Positions 1-64,000 of a stretch of DNA of 64,000 bases are shown here, one piece after another. The stretch lies in contig CANFMT010000004.1 in assembly GCA_947448415.1 (NCBI GenBank), forward strand, positions 51,253 to 115,252. The letters are read 5' to 3'. Made by a program: the position numbers and the translations under genes. Numbering within the stretch: position 1 is the stretch's first letter; every line of letters begins with the position of its first letter. Below the pieces are notes generated by a model. That model had not been told where the DNA came from and made no database searches. It worked only from the letters and a program-made list of their open reading frames with translations. The DNA comes from Burkholderiaceae bacterium (GTDB lineage: Bacteria > Pseudomonadota > Gammaproteobacteria > Burkholderiales > Burkholderiaceae).

Positions 1-154
1 CTGTTTCTAGGGCAGTGATCAGATTGGGCAGTTGCTCAACCGTAAGAATCCCTCTGGGCTCTAAAGGACGTCCCAAAATATCAAAGATTCTCTTGGTCAG
101 ATCAGCCAGCATGATGACATCTGGACCAGCTTTTGAGCGGAATTGATAGATCAT
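1..154 (-). CDS. DUF1840-like small protein (partial, runs off window start)
   Basis: Minus-strand translation MIYQFRSKAGPDVIMLADLTKRIFDILGRPLEPRGILTVEQLPNLITALET resembles DUF1840; not in the ORF track because truncated. Confidence 0.7.
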   Translation of the reverse strand, partial: MIYQFRSKAGPDVIMLADLTKRIFDILGRPLEPRGILTVEQLPNLITALET

Positions 155-189
155 TTCAATAGCTTACCACCTGATAAACTCACCTAACT

Positions 190-1917
190 ATGTTGTTAAC
201 TAATAAAAATCGCTTAATTTCAATGCTAAGCAGCGCTCTTCAGAGCCTAGCTCAGGAGCGCGGCCTTGGCGATGCCTTATCTCTGCGTTTAGAGCGCCCT
301 AAGGCGGTAGATCACGGGGATGTCGCTTGCAATATTGCCCTCCAGCTTTCTAAAGCCTGGAAATTGAATCCTCGAGAGTTAGCCCAGGCGCTTGTTGAGC
401 GTTTACAACAGCAGGCTGGCTTTGATCAATTGATCGCATCATGTGAAATTGCTGGCCCTGGATTTATTAATTTCCGCTTAAGTAATGCCGCCAAAACTGC
501 GGTGGTTGGAGAGATACTCTCTGCAGGGACTCATTTTGGGGAATTGACGTCAGAAAGTGCCCCTGTGCCAAATGCGATGATTGAGTTTGTTTCGGCAAAC
601 CCAACTGGTCCTTTGCATGTTGGTCATGGAAGACAGGCTGCACTTGGCGATGCCTTGGCAAACCTATTGGCAACCCAAGGAATTAAAGTACATCGTGAGT
701 TTTATTACAACGATGCTGGCGTACAAATTGCAAATTTAGCATTGTCAGTGCAAGCCCGTTTAAATGGGTTAAAGCCCGGAGATGCTAATTGGCCGGAGCA
801 GGCTTATAACGGCGAATATATTGCCGAGATAGCCACTGCATTTAAAGCTGCTCCAGAATTTAAAGAAGATATCGAAGCGATCCGTCAGTTTGCTGTTGCT
901 TACTTGCGCAACGAACAGGACATTGATTTAAAAACCTTTGGTGTGAAATTTGATTGCTATTACTTAGAGTCTTCTTTGTATACCGATGGTAGTGTTGCCA
1001 AAATTGTTGATGAGCTGCAGTCTATTGGTAAGACATATGAATCCGAGGGCGCGCTGTGGTTAAAAACTACCGATGATGGCGATGACAAAGATCGTGTGAT
1101 GCGTAAGTCAGATGGTAGTTTTACCTACTTTGTTCCAGATGTGGCCTATCACACTAGCAAATGGAATCGCGGATTTGAGAAGGTGATTAACGTTCAGGGC
1201 AGCGATCATCACGGCACGATTGCTCGCGTTCGCTCAGGCTTGCAGGGCGTGGCCCAAAAGCGTGGTTGGGATATTCCTAAAACCTATCCAGATTATGTAT
1301 TGCATAAGATGGTTACTGTGATGCGCCATGGCGAAGAAGTCAAAATTTCAAAACGAGCTGGTTCATATGTGACCGTGCGCGATTTAGTGGAATGGTCTGG
1401 AGGCGTAACGCCAGAAATGACCCCTGAAGAAAGAGAAGTGGCTTTGCAGCGTGGACGTGATGCCGTACGCTTTTTCTTAATCTCTCGTAAAGCAGATACT
1501 GAGTTTGTATTTGATATTGATTTGGCTTTGCAGCAAAACGATGAGAATCCAGTGTTCTATGTTCAGTATGCGCATGCGCGGATTAGTTCTATCTTGCAGC
1601 AATGGGGTGGACAAACATCTGAGCTTGCCTCTGCTGACCTATCTCTTTTGCAGAGCAAGGCTTCCGATCATTTATTACGTCGTTTGGCTGAGTATCCAGA
1701 AGTACTTACTGCTGCTGCAGAAGAACTGGCTCCGCATGCGCTTGCTTTCTACCTACGAGATTTAGCGGGCGATTTTCATACCTTCTACAATGCCGATCGT
1801 GTTCTGGTTGATGATCAGAATTTAAAGATGGCACGTCTTGCGCTTCTTTTAGCAACGCGTCAGGTCCTGCAAAATGGATTAAAAGTATTAGGGGTATCAG
1901 CACCAGCCAAGATGTAA
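190..1917 (+). CDS. argS: Arginyl-tRNA synthetase
   Basis: 575 aa with [14 protein letters not shown] (HIGH-type) motif and ArgS-type C-terminal domain. Confidence 0.97.
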
Positions 1918-1952
1918 TGGCAAGAAATGAAGTGAAACTGTAAGATGAGGAA

Positions 1953-2582
1953 ATGATGAATAAACCGAATCAACAATCTGGCTTCATAAAGAGATCTGGC
2001 GCTGCAGTAAATAGCAGAGATGCTCAATATGGCGGCACTATCCTAGGCTTCATTCTGGGTTTGGGTGCTGGATTGGGAATCGCCTTTGTAATTGCTTTTT
2101 ATCTTTCTAAAAATACACCCCAAGAAAGACCCGGAGTGCGGGCTCCTAATTTACCTTTAACGATTAAGCCCGCTCCTGCCCCAGCTGATGGGGAGACTCC
2201 AGCGCCTGCTGAGCAGTTAGATTTAAATAAGCCCTTACAGGGTAAGTCGCCGACTCCGGTATCTGCTGATCCAATAGGGGATTTGGTGAATGGTAAGAAG
2301 TCCGCTGACTCAACGCCATCTTCTGCGGCGGTTGCAAAAGCTGAAGCGATTTATTTTTTGCAAGTTGGTGCTTTTGTTAAGCGTGCTGATGCAGATGCAC
2401 AAAAAGCAAACTTAGCTATTCAAGGAGTACAAGCGCAACTGAGCGAAGTGACTAGCGATGGCAATACCTTGTGGCGAGTTCGTGTTGGTCCTTACACCAG
2501 CGTCGAAGAAAGTAATTCAGTGCGCGATAAGTTAAATGGCTTAGGCATCAAACCAACCCTTATTAAATCAAGCAAATCATGA
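1953..2582 (+). CDS. SPOR-domain (FtsN-like) cell division protein
   Basis: Single N-terminal TM segment, Pro/Ala-rich linker, C-terminal SPOR repeat (YFLQVGAFVKRADADAQKANL...WRVRVGPYTS). Confidence 0.88.
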   Translation: MMNKPNQQSGFIKRSGAAVNSRDAQYGGTILGFILGLGAGLGIAFVIAFYLSKNTPQERPGVRAPNLPLTIKPAPAPADGETPAPAEQLDLNKPLQGKSPTPVSADPIGDLVNGKKSADSTPSSAAVAKAEAIYFLQVGAFVKRADADAQKANLAIQGVQAQLSEVTSDGNTLWRVRVGPYTSVEESNSVRDKLNGLGIKPTLIKSSKS

Positions 2583-3226
2583 TTTCATTCAGCAAAAAAA
2601 TTATCACCCTATTGGCCACATTTGTATTTTTTGGTCTGGCTAACGTTCAGGCGCAAAAAATTGAAGAGGGTTTCGATTATCGAATCCTACCGGTTGCACA
2701 GCCGGTAGAGACCAAGGGTAAGGTCGAAGTCATTGAGTTTTTTTGGTACGGCTGTCCCCATTGCTACGACTTTGAGCCTGATCTCAGTGCTTGGGTTAAG
2801 CGTCAGCCTAAGGATGTTGCGTTCCGCCGGGTGCCTGTGGCATTTCGTGATGATTTCATGCCCCATAGCCAATTGTTTTACGCGCTTGAGGCGATGGGTA
2901 AAGGTGATGCCCTCAATGAAAAAGTGATGTATGCGATGCACAAAGAAAATAAGCGCCTACTCACCGAGACTGAGATTGCCGATTGGGTAGCCTCCCAAGG
3001 CATTGACCGCAATGCTTTCCTAGCAACCTATCGCTCTTTTGCAGTAGTTTCTAAGGCGCGTGCCGCTAGGCAGTTAACTGAGGCATATCGAATTGATGGC
3101 GTGCCTACAATCGTGATGCAGGGGAAGTATGTGACCTCACCTTCTATTGCTGGATCGAAGGCTAAGGCAATCGCGGTAATGGATTATCTAGAAGATAAAA
3201 TTCGTAAAGATAAATACAAGCAGTAG
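2579..3226 (+). CDS. dsbA: Thiol:disulfide interchange protein DsbA
   Basis: Signal peptide, EFFWYGCPHCYDFEP active site. Confidence 0.93.
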   Translation: MISFSKKIITLLATFVFFGLANVQAQKIEEGFDYRILPVAQPVETKGKVEVIEFFWYGCPHCYDFEPDLSAWVKRQPKDVAFRRVPVAFRDDFMPHSQLFYALEAMGKGDALNEKVMYAMHKENKRLLTETEIADWVASQGIDRNAFLATYRSFAVVSKARAARQLTEAYRIDGVPTIVMQGKYVTSPSIAGSKAKAIAVMDYLEDKIRKDKYKQ

Positions 3227-3254
3227 GCGTCAGGTTAAATGGTTTGGGCGCTGC

Positions 3255-4031
3255 TTATATTTTGACGAAGCGGCGCACAATCCAAAAATAAATTGGGTAA
3301 GGCAAGATTCTGAGGAATTTTAGGAATCTTGAAAACCGCTTGGGGAAGTGAATGTCAAATTCCCCTTTTTGTATGCCCGTCAGAATCTCATCAGCAGCCA
3401 CTTCAGCACTAATTAAAGCTGGCATTTCAAAATCATTTTGGGCAGTCGCTTCTGTAGCCACAAACCCAGGAGAAATCATGTGCACACTAATTCCTGTGGG
3501 CAATAGATCGTAATAGAGATTCTCACAAAAATTAATGATGGCTGCTTTGCTCGGGCCATAGGCTAGAGCTTTTGGAAGTCCGCTATAACCAGCAACGCTT
3601 CCCACAATAGCGATATGGCCAGAGTGCTTCCTGAGCATTTCTGGCAATATCAGCGCAACAGCCCGCATTGGACCTAATAGGTTTGCATCAATTGTTTTTT
3701 CGGCAACCCGAATGTCAAAATCGTCCGCACGTAAGGGCGTATAAACACCAGAAACAAAAAGCATTAAATCAACACCACCCCATGAATTTAAAATCGCCTG
3801 ATAAGCATCTTGAAGCTGCGTTTCATTGGTGACATCTAGCGGAAGGATGTATGTTTGCTCGTTTTGAGCTGATGCAGCAATTTGCTTGAGGCGATCAGTT
3901 CTACGGCTGGATAATGCAACTTTAGCGCCAGCTGCAATCAGCGCTCTTGCACAGGCTTCACCAATGCCACTCGAGGCGCCAATTACCCATATACGTTTTT
4001 CTGAAAAACTAGAGAGGCCTTTTTGCTTCAT
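3255..4031 (-). CDS. SDR family NAD(P)-dependent oxidoreductase
   Basis: GASSGIGEACA Rossmann motif and YGPSKAA catalytic motif; 4-bp overlap with the cfa-like gene. Confidence 0.9.
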   Translation of the reverse strand: MKQKGLSSFSEKRIWVIGASSGIGEACARALIAAGAKVALSSRRTDRLKQIAASAQNEQTYILPLDVTNETQLQDAYQAILNSWGGVDLMLFVSGVYTPLRADDFDIRVAEKTIDANLLGPMRAVALILPEMLRKHSGHIAIVGSVAGYSGLPKALAYGPSKAAIINFCENLYYDLLPTGISVHMISPGFVATEATAQNDFEMPALISAEVAADEILTGIQKGEFDIHFPKRFSRFLKFLRILPYPIYFWIVRRFVKI

Positions 4032-5323
4032 GCGCTTAATACATCAGAAGATGTTCTGGCGGAAGCGTGACTCAGTGTAAATTGCACTACATCAATATTG
4101 CGCTCTGAGAAACCAGCTGCGCAGTACATGAGATAGAAGTTCCAGAGGCGAATGAATGCTTCATCAAATCCTAATTGACGTACTTCCTGAAGTTTTTGGT
4201 TGAAGTTATCTCGCCATATGCAGAGGGTTTTAGCGTAATCTGATCCAAAAGCAAACTCGCCCTCAATCTTCAGGCCTGCCTTAGCTGCACTAGCCCTAAA
4301 GCTGGTGCGCGAAGGTAGCATGCCGCCAGGGAAGACATATTGTTGAATGAAATCCGTATTGTGACGATAACGTTCAAATAAATCTTCTGCAATAACAATC
4401 GTTTGAACACATGCCTTGCTGCCGGCCTTCAAGCAATTTGCAATCGATTCAAAATATTCTGGCCAATGTTTTTCACCCACCGCTTCAAACATTTCTACCG
4501 ATGCAATGCCATCAAATTTATCTTGGCAATCGCGATAATCTTGTAAGCGAACTTCGTAAGTATTTTGCTTGCCCGATTCTGCCTGAACCCCTTGTAGGCG
4601 GCTTTGTGCAAATGTTTTTTGCTCGGTTGATAAGGTCAAGCCAGTGATAGAGACGCCACTTCGAAGTGCTTGCTCCATTACTCCGCCCCACCCACAGCCA
4701 ATTTCTAAAACGTGAGCACCCGGTTTCACTTCAATGGAATCAAGAATTCGGCCAATTTTAGAGAGCTGCGCATCAGTTAAAGATTGTTTATCGCCTTCAG
4801 AGAACCAGGCACTGGAATAACTCATGGTTGGGTCTAGCCAGAGTGTATAAAAGCTATTACCAAGATCGTAGTGAGCGTGGATATTCTTGCGACTACCTGT
4901 TTTGCTATTATCTCTAAGCCAATGCTTAAGGCGATAAAAAATAGAGCCATACCAACTGCCGTAAATGGCTTTCTCAAGAATGGTGCGGTTACGAATTACA
5001 AGCTCTAGGATTGCTTTTAGATCTGGGGTGTTCCATTCTCCGCGAATATAGCTTTCTGCAAAACCTATGTCACCATGAGACATCACTTCTTTAAACACAG
5101 ACCAATCTAAAACCTGAATTTCAGCATGCAAAGTATCTGAAGGATTACCAAATTCTTTCTTTTCACCGTTTGGCAGAGTTAATTTTAGATAGCCACTACT
5201 GAGTTGCGAGAGTAGTTTTAGTAGTGCTGCAGTCCTTGCTGTATGGCGATGTGAGGACTCTACCCGTTTTTGCGTACGAGAAAAATTGAGTCTTGATAGT
5301 AAAGTTTGTCCGGGGCGATTCAT
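4028..5323 (-). CDS. Cyclopropane-fatty-acyl-phospholipid synthase family methyltransferase
   Basis: HYDLGNSFYTLWLDPTMSYSSAWF and VLEIGCGWGG motifs. Confidence 0.93.
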   Translation of the reverse strand: MNRPGQTLLSRLNFSRTQKRVESSHRHTARTAALLKLLSQLSSGYLKLTLPNGEKKEFGNPSDTLHAEIQVLDWSVFKEVMSHGDIGFAESYIRGEWNTPDLKAILELVIRNRTILEKAIYGSWYGSIFYRLKHWLRDNSKTGSRKNIHAHYDLGNSFYTLWLDPTMSYSSAWFSEGDKQSLTDAQLSKIGRILDSIEVKPGAHVLEIGCGWGGVMEQALRSGVSITGLTLSTEQKTFAQSRLQGVQAESGKQNTYEVRLQDYRDCQDKFDGIASVEMFEAVGEKHWPEYFESIANCLKAGSKACVQTIVIAEDLFERYRHNTDFIQQYVFPGGMLPSRTSFRASAAKAGLKIEGEFAFGSDYAKTLCIWRDNFNQKLQEVRQLGFDEAFIRLWNFYLMYCAAGFSERNIDVVQFTLSHASARTSSDVLSA

Positions 5324-6105
5324 CTGCTAACTTCGAATTCAGGTGGTTTAGGCTTTGAATGAAAGGGTACACCTTTTATCCATAATTTCAATGCTTGCCA
5401 GTGGATTCTGAAAATAACTCCCAGACTCATCAGTGGGTAACGTAAGAATGCTAAATAAAGAGACGATCTGCTAAGCTCACGGCTTTTGCCGCTGATGCTT
5501 GTGGTGATCAAGAGCTGACCTTCCTCATGGAGTTCAATTCGGCAAACACTATTCTTGCCTGAACTGCTGTCCTGTGGAAATAAGAAGCGAAATTGGTATT
5601 CACCGCGTACTTCACAGAACGGTGATACATGAAATACCTTCTTGCTAGTTAGGGTTTCGCCGGAACATAACGCTTCGCCTGAATCTTTAAAGAGTAAATA
5701 GCAATGACGCTCGCCAAATGTATTGTTTACTTCAGCTAACACGACCTGGACCTGACCGCTAGCTTGTGTGCAAATCCAAAAACTCACCGGATTAAAGACG
5801 TAACCTAAGACCCTAGGGAATGTCTGTAGCCAAATTTCTCCATCTACATTCGGGATTTGATTCTCTTTGAGAATATTTTCAAGCCAAGCCAAGCTATCTT
5901 GTTGACCCGTACCGTGATCTTTATCAAAGAAGGAAAAGAGACCAAGGCGGTTATCTCGCATACCTAGCCTAGTCAGAATTTCTTGATCCTTTTTTCTGGC
6001 GCGCATAGGAATCGACACAGTAAAGACCCCATAGCCAAAGCTATTCTTGGCTGGTCTTAGGCGCCGATGCTTTACTAGACCAAAATTAATCTTCGGTTGA
6101 TTCAT
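5320..6105 (-). CDS. DUF1365 family protein
   Basis: LVKHRRLRPAKNSFGYGVF...GYVFNPVSFW typical of DUF1365; adjacent to the cfa-like gene. Confidence 0.88.
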   Translation of the reverse strand: MNQPKINFGLVKHRRLRPAKNSFGYGVFTVSIPMRARKKDQEILTRLGMRDNRLGLFSFFDKDHGTGQQDSLAWLENILKENQIPNVDGEIWLQTFPRVLGYVFNPVSFWICTQASGQVQVVLAEVNNTFGERHCYLLFKDSGEALCSGETLTSKKVFHVSPFCEVRGEYQFRFLFPQDSSSGKNSVCRIELHEEGQLLITTSISGKSRELSRSSLYLAFLRYPLMSLGVIFRIHWQALKLWIKGVPFHSKPKPPEFEVSR

Positions 6106-7494
6106 TTACTGCGCATCTTGTGTTGGATGGGATTTCAGTGGGGAACGGATGCTCTCAATTAATGCTTCTGCCACTAGTTCGCCCGAGCGCAAACCATCTT
6201 CATGAAAGCCAAATCCAGTCCAAGCTCCGCAGTACCAAATGGAGGAAGAGCCCTGAATTAATGGCAATTCCTTTTGGGCTTGTATTGCCCCCATATCAAA
6301 TACAGGGTGTGAGTAATGAATTTCTTGATGGACTAACTTCGGATCAGGTTCAGCGGATGGATTTAGGCTAACAATAATCTGAGTATTTTGTAATTTTTGT
6401 GGGAGTGGTTGCAAGCGATTAATGAGATAGTTCACGCTAACGTGTTGCTTGGACGATAGTTTGGCGCCAGATTTGGCGGTGTAATTCCAGGCTGCCCAGC
6501 AACGTTTTTCTTCTGGTAAAAAACGGATATCAGTGTGCAAAATTGCGCGATTCTTTTGGTATGGAATAGCAGCCAAAATATTTCTGGTTTCCTGATTGAT
6601 GCCATGAACCAAATCTAGCGTTTGATCGCTATGACACGCCATTACTACTTCATCAAACATTTCTGAGCCTGATTGACCGATGACTTCAACCTGGTTTGAG
6701 TCGCCCCGATTTGTATTGACGCGAACAATCGCTTCACGCCGTATGTTGATGCCATATTGTTCCAGTGCGCTGACTATGCGTTTTACATACTCTCGTGATC
6801 CGCCTTGGATTGTGAGCCACTGTGGACGATTTTGAATTTGCAAGAGCCCATGGTTGTGACAGAAGCGAACCATTGTTTGAATGGGAAACTCTAGCATTTG
6901 CTCTACAGAGCAAGACCAGATTGCGCCAATCATTGGGAGAAAGTAGTTCTCTCTAAAGCTTTGGCTAAAGTGATTGCGATCCAGGAAGTTAGCAATAGTT
7001 TCGTCTGGCTCTTTGTACTGATGGCCAGCTTCAATTTGTGCAATAGCTAAACGAGTGGCCATACGGTTAAAGCGCAGGATGTCGTAAGCCATTCTCCAAA
7101 ATGATGGAGATAAGAGGTTAGATCTTTGCCCAAAAAAGGAATTGATGTCATTACCAGCCCATTCAATTTTTTTGGCCGCATTCAATTTCTCTGAGGCATC
7201 AATTGAGACTGAGAATGACATTTCTGAGGGTGATACAGGCGCTTGAATTTCTTCAAAAAGACGAACTAAGCGTGGATAGGTTTTACGATTGAAAACTAAG
7301 AACCCAGTATCAACACCATGCATGATAGATTCGCCATCAACTGTGCAAGTGAAGTCCACTGTATTGCTGTGACCACCTATATGATCTCCAGACTCATATA
7401 AGGTAATGTCAAATTCAGGATGCTGTCTTAAGGCATATGCACACCCTAGGCCAGAAATGCCCGCTCCAATAATGGCAATGCGTTTCTTGCTCAC
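6106..7494 (-). CDS. FAD-dependent amine-oxidase-like protein
   Basis: IAIIGAGISGLGCAYAL dinucleotide-binding motif; WYCGAWTGFGFHEDGLRSG C-terminal motif. Confidence 0.9.
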   Translation of the reverse strand: MSKKRIAIIGAGISGLGCAYALRQHPEFDITLYESGDHIGGHSNTVDFTCTVDGESIMHGVDTGFLVFNRKTYPRLVRLFEEIQAPVSPSEMSFSVSIDASEKLNAAKKIEWAGNDINSFFGQRSNLLSPSFWRMAYDILRFNRMATRLAIAQIEAGHQYKEPDETIANFLDRNHFSQSFRENYFLPMIGAIWSCSVEQMLEFPIQTMVRFCHNHGLLQIQNRPQWLTIQGGSREYVKRIVSALEQYGINIRREAIVRVNTNRGDSNQVEVIGQSGSEMFDEVVMACHSDQTLDLVHGINQETRNILAAIPYQKNRAILHTDIRFLPEEKRCWAAWNYTAKSGAKLSSKQHVSVNYLINRLQPLPQKLQNTQIIVSLNPSAEPDPKLVHQEIHYSHPVFDMGAIQAQKELPLIQGSSSIWYCGAWTGFGFHEDGLRSGELVAEALIESIRSPLKSHPTQDAQ

Positions 7495-8057
7495 TGCGGT
7501 TTTTCTCCTAAAAGCTTTTCAATTTCAGCGGTAATACTGCTGCTAGTTGGTTTCGTAACACTTCCAAAAGAATCAATGACATTGCCATTGCGGTCAATTA
7601 AGTACTTATAAAAATTCCATTTAGGCGTGGTACCAGTTTTAGCAATCAACATCTTAAAGAGTGGATTCGGATTGCTTCCAGAAACTTGAGTCTTGGCAAA
7701 CATTGGGAATTTCACGTCGTAGGTGTTTTTACAAAAATCTGCGATCTCCTTATTGCTTCCAGGCTCTTGTTGTCCGAAGTCATTCGATGGAAAGCCAAGG
7801 ACAACGAAGCCCCGATCTTTGTATTTGGCATAAATCTTCTCAAGCCCTTCATACTGGCTGGTAAATCCACAGAAGCTAGCGGTATTAACAACCAGGATTA
7901 CTTTTCCTTGGTATTGACAGAGGTTTTGTGGAGCCTCATCTTGTAGGCGTGGGAAAGTATGCGATAGAAGAGGGCTGCAGCTAGATGCAGCATTTACGCT
8001 GGGGGCTGCCATGAAGGTGGTAAAGCCAATGAGCCAGGCTGTCACTAAGCGGTGCAT
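7491..8057 (-). CDS. Glutathione peroxidase family protein
   Basis: NTASFCGFTSQYEGLE and GFPSNDFGQQEPG motifs; N-terminal signal peptide; Cys-type active site. Confidence 0.93.
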   Translation of the reverse strand: MHRLVTAWLIGFTTFMAAPSVNAASSCSPLLSHTFPRLQDEAPQNLCQYQGKVILVVNTASFCGFTSQYEGLEKIYAKYKDRGFVVLGFPSNDFGQQEPGSNKEIADFCKNTYDVKFPMFAKTQVSGSNPNPLFKMLIAKTGTTPKWNFYKYLIDRNGNVIDSFGSVTKPTSSSITAEIEKLLGEKPQ

Positions 8058-8149
8058 ATAGCGCCTTCTATAATGTGTTTAGAGTGCTCAAGTCTAAGAC
8101 ATTCTGACTAATATCGCAGGACACTTGCTAATGCCATTAATATTGAGTT

Positions 8150-8638
8150 ATGAGCTCTCTGCCCTCACCTTCATTTGAGTCTAAGGTTTGCCCTTTAGAT
8201 CAGCTTGCTAGCCGAATAGCGAAGCTACCTAGGCCATTGGTATTTACCAATGGGGTGTTTGACATCCTTCATCGTGGCCATGCCAGTTACTTGGCGCAAG
8301 CAAAGGCTTTAGGAGCAAGCTTGGTGGTTGGGGTTAACTCAGACGCCTCAGTCAAAATGTTGGGTAAAGGAGATGATAGGCCCATTAATACTGAGGCCGA
8401 TCGCCAGGCCTTATTGGCTGCGCTTGAGAGTGTTGATATGGCTGTTTTATTTGTTGAGCAAACTCCAGTAGAGCTGATCGAAAAAATTCGTCCAGATATC
8501 TACGTTAAAGGTGGCGACTATGAAATTGATACCTTGGCAGAAACGCATCTAGTAAAAAGCTGGGGTGGAAAGGCGGTCGCCATTCCATTTCTGTATGAGC
8601 GCTCTACAACCAGTTTGCTGGGAAAAATTCGTTCTTAA
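8150..8638 (+). CDS. rfaE2: D-glycero-beta-D-manno-heptose 1-phosphate adenylyltransferase
   Basis: FTNGVFDILHRGHASYL nucleotidyltransferase motif; GGDYEIDTLAE. Confidence 0.93.
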   Translation: MSSLPSPSFESKVCPLDQLASRIAKLPRPLVFTNGVFDILHRGHASYLAQAKALGASLVVGVNSDASVKMLGKGDDRPINTEADRQALLAALESVDMAVLFVEQTPVELIEKIRPDIYVKGGDYEIDTLAETHLVKSWGGKAVAIPFLYERSTTSLLGKIRS

Positions 8639-9444
8639 AGGTTTTGTAGTAGCCACGACCAAACACCGCGTAGTACCAAACCATCAATAGGCTCTACCAC
8701 TAATGAAGCTGGTAGCTTTAGCTTAGCAATTTCTTTCGCTAAAATTTTTGCGTTACCACCGTCAATCCAAATTCTTTCGATTGGGCAGTTCATTTCTTTC
8801 GCTTGCAAAATCCCGTATTGAATCGCACCAATTTGCGCTGCATCACATCCACCAATGATGGCGTTATTTGTATTGATAGCGAAGCCTTGATATTCTTCCC
8901 GAACTGCAAGCGGAAGTTGTGCAGTTTTACTTTCTAAACTACTTTGCATCATTTCGAGTCCAGGCAAAATCCAGCCCCCATAATGCACTCCGTTAGCGCC
9001 TAGTAGGTCGATGGTTGTGGCAGTGCCGGCATTCACAATTAAGGTATTGCCACTAGCTAAAGCGCGCGCTCCAATGACGGCTGCCCAACGATCAGAGCCC
9101 AGCTTGCCGGGGTCTTGATACAAGGTGCGCATACCGTTAAAAGAGGATGCGCCTGTAATTTCTTTCCAATCAATATCACTCCATTGCGGAAAGAGTGCCT
9201 TGAGATTTTCTATTGCCTCTTGTCCAGCAACACAGCTAAAGCCAATTGCATCTGGCTTAGGAAGTGTTTTAGAAATGTAGTCAGATAGCTCGGCTCTATG
9301 TTCTGAGGATGCAAGAGACTTACTGCTGATAGACCCTGAGTAAGCCCATAATTTTTTCTGGCGATCTGATGGTTTTTGTATAGATTCAACAGCAGCCCAT
9401 TTGAGGCGTGTATTGCCAACATCAAATAATAAATAAAGACTCAT
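8635..9444 (-). CDS. coaX: Type III pantothenate kinase
   Basis: LLFDVGNTRLKWA, GSDRWAAVIGA, NAGTATTIDLL motifs. Confidence 0.93.
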   Translation of the reverse strand: MSLYLLFDVGNTRLKWAAVESIQKPSDRQKKLWAYSGSISSKSLASSEHRAELSDYISKTLPKPDAIGFSCVAGQEAIENLKALFPQWSDIDWKEITGASSFNGMRTLYQDPGKLGSDRWAAVIGARALASGNTLIVNAGTATTIDLLGANGVHYGGWILPGLEMMQSSLESKTAQLPLAVREEYQGFAINTNNAIIGGCDAAQIGAIQYGILQAKEMNCPIERIWIDGGNAKILAKEIAKLKLPASLVVEPIDGLVLRGVWSWLLQNL

Positions 9445-10235
9445 GATTGAACTCGTAATGAAACATCGCCAGCGTGAATCGTCATTATTTTATTTTCTTG
9501 CTGCAAGAGGAGTGCCCCTGTTTTATCTACGCCTTTAGCAACCCCGTAAACAGGATCTTTGCCTGAACCAGAAATACATATTGCCTGGTCTTGATAGGCA
9601 TCCCATTTGCTCCATTGCTCTTGATAAAACTCAAATCCTTTTTGATCAAAATGATTGAAGTGGTTTTCAAGAGAGGCAATTAGTTTTAGCCAGAGATATT
9701 CCGTATCAGGCAGTTTGTTTGACGCCCCAAGCAGTTGATCGATGGAGCCAACCTTTTGCCCAGATTCAAGGCTAGCTTCAATAGATTGGGCATTTTGTAA
9801 ATTCAGACCAATGCCAACAATCATCCAAGTCGACTCCCCGGGCTTAGCTTGCCCCCCTTCAATGAGGATGCCGCCAAGCTTGGCATTATTTAGCAATAGG
9901 TCGTTAGGCCACTTTAGGCGCATACCGGCACGATAAAGATCATCTTCAGTTAGTCCGCATGCTTGCGCTATGCCAGAAATGACTGCTAGACCAACCAAAA
10001 GACTCAGGCCAGTTAGTTCTGCCGGAGTTCTTTTGAATGGGAATGCGAAGGAAAAACAGATTGAATCTTTGGGGGTAGCAAGCCAAGCGCGTCCCGCCCT
10101 ACCTTTACCCGCAGTTTGTTTATGGGCAATTCTGGCTACTGGATCAATGAGTTGGCCTGCACGCCAACGCTCCAAAAGATCATCATTGGTAGACCTGGTT
10201 TCATTTACTCGCTCAAGGATGCAATTAGCAGTCAT
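9441..10235 (-). CDS. birA: Biotin--[acetyl-CoA-carboxylase] ligase
   Basis: QTAGKGRAGRAW and KWPNDLLLNNAKLGGILIE motifs; 4-bp overlap with coaX. Confidence 0.95.
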   Translation of the reverse strand: MTANCILERVNETRSTNDDLLERWRAGQLIDPVARIAHKQTAGKGRAGRAWLATPKDSICFSFAFPFKRTPAELTGLSLLVGLAVISGIAQACGLTEDDLYRAGMRLKWPNDLLLNNAKLGGILIEGGQAKPGESTWMIVGIGLNLQNAQSIEASLESGQKVGSIDQLLGASNKLPDTEYLWLKLIASLENHFNHFDQKGFEFYQEQWSKWDAYQDQAICISGSGKDPVYGVAKGVDKTGALLLQQENKIMTIHAGDVSLRVQS

Positions 10236-10272
10236 TTCGCCATTGTAGAAAGGTCTGACCTAGAATTGTGGA

Positions 10273-11367
10273 ATGCATCAAAAAGAACAGCGTCCACGTA
10301 AGTTTGTCTGGCCCCTTCAGGCCATGCCGCTAGCTAGGGCTATGAGCTTAAGTTACGCGCTATTAATCATCTATGTCAGTCTAAATCCATTTGATTTTGA
10401 CTTTCAAAATGGGATAACGGCTTGGGCTTGGGTAAACGCTCCTTTGCCTCGTTTCTTCACTGTATTTGATGTTTCAGTCAATATTCTGGCTTATATTCCG
10501 TTTGGATTTTTGCTGGTTTTTGCTGCGTATCCACGTTGGCGGAATTTTGTCGCCTTAGGCTTAGCATTAGGGCTGAGTGCAGGCCTTGCTTTCTCTGTCG
10601 AGTCTTTGCAGTCTTGGCTGCCAACCAGAATACCGAGCCAAATGGATTGGTGGGCTAATGTATTTGGCGGTCTCTTGGGCGGATTATTGGCAATCCCCTT
10701 GGGTCCTCAGTGGTTGTCGGGAAGCGCTATTCGCCGCCGTTTTGATCAGTGGTTTGGGCTCAATTGGGCTGCGTGCGCTCTTTTCTTATTATTCCCTTGG
10801 TCTCAAATCTATCCTCAGAGTTCATGGTTGGGAACGGGAGTGTGGGGACATGCCATTTTTGGCTCAATTGATTGGGGAACAACTGTTGTTAACCATGTCG
10901 CTCAAGAAACACTTATTACTGCACTCTGCTGGCTAGGAGTAGCTTTACTACTTTCATTGGGTCTGAGGTCAAAGGCGCCTCAGTGGCGCATTCTGAACGG
11001 TCTGCTTATTTTCACTGTAGCAATTAAAACTTTATTTACTGCTCTTCAGTTTGGCGCAGAGTTTGGTTTGATATGGTTCACGGCGGGGGCGCTATGGGGA
11101 ATGGCTTTGGCCAGCATCTTGCTTCGTTGGGCATTAAAACTAAGTCAAATAGCCAAATTTTGGCTGGCTTTGTCTTGTCTTATTAGTGCCACTATCGCAA
11201 TCAATATCTTGCCTGATAATCCTTACTTCGTATTGACCTTACGACATTGGTACCAAGGACGCTTATTGCACTTTAATGAATTAATGCAGTGGGTTTCGGT
11301 GGTATGGTTACCAGTAGCTTTGATATGGATGATTCGTAACGTTACTGAATTTAAATCGCAACATTGA
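10273..11367 (+). CDS. VanZ-like membrane protein
   Basis: Multi-TM protein with SLNPFDF and PFGFLLVF...ESLQSWLPTRIPSQMDWWANVFGG motifs. Confidence 0.8.
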   Translation: MHQKEQRPRKFVWPLQAMPLARAMSLSYALLIIYVSLNPFDFDFQNGITAWAWVNAPLPRFFTVFDVSVNILAYIPFGFLLVFAAYPRWRNFVALGLALGLSAGLAFSVESLQSWLPTRIPSQMDWWANVFGGLLGGLLAIPLGPQWLSGSAIRRRFDQWFGLNWAACALFLLFPWSQIYPQSSWLGTGVWGHAIFGSIDWGTTVVNHVAQETLITALCWLGVALLLSLGLRSKAPQWRILNGLLIFTVAIKTLFTALQFGAEFGLIWFTAGALWGMALASILLRWALKLSQIAKFWLALSCLISATIAINILPDNPYFVLTLRHWYQGRLLHFNELMQWVSVVWLPVALIWMIRNVTEFKSQH

Positions 11368-11383
11368 TGAATATAATTTTTCT

Positions 11384-11692
11384 ATGAGTTTTTCACAGCA
11401 CCTATTTTTTTGTTTAAACCAGCGGAGCAATGGTGAGGATTGCTGTGATCGTCATAATGCGTTTGCTCTCTTTGACTATGCAAAAAAACGAGTGAAAGAA
11501 CTTGGACTATCTGGCCCTGGAAAGATAAGAGTAAACAAGGCGGGATGTCTAGACCGCTGTGCTGATGGTCCTGTAATGGTGATTTATCCATCTGGCGTTT
11601 GGTACACCATGGTGGATACCGACGACGTGGAAGAAATTATTCAATCTCATCTAATCTCAGGTAAACCGGTTGAGCGCCTGCAGTTAGCTTAG
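11384..11692 (+). CDS. Thioredoxin-like (2Fe-2S) ferredoxin
   Basis: FFCLNQR...CC and NKAGCLDRCADGPVMVIYPSGVWY cysteine pattern. Confidence 0.88.
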   Translation: MSFSQHLFFCLNQRSNGEDCCDRHNAFALFDYAKKRVKELGLSGPGKIRVNKAGCLDRCADGPVMVIYPSGVWYTMVDTDDVEEIIQSHLISGKPVERLQLA

Positions 11693-11745
11693 TGATTTGT
11701 TTTGGTAGTTTGTTTTAGTCATTCATTATTGTTGAAAGTTTTCCC

Positions 11746-12462
11746 ATGAATAGCCGCACAAAAGTCATTCATATTGAAGGTATTGTTGGTTTAATGGAAA
11801 TGTCCATTGACCTTCCAGATGAATTAAAAAGTGATCCAACATTTGCAGTACGTGGTTTAGCTTTAGTTGCACACCCTCATCCTCTGATGGGTGGGACGAT
11901 GGATAACAAAGTTGCGCAAACTATGGCCCGCGCTTTTAATCAGTTGGGTTACGTGAGTGTGCGGCCAAATTTTCGTGGTGTAGGTGGCACAGCTGGCGTG
12001 CATGATGATGGTGTTGGTGAGCTAGATGATTTATTGCATGTGACCGATTGGATGCGAACTCCATCAAGCTGGGGGCAGTTTGAAGCTACTGCTAGTCAGT
12101 CATGGACTGCAAGTGCCAATACCTTGCCCTTAGTGGTATCAGGCTTTTCCTTCGGCAGTTTTGTTGGGAGTCATTTGGTGCAAAGGTTGGCTGAATTGGG
12201 GCGCCCAGCAGAGCGACTGGTGATGGTGGGTAGTGCAGCAGGAAAGTGGACCCTTGCCAATGTTCCTGCGGATACGATTTTGATTCACGGTGAACTGGAT
12301 GAGACGATTCCCTTGATTGATGTTTTAGATTGGGCGCGTCCCCAAGAGTTAACCGTGCAAGTGGTGCCGGGAGCTGATCACTTTTTTCATCGCAGATTAC
12401 ATTGCATTCGTAACATCATCACGGGTGCATGGTTGGGTATGCCCGATCATCGAAAACAATAA
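11746..12462 (+). CDS. Alpha/beta hydrolase
   Basis: HPHPLMGGTMDNKV, GFSFGSFVG nucleophile elbow, GADHFFHRRL. Confidence 0.9.
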   Translation: MNSRTKVIHIEGIVGLMEMSIDLPDELKSDPTFAVRGLALVAHPHPLMGGTMDNKVAQTMARAFNQLGYVSVRPNFRGVGGTAGVHDDGVGELDDLLHVTDWMRTPSSWGQFEATASQSWTASANTLPLVVSGFSFGSFVGSHLVQRLAELGRPAERLVMVGSAAGKWTLANVPADTILIHGELDETIPLIDVLDWARPQELTVQVVPGADHFFHRRLHCIRNIITGAWLGMPDHRKQ

Positions 12463-12476
12463 GAGGAATTAAAGTC

Positions 12477-12743
12477 ATGTCAGAAGAAAAGTCACTCATC
12501 GAATATCCCTCACTCTTTCCAATTAAGGTGATGGGTAAATCAAATCCAGAGTATCTGCCTGCAATAGTACATATTGCCAAACAATTTGATCCTACATTTG
12601 ATGAGAGCAAGGTAGAGCAACGACCTTCAAAAGACGGGAATTATTTAGGCATTACTTTACCGATTACGGCTACAAGTCGTGAGCAGTTGGATGAACTGTA
12701 CAGAACCCTCTCTACACATCCATTAGTCAGCATAGTGCTTTGA
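12477..12743 (+). CDS. DUF493 (YbeD-like) protein
   Basis: YPSLFPIKVMGKS...; ATG at 12477 preceded by aagagg; adjacent to lipB as commonly seen. Confidence 0.88.
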   Translation: MSEEKSLIEYPSLFPIKVMGKSNPEYLPAIVHIAKQFDPTFDESKVEQRPSKDGNYLGITLPITATSREQLDELYRTLSTHPLVSIVL

Positions 12744-12749
12744 TTTAAT

Positions 12750-13397
12750 TTGATGTCATTTTTAGTAAAACAACTTGGACTAGTGGATTACGCTTCAACT
12801 TATGAGGCGATGCAAGTATTTACTAAAGACCGAAATTCCCAAACCTTAGATGAGATTTGGGTTTTAGAGCATTTACCCGTATTTACATTGGGGCTTGCTG
12901 GAGACGCTAGCAACCTACATTCGCCAAGTAGCCAAATTCCATTGGTGCAAGTCGATCGTGGTGGTGAAATTACTTATCATGGCCCAGGGCAAATCGTGAT
13001 TTATCTCTTGCTTGATCTCAAGCGACTCGGTATTTTCGTAAAAGAGTTGGTATCGCGAATAGAACAGGCCCTGATTGATACGCTGGCAGATTTTGGTATT
13101 GCTGCAGAGAGGCATGCTGGCGCGCCTGGAATTTACGTGGCTGAGCAGGCTGGAGTGACCCAAGAGTGGGTTGGTGCCAAGATTGCGGCTTTGGGTCTTA
13201 AGGTCTCTAAAAGCTGCTCATATCATGGTCTAGCCCTCAATGTGGCTACAGATTTAGAGGCTTTCAAGCGTATCCACCCTTGTGGCTATGAGGGCTTAAA
13301 GACAATCGATATGCAAACCCTTGGGATCAAGGACAATATAGAGACTATTAGCCAAAGGCTTTTGGAGCACCTACAAAAGCAACTAATGCCATCATGA
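12750..13397 (+). CDS. lipB: Octanoyltransferase
   Basis: [19 protein letters not shown] and SYHGLALNV motifs. Confidence 0.96.
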
Positions 13398-14404
13398 CTA
13401 TAAATAAGCCTGAAACAAAGACGCCTACTGAGGCACGTCAAGACCTGAATTACGATGCGACACGCAAGCAAAAGTCGAGCGAAAAGACTGCGCGCATTCC
13501 AATCAAAATTATTCCCCTAGAAGAAGTTCTAAAGAAGCCTGATTGGATCCGAGTGAAGGCTGCCTCTGGTAATTCTCGCTTTAACGAAATCAAAAAGATT
13601 TTGCGTGAGAACGAATTGGTGACTGTTTGCGAAGAAGCAAGCTGTCCAAATATTGGCGAATGCTTTGGTAAGGGCACTGCAACTTTCATGATCATGGGCG
13701 ATAAGTGCACGCGTCGTTGCCCCTTTTGTGATGTGGGGCATGGTAGACCTGATCCGCTCGATACAAAAGAGCCATCCAATCTGGCTCGCACCATAGCCGC
13801 TCTGAAACTCAATTACGTTGTGATTACTAGCGTTGATCGTGATGATTTGCGTGATGGTGGCGCAATGCACTATGTGGACTGTATTTCTCAATCTCGCGAT
13901 TTATCTCCTAATACGCGCATCGAAGTATTGGTTCCAGATTTTCGTGGGCGCCTAGACAAAGCATTAGATATTTTTTCAGAGCATGCACCCAATGGTTTGC
14001 CAGACGTGATGAATCACAACTTAGAAACAGTGCCTCGTTTATATAAAGAGGCAAGACCGGGCGCTGATTATTTTCATTCCTTAAAGTTGTTGAAAGATTT
14101 CAAAGAGCGCTTCCCCCATGTTCCCACTAAGAGTGGTTTGATGGTTGGGCTTGGTGAAACTGATGAAGAAATTTTGGAAGTAATGCGCGATATGCGTGAG
14201 CACAATATCGACATGCTGACTATTGGCCAATACTTGGCACCATCCGGCCATCACTTGCCAGTAAGGCGCTACGTTCATCCTGACGTTTTCAAGATGTTTG
14301 AAGAAAAAGCTTATGAAATGGGCTTCTCGCATGCGGCAGTGGGTGCCATGGTTAGATCAAGCTACCACGCTGATCAGCAGGCTCAGGGAGCTGGGGTTGT
14401 TTAG
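13394..14404 (+). CDS. lipA: Lipoyl synthase
   Basis: [13 protein letters not shown] and [14 protein letters not shown] (radical SAM CxxxCxxC). Confidence 0.97.
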
Positions 14405-14981
14405 AGGGGTAATAAAAGTTGGCGCCTTGTTGGCAATAACTTTTTTATTTCTAGCCTGTAGTCCAAGATTAGACTGGCGTAGCGTTCAGTCCCCCCAGGA
14501 GAGGTATACCGCTTTATTTCCAGGCAAGCCGGATAAATTAGATCGGCGCATTCCCTATCTGGACCAAGAGTTTTTACAGGTTCTTGAAGCAGTAAAAATT
14601 GATGACGATATTTATTCGATCAGCACCATTCAATTGCCGGCGATGCAGGGCGCTTTGCTAAGTAAGCTTCTTATGCAATTACAGGCTAATTTAATTGATA
14701 GGGCAAAAGCATCTGGTGGTGATGTTGCTGTTGAGGATGTGTTTTATAAAACAGCAGAGAAGCAACGTTTGCCGACCAAAGATTATTTTTTAGATTTGAA
14801 GACTAATGGAAAATCGCAGCAACTCATGCGCGTTCGTTGGATTAATCGAGTTGCGCCAAATGGCGATACTTGGATTTATCAGATCTCAGTGCTGCATACG
14901 AATGCAGGTACGGCAAACGCAAAAACTTTTTTCACTCAAGAAGAGTATGAAAATTTCTTTAGTGATTTCTCTCCAGAGTAA
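14397..14981 (+). CDS. Predicted lipoprotein of unknown function
   Basis: Hydrophobic N-terminus ending FLFLACS (lipobox). Track start 14298 lies deep in lipA; a TTG at 14397 is a more plausible start. Confidence 0.65.
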
Positions 14982-15021
14982 ATCTAAAGAATTAAATTTG
15001 CTGCAGTACAGTAATTAGCTA

Positions 15022-15276
15022 TTACTGTTTTTCAAGTGCAGCAACTTTAGCTTCAAGCGCTTCTAATTTTTCACGTGTCTTAGCAAGTACCCTAGTTTGA
15101 AGTTCAAACTCTTCACGCGTTACCAAATCCATCTTTTGGAATCCTTGATTCATCATGGCGCGAACATTTTTTTCAATTTCTTGCGCTGGTGAATTGCGGA
15201 TGGCATCCCCCACCTTGTTTTGCATATCGTTGGCAATACGTTGAATCTGTTCGAGGATTTCGCCTGGTTTTTGCAT
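15022..15276 (-). CDS. UbiK-type accessory factor (BMFP domain, YqiC-like)
   Basis: 84 aa, coiled-coil C-terminus VTREEFELQTRVLAKTREKLEALEAKVAALE. Confidence 0.88.
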   Translation of the reverse strand: MQKPGEILEQIQRIANDMQNKVGDAIRNSPAQEIEKNVRAMMNQGFQKMDLVTREEFELQTRVLAKTREKLEALEAKVAALEKQ

Positions 15277-15398
15277 GATTTGGGTTCGCAGTTCTATTGA
15301 GAGTTGCAGAAAAGATACACATTCATATTTTAAGTTGTATGGGTAAAAATGCCCAAAAGGGGTTAAACCTCCAAAAAAGCCCTAAATTCACCCATCAG

Positions 15399-15425
15399 GT
15401 GCAATATTAAGCACCAATAAAGTGC
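15399..15425 (+). promoter_or_regulatory. NtrC-like dyad upstream of the porin-glnK-amtB operon
   Basis: GCACCAATAAAGTGC (15411-15425, GCAC-N7-GTGC) with a further GTGC half-site at 15399-15402. Confidence 0.5.
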
Positions 15426-15538
15426 ATTTGCATTATTAGGGGGAATTGTGACAAAGCCATGAACCCTAGGGCATTCAATATCACTCCATGCATTAAGCAT
15501 TTAACCCCTATTTTATTTCTAACAGTAAGGAGTAACAC

Positions 15539-16471
15539 ATGAAAACTTTACACAAAACAGCGATTTCTTCGGCAGCAATTGCTTTGTTGGCTGGATTGTC
15601 ATCAGCAGCTTTTGCGGCTGATGAGCCTGCAGCAGCACCAGAGGTCAGCCCTGTTACAGCAAACGTGACTGTTGCTAGCAACTACATCTATCGCGGTTTG
15701 ACACAAACTAACAACAAACCAGCCATTCAAGGTGGATTTGATTATGCACATGAGAGCGGCTTCTACATCGGTAACTGGAACTCAAGCATTAGCTGGATAA
15801 GCGACGGCTACGGTGGTGGTGGTCAAGGTGGTCATTCTGTTTCAGCTCCTGTTGAGATGGACTTTTATGCTGGCTTTAAGAAAGAACTGATTGGTGAAGG
15901 TTTTGCTACGGACATCGGTGTTCTTCAGTATTACTATCCAACATCAGGTCTTCCATCAAGCCAATCTAATGCATGGGTAACTGGAAATCCAACTTCACGC
16001 CAAGCGTCAGGTACTACACCAAGCACAACAGAGTTGTATGCTGCTCAAAACTTTACATTCGGACCGGTGACCGGTTTTGGCAAACTCTCATATGCCGTAA
16101 CAACTTTGTTTGGTCTCCAACAGTCTTCCGGCGCTTTGTATCCTGATTTAACAGCGAACTACGACACTGGATTCTATGGAATTACTGTGAATGCCCACGT
16201 TGGCTACCAATACGTTCCCAATAACGTAACATCATCTGTAGCTCAAGTTACAGCTGCTGGTAATCCGCGTGCTATGGCAGGAACTTACAATGCAAGTTAT
16301 GCTGACTGGAAGCTTGGATTTACAAAAGACTTCGGCGGTGGCTTATCCGGTACTGCTTACTACACCGGTACAAGCGCGCAAAAAAATGGCAGCTACTACG
16401 TATACGCTACGCCTAACGGTGGCAACCAAGGTCGCGGCAATGCAGTTGTTGCTTTGACTAAAGCTTTCTAA
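15539..16471 (+). CDS. TorF family putative porin
   Basis: Signal peptide, VTANVTVASNYIYRGLTQTNNKPAIQGGFDYAHESGFYIGNWNS, C-terminal Phe. Confidence 0.85.
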   Translation: MKTLHKTAISSAAIALLAGLSSAAFAADEPAAAPEVSPVTANVTVASNYIYRGLTQTNNKPAIQGGFDYAHESGFYIGNWNSSISWISDGYGGGGQGGHSVSAPVEMDFYAGFKKELIGEGFATDIGVLQYYYPTSGLPSSQSNAWVTGNPTSRQASGTTPSTTELYAAQNFTFGPVTGFGKLSYAVTTLFGLQQSSGALYPDLTANYDTGFYGITVNAHVGYQYVPNNVTSSVAQVTAAGNPRAMAGTYNASYADWKLGFTKDFGGGLSGTAYYTGTSAQKNGSYYVYATPNGGNQGRGNAVVALTKAF

Positions 16472-16483
16472 TTTCCACTCTGA

Positions 16484-16834
<351 letters not shown>

Positions 16835-16847
16835 AGAGAGGTTCAAA

Positions 16848-18338
16848 ATGTTAACTTGGATGAAACGACTCGTTGCCGGAAGCGCTATGGCTCTGGCTAT
16901 AGGCGCAACTGGTGTCATGGCTACTTCACCGGCATATGCTGCTGATGAAGCAAAAGCCCCCGCTGTAACAGCTCCTGCGGCCGCTACGGCTGCCGCTGAG
17001 GCGCCTGCTGCAGTGCTTTGCTCTGAAAAATGCAATAAAGCAGATATTGCCTGGATGATGGTTTGTACAGCATTAGTGCTGTTGATGACTCTTCCTGGCT
17101 TGGCGTTGTTCTACGGCGGTTTAACTCGCAGCAAGAACATCTTGTCTATCTGCATGCAATGTTTCATGGTCTTTTCTCTGATTACAGTGCTATGGGCTAT
17201 TTATGGCTATAGTTTTGCATTCACGGAAGGCGGAGCATTCGTAGGTGGATTAGATCGTCTCTTCTTGGGTGGTATGAATCCAGAGTCAGTGGCAGCAACC
17301 TTTAGCAAGGGTGTTGTGATTCCTGAGTATGTGTTTATGGCTTTCCAAGCAGTGTTCGCAACTATTACCTGCTGTTTGATTATTGGCTCATTTGCTGAGC
17401 GCGCTAAGTTCTCTGCAATCTTAGTATTCATGGTGATTTGGTTCACATTTAGCTACCTGCCAATCGCTCACATGGTTTGGTTCTGGCCTGGTCCAGATGA
17501 CATCAAAGATGCTGCATCGCTCGAAGCAATTACTGCTCGTGCTGGTTGGTTGTGGCAAAAAGGTGTTCTCGACTTTGCTGGCGGTACTGTTGTGCACATC
17601 AATGCTGCGATCGCTGGTTTAGTTGGTTCCTTTGTTATCGGCAAGCGTTTGGGCTACGGTAAAGAAGCAATGAAGCCACACAACTTAGTTTATGTAATGA
17701 CTGGTGCTGCTCTCTTGTGGTTCGGTTGGTTTGGTTTCAATGCTGGTTCTGCGCTTGAAGCAAATGGCACTGCTGGCTTAGCATTCGTGAATACATATCT
17801 AGCTACTGCCGCTGCTGTATTAGGTTGGTCTGTTGCTGAATGGGTTCTCAAAGGCAAGCCTTCCATGTTGGGAGCTGCTTCTGGTTGTGTAGCTGGTTTA
17901 GTTGCTATTACTCCTGCAGCAGGTTTTGCCGGCCCTATGGGTTCAATCATCATCGGCTTGATCGCTGGCGTAGTTTGCCTCTGGGGTGTTACTGGACTTA
18001 AGAAAATCTTGGGATCAGATGACAGCTTGGACGTATTCGGTGTTCATGGCGTAGGCGGTATTACTGGTGCATTGTTGACTGGTGTATTCGCTGATCCAGC
18101 GTTGGGTGGCTCCGGTATTTGGGACTATGTAGCTAATGCGGTTGCTCCTGATTACTCAATTGCTAGCCAATTGTGGATCCAGGCTCAAGGCGTGATTACT
18201 ACTGTAATCTGGTCTGGCGTTGTCTCTTTCGTAGCCTTCAAATTGATCGATATCGTGATTGGGTTGCGCGTCAAGGAAGAAGAAGAGCGCGAAGGCTTGG
18301 ATATCAGCTCACACGGTGAGACTGCATACGAGTCTTAA
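16848..18338 (+). CDS. amtB: Ammonium transporter
   Basis: ATG at 16848; signal peptide then AWMMVCTALVLLMTLPGLALFYGGL; the upstream part of the track ORF overlaps glnK and is not coding. Confidence 0.96.
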   Translation: MLTWMKRLVAGSAMALAIGATGVMATSPAYAADEAKAPAVTAPAAATAAAEAPAAVLCSEKCNKADIAWMMVCTALVLLMTLPGLALFYGGLTRSKNILSICMQCFMVFSLITVLWAIYGYSFAFTEGGAFVGGLDRLFLGGMNPESVAATFSKGVVIPEYVFMAFQAVFATITCCLIIGSFAERAKFSAILVFMVIWFTFSYLPIAHMVWFWPGPDDIKDAASLEAITARAGWLWQKGVLDFAGGTVVHINAAIAGLVGSFVIGKRLGYGKEAMKPHNLVYVMTGAALLWFGWFGFNAGSALEANGTAGLAFVNTYLATAAAVLGWSVAEWVLKGKPSMLGAASGCVAGLVAITPAAGFAGPMGSIIIGLIAGVVCLWGVTGLKKILGSDDSLDVFGVHGVGGITGALLTGVFADPALGGSGIWDYVANAVAPDYSIASQLWIQAQGVITTVIWSGVVSFVAFKLIDIVIGLRVKEEEEREGLDISSHGETAYES

Positions 18339-18356
18339 TTTGTAGATTTACCCCTC

Positions 18357-18422
18357 ACTAGGCGGCCTTGGTTGGGTGCCTAGTTTTAAGCGCGGGATCC
18401 TCGGATTCCGCGTCTTTCTTTT
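18357..18422 (+). terminator. Two tandem rho-independent-like hairpins after amtB
   Basis: ACTAGGC...GCCTAGTTTT (18357-18387) and CGCGGGATCCTCGGATTCCGCG followed by TCTTTCTTTT (18391-18422). Confidence 0.75.
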
Positions 18423-18442
18423 AATAATCTTACAATGGTGGA

Positions 18443-19741
18443 ATGGTTCCACATCTCATCACTGCACTAAGCGGCCCTTTGCTCGAATTAGAGTCAAAGG
18501 TACTAGAAGCGACCCCAACCATTGAGCGTTGGTTCAGGTTGGAGTGGCAAGAGCACACCCCACCTTTTTACTGCTCCGTTGATTTGCGTAATTCTGGTTT
18601 TAAGCTGGCGCCAGTCGATACCAATTTATTCCCTGGCGGTTTTAATAATCTATCCCCACAGATGTTACCTTTAGCTGTTCAAGCAGCAATGGCGGCGATT
18701 GAGAAGATTTGTCCAGAAGCCAAAAATCTATTGCTCATTCCCGAGAAACATACTCGCAATACTTTTTATTTACAAAATATTGCTCGCTTATCTTCAATAT
18801 TGCGCCAAGCAGGTTTAAATGTCCGTCTTGGAACTTTTTCCGAAGAAATTAAAAAGCCTACTTGGATTGAGTTACCGGACGGCAATCGTTTGTTGATGGA
18901 GCCTTTATCACGCTTAGGTTTAAAGAAGCAGCGCTTAGGGTTAAAAGATTTTGACCCATGCTCGATTTTGCTCAATAACGATCTTTCGGCTGGCATTCCT
19001 CCGATCTTAGAAAATATCTATGAGCAATATTTGTTGCCAGGCTTGCATGCTGGCTGGCATGTTCGTCGTAAATCCAATCATTTTGCTGCTTATGAGGAAG
19101 TTGCCAAGAAATTTGCCAAAGTAGTTGATATTGATCCTTGGATGATTAATCCTTACTTTACAAGCTGCTCAAATATTAATTTTCATGAGCGTAAGGGCGA
19201 GGATGAATTGCAGACCGCAGTAGAGCAAGTGCTGAAGAAGACTGCTAAAAAATATCGTGAATATGGCATCAAAGAAAAGCCATATGTCGTCGTCAAGGCT
19301 GATGCCGGTACTTATGGCATGGGCGTCATGGTTGTAAATGATCCATCTCAGCTCAAGGGCTTAAATCGCAAAGACCGCAATAAGATGAGTGTTGTGAAAG
19401 AAGGTCTTGAAGTCAGTGATGTTTTGATTCAAGAGGGCGTCTACACCTTTGAGAAGGTCAATGAAGCGGTGGCAGAGCCTGTGGTATACATGATTGATCG
19501 CTATGTAATTGGCGGCTTCTATCGCGTGCATACAGATCGCGGCCCAGATGAAAATCTCAATGCGCCGGGCATGCATTTTGTTCCGCTGGCTTTTGAGCAA
19601 AACTCAATGCCTGACTTAGGTGCTAAGCCTGGTAGTGCGGCACCAAATCGCTTCTACTTATATGGTGTCGTTGCGCGCTTAGCTCTTCTTGCTGCATCGT
19701 TGGAGCTAGAGCGTACCGACCCGAATGCTGAAGTTGCATAA
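18443..19741 (+). CDS. gshA: Glutamate--cysteine ligase (proteobacterial type)
   Basis: 432 aa, CSVDLRNSGFKLAPVDTNLFPGGFNNL; directly precedes gshB. Confidence 0.92.
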   Translation: MVPHLITALSGPLLELESKVLEATPTIERWFRLEWQEHTPPFYCSVDLRNSGFKLAPVDTNLFPGGFNNLSPQMLPLAVQAAMAAIEKICPEAKNLLLIPEKHTRNTFYLQNIARLSSILRQAGLNVRLGTFSEEIKKPTWIELPDGNRLLMEPLSRLGLKKQRLGLKDFDPCSILLNNDLSAGIPPILENIYEQYLLPGLHAGWHVRRKSNHFAAYEEVAKKFAKVVDIDPWMINPYFTSCSNINFHERKGEDELQTAVEQVLKKTAKKYREYGIKEKPYVVVKADAGTYGMGVMVVNDPSQLKGLNRKDRNKMSVVKEGLEVSDVLIQEGVYTFEKVNEAVAEPVVYMIDRYVIGGFYRVHTDRGPDENLNAPGMHFVPLAFEQNSMPDLGAKPGSAAPNRFYLYGVVARLALLAASLELERTDPNAEVA

Positions 19742-19746
19742 ATAGT

Positions 19747-20688
19747 ATGATTTTTTTATTCATTGCCGATCCGCTTGAATCTTTCAAGATAAAAAAAGAT
19801 TCCACATTAGCAATGATGCGTGTAGCGCAAGATGCGGGGCATCAGCTTTGGTTTTGTGAGTCGCGCAATATATTGTGGAAAGACAATATTGTTCATGCTG
19901 ATTGCCAATCGCTAACTATCAAACCAGGTGCCACCCCTTGGTTTGAATTAGGTCATACAGAATCGCGAGCGCTCAATTCGTTTTCTGCTGTATTGATGCG
20001 CACAGATCCGCCTTTTAATATTGAATATCTCAATACCACATGGTTGCTCTCTGCCGCTGTTCGTCAAGGGGCTAAAGTATTTAATGAGCCTAGCGCCGTG
20101 CGCGATCACTCTGAAAAACTATCTATTACAGAATTTCCGGAGCTCACTCCCCCAACCTTGGTAACTCGCGAACTTAGCGCAGTCCAAGAATTTCATAAAG
20201 TACATCAAGATATCGTCATTAAACCCCTGGATGGTATGGGTGGTATGGGGATATTTCGGGTTGGTCCGGACGGGCTTAACCTTGCCAGTATTGTTGAGAC
20301 CTTGGGTGAGAATGGCGCTAGAACTTTGATGATTCAGCGTTTTTTACCTGAAATAGCACAAGGTGATAAACGCGTTCTTTTAATTGGTGGAGAGGTGGTT
20401 CCTTTTGCTTTAGCGCGCATTCCACAGGGTAGTGAAATTCGTGGAAATTTAGCGGCTGGAGGCAGAGGTGTTGCCATGCCATTAAGTGATACTGAAATGA
20501 ATATTGCTCAAAGGCTGGCGCCGAAATTAAACCAACGAGGTTTATTTCTAGTTGGGCTAGACTTAATTGGTGGATACCTTACAGAAATAAATGTAACCAG
20601 CCCAACATGTTTCGTAGAAATTACTGAGCAAAGTGGTTTTAATGTCTCACAATTTTGGTTAAAAGCACTTGAAAAGGCATTGTCATAA
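19747..20688 (+). CDS. gshB: Glutathione synthetase
   Basis: MRTDPPFNIEYL, KPLDGMGGMGIFRV, GGRGVAMPL motifs. Confidence 0.95.
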   Translation: MIFLFIADPLESFKIKKDSTLAMMRVAQDAGHQLWFCESRNILWKDNIVHADCQSLTIKPGATPWFELGHTESRALNSFSAVLMRTDPPFNIEYLNTTWLLSAAVRQGAKVFNEPSAVRDHSEKLSITEFPELTPPTLVTRELSAVQEFHKVHQDIVIKPLDGMGGMGIFRVGPDGLNLASIVETLGENGARTLMIQRFLPEIAQGDKRVLLIGGEVVPFALARIPQGSEIRGNLAAGGRGVAMPLSDTEMNIAQRLAPKLNQRGLFLVGLDLIGGYLTEINVTSPTCFVEITEQSGFNVSQFWLKALEKALS

Positions 20689-20689
20689 T

Positions 20690-21112
20690 ATGGCTGGAAT
20701 CGTCATTGTTGCTCACACACCTATTGCTAGCGCAATGTTAAGTTTTGCCGAGCATACTTTTGGTGTTGTGCCAGAGCGTGTTAGGGCTGTTGATATTCCA
20801 CCATATGAAGATACCAAAGTGAGCTTTGACCGTGTTTTGAAGGCGGCTTACGGCGTCAATACTGGTAACGGTGTTTTAATTTTGACTGATGTTATGGGCG
20901 CTACCCCAGCAAACGTAGCCTCTAAGCTAGAAAACCTGGGTCCACTATCCGGACTAAATGCCCCTGTGATTGTTTTGGCGGGTTTAAATCTCCCAATGCT
21001 AATGCGTTGCATTTCTCATCGAGGCGATAGTCTTGAGGAATTGGCTAAAAAAGCATTGAACGGTGGACAACATGGAATTTTGCGTCTTGGCGCAAAAGTG
21101 GATCAAGAGTAA
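20690..21112 (+). CDS. PTS sugar transporter subunit IIA (mannose family)
   Basis: MAGIVIVAHTPIASAML...LILTDVMGATPANVA. Confidence 0.9.
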   Translation: MAGIVIVAHTPIASAMLSFAEHTFGVVPERVRAVDIPPYEDTKVSFDRVLKAAYGVNTGNGVLILTDVMGATPANVASKLENLGPLSGLNAPVIVLAGLNLPMLMRCISHRGDSLEELAKKALNGGQHGILRLGAKVDQE

Positions 21113-21129
21113 AAGGAGTAAAGCCCGCA

Positions 21130-21399
21130 ATGCCAGTCGCTGAAATCGAAATTATTAATAAGCTAGGGTTGCATGCTCGCGCATCAGCTAAGCTATCCCA
21201 ATTAGCCGCGCAATTTCCTTGTGAAATATTTTTGTCACGCAATGGTCGTCAAATTAATGCCAAGAGCATTATGGGCGTAATGATGTTGGCTGCAGGAATT
21301 GGAAGTACCGTGACTTTGGAGACCGTAGGTGACCAAGCAGACGAGGCAATGGTGGCGCTTACTGCATTAATTAACGATCGCTTTGGTGAGGGCGAATAA
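21130..21399 (+). CDS. ptsH: HPr phosphocarrier protein
   Basis: NKLGLHARASAKL His motif and KSIMGVMMLAAGIG Ser motif. Confidence 0.95.
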   Translation: MPVAEIEIINKLGLHARASAKLSQLAAQFPCEIFLSRNGRQINAKSIMGVMMLAAGIGSTVTLETVGDQADEAMVALTALINDRFGEGE

Positions 21400-21401
21400 G
21401 C

Positions 21402-23156
21402 ATGACATTTGCTTTGCACGGAATTCCAGTATCGAAAGGCATTGCCATTGGCAAGGCGGTACTGATTTCGCGTGCAGCACTTGAGGTTAGCCACTATTTG
21501 GTTGAGGCTGGAAAAGAAGAGGCTGAAGCCCAAAAGCTCTTAACTGCATTTGATCAGGTTCGATTAGAGCTAGAGCAATTACGACTAGGCTTGCCTAAAG
21601 ATGCGCCACAAGAGATGGCGGCATTTCTAGATGTGCATGGCATGATTTTGGCGGATCCTGCTTTGGCAGAAAAGCCGATTAAATTGATTCGCACCCAGAG
21701 ACTAAATGCTGCATGGGCGCTAACGACTGAATTGAATGATCTGCTTGAGCAGTTCGCTGAGATTGAAGACCCATACTTAAAAGAACGCTCTAACGATATT
21801 CGTCAAGTGGCGGAAAGGGTTATTAAAGCGCTCAATGCCCAGAAAAAAGATGCTTTGGATGGCGAAGATTTCCTGCCTTCAGGGGATATTGGTATCGATT
21901 CGATTATCGTGGCTCACGATATTGCCCCTCACGATATGTTGCGTTTCAAGGAGCACGCTTTTACTGGCTTTGTAACGGATCTGGGCGGCAAAACATCACA
22001 TACGGCTATTGTGGCGCGCAGTATGGAAATTCCTGCAGTAGTTGGTGTGCGTCATGCAAGTGAAATGATCCGTCATGGCGACTGGTTAGTATTAGATGGC
22101 GAGCAAGGCGTGGTAGTAGTTTCGCCCGATGAACAATTGCTTGCGGAGTATCGCAAGTTACAAACTCAAGCTATCAAAGAGGCGCGTAAACTACAGCAAC
22201 TTAAGCATGCCAAAACCGAAACAGCAGATGGCGTAGCAATAGAGTTGTTTGCCAATATAGAATTGCCTGAAGATGCCATCCAGGCTGTGAAGTTGGGTGC
22301 GGTTGGAGTTGGTCTCTTCCGATCCGAATTTTTATTCATGGATCGTAAGCAAGCTTTACCGGATGAAGAGCAACAATATCAAGAGTACCGTCGTGTAGTA
22401 GATTTAATGCATGGCCTGCCTGTCAACATTAGAACGATTGACGTTGGTGCGGATAAGGCATTAGGTGCAGGTGGAACTGACGTATCGCAAACAGGCACAT
22501 CCCCATTGGGTTTGCGGGCTATTCGTTGGTCTTTAACTGAGCCAGAAATTTTCCTTACTCAACTTCGAGCCATTTTGCGTGCCTCCGCTCATGGCCAGGC
22601 GCGCATCATGATTCCGATGTTAGCGCATGCCAAAGAGATTGATGAAACCTTGCGTTTGATTGAAAAAGCAAAGCAGCAGTTACACCAACGTGGCCAGTCT
22701 TTTAATCCTAATATTCAAGTCGGTGCAATGATTGAGATTCCAGCTGCTGCCTTGGTATTGCCATTGTTTATTAATCGCTTTGACTTTTTGTCGATCGGTA
22801 CGAATGATTTAATTCAGTACACCTTGGCAATTGATCGAGCTGATCATGCTGTTGCTCATTTGTACGACCCTTTGCACCCAGCTATTTTGAATTTACTCGC
22901 TAACATTATTGATCAAGCAAAGCGTGCCAATGTCCCTATTGCGGTATGTGGTGAGATGGCCGGCGATCCAGCTTTAACTAGACTGCTTTTGGCGCTTGGT
23001 TTGACCGATTTTTCTATGCACTTTAGCCAGTTGCTACTAGTCAAGCGAGAAATCCTAAAGGCGAATGTTGGGCTGCTTAAAGTCAGGGTGCCTAGATTGC
23101 TTAAGGCATACGAGCCAGAGGCTCAAGCCCAAGCGCTTGAGCGCCTACTCTCTTAA
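21402..23156 (+). CDS. ptsI: PTS enzyme I (phosphoenolpyruvate-protein phosphotransferase)
   Basis: GGKTSHTAIVARSMEIPAVVG and NDLIQYTLAIDRAD motifs. Confidence 0.96.
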   Translation: MTFALHGIPVSKGIAIGKAVLISRAALEVSHYLVEAGKEEAEAQKLLTAFDQVRLELEQLRLGLPKDAPQEMAAFLDVHGMILADPALAEKPIKLIRTQRLNAAWALTTELNDLLEQFAEIEDPYLKERSNDIRQVAERVIKALNAQKKDALDGEDFLPSGDIGIDSIIVAHDIAPHDMLRFKEHAFTGFVTDLGGKTSHTAIVARSMEIPAVVGVRHASEMIRHGDWLVLDGEQGVVVVSPDEQLLAEYRKLQTQAIKEARKLQQLKHAKTETADGVAIELFANIELPEDAIQAVKLGAVGVGLFRSEFLFMDRKQALPDEEQQYQEYRRVVDLMHGLPVNIRTIDVGADKALGAGGTDVSQTGTSPLGLRAIRWSLTEPEIFLTQLRAILRASAHGQARIMIPMLAHAKEIDETLRLIEKAKQQLHQRGQSFNPNIQVGAMIEIPAAALVLPLFINRFDFLSIGTNDLIQYTLAIDRADHAVAHLYDPLHPAILNLLANIIDQAKRANVPIAVCGEMAGDPALTRLLLALGLTDFSMHFSQLLLVKREILKANVGLLKVRVPRLLKAYEPEAQAQALERLLS

Positions 23157-23159
23157 GGT

Positions 23160-23912
23160 TTAATGAGTGGTACCGCAAACCGAGCATTCGGCATTGCGAG
23201 AAATCTTGATTTCATCAATTTGAGTGGTGCGCGCATTCCAAAGAAGCATACGTCCAATTAGAGTCTGGCCAAAACCAATGATGACCTGAATCGCTTGGGC
23301 TGCCTGCATTGCGCCAATAATTCCCACTAGGGGCGAAAAGATGCCCATGCTAGAACAGCTAACTTCTTCAAATTGCTCATCTGGGGAGAAGATACATGCG
23401 TAACACGGTGATGCAGAATTTCGCGGATCAAAGACACTAATTTGCCCGTCAAAACGTAGAGCGGATCCGGATATTAGAGGTTTTTGATGTTTTACACAGC
23501 AAGCATTAATTAGATGACGAGTTACAAAGTTATCGGTGCAATCTAAAACAATATCCACGCTTGGCAATAACTCATCAAGTAGTGGTGCTGTTGCTTTTAC
23601 TGGGATGGTTTCTATTTGAATACTGGAGTTGAGTTGCTGCAAAAATTGTTTTCCAGAAGCGACTTTACTTTGACCAACTGACTTCTCAACGTGCATGATT
23701 TGGCGTTGCAAATTCGTTAAATCAACCTGGTCATGATCGATTAGAGTGATATGTCCAATGCCTGCTGCAGCTAGATAGGGTGCAGCAGCACTGCCTAGGC
23801 CGCCCGCACCTATTACCAATACATGTGCAGCTAAAAGCTTCTCTTGGCCAGCAACATCGATTTCTTCAAGCAGTAAATGTCTTGAGTATCTAAGTAGCTG
23901 CTCGTCATTCAT
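23160..23912 (-). CDS. ThiF/MoeB family adenylyltransferase
   Basis: RYSRHLLLEEIDVAGQEKL, GAGGLGSAAAPYLAAAG, DCTDNFVTRHLIN. Confidence 0.92.
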   Translation of the reverse strand: MNDEQLLRYSRHLLLEEIDVAGQEKLLAAHVLVIGAGGLGSAAAPYLAAAGIGHITLIDHDQVDLTNLQRQIMHVEKSVGQSKVASGKQFLQQLNSSIQIETIPVKATAPLLDELLPSVDIVLDCTDNFVTRHLINACCVKHQKPLISGSALRFDGQISVFDPRNSASPCYACIFSPDEQFEEVSCSSMGIFSPLVGIIGAMQAAQAIQVIIGFGQTLIGRMLLWNARTTQIDEIKISRNAECSVCGTTH

Positions 23913-23929
23913 GTTTGAACTAAAAGCCT

Positions 23930-25363
23930 TTATTCAAGCTTGGATGAAGAGCGTTTTACTGGCTGTCCATTAATGAATGCCACTGCCTGAGAAAGCATAA
24001 AGTCATCTGCACTACCCAATTCAGGTGGCTTCTTATTTTTATCTTTTTCTTTTTCTTCAGGAGTTTTCTTTGCATTTTTTTCTTCAATGCGCTGTAACTC
24101 TTGTAGGCGACGCTCTTCGCGATCCTTGATTAACTTATCTTCAGCTGATTGTTTGTTGCGTAAATGTTTCTCGCTATCAATCTCGCGCGTTATTAATACA
24201 TCATCTGGATCGCCATCTTTATTTTGATCAACGGGAATATCTGGTTTTACGCCATATGCCTGAATCGACTTACCGCTAGGGGTGTAGTAGTAGGCGGTAG
24301 TAATCTTTAATGCTGAATCATTGGTCAGCGGGCGCACAGTTTGTACTGAGCCCTTACCGAAAGTGGTTTTGCCAATAATGGTCGCACGTTTGTAATCTTG
24401 CAAAGCGCCGGCAACGATTTCGGATGCGGATGCTGAATAGGCGTTTACCAATACCACCATAGGGAGCTTTTTAAAGATCTCCGGTACACCAGCCAAAGGA
24501 TCCCCTGGCTCACTTAGGCGATACATCGCTGGAGTGGCATTAAATACTTGCTTGGAGTCTGCTGCTTGACCCTTTGTAGAGACGACAACGACATCCGCCG
24601 GTAGGAATGCAGCAGCTACACCTACAGCCCCTTGAAGAAGTCCTCCACCATTATTGCGTAGGTCAAGAATGATGCCTTTTAATTTTGGATCTTGAGCGGC
24701 AAGTTCAGTGAGTTTTTTCGCTAAATCTGGAACAGTGCGCTCTTGGAAGCTCGTGACTCGAACCCAAGCAATATCGTTGTCTAAAATTTTGGCTTTAACA
24801 GATTGCACTTTGATTTCAGCGCGTGTAATAGTGACTGGAAAGCTACGCTCTTCACTCTTGCGATATACAGTAAGCGTAATTTTTGTTCCAGGGGCGCCAC
24901 GCATCGTACGCACTGCTTTATCAAGTGACATACCTCGAACAGGTTTGTCATCAAGACGAGTAATTAAATCGCCAGCTTGAAGACCTGCGCGTGCTGCCGG
25001 ACTATCTTCAATCGGGTTGAGAACTTTTACAACACCATCTTCAGAGGTAATTTCAATACCAAGTCCTGCAAACTTTCCTGATGTCATTTCTTGCATTTCT
25101 GCAAAATCTTTTTTATCTAAGAAAGTGGAGTGAGGGTCAAGACTACTAACCATGCCTTTAACGGCATCAGTTAGAAGCTGCTTATCTTCAATGGGTTCAA
25201 CATATTCCCGTTTGATCTGGGCAAAGACATTGGAGAGCGTACGAAGCTCATCTAGCGGGAGCTGAGAGCCTTGTTGTGCGGTGGCTGAGAGCTGAATGGT
25301 CGCGGCTACGCCAGCAATTAAACCAACTGCAATCAGGGCAAAGTTCTTTAAGAATTGGCGCAT
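23930..25363 (-). CDS. S41 family C-terminal processing peptidase
   Basis: PDZ domain, DLRNNGGGLL, VNAYSASASEIVAGALQDYKRA catalytic motifs. Confidence 0.95.
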   Translation of the reverse strand: MRQFLKNFALIAVGLIAGVAATIQLSATAQQGSQLPLDELRTLSNVFAQIKREYVEPIEDKQLLTDAVKGMVSSLDPHSTFLDKKDFAEMQEMTSGKFAGLGIEITSEDGVVKVLNPIEDSPAARAGLQAGDLITRLDDKPVRGMSLDKAVRTMRGAPGTKITLTVYRKSEERSFPVTITRAEIKVQSVKAKILDNDIAWVRVTSFQERTVPDLAKKLTELAAQDPKLKGIILDLRNNGGGLLQGAVGVAAAFLPADVVVVSTKGQAADSKQVFNATPAMYRLSEPGDPLAGVPEIFKKLPMVVLVNAYSASASEIVAGALQDYKRATIIGKTTFGKGSVQTVRPLTNDSALKITTAYYYTPSGKSIQAYGVKPDIPVDQNKDGDPDDVLITREIDSEKHLRNKQSAEDKLIKDREERRLQELQRIEEKNAKKTPEEKEKDKNKKPPELGSADDFMLSQAVAFINGQPVKRSSSKLE

Positions 25364-25376
25364 GTGTTTATTTACT

Positions 25377-26066
25377 TTAGTCCAAATAAAAATGTTGAAT
25401 CGGTTTTAGGTTGTCATCTAATTCATATACGAGGGGAACACCATTGGGTACATTGACCGCCATGATGGCCTCATCAGACATTTGATCGAGATATTTAATT
25501 AAAGATCGAATGCTGTTGCCGTGCGCTACTAATAAAACACGTTTGTTGGCTTTTAAAGCGGGGGCAATAGATTCATTCCAAAGGGGAAGTACGCGCTCAA
25601 CGTTATCTTTTAAGCATTCGCCAAGCGGAATATCAGAAGTATTTAATTTTGAATATCGATGATCATTTTTAGGGTTGCGCTCATCAGCATCCTCCAAGAG
25701 TGGTGGACGCACGTCGTAAGAGCGACGCCAAATATGTACTTGCTCGTCACCATACTTAGCAGCAGTTTCTGCTTTATTAAGACCGGTGAGTGCGCCGTAA
25801 TGACGTTCATTCAATCGCCAGCTATGGACTACAGGAATCCACATCAGATCCATAGTGTCTTGGACGTGCCAAAGGGTGCGTATTGCGCGTCTTAATACTG
25901 AGGTGTAGGCGATGTCAAACTCATAGCCTGCTTTTCGAAGGTTTTCACCTGCTTCCAGTGCTTGCTCAGCGCCCTTGGGGGTTAAGTCAACATCCGCCCA
26001 GCCAGTAAAGCGGTTTTCAAGGTTCCAGGCGGATTCGCCATGACGAATAAGGACAAGTTGTTTCAT
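25377..26066 (-). CDS. gpmA: 2,3-bisphosphoglycerate-dependent phosphoglycerate mutase
   Basis: [37 protein letters not shown]. Confidence 0.97.
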
Positions 26067-26088
26067 AGAGCCATTCTATAATCCGGTG

Positions 26089-26502
26089 ATGAACTTTCTC
26101 ACACAAATTGATAATTTAGCGCTTATTGCCCTGCTATTGGTTTCGGGCGCAGCGCTTTTCCTACCAACATTATCTACGCTTATTGGCGGAAAAGGCTTGT
26201 CACCTACCGAAGCCACTATTTGGATTAATCGGCGCAAGGCCCATGTTTTGGACTTACGTACAGACGAGGCGTTCAAGATTGGCCATTTGCCAGGGGCAAA
26301 ACTGATCAGTTCTGCTGATTTTGCTGCCGCGATTGAAAAGTTAAAACTTGATCGCAAGCACCCAGTGGTGTTGGTCTGCGAGACAGGAGCGCAGTCTCGT
26401 AAGTTGGTCGCAGAAATCCAAAAAATGGGTTTTGCCGAGGTTGGAGCCCTTGACGGAGGTGTCCAAGCCTGGAAGGCATCTGCATTACCACTGGTTAAAT
26501 AG
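26089..26502 (+). CDS. Rhodanese-like domain protein
   Basis: N-terminal TM; LDLRTDEAFKIGHLPGA and VCETGAQS active-site loop. Confidence 0.9.
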   Translation: MNFLTQIDNLALIALLLVSGAALFLPTLSTLIGGKGLSPTEATIWINRRKAHVLDLRTDEAFKIGHLPGAKLISSADFAAAIEKLKLDRKHPVVLVCETGAQSRKLVAEIQKMGFAEVGALDGGVQAWKASALPLVK

Positions 26503-26511
26503 GAGGAATGC

Positions 26512-26766
26512 ATGCCCCCAGTAACTATGTACAGCACTCAGGTTTGCCCATATTGCGTGATGGCTGAAAAGCTACTGCAAAAAAAAGGGGTTAACAATCT
26601 AGAGAAGATATTGATTGACCGCGATCCTGCTCAGCGCGAGGCGATGATGACGCGTACTGGTCGTCGCACAGTGCCACAGATTTATATTGGTGACACCCAT
26701 GTTGGCGGATATGATGATTTAGTTGCCCTGGATAGAGCTGGAAAGCTCGATCCACTATTAGTTTAA
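26512..26766 (+). CDS. grxC: Glutaredoxin 3
   Basis: TQVCPYCVMAEKLL (CPYC), TVPQIYIGDTHVGGYDDL. Confidence 0.95.
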   Translation: MPPVTMYSTQVCPYCVMAEKLLQKKGVNNLEKILIDRDPAQREAMMTRTGRRTVPQIYIGDTHVGGYDDLVALDRAGKLDPLLV

Positions 26767-26793
26767 TAAATTCAATACAAAAGAAAGTTAGTG

Positions 26794-27318
26794 ATGACTG
26801 AACAATCTGCTGCACCTACAGAAGGTGTTGATGACTCAAAAGATCCTTCATTTCGTATTCAGCGTATCTATTTAAAAGATCTATCTTTAGAGCAGCCTAA
26901 CTCCCCACAAATTTTATTAGTTCAATCTGAGCCTGTGGTGGAAGTGGAAATCGATGTAGAGGTTAGCCCGGTTAGTGCAGAGATTTTTGAGGTTTCCTTG
27001 AGCTCTACAGTAACTGCAAAAGTAGCTGGAAAAGTTCTATTTTTAGTAGAAGCAAAGCAAGCTGGAATTTTTGAGTTCATTAATATTCCTCCTGCCCAAA
27101 TCGATCCGATGCTTGGCATTACGTGCCCTACTATTTTGTATCCTTATTTGCGCTCTAATATCGCTGATACTATTAGTCGTGCGGGCTTCCAGCCTATTCA
27201 TTTGAATGAAATTAATTTTCATGGAATGTATGAGCAGCGTTTGATGCAGGCCCAGCAGGCAGGCCCAGCCAATGATGGCGCCTCTGCTGATGAGAGCAAA
27301 ATTATTCTTCCCCACTAA
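26794..27318 (+). CDS. secB: Protein-export chaperone SecB
   Basis: [20 protein letters not shown] and [22 protein letters not shown]. Confidence 0.96.
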
Positions 27319-27342
27319 GCTTTAAGAACAAGCGCACAGATC

Positions 27343-28365
27343 ATGAAAGTGACCCTGCTCGGCGCTGGTGCATGGGGAACTGCAATGGCCGTACAAGCGG
27401 CTCGCTATCTTTCTGATGGCAATGTTTCTTTATGGTCTCGCAGTGCAAATCAACTGGCTGATATTCAGAAGAGTGGTGAAAACCACTCTTATTTACCCGG
27501 CATTGCTTTACCCAAAAGCCTGCTACTAGAGAGTGATTTCACAAAAGCTGTAAAAAAATTATCTAGCACCGATTTGTTGGTCATTGCTACGCCAATGTCT
27601 GCGTTATCAGAAACAATCGCTCAAGTTTTAAAAATAGCTGATCACTCGCTAAATATTATTTGGTTGTGTAAAGGTTTAGAGCCTAAAACAGCTTTATTGC
27701 CACACCAGGTTGTTGAGCGTGAAAATAAATTACATAGTCGCGGATTAATTCATTCTTATGGCGCTTTATCTGGCCCTAGCTTTGCTCGTGAAGTGGGCGC
27801 AGGAATGCCATGCGCATTAACGGTAGCAAGCAAATCCCCAAAATTATGCGAGACAGTCCAAGCTGCTTTTCATCATGGCAACATGCGTGTTTACTCAAGT
27901 GATGATTTGATTGGTGTCGAGCTAGGCGGCGCTATTAAGAACGTTTTAGCTATCGCTGCAGGTATTGGCGATGGCCTAGATTTAGGTTTAAATGCTCGCG
28001 CTGCGGTGTTAACTCGCGGCCTGGCTGAGATGATGCGGATTGTGAAGGCTGCGGGCGGTAGACCTGAAACCTGTATGGGTCTGACTGGTGTTGGCGATCT
28101 TATTTTGACTGCTACCGGAGATCTTTCTCGTAATCGTCGGGTGGGTCTTGAGCTTGCCGCTGGAAAATCTTTAGATCAAATATTGGCCGGCTTGGGTCAT
28201 GTGGCAGAAGGCGTTCTTTGTGCTGCAGCAGTAGAAGATTTGGCTAAGCGACTAGGTGTCGAAATGCCCATTACTGCAATGATGGGCGAGGTATTGTCTG
28301 GAAAGTTGGCACCCCCCGAAGCAGTAAAAAAATTAATGGGTCGTAATCCAAAAATCGAGACTTAA
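27343..28365 (+). CDS. gpsA: Glycerol-3-phosphate dehydrogenase (NAD(P)+)
   Basis: LLGAGAWGTAMAV; GLGDLILTATGDLSRNRRVG-type region. Confidence 0.95.
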   Translation: MKVTLLGAGAWGTAMAVQAARYLSDGNVSLWSRSANQLADIQKSGENHSYLPGIALPKSLLLESDFTKAVKKLSSTDLLVIATPMSALSETIAQVLKIADHSLNIIWLCKGLEPKTALLPHQVVERENKLHSRGLIHSYGALSGPSFAREVGAGMPCALTVASKSPKLCETVQAAFHHGNMRVYSSDDLIGVELGGAIKNVLAIAAGIGDGLDLGLNARAAVLTRGLAEMMRIVKAAGGRPETCMGLTGVGDLILTATGDLSRNRRVGLELAAGKSLDQILAGLGHVAEGVLCAAAVEDLAKRLGVEMPITAMMGEVLSGKLAPPEAVKKLMGRNPKIET

Positions 28366-28377
28366 GTTAAGGGTCCT

Positions 28378-28848
28378 TTAGTTTCCGCCGGCTAAGCCAT
28401 TCTGGCGCCAAGCTTCATAAACAACGATTGCCACTGTATTCGATAGGTTCAAACTTCGACTGCTATCTTGCATTGATAAACGCATTTGATTGTCCGGAGG
28501 AATAGAGCTCCTCACTTCATCAGTAATGCCTTTGGTCTCAGAGCCAAAAACAAAATAATCATTTGGTAAATATTTGCCGCCATGAAATTTGCCCTTGCCT
28601 TTAGTTGTCAATGCAAACAAATGCTGTGGATCAGGTTTTTCATCTTTTAAAAATTGCACCCAGTTTGCATGTACTTTGATCGTTGCAAACTCGTGGTAGT
28701 CCAGACCGGCTCGGCGTAACTTCGCATCCTCCATTGGAAAACCGAGAGGCTCAATCAGGTGTAGTTTTGCACCGGTATTTGCGCACAAGCGAATGATATT
28801 GCCTGTATTGGGAGGAATTTCTGGTTCAAATAAAACAATGTTAAACAT
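28378..28848 (-). CDS. trmL: tRNA (cytidine(34)-2'-O)-methyltransferase
   Basis: FEPEIPPNTGNIIRLCANTGAKLHLIEPLGF; SPOUT knot LNLSNTVAIVVYEA. Confidence 0.94.
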   Translation of the reverse strand: MFNIVLFEPEIPPNTGNIIRLCANTGAKLHLIEPLGFPMEDAKLRRAGLDYHEFATIKVHANWVQFLKDEKPDPQHLFALTTKGKGKFHGGKYLPNDYFVFGSETKGITDEVRSSIPPDNQMRLSMQDSSRSLNLSNTVAIVVYEAWRQNGLAGGN

Positions 28849-28866
28849 GGATCAATTATTACTCTG

Positions 28867-29610
28867 TTAGGTAGATCTTGGGGTCCTGAGTAAAACCCAA
28901 TTAATGACGCGCGATACGCCATTGTCCTTCAGAATGCTCGCAATTTCATTGAGGGTTGCGCCGCTAGTCATCACATCATCAAAGACAATAACAATTTTGT
29001 TCTCCAGTTGATCAAGATACATAGGTTCAATATAAAACATTCCCTGTATCAAGCGATGTCGATTGGCTGCTGATGTGCCTGCCTGGTGTTCAGAGTAGTG
29101 ATGCCTCCTGAGGATGTATGGAGATTTTTGAATGGAAGATCTACAGCGTATTAACTTAGCCAATTCCCAGCTTTGATTGAAACCTCTTGCTGCTAACTTT
29201 TGAATGCTAAGAGGAACCGGTAGGAGGTAGTCTGCAAACGATTCATTTAATTGATCGGTAAAAAGTTGATTCCATGCACCAGCAAGACCATGTGCAAACG
29301 TTACCCGCTTTTGATATTTAAATTGATGCAAACTTTCTTGCAAAATTCCATCGTAAAAATCTAAGCAAAACGTTTCATCAAAAGCGGGCGGATTATTAAT
29401 GCACTGAAGACATACTTGATCTTTAATTTCTGACTCTTGCAGGGAGATACCGCATTGCGCACAGCATTCATACGCCAACGCACCTTCCTCCCTTAGAAGT
29501 CTTAGACATTTATTGCAGATGGTGAGCTCTTGAAAATCTCTACACCCAATACAAGCGCTTGGTAATGCATATGCGCTAATGGATTGAAAAATCTTCTGTA
29601 GAAGTTGCAT
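28867..29610 (-). CDS. comF: ComF family protein (phosphoribosyltransferase-like)
   Basis: Zn-finger-like Cys pairs, IVIVFDDVMTSGATLNEIA PRPP motif; start set at internal ATG (MQLLQK) rather than track start 29646. Confidence 0.88.
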   Translation of the reverse strand: MQLLQKIFQSISAYALPSACIGCRDFQELTICNKCLRLLREEGALAYECCAQCGISLQESEIKDQVCLQCINNPPAFDETFCLDFYDGILQESLHQFKYQKRVTFAHGLAGAWNQLFTDQLNESFADYLLPVPLSIQKLAARGFNQSWELAKLIRCRSSIQKSPYILRRHHYSEHQAGTSAANRHRLIQGMFYIEPMYLDQLENKIVIVFDDVMTSGATLNEIASILKDNGVSRVINWVLLRTPRST

Positions 29611-29633
29611 GGGGCGCTGAGTATACTGAGCCA

Positions 29634-30431
29634 ATGACCCAGCCAATCAGATGGTTACAAGACGAAATTGCAGACCGTATGTTGCAGAAATTGGACATCG
29701 TTAAAATCGATGTTAAAGATGTCTTAATCGTCCCAGATTTTCCGGGAAGACACTTAACTGCATTTGCAAAACGCTACCCAAACGCAAATATTTGTAGCCT
29801 TAGTGAAGACGGTATCTCTGGGTTTGAAATGTGGCGTTCTAAGGCTTTATCTAATTGGCGATCATTGTTTCGTACAAATACCGAGGCATTTAGCTCTTAC
29901 CAGGCCACCGGCAAATTTGATCTTCCCGATAATTCTGTTGATTTGGTATTTAGCGATCTATTAATTCAGGATCTTCCTGACCCCAAGCAATTTTTGCAGG
30001 AATGTTGGCGTGTTTTACGCGAGGGGGGATTAATCGCCTTTAGCTATCTGGGTCCGGATACTGGCAAGGAATTGCGGAGTGTTGATCTGCCGGGTGTGAA
30101 ATTAAAGAATTTATTGAGCCCATGGGACATGCATGACATGGGCGATGCCTTGTTATCGGAGCGTTTTTCAGACCCAGTAATGGACATGGAGTTCCTAACC
30201 TTGGACTATGAGAAGCCTGAACTTTTGATGGTTGATATAGAGGCCCTCAAACTCTCCCATTTTCTTGCGTTAGAAGCTCCCAAATTAGATGTTTTGCCAC
30301 AAAAACTGACTTTAGAGGTGGTTTATGGGCATGCATGGGTCATAGGCAAGCACCTTGCAAAGGCTAAGGACAACGTTGCCTATATTGATCTAAACCAAAT
30401 TGGACGCAAGACTAGGCCAGATTCTGCTTAA
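29634..30431 (+). CDS. SAM-dependent methyltransferase, BioC-like
   Basis: Class I methyltransferase fold; NSVDLVFSDLLIQDLPDPKQFLQECWRVLREGG. Confidence 0.75.
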   Translation: MTQPIRWLQDEIADRMLQKLDIVKIDVKDVLIVPDFPGRHLTAFAKRYPNANICSLSEDGISGFEMWRSKALSNWRSLFRTNTEAFSSYQATGKFDLPDNSVDLVFSDLLIQDLPDPKQFLQECWRVLREGGLIAFSYLGPDTGKELRSVDLPGVKLKNLLSPWDMHDMGDALLSERFSDPVMDMEFLTLDYEKPELLMVDIEALKLSHFLALEAPKLDVLPQKLTLEVVYGHAWVIGKHLAKAKDNVAYIDLNQIGRKTRPDSA

Positions 30432-30493
30432 GTGTAAGTGATTACTATCATTTAAACCTTGGTCAAGATTGGTTCAGACTGGGTCATCCCTGT

Positions 30494-30522
30494 TTGTTGT
30501 TGAACCTAATTAACCCTATAAT
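30494..30522 (+). promoter_or_regulatory. Predicted sigma70 promoter for the cytochrome oxidase operon
   Basis: TTGTTG (30494-30499) - 17 bp - TATAAT (30517-30522), upstream of ctaC. Confidence 0.6.
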
Positions 30523-30610
30523 CACGGCAGGAAGTATTGGCTTGAGACCGTTTTTTGGGCATTTTGTGGCATTTTTGCTGCTTTGCTCACGACAATAAAC
30601 AGAGAATAAG

Positions 30611-31765
30611 ATGAATTTATTTGGAAAAGTCACTAGGGCTTCGCTCTATTTCGCAGTAGCCTTTGGTACTGCTTTTGCTCATGCAGCAGAGAATATGCCT
30701 GGTGGCCCAGCTGTTAATCAGCTCAATTTTGCAGCCCCTGCTACCAAAATCATGCAAGAGATTCACTGGTTGCATTGGATGATGTTGGTAATTTGTGCGC
30801 TCATCTTTGTGGGCGTATTTGGCGTGATGTTCTATTCGATTTTGAAGCACCGCAAATCATTAGGTCATAAGTCAGCATCTTTTCATGAGAGCACAACGGT
30901 TGAAATTATTTGGACAGTAATTCCATTGCTCATCGTTATCGGCATGGCATTGCCTGCAACAAAAACAGTTGTAGCGATGAAAGACACTACCAACTCTGAC
31001 ATCACTATTAAGACCACCGGTTATCAGTGGAAGTGGGGTTACGACTACATCAAAGGCGAAGGTGAGGGCATTAGTTTTGTGTCTACCTTAGCTACATCAC
31101 GTGAAGCCATCAATAACCTAGCACCTAAATCAAGTACCTATTTGATGGAAGTGGATAACGAAATGGTTGTTCCAGTTGGCAAGAAAATTCGTTTGATCAC
31201 AACAGCTAATGACGTTATTCATGCATGGACTATCCCTGCATTTGGCGTAAAGCAAGACGCAATCCCAGGATTTGTTCGTGATACTTGGTTTAGAGCCGAT
31301 AAGATTGGCACCTTCCGCGGTCAGTGTTCTGAGTTATGCGGCGCTGAGCATGCCTTCATGCCGATCGTTGTAAAAGTAGTTTCACCAGAAGACTACACAG
31401 CCTGGGTTGCAGAGAAGAAGAAAGAAATGGGCGCTGGCGGAGATGACCCATCTAAGGTTTACACCTTGGATGAGCAAAAAGAGCGCGGTGCAAAAGTATA
31501 TGCAGCGAACTGTGCTGCGTGTCATCAGCCTAATGGTAAAGGTGCGGGTGCATTCCCAGCATTGGATGGCAGCAAAGTGGTTAATGGTCCTAAAGCGGGT
31601 CAATTTAATATTTTGTTGAACGGTAAAAATGCAATGCCGAAGTGGGCAGGCGTACTTTCCGATGGAGATATCGCAGCCGTTATTACCTATACCCGTAATT
31701 CATGGGGTAATAAAACGGGCGAAGTGATTCAGACCCAAGAAATTATTACCGCACGCGGCCAGTAA
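30611..31765 (+). CDS. ctaC: Cytochrome c oxidase subunit II with C-terminal cytochrome c domain
   Basis: CuA motif GQCSELCGAEHAFM; CAACH heme motif. Confidence 0.96.
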   Translation: MNLFGKVTRASLYFAVAFGTAFAHAAENMPGGPAVNQLNFAAPATKIMQEIHWLHWMMLVICALIFVGVFGVMFYSILKHRKSLGHKSASFHESTTVEIIWTVIPLLIVIGMALPATKTVVAMKDTTNSDITIKTTGYQWKWGYDYIKGEGEGISFVSTLATSREAINNLAPKSSTYLMEVDNEMVVPVGKKIRLITTANDVIHAWTIPAFGVKQDAIPGFVRDTWFRADKIGTFRGQCSELCGAEHAFMPIVVKVVSPEDYTAWVAEKKKEMGAGGDDPSKVYTLDEQKERGAKVYAANCAACHQPNGKGAGAFPALDGSKVVNGPKAGQFNILLNGKNAMPKWAGVLSDGDIAAVITYTRNSWGNKTGEVIQTQEIITARGQ

Positions 31766-31808
31766 ATCAGATTAACTAATACAGATAAAAACGAAACCGG
31801 AGTAATTC

Positions 31809-33428
31809 ATGAGCACAGTCTCTACTACCCACGATCACGCACACGATCACGCGCATGATGATCACACGCCACATGGCTGGCGTCGCTGGTTGTTCGCAAC
31901 CAACCACAAAGACATCGGCACGATGTATTTGATCTTCTCATTCGTTAGCTTATTGGCTGGCGGCGTGATGGCCTTAGGTATTCGTTTGGAATTATTCCAA
32001 CCAGGTCTCCAGTTCTTCCGCCCCGAGTTCTTTAATCAGTTAACAACCATGCACGGTTTGGTGATGGTGTTCGGCGCGATCATGCCGGCATTTGTTGGTT
32101 TTGCTAACTGGATGGTGCCTTTGCAAATTGGTGCATCTGATATGGCGTTTGCTCGCATGAACAACTTTAGCTTTTGGATTCTGCCAGTAGCTGCTACTTT
32201 GTTGTTGAGCTCATTCCTTGTTCCTGGTGGCGCTCCAGCAGGTGGTTGGACTATCTATGCCCCATTGACCTCACAAATGGGGCCTGGCATGGACATGGCT
32301 ATTTTCGCTCTCCATTTGCTAGGAGCTTCTTCTATCATGGGATCGATCAACATCATCGTGACCATTTTGAATATGCGCGCTCCTGGCATGACTTTGATGA
32401 AGATGCCAATGTTCTGCTGGACTTGGTTGATTACTGCTTACTTATTGATTGCAGTGATGCCTGTCTTAGCTGGCGCTATTACGATGGTTTTGACTGATCG
32501 TCACTTTGGTACTTCATTCTTCTCCGCTGTTGGCGGTGGCGACCCAATTATGTTCCAGCACATTTTCTGGTTCTTTGGTCACCCAGAGGTTTACATCATG
32601 ATTCTTCCAGCATTCGGAATCGTGAGTGAAATCGTTCCAGCATTCTCCAGAAAAACCTTGTTTGGTTACAGCTCAATGGTTTATGCAACATCGTCTATTG
32701 CGATCTTGTCATTCATCGTTTGGGCTCACCACATGTTTGCAACTGGTATGCCAGTAACAGGTCAATTGTTCTTCATGTACGCAACCATGTTGATCGCTGT
32801 GCCGACTGGTGTGAAGATTTTTAACTGGGTTGCAACAATGTGGAAGGGTTCAATGACCTTTGAAACTCCAATGTTGTGGGCTATTGGTTTTATATTTGTT
32901 TTCACTATGGGTGGCTTTACCGGTTTGATTCTGGCAATGGCACCAATTGATATTGGCCTACAAGATACTTACTACGTTGTGGCTCATTTCCACTATGTAT
33001 TAGTAGCAGGTTCTTTATTCGCAATGTTTGCTGGTTTCTATTACTGGTGTCCTAAGTGGACTGGTCGTATGGCCAACGAAACACGTGGCAAGATCCACTT
33101 CTGGGCTTCCATGATTTTCTTTAACATTACCTTCTTCCCAATGCACTTCTTGGGTCTTGCAGGTATGCCACGTCGCTATGCAGACTATCCAACTCAGTTT
33201 GCCGACTTCAATTTAATTGCTTCGATCGGTGCTCTCGGCTTTGGATTGTCACAGGTCTATTTCTTGTTCTGCGTAGCATTGCCTGCTTATCGTGGTCTTG
33301 GCGAGAAAGCTCCAGCCAAGCCTTGGGATGGCGCCAAAGGTTTAGAGTGGACTGTGCCTTCGCCAGCTCCGCATCACACTTTTGAAACACCTCCTAGTGC
33401 AGAGCAGTTGCGTGAAGCAGGAATTTAA
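31809..33428 (+). CDS. ctaD: Cytochrome c oxidase subunit I
   Basis: [17 protein letters not shown], heme-copper oxidase signature; His-rich N-terminus. Confidence 0.98.
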
Positions 33429-33543
33429 TACGTCTTCCAAACAAGCCCTAGCTGCGAATAATCGCCGCTTAGGGCTCGTTCTTTTAAGCATTGCTGCGAT
33501 CTTCTTTATGGGCATTGTGGTGAAGTGGAGCGTGCTTGGTTAA
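33412..33543 (+). CDS. Cytochrome oxidase small assembly protein (43 aa, GTG start)
   Basis: Own translation: [43 protein letters not shown]; one TM helix, overlaps ctaD 3' end by 17 bp, precedes ctaG; not in ORF track. Confidence 0.82.
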
Positions 33544-33558
33544 TCCCATTGTGCCGAT

Positions 33559-34143
33559 ATGACAGCTATTTACTCTGCAAACCGCCAAATCTTACTGAAG
33601 CTACTCATCGCTTCGGTGATGATGTTCGGTTTTGGTTATGCATTGGTTCCGATGTACAAAGCCTTATGTGAGGTCACTGGGATCAATGTAGTAACGAGCA
33701 AGAATGATTATGGTGTCAGAGCCTATAGCCCTAATAAGGTTGGCAATACACAAGTTAACTACGCTCGTACAGTAACCATTGAGTTTGATTCAAATAGTCG
33801 CGGCCCGTTTACTTTTAAGCCAGTAAAGAATTTTTTAGAAGTGCATCCTGGCGAAATGACCGAGATTGTTTATGAAGTAACGAACAATCAAAATCGTCAG
33901 GTACGCGCTCAAGCAATACCAAGCTATGCACCTAAAAGTGCTACAGAGTTTTTTACGAAATTAGAGTGCTTTTGTTTTCAGGAACAAACGCTTGCAGCAA
34001 ATGAAACAAAAAGGATGCCGGTAGTTTTTGTGATCGATGCGGGTTTACCGGATGATGTAAAAACAATTACTTTGTCATATACCTTCTTTGAGTTGGGCTT
34101 AGGTGGTACGCCTCCAGCCCCTAAATCAAGAATGGCTTCATGA
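33559..34143 (+). CDS. ctaG: Cytochrome c oxidase assembly protein CtaG/Cox11
   Basis: FGYALVPMYKALCEVTGI; LECFCFQEQTL copper motif. Confidence 0.96.
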   Translation: MTAIYSANRQILLKLLIASVMMFGFGYALVPMYKALCEVTGINVVTSKNDYGVRAYSPNKVGNTQVNYARTVTIEFDSNSRGPFTFKPVKNFLEVHPGEMTEIVYEVTNNQNRQVRAQAIPSYAPKSATEFFTKLECFCFQEQTLAANETKRMPVVFVIDAGLPDDVKTITLSYTFFELGLGGTPPAPKSRMAS

Positions 34144-34334
34144 AAAAGAAAAGTAGTTTTATGCAGTCTATGAAAGCGGTGATGTGGGGCTTTTTGGGCG
34201 TGCGTAAGCAGTCAGGTTTGCAGGAAGATGTTGCTTCATTGAGTTTTGTGCACATTATCATTGCTGGAGTTATTGGCGCCTTGATTTTTATGGGCGTTCT
34301 CCTATTGATAGTGAAAGCAGTTGTATCCCATTGA
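34140..34334 (+). CDS. DUF2970 family small membrane protein
   Basis: 64 aa, MKAVMWGFLGVRKQSGLQEDVASL + TM; between ctaG and ctaE. Confidence 0.85.
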   Translation: MKKKSSFMQSMKAVMWGFLGVRKQSGLQEDVASLSFVHIIIAGVIGALIFMGVLLLIVKAVVSH

Positions 34335-34363
34335 TTATTTTTTGATTGAATAGAGAGAATAAG

Positions 34364-35218
34364 ATGTCATCCAATTCAACCCCATACTATTACGTCCCTG
34401 GACTATCTAGGCATCCAGCAATGGCCGCTCTTGGCTTGGTTGCTTTTGCCTTTGGTATTTCTGGATGGGTAAATCATGCCTCTTGGGGCGGCCCGCTCTG
34501 TCTTACAGGCGTTGCTTTTGTTATCTTCGTCCTTTATAACTGGTTTGGGGACACGATTGCGGAGTCAAACTCTGGCAAGAATGGCGTCAACGTAGATGTC
34601 TCTTATCGCTGGTCAATGGCATGGTTCATCTTCTCTGAAATCATGTTCTTTGGCGCATTCTTCGCTGCCTTGTTCTATGCCCGCAATATTGCGATGCCTT
34701 GGATGGGTGATGTTGAAAGTAAATTGATTTGGCCTAATTTCCAGGCTGTTTGGCCTAATGATGGTCCTGCTGGTTTGGTAGAGAAATTTACCACTATGGG
34801 CCCATGGCCAATTCCAACAATCAATACTTTGTTGTTGTTGAGCTCTGGCGTAACAATTACTATTGCTCACCATGCATTGGTAGAGAACCATATGAAGAAA
34901 GCCATCATTGGCTTAGCTGCTACCGTTAGTTTGGGCGCAATCTTCTTGGGCTTCCAGGTTTATGAGTACTACCATGCTTACCATGAACTGAACTTGAAAT
35001 TGACCTCAGGTATCTATGGCTCAACTTTCTTCATGTTGACTGGCTTTCATGGCTTCCACGTTTTCCTTGGTGGCACTATGTTAGCGATTGTGTTGCGTCG
35101 TATGATCCGTGGCGACTTTACTGCTAAGCACCACTTTGCATTTGAAGGAGCTGCCTGGTACTGGCACTTCGTTGACGTGGTCTGGCTGGGCCTGTATATC
35201 GCTGTTTACTGGATGTAA
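34364..35218 (+). CDS. ctaE: Cytochrome c oxidase subunit III
   Basis: ATG at 34364; YRWSMAWFIFSEIMFFGAFFAALFYAR; HFVDVVWLGLYIAVYWM. Confidence 0.96.
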   Translation: MSSNSTPYYYVPGLSRHPAMAALGLVAFAFGISGWVNHASWGGPLCLTGVAFVIFVLYNWFGDTIAESNSGKNGVNVDVSYRWSMAWFIFSEIMFFGAFFAALFYARNIAMPWMGDVESKLIWPNFQAVWPNDGPAGLVEKFTTMGPWPIPTINTLLLLSSGVTITIAHHALVENHMKKAIIGLAATVSLGAIFLGFQVYEYYHAYHELNLKLTSGIYGSTFFMLTGFHGFHVFLGGTMLAIVLRRMIRGDFTAKHHFAFEGAAWYWHFVDVVWLGLYIAVYWM

Positions 35219-35226
35219 TCCAATAA

Positions 35227-35257
35227 AAATCGGGGCTTAAAGCCCCGATTTGTTTTT
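35227..35257 (+). terminator. Rho-independent terminator after ctaE
   Basis: AAATCGGGGCTT-A-AAGCCCCGATTT followed by T-rich tract. Confidence 0.85.
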
Positions 35258-35283
35258 GTAATGTGATTTTGATGTGGCAACGA

Positions 35284-35496
35284 TTAGTTTGTTCCCACTT
35301 TAATTCCAGTAGCCTCAATGAGGCCAAAGTAGTGAGCTAGGAGAATTCCCAGAAATAGGGCAATAGATAGTCCAATTCGCAGCATCAGAGAGTGAACCAT
35401 CCGCGAGCTGTTGCCCCTATCTTTCATCATGTAATACAGAGCTGATCCTAAGCTGACAACAATCATTAGTAGGACAATCGGAATAATCCACTTCAT
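35284..35496 (-). CDS. Twin transmembrane protein (DUF2909-like)
   Basis: 70 aa, two TM helices, inverted between ctaE and the SURF1 gene. Confidence 0.75.
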   Translation of the reverse strand: MKWIIPIVLLMIVVSLGSALYYMMKDRGNSSRMVHSLMLRIGLSIALFLGILLAHYFGLIEATGIKVGTN

Positions 35497-35520
35497 CTCT
35501 AATCCTTCTTCTTAAATCTC

Positions 35521-36318
35521 TTGAATAGTCTTTTAACCGCTCTCATTGCTAAGCGCATAGTTGCTACTGTATCAGCCTTGCTGGTCATTGCAATTGGCTG
35601 CGGTGCGGGCATTTGGCAGCTTGGTAGGGCGGACACTAAAATTGCCTTAGCTGCCAATTTATTAGCGCGCCAGCAAATGCCTATCCTGAATGCGAATGCT
35701 GGTTCATGGACTCTAGAGGAAGCCGCTGAGCGTCGCATGATTGCTAGGGGGCAATACATTCCAGAGGCAGCCATTTGGTTGGATAACCGACCCAGACCCA
35801 TTCCTCCAGCTGGATCTACAAGTGCTCAGTCGGGTTTCTACCTGATGATGCCTTTGAGATTAGAGGGAAGAAGTGATGTGCTTTGGGTGAATCGAGGTTG
35901 GGCACCACGCAATAATGAAAATCGTGAGACCATGCCGCCAGTGCAAACGCCAAATAAAGTGGTCAATATTGAGGGTATTGTTTTTGCCCATCCTGGTAAG
36001 GTCTATGAGTTAGGGAGCGGCAAGCGCTCCGCTGAGATAAGCAAGCCCAGAATCGAGCAAAACTTTGATTTAGTGACCGAAGGTGAGGCGCGAGGCTGGA
36101 TGCAGCTACCTTTTATTTTGCGTGAGGTTGAGGTCGGTGCGCAAGATGGCTTGCTACGTGATTGGGCGCCCCTGACAAGCGGAGTCGATCGCCATTATGC
36201 TTATGCATTCCAGTGGTTTGCTTTAGCTTTTTCTGGATTTTTATTTTGGTTAATCAGTGGCCTACGAGAATACAAACGTCAAGGCTTTGTGCATGGGCAT
36301 CAAGGGGATCAAGGGTGA
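35521..36318 (+). CDS. SURF1 family cytochrome oxidase biogenesis protein
   Basis: GIWQLGRADTKIAL; WVNRGWAPR; RHYAYAFQWFALA; apparent TTG start. Confidence 0.92.
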   Translation: MNSLLTALIAKRIVATVSALLVIAIGCGAGIWQLGRADTKIALAANLLARQQMPILNANAGSWTLEEAAERRMIARGQYIPEAAIWLDNRPRPIPPAGSTSAQSGFYLMMPLRLEGRSDVLWVNRGWAPRNNENRETMPPVQTPNKVVNIEGIVFAHPGKVYELGSGKRSAEISKPRIEQNFDLVTEGEARGWMQLPFILREVEVGAQDGLLRDWAPLTSGVDRHYAYAFQWFALAFSGFLFWLISGLREYKRQGFVHGHQGDQG

Positions 36319-36971
36319 GTGATAAAGAGTTATTAATACCAGCATCACAGATGGACTCATCTGCCATCAATGCGCGCACTCGTCGTGGCCGCATTCAGAT
36401 GTTGTTGTTATTGCTTGCTTGTGCTTCACCAGTAATTGCCTCTTATTTTGCGTATTACGTGATTAAGCCTGAGGGCGGAAAAACAAATTTTGGAACGCTT
36501 GTTTATCCAGCTCAAGAATTTAATGCTGCTTGGCTAGATTTGCCAGTTAAGGGCAAATGGACTCTATTGATTGCGCGCCCAGCGGGTGAGTGTCAGATAA
36601 AAGATGAGAAATGCATAGAAGCTTTGTTTCTGATGCGTCAGACAAGAGTCGCTATGGGCAGAGAAAGTGGACGCTTGCAGCTTGTATGGGTCAATACCGA
36701 TGGTAAGCCTATCGATCCGGAAGTAACAAAGATTTATGACGAAAAAACAGCTGGCATGAAGGTTGTTTCACTGCCGTCGGATCCTCAGATCAGGGCTGAA
36801 TTCGAAGCTTGGCTCAATAAGGAGGGCGCTGGTAGTCAGATTCAACTCATTGATCCTAGTCCTGCCAAGATGATGTATTTCCCGGTGACTAATTCCCCTA
36901 AAGAATTTTCGAGCATGAAGAAGGACTTGGAAAAACTTCTGAAGTTAAATCATAAGGGCGAGAATCTGTAA
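36315..36971 (+). CDS. Membrane-anchored protein of the cytochrome oxidase assembly cluster
   Basis: GTG start at 36315 overlapping SURF1 stop; one TM; cluster position. Confidence 0.75.
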   Translation: MSDKELLIPASQMDSSAINARTRRGRIQMLLLLLACASPVIASYFAYYVIKPEGGKTNFGTLVYPAQEFNAAWLDLPVKGKWTLLIARPAGECQIKDEKCIEALFLMRQTRVAMGRESGRLQLVWVNTDGKPIDPEVTKIYDEKTAGMKVVSLPSDPQIRAEFEAWLNKEGAGSQIQLIDPSPAKMMYFPVTNSPKEFSSMKKDLEKLLKLNHKGENL

Positions 36972-38092
36972 TGCCGAGTTTGATTTTGTTTCTGGAGTTA
37001 GCGGCCATCGCAATAATTTTTGCGGGTTTGCCACTACTCTACCTTTGGAAAAAGCCCGGCTTTAGTTTTTTCCAAAAACTCAATTGGGTGTTGGTATTTA
37101 TGACCTTTGATCTGATTGTGTTTGGCGCATTTACCCGCTTAACTGATTCAGGTTTGGGTTGTCCTGATTGGCCGGGGTGCTATGGCACTTCGAACCCTTT
37201 TCATGCGCTAGCCGATATACAGCAGGCTGAGAGTGCTATGCCTAGTGGCCCAGTGACTGTTATTAAAGCTTGGATTGAAATGATTCATCGCTATTTAGCC
37301 ATGACAGTAGGCGCATTGATTTTGGTTCAATTGGGTCTTGCATTTGGTAAGTTAAAGACTTTAGGAAACAAGCCCTTGTTTGGCAGTTTAGGTTTGTTTG
37401 CGTTGGTTTGTATTCAGGGCGCATTTGGCGCTTGGACCGTTACATTGAAATTGCAGCCAATCATTGTGACGATACATTTGATGTTGGCTTTAATTTTGTT
37501 GGCTTGTTTAACCACATATGCACAACAATCATGGGAAGAAAAACTTTCTGCAGTTCGAGTAATTCGAATTCGGCCACTGTCTGCACAATTTCTATTGCTT
37601 GCCTGCATTGTTTTATTTATTCAGATTTTCTTGGGGGCTTGGGTGAGCACCAACTATGCAGTCTTGGCATGCCCTGATTTTCCAACATGCTTAGGTAGCG
37701 CATGGCCCGAGACAAATTGGAGCGAGGGTTTCACTCTTTGGCGCCAGCTAGGCTTGAATGCTCAAGGTGATTTCATATCCCCCGCAGCCTTGCAAACGAT
37801 TCATTGGGCCCATCGGCTGTTTGCGGCGTTGGTATTCATGGTGCTTGGTACTTTGGGTGCGAGGGCTATTCAACTTGCCACCCCCGTTCTATCTGGACTG
37901 AGTCAGGTCGCCAAGCTTTTGTTGGGATTGCTGCTATTGCAGGTTCTTACGGGCATTTCTAATGTGGTGTTTCAGTGGCCGCTATTGGCCGCCTTGTTGC
38001 ATACCGCAGGCTCTGCTGCTTTGGTATTCTGTCTGGTCAGAATGAGTTATTGGGCTTCTTGGAAGCCTTTCATTCAAAAGAAGATTGTATAA
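36971..38092 (+). CDS. ctaA: Heme A synthase (COX15/CtaA)
   Basis: [21 protein letters not shown]; polytopic. Confidence 0.95.
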
Positions 38093-38094
38093 AT

Positions 38095-38988
38095 ATGAGT
38101 GACTCCAAAATAAGCGCACCGGTGGCGATGCCACGTTGGCGGCAATATTGGGTTTTAACAAAACCTCGAGTGACTCAACTCGCTGTTTTTTGTGCTGTCA
38201 TCGGTATGTTCCTCGCTACGCCCGGAATGGTTCCTTGCCCAGTTCTCTTGGGGGGCATAGTGGGTATTTGGCTCTTGGCAAGTGCAGCATTTGCGGTAAA
38301 TTGTTTGATTGAGCAGGCCGTTGATGCCAAGATGAAGCGCACGTCTTGGCGCCCATCTGCTACAGGCGAGGTTACGCCTTTTCACATCATTATTTTTTCC
38401 ATCATTTTGGGCTCGCTCGGGATGATTATTTTGTGGAATTTCTGCAACCCCTTAACCATGTGGTTAACGCTCGCTACTTTCGTTGGTTATGCAGTGATCT
38501 ACACCTGGCTGCTTAAACCAGCAACGCCACAAAATATTGTGATTGGTGGACTATCAGGTGCTATGCCTCCAGCATTAGGTTGGGCGGCGGTAACTAATAC
38601 ACTGTCTGCAGAAGCGTGGCTCTTAGTCCTCATCATTTTTGTATGGACGCCCCCGCATTTCTGGGCTCTGGCTTTATATCGCCGTGACGATTATGTTCAG
38701 TCTGGCCTACCTATGTTGCCAGTGACACATGGTGAGCGCTTTACGCTGCTCAACATCTTGCTCTACACCCTAATCTTGATCGCTGCTACCTTGCTGCCTT
38801 ACATCTATGGCATGAGCGGTATGGTGTATTTGATCTCAGCCATCATTCTCGGTTTATTGTTTTTAGCTTATGTAGTGGCGCTATTCATTTCCTATAGCGA
38901 TGCTTTGGCTAAGAAAACTTTCCGCTTTTCGATAACCTATCTATCGCTACTTTTTGCGGCGCTCTTGGTAGATCATTATTTCCTATAA
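38095..38988 (+). CDS. ctaB: Protoheme IX farnesyltransferase
   Basis: ATG at 38095; [38 protein letters not shown]. Confidence 0.96.
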
Positions 38989-38995
38989 GATCCAT

Positions 38996-39580
38996 ATGAA
39001 TTTTCTGCGCGTTTGCTTTTTAGCAATTCTGTGTTTTGTATTAACTGCTTGCAGCCCAAAGCCAGAATTCAAAAATATTGATATCACTGGTAGTACAGCA
39101 TTTGGTAAAGACTTTAGCTTGCTTGATTCTGATGGCAAGGTGAGAACCTTGGCTGACTTTAAGGGCAAAGTAGTAGTGATGTTCTTTGGATACACTCAAT
39201 GCCCTGATGTTTGTCCAACTACCTTGACTGAAATGCAGCAAGTCATGACCTTGTTGGGACCCCAGTCAGATAAGGTTCAAGTGCTCTTTGTAACGGTAGA
39301 TCCAGAGCGTGATACGGCTGCAATTCTGAAGCAGTATGTACCTTCATTTGATCCTCGCTTCCTAGGGTTACGTCCGGCTGATGAGGCAGCATTAGAGAAG
39401 GTTACCAAGGACTTTAAGATTTATTACAAAAAGGTAGCAGGCTCAAGTCCGGGCTCTTACACAATGGACCACACCGCTGGAAGTTATGCGTTTGACCCCG
39501 AAGGTCGATTGCGTTTGTATATCAAACACGCCCAAGGTCCGGAAACCTTGGCGCATGATTTGAAAGAATTGTTAAAGTAA
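38996..39580 (+). CDS. SCO1/SenC copper chaperone
   Basis: FGYTQCPDVCPTTLTEM (CxxxC); lipobox VLTACS. Confidence 0.95.
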   Translation: MNFLRVCFLAILCFVLTACSPKPEFKNIDITGSTAFGKDFSLLDSDGKVRTLADFKGKVVVMFFGYTQCPDVCPTTLTEMQQVMTLLGPQSDKVQVLFVTVDPERDTAAILKQYVPSFDPRFLGLRPADEAALEKVTKDFKIYYKKVAGSSPGSYTMDHTAGSYAFDPEGRLRLYIKHAQGPETLAHDLKELLK

Positions 39581-39605
39581 AAAGTAGGAATGCTGTTTGC
39601 GCTGT

Positions 39606-40529
39606 TTAGGCGGCTTGCAGCAAGCCGCGCATTTTCTTGAGTGCGGCAGTTTCGATTTGGCGAACGCGTTCTGCAGAGATACCATATTCACTGGCAAGAT
39701 CATGCAATGTCTTGGTACCTTTGCCATCAGCATCCATTGCCAACCAGCGAGATTGAACAATGTCACGACTGCGCTCATCTAAAGCCATAAGTGCTTGATC
39801 AAGCTTAGGGCCTTGCAAGGCATCTGCCTCGGCGCTAGCGATACGAGCTGTAGGCTCTTGAGTATTGTCAGCTAGCCATTGAATTGGTGCATAAGCAGAT
39901 TCATCATCGCTGTCATCACCCTCAAGGGCAACATCGCCGCCGGCAAGACGCATTTCCATTTCTTTAACGTCAGAACCTTTTACATCCAGCGCTTTAGCCA
40001 AAGCTTCTACTTCACTTGGAGTTAGTGCGCTAAGAGTAGGTTTATTACTGCGTAAGTTAAAAAACAGCTTGCGTTGTGCTTTAGTGGTTGCTGTTTTAAC
40101 CAAGCGCCAATTCTTGAGAATGTACTCATGAATTTCAGCTTTGATCCAGTGGATCGCATAAGACACTAAGCGAGCACCATTGCTTGGGTCATAGCGTTTG
40201 ACCGCTTTCATCAAACCAATATTGCCTTCTTGAATTAAGTCGGCATGGGGAATGCCATAGCCAAGATATTGGCGTGCAACAGAAACCACTAAACGTAGAT
40301 GAGAAAGAACTAATGTTTTAGCGGCATCAACATTTTCTGTGCGACGAAATTCCTGCGCAAGATGTAACTCTTCCGCAGCGCTAAGCATTGGTACGCGATT
40401 GACGTACGCAATATATGAATCGAGAGTGCCAACCCCTAAAGTTGGCAACATCGGAAATGCAGACGCCGCCGCAGTCTGCGCGACTGGCAGTGTTTGCATG
40501 CTTTGTTTGTCAGATTTCTTAATTACCAT
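39606..40529 (-). CDS. rpoH: RNA polymerase sigma-32 factor
   Basis: DLIQEGNIGLMKAVKRYDPSNGARLVSYAIHWIKAEIHEYIL; RQLAxEYGISAERVRQIE-type region 4. Confidence 0.96.
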   Translation of the reverse strand: MVIKKSDKQSMQTLPVAQTAAASAFPMLPTLGVGTLDSYIAYVNRVPMLSAAEELHLAQEFRRTENVDAAKTLVLSHLRLVVSVARQYLGYGIPHADLIQEGNIGLMKAVKRYDPSNGARLVSYAIHWIKAEIHEYILKNWRLVKTATTKAQRKLFFNLRSNKPTLSALTPSEVEALAKALDVKGSDVKEMEMRLAGGDVALEGDDSDDESAYAPIQWLADNTQEPTARIASAEADALQGPKLDQALMALDERSRDIVQSRWLAMDADGKGTKTLHDLASEYGISAERVRQIETAALKKMRGLLQAA

Positions 40530-40564
40530 TTTTTATAAATATGAGGTGTTAATGAAATTCTATT

Positions 40565-40591
40565 TTAGCACTCTTGTCAAGAGAGTGCTAA
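40565..40591. promoter_or_regulatory. CIRCE element (HrcA operator) upstream of rpoH
   Basis: TTAGCACTC-TTGTCAAGA-GAGTGCTAA: perfect 9-9-9 CIRCE consensus, 35 nt upstream of the rpoH ATG. Confidence 0.95.
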
Positions 40592-40619
40592 TGGAATATG
40601 AAGTCTATAACTTATTGAT

Positions 40620-41510
40620 TTAATTGAATAATTCAGATGAATATTGCCCTGCTGTAAAGGGGGCTAAATCATCAATTCCTTCACCTTTACCAAGAGCTAA
40701 AACAGCTGGTTTTGGGTCATCCTGTAGGGTGTGAGCCAACGCGCAGATTACTCCGCCTTTGGCGGTCCCATCAAGCTTGGTAACAATGATTCCAGTAAGG
40801 CCTAAGGCAGCATGAAAAGCTTTCACTTGACTCAATCCGTTCTGCCCTGTGTTGCCATCTAAAACCAGCAAGGTATGGTGAGGGGCCCCAGGAAGCGCCT
40901 TGCCAATGACCCGTTTCACTTTCTTCAACTCTTCCATGAGGTTGTCTTGAGTCGCAAGACGGCCTGCAGTGTCAATAATGAGAATATCGTTTTTGCGAGA
41001 AACAGCAGCATGAATGGCGTCGTGCGCAACGGCAGCAGCATCGCCACCCTCCTGGGTGATGACCTCAACTTGATTGCGTGTACCCCATTCTTGTAGTTGA
41101 TTGCGTGCAGCAGCCCTAAAGGTATCTCCGGCAGCCAATAAGATCGATTTGCCTTGAGATTGGAAGAGTCTGCAAAGCTTGCCTATGGTTGTAGTTTTAC
41201 CGGCACCATTGACCCCAACAACCAACCAAACCTCGGGTGTATGGGCCTGCTGGCTTGTAAACAGTGGGTTTGATGATGGTTCGATGGCAGCTAATAGTGA
41301 GCTAACTTCTTGGACTAGAAGCGCTTGCAGTTCTTCGGGGCTAGAAGCTTTTTCAGATTTTGCCGCTTTACGTAACTTGCTGATTAATTGTTCAGTCGTG
41401 GGCAGGCCCACATCACTTTGAATCAGTGATTCTTCTAAGGCATTAAACCAAGATTCATCAATCTTGCCTGATTTAAATAGAGAGCCGAGGGTTTTACGTA
41501 AGCTGAACAT
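40620..41510 (-). CDS. ftsY: Signal recognition particle receptor FtsY
   Basis: GVNGAGKTTTIGKL, DTFRAAARNQL, DTAGRLATQDNLM, TKLDGTAKGG. Confidence 0.96.
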   Translation of the reverse strand: MFSLRKTLGSLFKSGKIDESWFNALEESLIQSDVGLPTTEQLISKLRKAAKSEKASSPEELQALLVQEVSSLLAAIEPSSNPLFTSQQAHTPEVWLVVGVNGAGKTTTIGKLCRLFQSQGKSILLAAGDTFRAAARNQLQEWGTRNQVEVITQEGGDAAAVAHDAIHAAVSRKNDILIIDTAGRLATQDNLMEELKKVKRVIGKALPGAPHHTLLVLDGNTGQNGLSQVKAFHAALGLTGIIVTKLDGTAKGGVICALAHTLQDDPKPAVLALGKGEGIDDLAPFTAGQYSSELFN

Positions 41511-41573
41511 AATCGATACAATTTAAACCTTGCATCTTATCAATTTAATTCTTGGGATATGGTGATTTAGCAG

Positions 41574-42938
41574 ATGCGCTCGAATTTACTCCGAATTTCC
41601 TTCTTATTCCTCCTGTTTGCTCACTTGTCTTGGGCTAGCGCTAGCGATTCCCCCGATACCTACGAGTATCAGTTGAGTAATGGCCTTAAGTTGATTGTTC
41701 GTGAAGATCATCGCGCCCCAACGGTCGCCCACATGGTTTGGTATCGAGCTGGTTCCATGGATGAAAGCAATGGCCGCACAGGCGTTGCTCATGTCCTTGA
41801 GCACATGATGTTTAAGGGCACACATAAGGTAAAAGCAGGAGAATTCTCACGCCTAGTAGCGGCTGTTGGCGGCCGTGAAAATGCATTTACCTCTCGTGAT
41901 TACACGGCGTACTTTCAGCAAGTTGAAAAATCTAAACTTGAAGAGGTCATCAAGCTTGAGGCGGATCGTATGTCTAACCTTAATTTTGATGATGCAGAAT
42001 TCTTAAAAGAAATTCAGGTGGTAATGGAAGAGCGACGTTTGCGTACAGAAGATAATCCAAGCAGTCTTCTTAATGAATCGCTCATGGCAACTGCTTTTAT
42101 GAGTTCGCCCTATCGCCATCCAGTTGTTGGCTGGATGAATGATTTGCAGAATATGACAGCTTCGGATGCGCGGGAATGGTATCGCAGTTGGTATGCGCCA
42201 AATAATGCAATAGTTGTAATAAGCGGCGATGTGGATGAGAAACAAGTTCTCGCCATAGTTGAAAAATATTACGGCGCAGCAGCTGCACATGATTTGCCAG
42301 TCCGTAAACCACAAATTGAGCCACCCCAGAAAGGTATAAAGCAGGTTCAAGTAAAAGCCCCCGCTGATAATGCTCAACTAGCTATGGCTTGGAAGGTTCC
42401 TAGATTGGAGCCCGGCAAGCTTGATAATGTTGAGCCTTATGCCCTAGAGCTTCTGACAGCAGTCCTTGATGGATACGATAACGCTAGATTAAATCGCGCT
42501 CTTGTTAAGCAAGAGAAGGTGGTAAACGATGTCGGTGTTGGCTATGACATGGTCTCTCGCGGCCCAGAATTATTCCTTATTAGTGCAACGATGGCTAAAG
42601 GTAAAACGGTAGAGCAAGCGCAGGCGAGTATCCGCAAAGTACTTGATGAGCTCAAGAAAAATGGAATATTAGATTCCGAATTAAAGAGAATTAAAGTTCG
42701 TATTCTTTCTGAGCAAATTTATAAACGCGACTCTATCTTTGGTCAGGCAATGGAAATTGGTAGCACTGAAATGGCAGGATTTTCTTGGAAAGACATCAAT
42801 TACATGTTGGAGAAAATGCAAGCCATTACCCCAGAGCAAGTACAAGCAGTAGCTAAAAAATATTTAGTTGATGAAGGCTTGACGATTGCGGTATTAGATC
42901 CGCAAGTACGCAAGTCAGTAGATAAGGAGGGTAAATAA
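41574..42938 (+). CDS. M16 family zinc peptidase
   Basis: HVLEHMMFKGT (HxxEH). Confidence 0.95.
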   Translation: MRSNLLRISFLFLLFAHLSWASASDSPDTYEYQLSNGLKLIVREDHRAPTVAHMVWYRAGSMDESNGRTGVAHVLEHMMFKGTHKVKAGEFSRLVAAVGGRENAFTSRDYTAYFQQVEKSKLEEVIKLEADRMSNLNFDDAEFLKEIQVVMEERRLRTEDNPSSLLNESLMATAFMSSPYRHPVVGWMNDLQNMTASDAREWYRSWYAPNNAIVVISGDVDEKQVLAIVEKYYGAAAAHDLPVRKPQIEPPQKGIKQVQVKAPADNAQLAMAWKVPRLEPGKLDNVEPYALELLTAVLDGYDNARLNRALVKQEKVVNDVGVGYDMVSRGPELFLISATMAKGKTVEQAQASIRKVLDELKKNGILDSELKRIKVRILSEQIYKRDSIFGQAMEIGSTEMAGFSWKDINYMLEKMQAITPEQVQAVAKKYLVDEGLTIAVLDPQVRKSVDKEGK

Positions 42939-44275
42939 TGAAGGCCCTCAAGCAAATTATTTTGTCTAGTATTTTGATCTTGGGCATCTTAAATAGCGCC
43001 CATGCCATTTTGCCGATTGAGCAGTTAGACTCGTTTAGGGGAGCCAAAGCTTATTTAGTGCAAACCAAAGCGTTGCCCATGGTAGATATTGAGGTCAGCA
43101 TTGACGCGGGCGATCGATATGATCCAGCTGGAAAAAGTGGCTTAGCTGATATGACTGCTGCCCTGATGAATTATGGGGTTCGAGGCAATAAAGGTGTCTT
43201 AACTGAGGCACAAATTGCTGATGAAATTGCAGATCTAGGAGCTAATATTGGATTGTCTGTTGGTGGTGAACGGGCAATCTTGCGCATCCGCAGTCTTAGC
43301 AGAAAAGATCTACGAGACAGGGCGGTTCAACTGGCTGCAGCAATGTTAAGTGCGCCGACCTATGATGCCAAAATTATTGAGCGTGAGAAACAGAGAACTA
43401 TTACTAGCTTGCGCGAAGCAGAAACCAAGCCAGAGTTTGTTTTGGAGAAGCGCTTCAAGAAATTAGTTTATGGCAGCTATCCCTTGGCTAATACTCCATC
43501 AGTTCAGTCTATTGCCGCAGTTACTACGACTGATTTAATGCAATTTCATAAACAGTTTTATCGCGGTGATCGCATGATTATCAGCATAGTAGGTGATGTC
43601 GATCGCGCACAGGCTAATGAAATGATTCAAGCTTTGCTTAAGCAGATTCCAGAATCTGGATCCCCTATAGCGAAGTTACCAGAACTGAATCGCTCGCCAG
43701 TAGAGCCTTTAGATCAAAGGGAGATCAAGATTCCCTTTGATTCTCAGCAAGCGCACATTGCAATCGGAATGACTGCCGTTGCAAGAAATAATCCTGATTA
43801 TTTCCCGCTCTTAGTGGGCAATTACATCTTGGGCGGCGGAGGCTTCGTCTCGCGTCTTATGTCTGAGGTGCGAGAGAAGCGTGGCCTTGCTTACAGCGTA
43901 TTTAGTTACTTTGCGCCTGGCCAGGAAAACGGCATTTTTCAAGCGGGCTTGCAGACTAAGAGTGATCAGGGTGCTTTAGCGCTTGAGGTTATGAGTTCAA
44001 CGATTGCTAAATTTATTTCTGAGGGCCCCACTCCATCTGAGTTAATGGCTGCCAAAGCAAATCTAGTGAATGGTTACCCACTTCGTATAGACAACAATCG
44101 TAAGTTACTCGATAACGTTTCTTCAATTGTGTGGAATGGCTTGCCGCTTGACACTATGGAGATTTGGACAAAGCAGGTTGAAGCAGTATCTTTAGATCAA
44201 GTAAGTAATGCGTTCCAGAAATACTTGGCGATGGATCGTATGAAGATCGTAGTGCTAGGAGCTAAAAATCAATAG
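42938..44275 (+). CDS. M16 family peptidase-like protein (no HxxEH)
   Basis: M16 fold with the Zn motif absent from the corresponding N-terminal region; 1-bp overlap with the preceding gene. Confidence 0.9.
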   Translation: MKALKQIILSSILILGILNSAHAILPIEQLDSFRGAKAYLVQTKALPMVDIEVSIDAGDRYDPAGKSGLADMTAALMNYGVRGNKGVLTEAQIADEIADLGANIGLSVGGERAILRIRSLSRKDLRDRAVQLAAAMLSAPTYDAKIIEREKQRTITSLREAETKPEFVLEKRFKKLVYGSYPLANTPSVQSIAAVTTTDLMQFHKQFYRGDRMIISIVGDVDRAQANEMIQALLKQIPESGSPIAKLPELNRSPVEPLDQREIKIPFDSQQAHIAIGMTAVARNNPDYFPLLVGNYILGGGGFVSRLMSEVREKRGLAYSVFSYFAPGQENGIFQAGLQTKSDQGALALEVMSSTIAKFISEGPTPSELMAAKANLVNGYPLRIDNNRKLLDNVSSIVWNGLPLDTMEIWTKQVEAVSLDQVSNAFQKYLAMDRMKIVVLGAKNQ

Positions 44276-44885
44276 GCCCAATAAGACTCTCAGGGCTGAG
44301 CCACCAAAGAAGATTCGTATTATTGGCGGTAATTGGCGCAGCCGCTTACTGACAGTGATGGAGTTGCCCGGCTTACGACCCACCACAGATCGAATTCGGG
44401 AAACTTTATTTAATTGGCTTGGACAAGATTTAACTGGATTGCGCTGCTTGGATCTATTTGCGGGAACTGGAGCTTTGGGTTTTGAGGCCGCATCTAGAGG
44501 CGCTGATTTTGTCGTTTTATTGGAAAAAGATAAAAAGGCATTTACAAATTTAAAAACGAATTTTGCTTTATTGCAGTCTTCACCAGCCTCTGGGGTTGTT
44601 GAGATAATCCATCAAGATAGTTTGGAGTACTTAAAGCAACAGGCTGATCGTTCCAGTAATTTAATTTTTATTGACCCACCCTTTCAGGATTTTGGCTTAT
44701 TTGATCGCGCGCTCATAGAGGCGGCCAGAGTGTGCGACGACACTCCCGGGGGCGGTATTTATGTTGAATTTCCTTCTATTCGTCCCCGAGAGGAGATAGA
44801 GGCCCTTCTGCCAGCATGGCACTGTGGAAAATACTTAGAGGCAGGTCAGGTAAAAGCTTGTCTATTTCGAGGTGGAAGGGACTAA
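44268..44885 (+). CDS. rsmD: 16S rRNA (guanine(966)-N(2))-methyltransferase
   Basis: IRIIGGNWRSRLL...RPTTDRIRETLFNWL...DLFAGTGALGFEAASRGA...FIDPPF; N-terminus extends upstream of track start 44355, apparent ATC start at 44268 behind AGGAG. Confidence 0.85.
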   Translation: MNRPNKTLRAEPPKKIRIIGGNWRSRLLTVMELPGLRPTTDRIRETLFNWLGQDLTGLRCLDLFAGTGALGFEAASRGADFVVLLEKDKKAFTNLKTNFALLQSSPASGVVEIIHQDSLEYLKQQADRSSNLIFIDPPFQDFGLFDRALIEAARVCDDTPGGGIYVEFPSIRPREEIEALLPAWHCGKYLEAGQVKACLFRGGRD

Positions 44886-44921
44886 ACTCTTGCCTGTAGC
44901 TGAAAAAGCCTTAGGAGAGTT

Positions 44922-45703
<782 letters not shown>

Positions 45704-45707
45704 GTAA

Positions 45708-46298
45708 TTAGCCCTTGGAGTGAAGCTCCATCATGGCGGTTTTGGTATCACCTTTTAAAAACAACGGCAATATTTGCAACCCATTTTCAATGCTGGCATC
45801 GATGAGTTTTTGTTCGGTCAGTTGCGGTCTACGCAATACATAATCAGCGACATCCATAGGACGTCCATCGCCCGCTAAATCTCTGGGATGGCCGATACCC
45901 AAGCGTAAGCGCCAATAATCTGGGGTGCTTAGGTGTGCTTGAATATCTTTTAGGCCATTGTGACCTCCAGTGCCACCACCCAATTTGAGGCGTGCAGTAC
46001 CGGGCTTCAGATCAAGTTCATCTTGAACTACCAAAATATCTGCCGGAGAAATTTTATGAAAGCGACACACTGCGCCAACTGACTGGCCACTTAAATTCAT
46101 ATAAGTACTTGGTTTTAGTAAAAAGAGATCCTCTCCCTCCCACTTAGCTTTCGCAATCTTCCCTTGAAAGCGTTTTTCAGATTCAAAGCGAGTATTTAAT
46201 TGCTTGGCGAGGACATCAACAAACCAGAAGCCAGCATTGTGCCGATCTTCTGCGTGATCATCCCCGGGATTGCCTAAGCCAACGATTAATTTACTCAT
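45708..46298 (-). CDS. pth: Peptidyl-tRNA hydrolase
   Basis: LIVGLGNPGDDHAEDRHNAGFWFVD; GGGTGGHNGLKDI. Confidence 0.96.
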   Translation of the reverse strand: MSKLIVGLGNPGDDHAEDRHNAGFWFVDVLAKQLNTRFESEKRFQGKIAKAKWEGEDLFLLKPSTYMNLSGQSVGAVCRFHKISPADILVVQDELDLKPGTARLKLGGGTGGHNGLKDIQAHLSTPDYWRLRLGIGHPRDLAGDGRPMDVADYVLRRPQLTEQKLIDASIENGLQILPLFLKGDTKTAMMELHSKG

Positions 46299-46340
46299 AC
46301 CGAGAGTTTAAAGATATAAAAGTATTTCTACCAAAGACAA

Positions 46341-46369
46341 GAAAAAAGAAAGCCCGCTTGCGCGGGCTT
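46341..46369 (-). terminator. Rho-independent terminator after rplY
   Basis: Minus strand AAGCCCGC-GCAA-GCGGGCTT followed by TCTTTTTTC. Confidence 0.85.
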
Positions 46370-46396
46370 ACCTGTACAAGCGATGTAGCTAAAAAA

Positions 46397-47035
46397 TTAA
46401 GCTTTATCCTTTGGTGCTTCAGCAGTAGGTGCAGCGGCAGCAGCAGGAACTGGTTCAGTATCAGCCGATTTAACAGCAGGAATACGTGCGTTAGCCAATA
46501 CTGGGTTTTCTTGCTCAACGTGTAATACCAAGGTAACACCTTTTGGTAATGCAATATCTTTTGCGTGAATACCATGACCAACTTCAATCTTAGCCAAGTC
46601 CACTTCGATAAACTCTGGCAAGTCTGCTGGTAAGCAAGAAACTTCGAGTTCAGTTGCGATGTGGCTGATAACAGCGCCTTGCAATTTCACGGCAGCTGAA
46701 GTGTCAGCATTAGCGAAGTGCAATGGAACGCGCATATGAACTTTCTCAGTCGCGGAAACGCGTTGGAAGTCAATGTGCAATACCAATGGCTTAAATGGAT
46801 GCATTTGGTAGTCGCGCAACAACACTTTTTGTGTCTTGCCGCCAACTTCCAAGTCCAGAATGGATGAGTGGAATGCTTCTTTACGGAGAGCATGGAATAA
46901 CGCGTTGTGGTCTAACTCAATGACCAAGGCTGGATCTTTACTACCGTAAACGATTCCCGGAGTTTTTCCGGAATTGCGCAGACGGCGGCTCGCACCCGTT
47001 CCCTGTACGCTTCTTTCAAAGGCTACAACTTTCAT
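46397..47035 (-). CDS. rplY: 50S ribosomal protein L25/general stress protein Ctc
   Basis: [24 protein letters not shown]; upstream of pth. Confidence 0.95.
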
Positions 47036-47132
47036 AATAAATTTCCTAGTTAAGGTTAATTTCCGTTCGCGACCAAACAGAAAAGCCTACGATTATATCG
47101 TGGGAAAGTTTGTTTTTGCCTACAAAAGGCTT

Positions 47133-47170
47133 AAAACTACCAAAAATCAGGGTAAAACGATGATTTTTGG
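47133..47170 (-). terminator. Hairpin between prs and rplY (terminator/attenuator-like)
   Basis: Minus strand CCAAAAATC-N13-GATTTTTGG followed by TAGTTTT. Confidence 0.55.
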
Positions 47171-47171
47171 C

Positions 47172-48137
47172 TTAGTCGGCAAACATCGACATCACTGAAT
47201 CGCCCTTGCTGATGCGGGAAAGGGTTTCGGCGAGGATGGGGGCGACGCTCAATTGACGAATTTTTGATACTTTCATTGCCTCTGCAGTGAGGGGAATGGT
47301 GTCAGTAACGACCAATTCATCCAATTCAGAGGCTGCAATACGCGCTACAGCGCCGCCTGAGAGCACGGCATGAGTACAGTAGGCGGTAACACCCTTAGCG
47401 CCACGCTCTTTGAGCGCTTCAGCGGCTTTACAGAGGGTTCCGCCAGTATCGATGATGTCGTCCATGATGACGCAATGGCGGCCTTCTACTTCGCCAATAA
47501 GGTGCATTACTTCGGATACGTTTGCTTTAGGACGGCGTTTATCAATAATTGCCAAATCTGTACCTAATTGCTTAGCCATCGCACGAGCGCGCACTACGCC
47601 ACCAATGTCTGGAGATACGATGATGAGGTCTTTTTGACTCTTTTGTGCCTGAAGGTCAGCCAATAGGACTGGGGAGGAATAAATATTATCTACGGGGATG
47701 TCAAAGAAGCCCTGGATTTGGTCAGCATGCAGATCCATAGTCAAAACACGCTCAATGCCTGCAACAGACTGAAGCATATTGGCTACGATGCGAGCGGAAA
47801 TTGCAACGCGTGCAGAGCGAGGGCGACGGTCTTGACGAGCATATCCGAAGTAAGGAATCACAGCGGTTATGCGGCTTGCTGATGCTCGCTTTAAAGCATC
47901 AATCATGATCATGAGCTCCATCAAACTGTCGTTTGTAGGCGCACAGGTTGATTGGATGACGACAACGTTCTTACCGCGAACGTTTTCTTGAATTTCTACT
48001 TGAATCTCACCGTCTGAGAAGCGGCCAACAAAGGCTTTGCCCATCGGGAGGTTGAGTTCTTTGGCTACTGCCTCAGCCAAAACGGGATTTGCGTTGCCTG
48101 TGAAAAGAGTCAATAAATCAGCGTTTATGGAGGACAT
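47172..48137 (-). CDS. prs: Ribose-phosphate pyrophosphokinase
   Basis: [42 protein letters not shown]. Confidence 0.97.
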
Positions 48138-48191
48138 AGTCTTATGGGTTTGGTAAGGTCAAAAGGTTTTCTTTGTCATTTCTACAGTATT

Positions 48192-48268
48192 TGGCAGGGG
48201 AAGAAGGATTCGAACCTTCGCATGCTGGAATCAAAATCCAGTGCCTTAACCAGCTTGGCGATTCCCCT
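48192..48268 (-). tRNA. tRNA-Gln (anticodon TTG)
   Basis: Minus strand AGGGGAATCGCCAAGCTGGTTAAGGCACTGGATTTTGATTCCAGCATGCGAAGGTTCGAATCCTTCTTCCCCTGCCA; perfect acceptor stem, anticodon loop TTTTGAT, encoded CCA. Confidence 0.96.
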
Positions 48269-48273
48269 ACAGG

Positions 48274-49149
48274 TCAATCTGAAGAAACCAAATTGTAAGC
48301 GGGATTTTTATTTAGCCCCCGAACAATCCTACCTACCCATCCCTTAGGAAGATTTTGTAAAAGATTTTCCAGTTTTGCGATGTCAGTCTTATGGTCTAAG
48401 ACGGCGAAAACGCTACTTCCGGAGCCAGACATTCTGGGCTCTGAGCCCGGTATTGCCTGGGTAATCCAATCCAAAGCTTGCTTCACTTCAGGACATATCC
48501 GCATCGCTACTGCCTGACAATCGTTTGTAAGATCTGACCATGGCGACGCAAGAAAGCCATCAATTGTAATCTGAGCATGATCTCGGGTCAATTCGGGGTC
48601 TTGAAAAATGCTGACTGTCGGGATGCCTTGGTTCGGAAAAATGACTAAAAAATCACGGGTTTCGAGAGAAATTGCTTTAATTTTCTCGCCAATGCCCTCT
48701 ACAAATGCATTTTGGCCAAAAATGAAAAAAGGGACATCAGCTCCCAGTTTTAAGCCCAGCATACACAGGGTTTCTGTACTTAAATTGAGATTCCATAGCG
48801 AATTTAGTCCAATCAAAATGGTGGCTGCATCAGAGGATCCACCCCCCATGCCGGCACCCATTGGAATTTCTTTTTTAACATCGATTTCTACGCCGGCATC
48901 AGTATGGCAAAAATCTTTGAGCAGATTTGCCGCGCGCACTACTAAATCTTGTTTGGGTGAAACGCCGGGAATGGGATTTATTCGACGCACTTCATTGTGC
49001 GAAATCTTTTTTAGATGGATTTCATCGCACCAATCGATTAGCTGAAAAACCGATTGCAGTAAGTGATAGCCATCGGATCTTCGTCCGATGATATGTAAAA
49101 AAAGATTGAGCTTAGCTGGCGCACGAAGGGATAAGGAATCAGCACTCAC
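48274..49149 (-). CDS. ispE: 4-diphosphocytidyl-2-C-methyl-D-erythritol kinase
   Basis: APAKLNLFLHIIGRRSDGYHLLQSVFQ; PMGAGMGGGSSDAA. Confidence 0.96.
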   Translation of the reverse strand: MSADSLSLRAPAKLNLFLHIIGRRSDGYHLLQSVFQLIDWCDEIHLKKISHNEVRRINPIPGVSPKQDLVVRAANLLKDFCHTDAGVEIDVKKEIPMGAGMGGGSSDAATILIGLNSLWNLNLSTETLCMLGLKLGADVPFFIFGQNAFVEGIGEKIKAISLETRDFLVIFPNQGIPTVSIFQDPELTRDHAQITIDGFLASPWSDLTNDCQAVAMRICPEVKQALDWITQAIPGSEPRMSGSGSSVFAVLDHKTDIAKLENLLQNLPKGWVGRIVRGLNKNPAYNLVSSD

Positions 49150-49163
49150 TATTTAAATTTTGC

Positions 49164-50657
49164 TTAATTATTGGGATGGTCAAAGACGAGACGAATATCA
49201 ATCGACCCAATATTTGAGCTACGTGTCATGGTAAGTTTATCTAAACGATTGGCGTTATTCCAGACATATATTAAGTTCCAACCATCTTGACTAATTTTGG
49301 TGACCTGTCCTTTGGCATTTCGCTCAACGCTTGCTTCACTACCGGGTCGAGTTTCTCCTCGTAACCAATTGGATAAACCACGGGCTGGCAAAGGAAGGCC
49401 GAGTGTATTTTGTACAAGAGTATCTGCGTCAACTGCGGTAACAACTTGTCCATCACGCTCTAGAGTTGCTTCACCGGGCGTAATAATAATTTTTGCAATC
49501 GATCCACCCATTGGGTTGCGAATTTCTAAAGTATCTTTGAGTGACTCTTGGGTAAGACTAAATCCACCAGATCCACCTTGGTTTTGACTATCTGTAATTC
49601 CGGTAACTTTTACAGCAAAACGACCATCCCATACGCCGTTGGCCGTCTGGTCTGAGCTTGACCAGTCGGGCTTGAGTCGCTGTAAAGTTTCTTTTAGAGT
49701 GGGATTATTGGCGTCTAATTTTTGCCCTTGACGCCACATTTCTTCAGCTTCAGGGCGACGATTCATGGACCACAATACTTCGCCGGTATGTGCTGCGATA
49801 TCTGCCTCTGGTTTCATGGCAAAAGCTTGTTGCAGTTGCTCTAAGGCTAAAGCATTTTTTCCAAGACGAAAATTGACCCAACCTAAACTGTCCAAAATGA
49901 ATGAATCTTTGGGTGAAAGTTGATGCGCCTTACTGATAAGCGAAAACGCTTCAGGTAATTTGACATTGCGATCTGCTAATGAGTAGCCCAAAGCATTTAA
50001 TGAGTTGGCGTCATTTGGATTTTGGCGCAAAATGTCACGCAATGTTTTTTCCATAACATCCAAATGCCCTGCTTTTTCAGCAGACATAGCGTAGGTATAT
50101 AACAAGCCTAAATTTTTGGATGGTAATTTAACGGTTGCAGCAATTTCATAGAATGCCCGCATAGCCTCATTCTCATCTTTAGCTTTAGCGAGTAGCGCTT
50201 GCAATTGCAGGAGTGTGTTCTCTTGTTGCGCTGGAGTTTGTTGATGTAGTAAGGCTATAGATGGTTTAACAGCGTCATTCCAGCGGTTGCTCAGAGCAAG
50301 TAGCGTGATGAGAACTTCTTTGGCTTTGGTTTGATTCGGGGGAGATAGCTCGTCCCAGACTTTGGCTGCTTGCAGGGCTAAGTCTGGAGCTCCACCTGCA
50401 ATGGCAATTTCCATGGCGCGTTGAGCTAAGCGTGGATCTTTGTACTGGCGTGCCATTTCCATATAGGTGTTGTAAGCCAAGCCGGCCTCACCCCGCTGAA
50501 GGGCGATCTCTGAGGCGAGTATTTCAAATACAGCCTCGCCAGACTGACCTGTGGCCGGTTGGGCATGCGCGGGAAATGTCAACAAAGCACTGCCAGCCAA
50601 GGACAGGGCTAGTAAAGCTCGCAAAATAGGTTTGAGTGGAAATTTGCACATAAGCAC
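49164..50657 (-). CDS. TPR protein fused to C-terminal LolB-like domain
   Basis: 497 aa: Sec signal (FPAHA), TPR-like repeats, then LolB-like WDGRFAVKVTG...GGSGGFSLTQ...LEIRNPMGG...DADTLVQNTLGLPLPARGLSNWLRG; position next to ispE as usual for lolB. Confidence 0.82.
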   Translation of the reverse strand: MLMCKFPLKPILRALLALSLAGSALLTFPAHAQPATGQSGEAVFEILASEIALQRGEAGLAYNTYMEMARQYKDPRLAQRAMEIAIAGGAPDLALQAAKVWDELSPPNQTKAKEVLITLLALSNRWNDAVKPSIALLHQQTPAQQENTLLQLQALLAKAKDENEAMRAFYEIAATVKLPSKNLGLLYTYAMSAEKAGHLDVMEKTLRDILRQNPNDANSLNALGYSLADRNVKLPEAFSLISKAHQLSPKDSFILDSLGWVNFRLGKNALALEQLQQAFAMKPEADIAAHTGEVLWSMNRRPEAEEMWRQGQKLDANNPTLKETLQRLKPDWSSSDQTANGVWDGRFAVKVTGITDSQNQGGSGGFSLTQESLKDTLEIRNPMGGSIAKIIITPGEATLERDGQVVTAVDADTLVQNTLGLPLPARGLSNWLRGETRPGSEASVERNAKGQVTKISQDGWNLIYVWNNANRLDKLTMTRSSNIGSIDIRLVFDHPNN

Positions 50658-50686
50658 ATTCTAATCCGCGAATCTACAATCGATTT

Positions 50687-51523
50687 ATGCCAGAACTTCC
50701 AGAAGTAGAAGTCACTAGACTTGGGATTACCCCTCATCTTGAGGGTAAAAAAGTAAGCGCCGTCAAAATACTTGATGGGCGCTTGCGTTGGCCTGTGCCT
50801 AGTAGCCTACCCAAAATCCTGCCGGGACAAAAAATTCGAGCTATACATAGGCGGGGAAAGTATTTGCTACTGGAATTAGATACGGGCCACTTGTTGATTC
50901 ATTTGGGCATGACGGGCACCTTGCGAGTATTGCCTTCCCAGGAGGCCTTGAAGACCCATGATCGAGTTACTTTTGAGTTTAATAAGCTCAGTTTGCGTTT
51001 ACATGACCCCAGAAAATTTGGTGCGGTCTTATGGCATCCAAAAACAAAAGGACCTGTTGAGAATAATTTGCTTTTACAAAAACTTGGGATTGAACCTTTT
51101 TCGCCCGAGTTTGCGGGTGAGCTAGGTACCGATATTTTGTATCGGTCTTCTCGCAAAAGAAGTGTTGCCGTGAAACAGTTTTTATTAGCTGGTCAAGCAG
51201 TAGTGGGTGTGGGCAATATTTATTGTTCAGAGAGTTTATTTGAAGCGGGCATTCATCCTGGCAAGGCGGCGGGTAAGCTCACACGTCCACAGTGTGAAAG
51301 ATTGGCTGCTGCCGTGAGGCTGATTCTCAAAAAAGCAATTGACGCAGGCGGTAGTTCTTTAAAAGATTTTGTAAATAGCGACGGCGATCCCGGCCATTTC
51401 ATGGTGCAAACAAAGGTGTATGACCGCAAAGGCTTGCCATGCAAGGTTTGCAAGACTCCGATTACACAAATTATCCAGGGCCAACGCTCCACTTATTTTT
51501 GCTCCCAATGTCAAAAGCGTTGA
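50687..51523 (+). CDS. mutM: Formamidopyrimidine-DNA glycosylase
   Basis: MPELPEVEVTRLGI; C-terminal zinc finger CKVCKTPITQIIQGQRSTYFCSQCQ. Confidence 0.97.
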   Translation: MPELPEVEVTRLGITPHLEGKKVSAVKILDGRLRWPVPSSLPKILPGQKIRAIHRRGKYLLLELDTGHLLIHLGMTGTLRVLPSQEALKTHDRVTFEFNKLSLRLHDPRKFGAVLWHPKTKGPVENNLLLQKLGIEPFSPEFAGELGTDILYRSSRKRSVAVKQFLLAGQAVVGVGNIYCSESLFEAGIHPGKAAGKLTRPQCERLAAAVRLILKKAIDAGGSSLKDFVNSDGDPGHFMVQTKVYDRKGLPCKVCKTPITQIIQGQRSTYFCSQCQKR

Positions 51524-52653
51524 TCAATACCTTTTCTAAGAAGTTGATTGCTTGGCATGGAGTTAGTGGTCGTTCAGGTTTGCCATGGCAAAACAATCGT
51601 GACCCCTATGCAGTATGGGTCTCAGAGATTATGTTGCAGCAAACTCAGGTAGCAACTGTTTTGGAGCGCTACCCTCGCTTTATGAAGCGCTTTCCTACTG
51701 TTAAAAAATTAGCAAGCGCTGATATTGATGAAGTACTAGCAGAGTGGGCTGGTCTAGGTTACTACACACGTGCTCGCAACTTGCACGCTTGCGCACAGCA
51801 GGTGGTGACTGAATTCGATGGGACGTTTCCAAGTGATCCAGTTCTACTTGAGGGTCTAAAGGGGATAGGAAGATCTACTGCTGGAGCAATTGCTGCGTTT
51901 GCCTTTCATCAGAGAGCCCCAATTTTGGATGCAAATGTAAAGCGTATTCTGGCGCGTTTATTTGCGATCTCTGGAGCGCCTCAAGATCGGGCAGTCAATG
52001 ATTTGTTATGGTCATTAGCAGATGAGTTGTTGCCAAAGAATCCAAAAGAGATGCCAATCTATACCCAGGCCTTAATGGATTTTGGTGCAACGTGGTGCAC
52101 ATCAAGAAAGCCAGTCTGTTTGTCTGGCGAGCAAAAATGTCCTTTTGCAAGCGGATGTCAGGCAAATTTAAGCGACCAAGCGCTGTTATTTCCGCAGAAG
52201 GTAGTGAAAGCAAAATCACCAGAGTTTGATTGCAACATGCTCTTGATGCGCTATGGCAATGCAGTGCTTTTACAAAAACGCCCAGATAAGGCTATTTGGG
52301 GCGGCCTTTGGTCTCTTCCTGAATCGGCCTGGAGTCCCAAAAATACTGGAGTAATAAGTAGCGATATTGATCTAAAAGATTTATGCGCAGTTGCGCTACC
52401 CCATGAAAAATCAGTAACAGTGACGAGATCTTGCAAAGTAGTCCAGAAAATAGCTGAAATCAAACACGTCTTTACACATAGACGTTTGTGGATGCACATC
52501 TGGCAGGTTTATGCCTCGAAAGAGCTGGTGTTTTCAGATTCCAACCTAAGGTGGGTTTCCCTAAGCCAACTGGGTCGTTACGGTTTGCCGCAGCCCATTA
52601 AGATTTTGCTGCAGGGCTTGAGTCTAGTTCGCGATGACGATCTAAAAAATTAA
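51508..52653 (+). CDS. mutY: A/G-specific adenine glycosylase
   Basis: ATG 51508; LPWQNNRDPYAVWVSEIMLQQTQVATV; Fe-S cysteines; C-terminal NUDIX-like domain. Confidence 0.95.
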   Translation: MSKALINTFSKKLIAWHGVSGRSGLPWQNNRDPYAVWVSEIMLQQTQVATVLERYPRFMKRFPTVKKLASADIDEVLAEWAGLGYYTRARNLHACAQQVVTEFDGTFPSDPVLLEGLKGIGRSTAGAIAAFAFHQRAPILDANVKRILARLFAISGAPQDRAVNDLLWSLADELLPKNPKEMPIYTQALMDFGATWCTSRKPVCLSGEQKCPFASGCQANLSDQALLFPQKVVKAKSPEFDCNMLLMRYGNAVLLQKRPDKAIWGGLWSLPESAWSPKNTGVISSDIDLKDLCAVALPHEKSVTVTRSCKVVQKIAEIKHVFTHRRLWMHIWQVYASKELVFSDSNLRWVSLSQLGRYGLPQPIKILLQGLSLVRDDDLKN

Positions 52654-53488
52654 GTTGCAATTCAATAAGATCTTTTTGGGCGCGAAAGTGTTCGCCAATC
52701 CGATTTACTAAATACACTGAGCGATGCTGACCACCAGTGCAGCCAATGGCCACAGTCAGATAGCTACGACCATCTGCAATATAGTGCGGCAACCATTTAT
52801 CGATAAATTGAGTGATATCGGTTTCCATGCTGATTACCTCAGGAATTTTTTCTAAAAATTCCTTAACAGGTTTGTCATTGCCCGTGAGGGGTCTGAGAGT
52901 CTTGTCGTAGTGAGGATTGGGTAAGCAACGAACATCAAAAACCAAATCAGCTTCGCTTGGAACGCCTTTTTTAAAGCCAAAAGACTCAAACACTACAGTA
53001 AGCCCTGTTGGCTTATCTTTTAAAAGATCTTGAATCCATGACCGCAGAGCATGGGCAGGCAGGCTACTAGTATCAATGCTATGAGCCTGTGTTCGCAAAG
53101 GCTCAAGTAGATTACGCTCCTTATCAATTGCTTCAATAAGAGTAGCAGACTGGGATTGTGTGGCGTTAGTGGATAGCGGATGGCGCCTACGAGTTTCAGA
53201 AAATCGCTGTACTAAAGTGCTCGTGTCAGCATTAAGAAAAACAATGCGCACTTGATGGTGCTTGCGTAAATTTTCAAGAATTGACGGTAGTTCTGCAATA
53301 GATTGCCCTCTACGCGCATCAATGGCCACTGCAATGCGCTCACTTTTTTCTTTCTCAAGAGTGCTAATCAGATTTTCTAAAAGAGATACCGGGAGATTGT
53401 CCACGCAATCGTAACCAGCATCCTCAAATGCTCGTAGGGCTACTGATTTACCTGAGCCTGAGATTCCGGTAATCAGATTAATTTGCAT
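52598..53488 (-). CDS. rapZ: RNase adapter protein RapZ
   Basis: ITGISGSGKSVALRAFEDAGYDCVDNLP; GCTGGQHRSVYLVN. Confidence 0.96.
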   Translation of the reverse strand: MQINLITGISGSGKSVALRAFEDAGYDCVDNLPVSLLENLISTLEKEKSERIAVAIDARRGQSIAELPSILENLRKHHQVRIVFLNADTSTLVQRFSETRRRHPLSTNATQSQSATLIEAIDKERNLLEPLRTQAHSIDTSSLPAHALRSWIQDLLKDKPTGLTVVFESFGFKKGVPSEADLVFDVRCLPNPHYDKTLRPLTGNDKPVKEFLEKIPEVISMETDITQFIDKWLPHYIADGRSYLTVAIGCTGGQHRSVYLVNRIGEHFRAQKDLIELQLNFLDRHRELDSSPAAKS

Positions 53489-53491
53489 AGT

Positions 53492-54478
53492 TTAGAGTAA
53501 GCGCCCTTGAGATTTGGCGGAGTCTGACTCAGCATTCATTTGTTGGCGTTGGCGCTCAATAAACTCTTTAAGGGTATCAATTCCGCGCAATTGCAAAATA
53601 GTATTGCGAACCGCGGCCTCAACCAATACCGCTAAGTTTCGACCGGCTGCTACTTGAATTTTGACCGTACGAATTGGAATACCTAGGACATCAATATGTT
53701 GCGCCTCTAGCGGTAATCTTTCGAATTCGCCATCGTTTCTACGCACCAGCTGAACAATCAGGCGAAGTTTTAATTTACGACGCACCGCTGTTTCACCAAA
53801 GATCGTGCGAATATCTAACAACCCTAGACCACGAACTTCAAGTAAGTTACGCAAAATGACTGGGCAACGACCTTCAATATAGTCTGGTCCAAGTCGCGCA
53901 AAATCAACGGCATCATCGGCTACAAGGCCATGTCCGCGAGAGATGAGCTCGAGCCCTAGCTCGCTTTTACCTAGGCCTGATTCTCCGGTGAGCAGCACAC
54001 CCAAGCCGAGAATATCCATAAATACACCATGCATGGTGATTTGGGGCGCACCAATTTTTGTCAGATAGGTGCGCAGGTGATCAATGACCTCTGCGGCGGA
54101 AATTGCAGTGGTAAACAGAGGCGTAGAAGAGCGTTGGCAATACAGTTGAAGCTCTGGGTCAGCCGACTTCCCATCGGCCACAATGACGCAGGGAGGCGTC
54201 TTAGAAATCATGCTAGATATTTGCTCTTGCTTTTGTTCTGGCTCAAGCGCTGCGTGGTAGTCAACCTCTTGTTCGCCAAAGATTTGTATTCGGCTTGGGT
54301 GAATGAGGTTTAAGTGACCCACAAGATCTGAGCTAGCTGCAGCAGCTTTAACTGCCTCCGGTGGAAATCTGCGATCAGCACCTTCAAGTCCGCCAATCCA
54401 AGAGAGCTTTAGATCAGAAACATTGTCATCAAAAATCTGCTGAGCAGTTACTCCATCTAGGAGCAATGGCTGAGTCAT
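53492..54478 (-). CDS. hprK: HPr kinase/phosphorylase
   Basis: [27 protein letters not shown]; start at MTQPLL (54478). Confidence 0.96.
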
Positions 54479-54936
54479 TTTTGGGAACCCCATTCCTGTA
54501 ATAGCTTACATACCTCTTCTGGGTCAGATGAGGAGCTCAAGCGTTGCCTAGCGTCCGAGTCAGATAAAAGCTGGGCTATTGATGAAAGAATCTCGAGATG
54601 CTGTTGAGTAGCCTTTTCGGGCACCAATAAAAAGATAAGGGTTGATACAGGCTCGCCATCAGGGGCTGCAAATTCGATAGGCTCTTTAAGTCTCATCATT
54701 GCAGCGCTAGGCTGTTTAAGACCTTTGGCGCGACCATGGGGAATGGCTACTCCAGCACCTAAGGCGGTAGAGCCTAAATCTTCACGAGCATTAAGGAAGC
54801 CTACGACAGCACTGGAATCGATCCCAACTCGTTTGGCAAAGAGTTCCCCTGCGGCTGCAAATGCATCAGCCCTGTTTTTGGCAGGATTATCTAATGCAAT
54901 GCAGTCCGGGGTAAAAAGATTGGTCAGGGCATTCAT
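54475..54936 (-). CDS. ptsN: PTS IIA-like nitrogen regulatory protein
   Basis: [20 protein letters not shown]; 4-bp overlap with hprK. Confidence 0.95.
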
Positions 54937-54969
54937 GTGAATTGATTATAGGTGTCCTGACGGATAAAA

Positions 54970-55293
54970 TTACTCAAAATGTTTTTCGTGATGATGATCT
55001 TGAATCTTTTCTTTATGTTTTACGACTTGACGCTCTAGTTTATCGACTACAGCATCCATAGCGTGGTACAGATCTGCGTTATGTGCTTCAGCAAACAAAT
55101 CCTTACCCTTGAGGTGAATTGTGATTTCAGCGCTTTGACGTAAATCTTTTTCCTTGGCTTTATCTACAACCAGAAAGGCTGAGGCGTCGATAACATGATC
55201 AAAGTGCTTGCGAATTTTAGCTAGCCCAGCTTCAAGGTGTGAGCGCATGGCTGGGGTAACTTCTACATGACGGCTATTGATTTTCAAATTCAT
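54970..55293 (-). CDS. hpf: Ribosome hibernation promoting factor
   Basis: MNLKINSRHVEVTPAMRSHLEAGLAKIRKHF; AGGAG 6 nt upstream of ATG at 55293. Confidence 0.95.
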   Translation of the reverse strand: MNLKINSRHVEVTPAMRSHLEAGLAKIRKHFDHVIDASAFLVVDKAKEKDLRQSAEITIHLKGKDLFAEAHNADLYHAMDAVVDKLERQVVKHKEKIQDHHHEKHFE

Positions 55294-55477
55294 CAGCAAC
55301 TCCTTTTATAGATGCGTGCGCAAGATCATGCCTGGGGTGCGCAGCAAGCCCCTGAAATTTTTTGAACTGTTTTTTTTGGAAAATAAACCATGTGCCTCCA
55401 GCGTATCAGCGAATTTGCTGAAAACCAAGAGGGAAATGCAATTTTTATTACTTATACGGACAGAAGCCTTGTCCGGC

Positions 55478-56245
55478 TTACATCCGGAAGTTTTCGCCTA
55501 AATAGACCCTACGAACAGCATCGTTTTGAATAATTTGGTCCGGCTTTCCCTCGGCCAAGACGCTTCCTTCGCTGATGATGTAAGCGTGGTCGCATATGCC
55601 TAGGGTTTCACGAACATTATGGTCTGTAATGAGGACACCAATTTGTCGATCTCTTAAGAAGCGCACAATTCGTTGAATTTCGCCAACAGCTATGGGGTCA
55701 ACGCCTGCAAAAGGTTCATCGAGCAGGATGAACTTTGGTTGGGAGGCTAATGCTCTAGCGATTTCAACACGTCGGCGCTCTCCTCCTGAGAGAGAAAGAG
55801 CTGGATTATTACGCAGATGACTGATTTGTAGTTCGCCCAAGAGCTCATCTAAACGATGGGCTATTTCCGCTTTAGATAATGGCTTCCCACCTTGAACTTG
55901 TAACTCCAAAACTGCTTGAATATTTTCAGCTACGTTTAGCTTTCTAAATACTGACGCTTCTTGGGGTAAGTAAGACAGACCCATACGGGCCCGCTCATGT
56001 ATTGGTAAATGGGTGATATCCGTTCCGTCCAAAACAATATTTCCACCATCGAGAGGAACTAGGCCCACGATCATGTAGAACGAAGTGGTTTTACCAGCAC
56101 CATTTGGCCCGAGTAAACCTACCACTTCGCCGCATTTCACTTGAATTGAAACGTCACGAACTACGGTTCTAGAGCCGTAGCGTTTTTGGAGGTTATGCGC
56201 AGTAAGTACTGCTGGACCATTGGTTTGAGCTAAATCCGCTGTCAT
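55478..56245 (-). CDS. lptB: LPS export ABC transporter ATP-binding protein
   Basis: [37 protein letters not shown]. Confidence 0.97.
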
Positions 56246-56814
56246 TTATCTAGTGTAGCTTTTCGTCTTGGTGAAAGGATTGCTCTGGCCAAAGGCAAAT
56301 CCTCGGGCTTTGCATCTGCAGGTGGAACGACGCGATAGTACTGCTTGACATCATCGTACTCAATTTTCCAGCCGCGTAACTGATCAAGCATTTGCATATT
56401 TAATAAGCGTTTTAGGCTCGCGTCACCAGTGATAGTAAGTACTTCGGTTTTAGCGTTGTAGTTCACTTGGGTACCGCGGGCCTGCATGAACTCATCTGCT
56501 AGGCCCTCGCGGCGTTGTCTAAAGCTTGCAGTTGTATCGGCTGAGCCTTTAACGTCTACAAATTCATAGCCTTCGGGGTCTACCTTAATATGACCATCTT
56601 CCCCTGTAACAACAATACTGCCTTTTATAAGCAGTACTTGACCCTTGAGGTCATAGATTTGTTGCACATCGTTCACGGAAACTTGTTCGGCTTCCAAAAT
56701 GATAGGCTTGTCTTGATCGGCTTTTTCAGCATGAGCAATTACTGTCATCAAAAAGCCAAAAGCTATCAGACCTGAAATGGTGGTTAGATGAACAAGCTTA
56801 CGCATAACATTCAT
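56242..56814 (-). CDS. lptA: Lipopolysaccharide transport periplasmic protein LptA
   Basis: Signal peptide, OstA-like fold; between lptC and lptB; ATG at 56814. Confidence 0.93.
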
Positions 56815-56815
56815 T

Positions 56816-57457
56816 TTATTCGACTGTCCGTGGGCTGCGTTCAATGCGGCCTTTTACTTGACCTGACAGTGTCATGCTTTGTTCGATGTTATTAAAAATG
56901 CCACCATCCATAGAGTTCATGACAGACATGCCTTGCTCTAGAGTAATCGGCTTATCAGTTTCAATGATGTCGTCATTGATTAGCACTTTGTAATAACTTG
57001 AGGTGGCCAACATGCGAGCTGTTGCAGGTTCTGTGGCAGTTGCAGCCTGTGCTGGGCGAAAGATGGAGGCATTGCCAATGAGATCCAAAATAGTCAGGTC
57101 ACCATCAAGGTGGCCAGTATCGGATTTTACGGTAACAGGCGCTTTATCAGGCTGAAAAAGACGCATACGAGGCTTTTCAATATCGATTGAAGCATCGTCG
57201 TCATAGTGGGTGACTTTGTTCCCCAGAATGCGGTACTTGGTATTGCCCATTTCATTTAAGGCTGAAAGTGCACCAGTAGTAATGATGTAGTCAGGCTCAT
57301 GCAGGCGAACGCGTTCCAGCATAGATTTTTCAGCAGGCTGATTTTTTTGCACCATCCAAAAGGTTGCTAGAGTCAGTCCGCCCATCAATATCAATGGCAT
57401 CAGGCGCAATAGTGAGCGCCCAAGTCCTAGCTTGATTTGTTGCGGATTTATTGCCAT
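56816..57457 (-). CDS. lptC: LPS export ABC transporter periplasmic protein LptC
   Basis: N-terminal TM and LptC-like beta fold; cluster position. Confidence 0.9.
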   Translation of the reverse strand: MAINPQQIKLGLGRSLLRLMPLILMGGLTLATFWMVQKNQPAEKSMLERVRLHEPDYIITTGALSALNEMGNTKYRILGNKVTHYDDDASIDIEKPRMRLFQPDKAPVTVKSDTGHLDGDLTILDLIGNASIFRPAQAATATEPATARMLATSSYYKVLINDDIIETDKPITLEQGMSVMNSMDGGIFNNIEQSMTLSGQVKGRIERSPRTVE

Positions 57458-57460
57458 TAC

Positions 57461-58033
57461 TTAAGCGCGCGCCTTGGTAAGTAGTTCGCCGTATCGATCT
57501 TGAGCCTTAAGGATGAGATCGCATACTTCGCGGACTGCACCATGACCACCGGGCAGAGCCGTTACAAAATGGGCAAATTCTTTTACGGCTTCATGCCCTT
57601 GTGCTGGGCAAATTCTAAGACCAGCATTTTTCATCATTTGAAAGTCTGGCCAGTCATCACCCATCACAGCGCAATCTGTTGAGGACATGCCAAGAGATTT
57701 CAGGATTTGATTTAATGCAATAGCTTTATTTTCAACGCCCATATGCACATGCTTAATTCCTAATTCTTCACAGCGTGCCAAAACCATTTTGGAGTTTCTG
57801 CCAGTAATGATCGCAGTTGGAATACCGCATTGTTCTAATAGCTTGATGCCAAGACCATCTTGTATGTCATAGGCTTTTACTGACTCTTTACCATCAGCAC
57901 CAATCCAAACTTGTCCATCGGTCAAAACACCATCAACATCTAGCACCAGCAACTTTACTTTGCCGGCTCGTTCCCAGGCCTGTGGGTATTTAGCTAATGG
58001 ATTGGTATTGTGTGTATTGAAAGCGTTAGGCAT
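57461..58033 (-). CDS. kdsC: 3-deoxy-manno-octulosonate-8-phosphatase
   Basis: LLVLDVDGVLTDGQVWIG; VMGDDWPDFQMMKNAGL. Confidence 0.95.
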   Translation of the reverse strand: MPNAFNTHNTNPLAKYPQAWERAGKVKLLVLDVDGVLTDGQVWIGADGKESVKAYDIQDGLGIKLLEQCGIPTAIITGRNSKMVLARCEELGIKHVHMGVENKAIALNQILKSLGMSSTDCAVMGDDWPDFQMMKNAGLRICPAQGHEAVKEFAHFVTALPGGHGAVREVCDLILKAQDRYGELLTKARA

Positions 58034-58039
58034 ACAGGT

Positions 58040-59032
58040 TTAAATCACTTTTGCTGCAAATAGGTCATGGAGATTGAGTGCCCCTAGCAAATGTCCATTG
58101 CTATCGGTAACCACTAAATGATTGATACGATGTTTCTCCATCATCTCAATAGCCTCTTCTGCCAGCAGTTCAGCAGGAATGGTGCGGGGATTCGCTTTTG
58201 TAGCACTTTCAAGTTTGATGCCGTCAAGATTAGTAGTCTTCTCTAAAAGACGACGCAAGTCACCGTCAGTCAAAATGCCAAATACTTTTTGCTTGGCATC
58301 TAAGATAACTACCATGCCCATGCGCTTAGAGGTCATCTCTAGAAGAGCTGCTTGCAATGAAGAGTCTATTGAGATCTTTGGAGTATCTTCAAAGCTACGC
58401 ATGACTTCACTGACATGCATCAATTGTTTCCGTCCTAATCTACCGCCTGGATGTGAGCGGATGAAATCTTCCGCTTGAAATCCTCTCGCATCTAAAAGAG
58501 CAACAGCTAAGGCGTCACCCATTGCAAGTGCAGCGGTAGTGCTAGTTGTTGGCGCAAGATTTAATGGGCAAGCTTCTTTTTCAACACTAGTATCTAGATG
58601 TGCGTCTGCCAATTTAGCGAGCGAAGAATTTGGTGCGCCAGTTAAAGCGATGAGTTTGGCGCCAGTACGCTTCACAATGGGAACAATAGTGAGTAATTCG
58701 TCGGTTTCCCCGGAGTTAGAGAGTGCGACAAAAACATCGTCTCTAGTAACCATTCCTAAATCCCCATGACTGGCTTCAGCGGGATGCACAAAAAAAGCGG
58801 GGGATCCAGTGGAGGCAAAAGTTGCAGCAATTTTGCGGGCAATATGGCCAGATTTGCCAATTCCAGAGACCACGATTCGGCCTTTGCAGTCTTGTAAAAG
58901 CTCAACTGCTAGCACTAAGGCATCAGCATTAGCGCCTTCGAGGCGGTCGCGCATGGTTTGCAGTGCAGCAGCCTCAATAGTGAGGGTGTCGCGCGCAAGC
59001 TTTAGGGTACGTTCACGAGTCTTAGCTATCAT
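58040..59032 (-). CDS. kdsD: Arabinose-5-phosphate isomerase
   Basis: SIS domain (SGIGKSGHIARKIAATFASTGSPAFFVHPAEASHGDLG) plus two CBS domains. Confidence 0.95.
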   Translation of the reverse strand: MIAKTRERTLKLARDTLTIEAAALQTMRDRLEGANADALVLAVELLQDCKGRIVVSGIGKSGHIARKIAATFASTGSPAFFVHPAEASHGDLGMVTRDDVFVALSNSGETDELLTIVPIVKRTGAKLIALTGAPNSSLAKLADAHLDTSVEKEACPLNLAPTTSTTAALAMGDALAVALLDARGFQAEDFIRSHPGGRLGRKQLMHVSEVMRSFEDTPKISIDSSLQAALLEMTSKRMGMVVILDAKQKVFGILTDGDLRRLLEKTTNLDGIKLESATKANPRTIPAELLAEEAIEMMEKHRINHLVVTDSNGHLLGALNLHDLFAAKVI

Positions 59033-59043
59033 CAAGTAAGTAT

Positions 59044-61026
59044 ATGCCGTCAGTCCTTCAATTAACCCTCATTCTCCTGGCCTCGGGTGTGGCCGGAGTG
59101 GTTATTTTCCGCTATTTTGGTTTACCCCCTATTTTGGGCTATTTGGCCATTGGTGTGCTGATTGGCCCACATGCCCTTGGCCTGGCAAATGATTCGGCTA
59201 CCGTGAAGTATTTAGCTGAATTTGGTGTGGTTTTCTTGATGTTCTCTATTGGCCTGGAATTTAACCTCCATAAGCTTCGAGCCATGCGAACCATCGTATT
59301 TGGCCTCGGCGGAAGTCAGGTCGTCTTGACGATGTTGCTGGCAGTCCCGGCGAGTCTTTTGATGAACTGGATTTACCCAATATCTTGGCAGGCCGCGATT
59401 GCTTTGGGCGGAGCTCTGGCAATGTCCTCTACTGCCATTGTGACCAAATTGATTGCTGATCGTGCTGAATTAGAAACTGAGCATGGTCGCAATGTAGTGG
59501 GTATTTTATTGTTCCAAGATTTAGCGGTAGTTTTCTTATTAATTTTGCTGCCATCGCTTGGAAAAAATCCTAAAGATCTTTTTGTGGCGCTGACTGCAGC
59601 GTCGATCAAAATTACGATTGCTTTGACCTTGATCTTCTTTATTGGTCAAACACTGATGAGTCGCTGGTTTAGGTTGGTAGCAAAACTACGTTCGCAAGAA
59701 TTATTCATGCTCAATCTATTGTTAATCGTGCTTGGTATGGCTGGATTAACAGAGCACTTTGGTCTGTCACTAGCTCTTGGTGCATTTTTAGCTGGTATGT
59801 TGATTTCAGAAACGCCTTACCGCCATCAAGTGGAGGAGGATGTAAAACCTTTCCGCGATGTTTTATTGGGCCTCTTCTTTATTACGATTGGCATGTTGCT
59901 TGACTTCAGTGTCATTACTCAACAGTGGCTACTCGTTTTATTGCTATTAATTGGGCCGCTAGTCTTTAAGTTTGGATTGATTGCATTGCTCTCTAAAGCC
60001 TTTGGTTCAAGCCCTGGGATCTCCATCAGAACTGGCTTGTGCCTTGCTCAGGCAGGTGAGTTTGGATTTGTCTTGCTTACTCAAATTGATGGCTTAGATT
60101 TGATCGACCCTACTCTCAGTCAAGCGGTCTTAGCCGCAATGCTGCTATCTATGTTCTGCGCACCTTTTTTGATTGAGTACAGTGATCGCATTGCAATGCG
60201 CTTCTCTAGTAATGAGTGGTTATTGCAATCGCTTGCTTTAACGCGCGTAGCTGCCAAAAGCGTGCGCAATGAAAACCATGTAGTGATTTGCGGGTTTGGA
60301 AGATCGGGTCAAAGTTTGGCGCGCATGCTTGATCAGGAAAAAATTCCTTACATTGCTTTGGATTTGGATCCAGACCGCGTCAAAGAAGCTGCTGCTGCTG
60401 GTGATAATGTGGTTTATGGCGATGCGAGTCGAGAAAATTATTTAGTCGCTGCAGGTCTATCGAGAGCAAAGGCGGTTGTGATTACCTATGCCGATACTGC
60501 TGCGAGTTTACGCGTGCTCCGTCAGGTAGAGCATTTACGTCCTGGCATGACAGTGCTTGTCCGCACCAGAGATGATGCTGATATTGCTAAGCTACAAGCA
60601 GCTGGAGCAACAGAAGTTGTTCCAGAGTTGATTGAGGGAAGCTTAATGATTGCTTCGCATGTATTGCTCATCATGGGTATACCGATGCGTAAGGTAGTGC
60701 GTCGCATTACGACTGCGCGCGAGGAGCGTTATAGCCTATTAAGAGGTTATTTCAGAGGATCTGCGGATGATGATTTTGGCTCTAATGAATCTTGGCGTTT
60801 ACATTCAGTTACTTTGTTACCCAAGTCGCAGGCTGTCGGTAAGGCTCTTGGAGGGTTAGACTTAGATTTAGATGGAGTAAGCGTTCAAGCAGTGCGCCGT
60901 AAGGAGCGCAATGCTGATTATGTGAAGTTAGAACCCAGTCCTGATCTGGTACTTGAGGCAAATGACATTTTGGTGATCTCAGGCAATTCAGAGGCAATCG
61001 ATTTAGCGGAAGCTAAATTACTCTGA
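59044..61026 (+). CDS. CPA2-type monovalent cation:proton antiporter with TrkA-N domain (Kef/YbaL-like)
   Basis: Polytopic N-terminus, HVVICGFGRSGQSLARML RCK domain, TrkA-C-like C-terminus. Confidence 0.92.
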   Translation: MPSVLQLTLILLASGVAGVVIFRYFGLPPILGYLAIGVLIGPHALGLANDSATVKYLAEFGVVFLMFSIGLEFNLHKLRAMRTIVFGLGGSQVVLTMLLAVPASLLMNWIYPISWQAAIALGGALAMSSTAIVTKLIADRAELETEHGRNVVGILLFQDLAVVFLLILLPSLGKNPKDLFVALTAASIKITIALTLIFFIGQTLMSRWFRLVAKLRSQELFMLNLLLIVLGMAGLTEHFGLSLALGAFLAGMLISETPYRHQVEEDVKPFRDVLLGLFFITIGMLLDFSVITQQWLLVLLLLIGPLVFKFGLIALLSKAFGSSPGISIRTGLCLAQAGEFGFVLLTQIDGLDLIDPTLSQAVLAAMLLSMFCAPFLIEYSDRIAMRFSSNEWLLQSLALTRVAAKSVRNENHVVICGFGRSGQSLARMLDQEKIPYIALDLDPDRVKEAAAAGDNVVYGDASRENYLVAAGLSRAKAVVITYADTAASLRVLRQVEHLRPGMTVLVRTRDDADIAKLQAAGATEVVPELIEGSLMIASHVLLIMGIPMRKVVRRITTAREERYSLLRGYFRGSADDDFGSNESWRLHSVTLLPKSQAVGKALGGLDLDLDGVSVQAVRRKERNADYVKLEPSPDLVLEANDILVISGNSEAIDLAEAKLL

Positions 61027-61034
61027 GATCGGCC

Positions 61035-61065
61035 AATCCATCCTTTTCGATGGATTTATTTTTTC
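61035..61065 (+). terminator. Rho-independent terminator after the Kef-type antiporter
   Basis: AATCCATC-CTTTTC-GATGGATT followed by TATTTTTT; T tract overlaps the uvrA 3' end. Confidence 0.75.
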
Positions 61066-63947
61066 TTTTTACTTAATACAGGTGCTTTACGAGTGAGTAA
61101 TGGTGCCAAATAGTGACCTGTAAAACTCACTTCATTCTTGGCAACATCCTCGGGTGTTCCTGTGGCAATAATTTGTCCGCCACCCGCACCACCCTTAGGC
61201 CCGAGATCAATAATCCAGTCCGCCGTCTTAATTACATCTAGGTTGTGCTCAATGATGACAATCGTATTACCTTGTTTCTTCAGTGTCTGAATAACCGTGA
61301 GCAATAGTTGAATGTCGTGGAAATGCAAACCAGTAGTTGGTTCATCTAGGATATAGAGCGTTCTGCCGGTGTCGCGCTTCGAGAGCTCAAGAGAAAGCTT
61401 GACCCGCTGTGCTTCACCACCAGATAAGGTAGTTGCACTTTGGCCCAACTTCACATATCCAAGGCCTACATCGAGCAATGTCTTAAGTTTTCGCTTCACA
61501 ACCGGAACCGCTTCAAAGAACTCATGCGCTTGCTCGATAGTCATCGAAAGCACCTCATGAATATTTTTTCCTTTGTAGCGAATATCTAAGGTCTCGCGGT
61601 TATAGCGTTTGCCATGACAGACATCACATGGAACATATACGTCAGGCAAGAAGTGCATCTCTACCTTAAGAACGCCATCACCTTCGCAAGAATCGCAGCG
61701 ACCCCCTTTAACGTTGAAAGAGAATCTACCGGCTTCATAGCCACGTTCGCGCGATGCAGGAACCCCGGCAAAGAGCTCCCTGATCGGAGTGAAAAGCCCG
61801 GTATAGGTGGCTGGGTTAGAGCGCGGTGTTCTGCCAATTGGGGACTGATCAACACTAATGACTTTGTCAAAATGTTCTAAACCTTTTATTGCATCATGAG
61901 CTGCAGGTTCTGCGTTAGAACCATAGAGATGCTGAGCGACAGCATGATGCAAAGTGTCGTTGATCAAGGTTGACTTGCCGGAACCCGATACACCAGTAAC
62001 GCAAGTTAAGAGCCCAACAGGAATCTTTGCATGAACAGATTGCAAATTATTGCCGCGCGCGCCAATAATCTCTAAGAATCGATCGTTAACTGGAATTCGA
62101 TTTTCCGGAACCGCAATCGCTTCGCGGCCAGATAGGTAGGCGCCAGTTAGTGAATTAGGGTTAGCCTCTACTTCAGCAGGGGTGCCCTGTGCGACAACTT
62201 CTCCGCCATGAATACCTGCGCCAGGGCCGATATCGATCACCCAATCAGAGGCACGAATCATGTCTTCATCGTGCTCCACTACCAAGACGCTATTTCCCAA
62301 ATCACGCAAGTGCTTGAGAGTGCCAATCAAGCGATCGTTATCGCGCTGATGTAATCCAATAGAGGGTTCATCAAGAACATACATGACACCAGTTAAGCCT
62401 GAGCCAATTTGACTTGCTAGTCGGATACGCTGAGCTTCACCACCTGAAAGGGTATCAGCACTACGCTCTAGAGAAAGGTAATCTAGGCCGACGTCATTTA
62501 AGAAGCGTAAGCGCGCACCAATTTCTTTAACGATTTTGTCTGCGATTTCTCGTTTGGCGCCTTTCAGCTCGAGAGCCTCGAAATATTCTTTCGCTTCTTT
62601 GAGCGGTAGAGCGCTGATTTCATAAATAGCACGGGATTGTTTCTTTTCTCCAACCTTGACAAAGCGGGCTTCTTTGCGCAAACGACTACCGTTGCATTCT
62701 GGACAGGTTTGAACATTTTGATAGCGAGATAACTCCTCACGTACTGTCATGGAATCGGTTTCGCGGTAGCGTCTTTCAAAGTTGGCAACAATACCTTCGA
62801 AGGCATGCTCACGAATACTGTTCTTACCACGCTCGTTGATGTACTCAAAAGGAATGGTGACATCACCGGATCCCAAAAGAATTAAATCTTGTTGTTTCTT
62901 AGAAAGTGTTTCAAATGGTTTTTCAACATCAAAGCCACCATGCTTAGCTAGAGTCTGGAGTAATTTGAAGTAGAACTGATTGCGACGATCCCAACCTTTA
63001 ATAGCGCCAGAAGCTAAAGATAGGTCGGGATGAGCAACGATACGCTTTGGATCAAAGAAAGACTGGTGACCAAGGCCATCGCAAGAGGGGCAGGCACCCA
63101 TAGGGTTATTGAATGAGAAAAGGCGCGGCTCTAGTTCTTGTAATGAGTATGAGCAAACCGGGCAAGCGAACTTGCTTGAGAAAATCATATCTTTGCCGGT
63201 ATCCATGTCAACGATCATGGCTTTGCCATCGGCTAAGCGTAAGGCTGTTTCAAAAGACTCTGCAAGACGTTGCTGAATATCAGGACGGACCTTTATGCGA
63301 TCAACAACTACTTCAATAGAATGTTTGTCATTCTTTTTAAGAGCTGGTAATTGATCTACTTCAAAAATTTCGGCTTTAGCGACGTTTGCTGTGCCGCCAC
63401 CAGAACGCACTCTAAAACGCACAAATCCTTGTGCTTGTAGGTCTTGAAAGAGGTCAACAAATTCGCCCTTGCGCTCACTGACTACTGGAGCAAGAATCAT
63501 CAGCTTAGTATCCTCAGGCATCGAAAGCACTGTATCTACCATTTGAGAAACGCTTTGCGCTTCTAGTGGGAGATCATGATCGGGACAATGTGGAGTTCCT
63601 GCGCGCGCAAATAAGAGTCGCAAGTAATCATGAATTTCAGTAACAGTACCTACCGTAGAGCGTGGGTTATGACTTGTTGCTTTTTGCTCAATCGAGATTG
63701 CAGGCGATAAACCTTCAATCGTATCGACATCGGGCTTTTCCATGAGTTGCAAGAACTGACGGGCATAAGCGGAGAGAGATTCCACATAGCGGCGTTGACC
63801 CTCTGCGTAGAGAGTGTCAAAAGCCAAGGAACTTTTGCCAGAACCGGATAAGCCAGTAAGGACGACGAGTTTCTCTCTAGGGATGTCTAGATTGATGTTT
63901 TTGAGGTTGTGGGTGCGGGCACCGCGGATCTTGATTTCGTTATTCAT
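61056..63947 (-). CDS. uvrA: Excinuclease ABC subunit A
   Basis: Two ABC modules, [35 protein letters not shown]; zinc-finger cysteines. Confidence 0.98.
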
Positions 63948-63984
63948 GATTTTTTAGCGTAACTTGTTAATATAGCTCTTTCCC

Positions 63985-64000
63985 ATGAATCCTTCTGAAC
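63985..64000 (+). CDS. Possible start of a further plus-strand gene (truncated)
   Basis: ATGAATCCTTCTGAAC at window end; only 5 codons visible. Confidence 0.25.

Follow-up and report, generated by a model that had tools for sequence, protein, structure and literature searches.

The perfect CIRCE inverted repeat in the rpoH leader of a freshwater Polynucleobacter is very probably bound by HrcA, which would repress rpoH transcription from atop the core promoter, with heat derepressing both rpoH and groESL. The repeat lies in a 64,000-nucleotide stretch of genomic DNA (the window), and the nearest named relatives of the source genome are likewise Polynucleobacter. Features of the locus are collected in Table 1.

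Table 1. Observed and predicted features at the rpoH locus of the window
Feature	Position	Strand	Basis
Predicted HrcA binding site (CIRCE), perfect 9-9-9	40565..40591	-	0 mismatches; conserved at rpoH; presence tracks hrcA
rpoH, sigma-32, 307 aa	39606..40529	-	TIGR02392 381 bits (cut-off 323), E 3e-114; NF005143 3.6e-118
ftsY, gene upstream of rpoH	40620..41510	-	TIGR00064 1.2e-94
Putative extended -10, TGCTAAAAT, right arm plus three flanking bases	40562..40570	-	Column conservation; TG before hexamer flagged by scan
TTAGCA, -35-like hexamer in left arm, 18 bp before -10	40586..40591	-	Promoter scan; A3 to G bias
Predicted transcription start, 7 nt past -10; leader of about 26 nt	40555..40555	-	Inferred from alignment and scan
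TTGACA in spacer, possibly the -35 of a further promoter downstream in one clade	40575..40580	-	28/37 Polynucleobacter leaders

At the operator the plus strand of the window reads TTAGCACTCTTGTCAAGAGAGTGCTAA, a perfect match to the CIRCE consensus TTAGCACTC-N9-GAGTGCTAA. An exact CIRCE 35 nt before the rpoH ATG on the minus strand was what the original prediction had claimed, and both the match and the distance were confirmed (locus L001), as was the identity of the gene as RpoH by TIGR02392 and NF005143. The repeat therefore occupies the promoter/leader region of a heat-shock gene. No other CIRCE occurs in the window at three or fewer mismatches, against 0.02 expected by chance. A chance dyad is ruled out by this expectation, by the 6-10 mismatches that the same scan returned in control stretches further upstream of rpoH, and by the association with hrcA described below.

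The prediction also depended on an hrcA gene elsewhere in the genome. The source assembly (2.09 Mb, 85% complete) contains one intact, full-length copy encoding 336 aa (PF01628 3e-62; TIGR00331 E 1.2e-89, above the equivalog cut-off), with neighbours that we take, from our own reading of the ORFs, to be NAD-kinase-like and ferrochelatase-like genes rather than dnaK. Exactly two CIRCE sites were found genome-wide at two or fewer mismatches, at rpoH and groES, so the predicted HrcA regulon, within the coverage of the assembly, is groESL plus rpoH. A third CIRCE-like site (L003, 3 mismatches) is located within an open reading frame and was treated as a chance occurrence.

The rpoH leaders of 117 genomes of the order Burkholderiales were extracted and the best CIRCE match was scored in each. 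At four or fewer mismatches, the site was present in all 104 hrcA-positive genomes, in 42 of them perfectly, and in 1 of 13 hrcA-negative genomes, among which we counted one with only an hrcA fragment (G119); the best matches in the other 12 had 5-8 mismatches, close to the values in the control stretches. Conservation of the dyad before rpoH, on which the original prediction likewise hinged, thus extends over close and distant relatives and tracks hrcA. The Fisher p value for this association (1.7e-15) ignores kinship; independent losses are the stronger argument. The hrcA-negative genomes are spread over seven families in which hrcA and the site were lost together, and in three of these families sister species retain both. 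One genome that has lost hrcA (G069) carries ATAGCACAC...GGTGATAA in its rpoH leader, with 5 mismatches, which looks like a decayed operator; the operator of its congener G113 is perfect. The discordant hrcA-negative genome that has the site (G087) is 84% complete, and its hrcA probably went unassembled.

At least one CIRCE was present in 36/36 congeners searched, and almost every genome of the order has precisely two. The site was found at two or fewer mismatches in 79 of 80 named loci (Polynucleobacter, Cupriavidus, Paraburkholderia, Pandoraea, Herbaspirillum, Variovorax, Achromobacter and others); the remaining one is cut by a contig end. Judged from these comparisons, a CIRCE at rpoH is an ancient arrangement shared by nearly all Betaproteobacteria that retain HrcA. 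One genome (G082) has two rpoH matches on separate contigs (L107 and L115), each with a CIRCE in its leader (1 and 2 mismatches).

All 104 rpoH operators of the order were aligned, with the groES operators of the same lineages (n = 41) as a control. Conservation continues past the palindrome on one side only: n-A-T comes after the right arm, and no such conservation is seen at the mirror positions on the left. Right arm and flank together yield TGCTAAnAT, an extended -10 of the form TGnTAnnAT, and the full nAT is found in 84/104 sites, with TTAGCA or TTGGCA as a -35-like hexamer at a spacing of 18 bp. T at +3 occurs in 103/104 rpoH sites versus 4/41 groES sites (Fisher p 8e-29); only this base is counted as promoter evidence, because A at +2 is frequent at groES as well (34/41). 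In the left arm, A3 is replaced by G in 39/104 rpoH sites, giving the TTGGCA variant, which is nearer to TTGACA, and the corresponding change of its mirror base, T25 to C, occurs in none of the 104. We propose that the left arm serves as the -35 region of rpoH and the right arm with its three following bases as the extended -10. As the operator would then lie over the core promoter, bound HrcA would block RNA polymerase.

A promoter scan of the window leader gave a single hit, TTAGCA-18-TAAAAT with TG ahead, exactly on the operator. Sigma-70 matches as good as its 9/12 are just as common when the region is shuffled (mean 1.0), and the argument for promoter overlap therefore rests on cross-species conservation. 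In two other Polynucleobacter loci (L030 and L033), an in-frame ATG falls exactly at the predicted transcription start, which suggests a leaderless rpoH mRNA there. Several rpoH starts have been reported in Cupriavidus metallidurans, in a main text that gives no coordinates (PMC7563307).

The original prediction was that the operator may overlap a -35 box at a TTGACA in the spacer, which would put the -10 further downstream. The hexamer is indeed there on the minus strand, and it occurs in 28 of 37 Polynucleobacter leaders, where it is kept at 96-100% per base and a weak TCTATT follows 18 bp on. Outside one Polynucleobacter clade, however, no TTGACA was seen among the aligned leaders of the order, which rules it out as a general -35. 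The candidate -10 in the source genome (TTTCAT/TTCATT, 16-18 bp) matches at no more than 4/6 and is absent from the scan output, and TGCTAAnAT is conserved far more widely. We thus consider the spacer version unlikely. The signal shared across the order is the putative extended -10 of the right arm; the spacer TTGACA is not an order-wide element and is perhaps a local second -35 in the one clade.

A second promoter element precedes the operator in most of the order, where a GGAACTT-like sequence is found 16-17 nt upstream. With one mismatch at most, GGAACTT is present between -18 and -13 in 64/104 leaders versus 0.5 expected, and the operator reads TCTnA 16-17 bp past it, the proper sigma-E spacing. 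The combination has the form of a sigma-E promoter in which the TC of the operator itself serves in the -10. A12 is present in 59/65 rpoH sites with the GGAACTT element, 4/28 without it and 6/41 at groES. None of the Polynucleobacter leaders checked has the element, and rpoE was found by TIGR02939 (E 1e-30) in none of seven Polynucleobacter genomes (G000, G001, G004, G005, G016, G024 and G027, the source included), in contrast to most of the other genera sampled in the order. A sigma-E promoter of rpoH (GGAACTT-N16-TCnnA) is not supported in the source organism, where the best match to GGAACTT is 4/7 and no rpoE was found. G069, which lost hrcA and has rpoE, retains GGAACTT.

Outside the order, a CIRCE at rpoH was found in 8/9 gammaproteobacteria that have hrcA and a CIRCE, and one alphaproteobacterium has it likewise. 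Nine hrcA-negative gammaproteobacteria were fetched; eight had a scorable leader, and the site was present in none of these eight. Most of the aligned gammaproteobacterial sites have no nAT after the right arm, so the sigma-70 promoter overlap predicted here is, on present evidence, a betaproteobacterial feature; several have GGGAAC or GGAACT just upstream. Three gammaproteobacteria have their sole CIRCE at rpoH. In G183 (L151) and G245 (L153), both gammaproteobacteria, the sole CIRCE-like site is at rpoH and is altered on both arms (TTAGCAGTC...GACTGCTAA in G245), which suggests a shifted DNA preference of HrcA. Another gammaproteobacterium, G268 (L155), combines a diverged HrcA (E 4e-35) with a single perfect CIRCE, at rpoH, and its HrcA regulon may have shrunk to sigma-32 alone.

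We give about an even chance to a composite origin, in which the 27-bp operator already combined a sigma-70 promoter (both arms) with a sigma-E -10 in the ancestor that Beta- and Gammaproteobacteria share. Its parts would have been lost separately, HrcA together with the operator in several Burkholderiales families and in many gammaproteobacterial lineages, and sigma-E together with its -35 in Polynucleobacter. With such an operator, a single repressor would gate both inputs to sigma-32.

HrcA might bind the site and yet matter little, if the output of sigma-32 depended mainly on mRNA structure, inhibition by chaperones and proteolysis, and CIRCE did no more than trim basal transcription. E. 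coli offers the precedent, the RpoH of the window has an RpoH-box-like QRKLFFNLR, and read-through from ftsY is possible and could bypass repression. Sigma-32 may be controlled additionally at translation and stability. A minor role for HrcA nevertheless seems improbable to us, given an operator that is near-perfectly kept throughout the hrcA-positive genomes of the order and lost with hrcA, and given the three gammaproteobacteria in which rpoH has the only CIRCE and HrcA would therefore otherwise be without a CIRCE-type target. Far less credible is an action of the inverted repeat as RNA, either as a 5' leader hairpin affecting stability or sensing temperature or as an ftsY terminator. A 10-bp hairpin is predicted in the RNA (z -2.3), but the predicted start is downstream of it, so that an rpoH transcript from that start would not contain it. 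The 18 bases of the arms are mostly invariant instead of covarying, the loop varies freely, and the site is lost along with hrcA; fixed arms and linked loss argue against an RNA hairpin as the conserved feature. There is no T-run terminator, and the scan of the leader region found no terminator-like site between ftsY and rpoH, which argues against a transcription terminator at the dyad.

With the dyad as an HrcA operator laid on the rpoH promoter, the circuit would work as follows. Heat would tie up GroEL (or inactivate HrcA), HrcA would release its operators, and rpoH and groESL would be derepressed. Newly made sigma-32 would then serve the chaperone genes, including groESL via its own CTTGAA-type promoter, and rising GroEL would restore HrcA. 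The GroEL feedback is proposed by analogy with HrcA as established in other bacteria. In the groES leaders (L002 and L250-L285), the operator is preceded by a CTTGAA ... CCCTAT sigma-32-type promoter ending at or beside the CIRCE, and a CTTGAA-type element lies upstream of 32/41 groES sites versus 4/104 rpoH sites. Operator and repressor are common to groESL and rpoH, in the source genome (L002) and order-wide, whereas the promoters differ: at groES the operator follows a sigma-32-type promoter and seldom has T at +3 (4/41), and at rpoH it lies on one of predicted sigma-70 type. The hierarchy originally proposed, with HrcA above sigma-32, holds in that HrcA is predicted to control rpoH, given the hrcA gene and the conserved site. 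It does not hold as a pure hierarchy. As groESL is itself a predicted direct HrcA target with its own sigma-32-type promoter, the wiring would form a feed-forward loop.

A CIRCE at rpoH is of a kind already known, since one was predicted before rpoH of Geobacter sulfurreducens in 2004 (PMC545781, Table 8). As given there, G. sulfurreducens resembles the source genome in having a perfect TTAGCACTC-N9-GAGTGCTAA, at -51 from rpoH, along with hrcA and a groESL CIRCE. It differs in that a CIRCE also precedes the hrcA-grpE-dnaK-dnaJ operon, whereas hrcA of the source genome stands apart and has no CIRCE. In the sections of that paper covered here, no description of a promoter overlap at the Geobacter rpoH CIRCE was found (PMC545781). 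A literature search of partial coverage returned no description of a CIRCE at rpoH in Betaproteobacteria, and we claim no priority for the wiring. We could find no description of the linked losses, or of the operator-promoter overlap that involves sigma-70 and sigma-E elements.

E. coli has no HrcA, and its rpoH has a sigma-E promoter, P3. Most sampled Betaproteobacteria resemble E. coli in a predicted sigma-E-type promoter of rpoH (GGAACTT, with TCTnA 16-17 bp on). Unlike in E. coli, the putative sigma-E -10 of Betaproteobacteria is inside the HrcA operator, and Polynucleobacter has neither rpoE (0 of 7 genomes) nor the element.

Textbooks assign chaperone operons to HrcA and place the control of sigma-32 at post-transcriptional steps. 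Our data indicate that HrcA stands above sigma-32 in almost all Betaproteobacteria and in the majority of the gammaproteobacteria sampled that retain it, and that the betaproteobacterial operator is fused to the rpoH promoter. This is a clear prediction for the well-studied Paraburkholderia, Cupriavidus, Herbaspirillum and Variovorax, and comparing lineages in which HrcA, sigma-E or both have been lost would put the evolution of the E. coli heat-shock circuit to the test.
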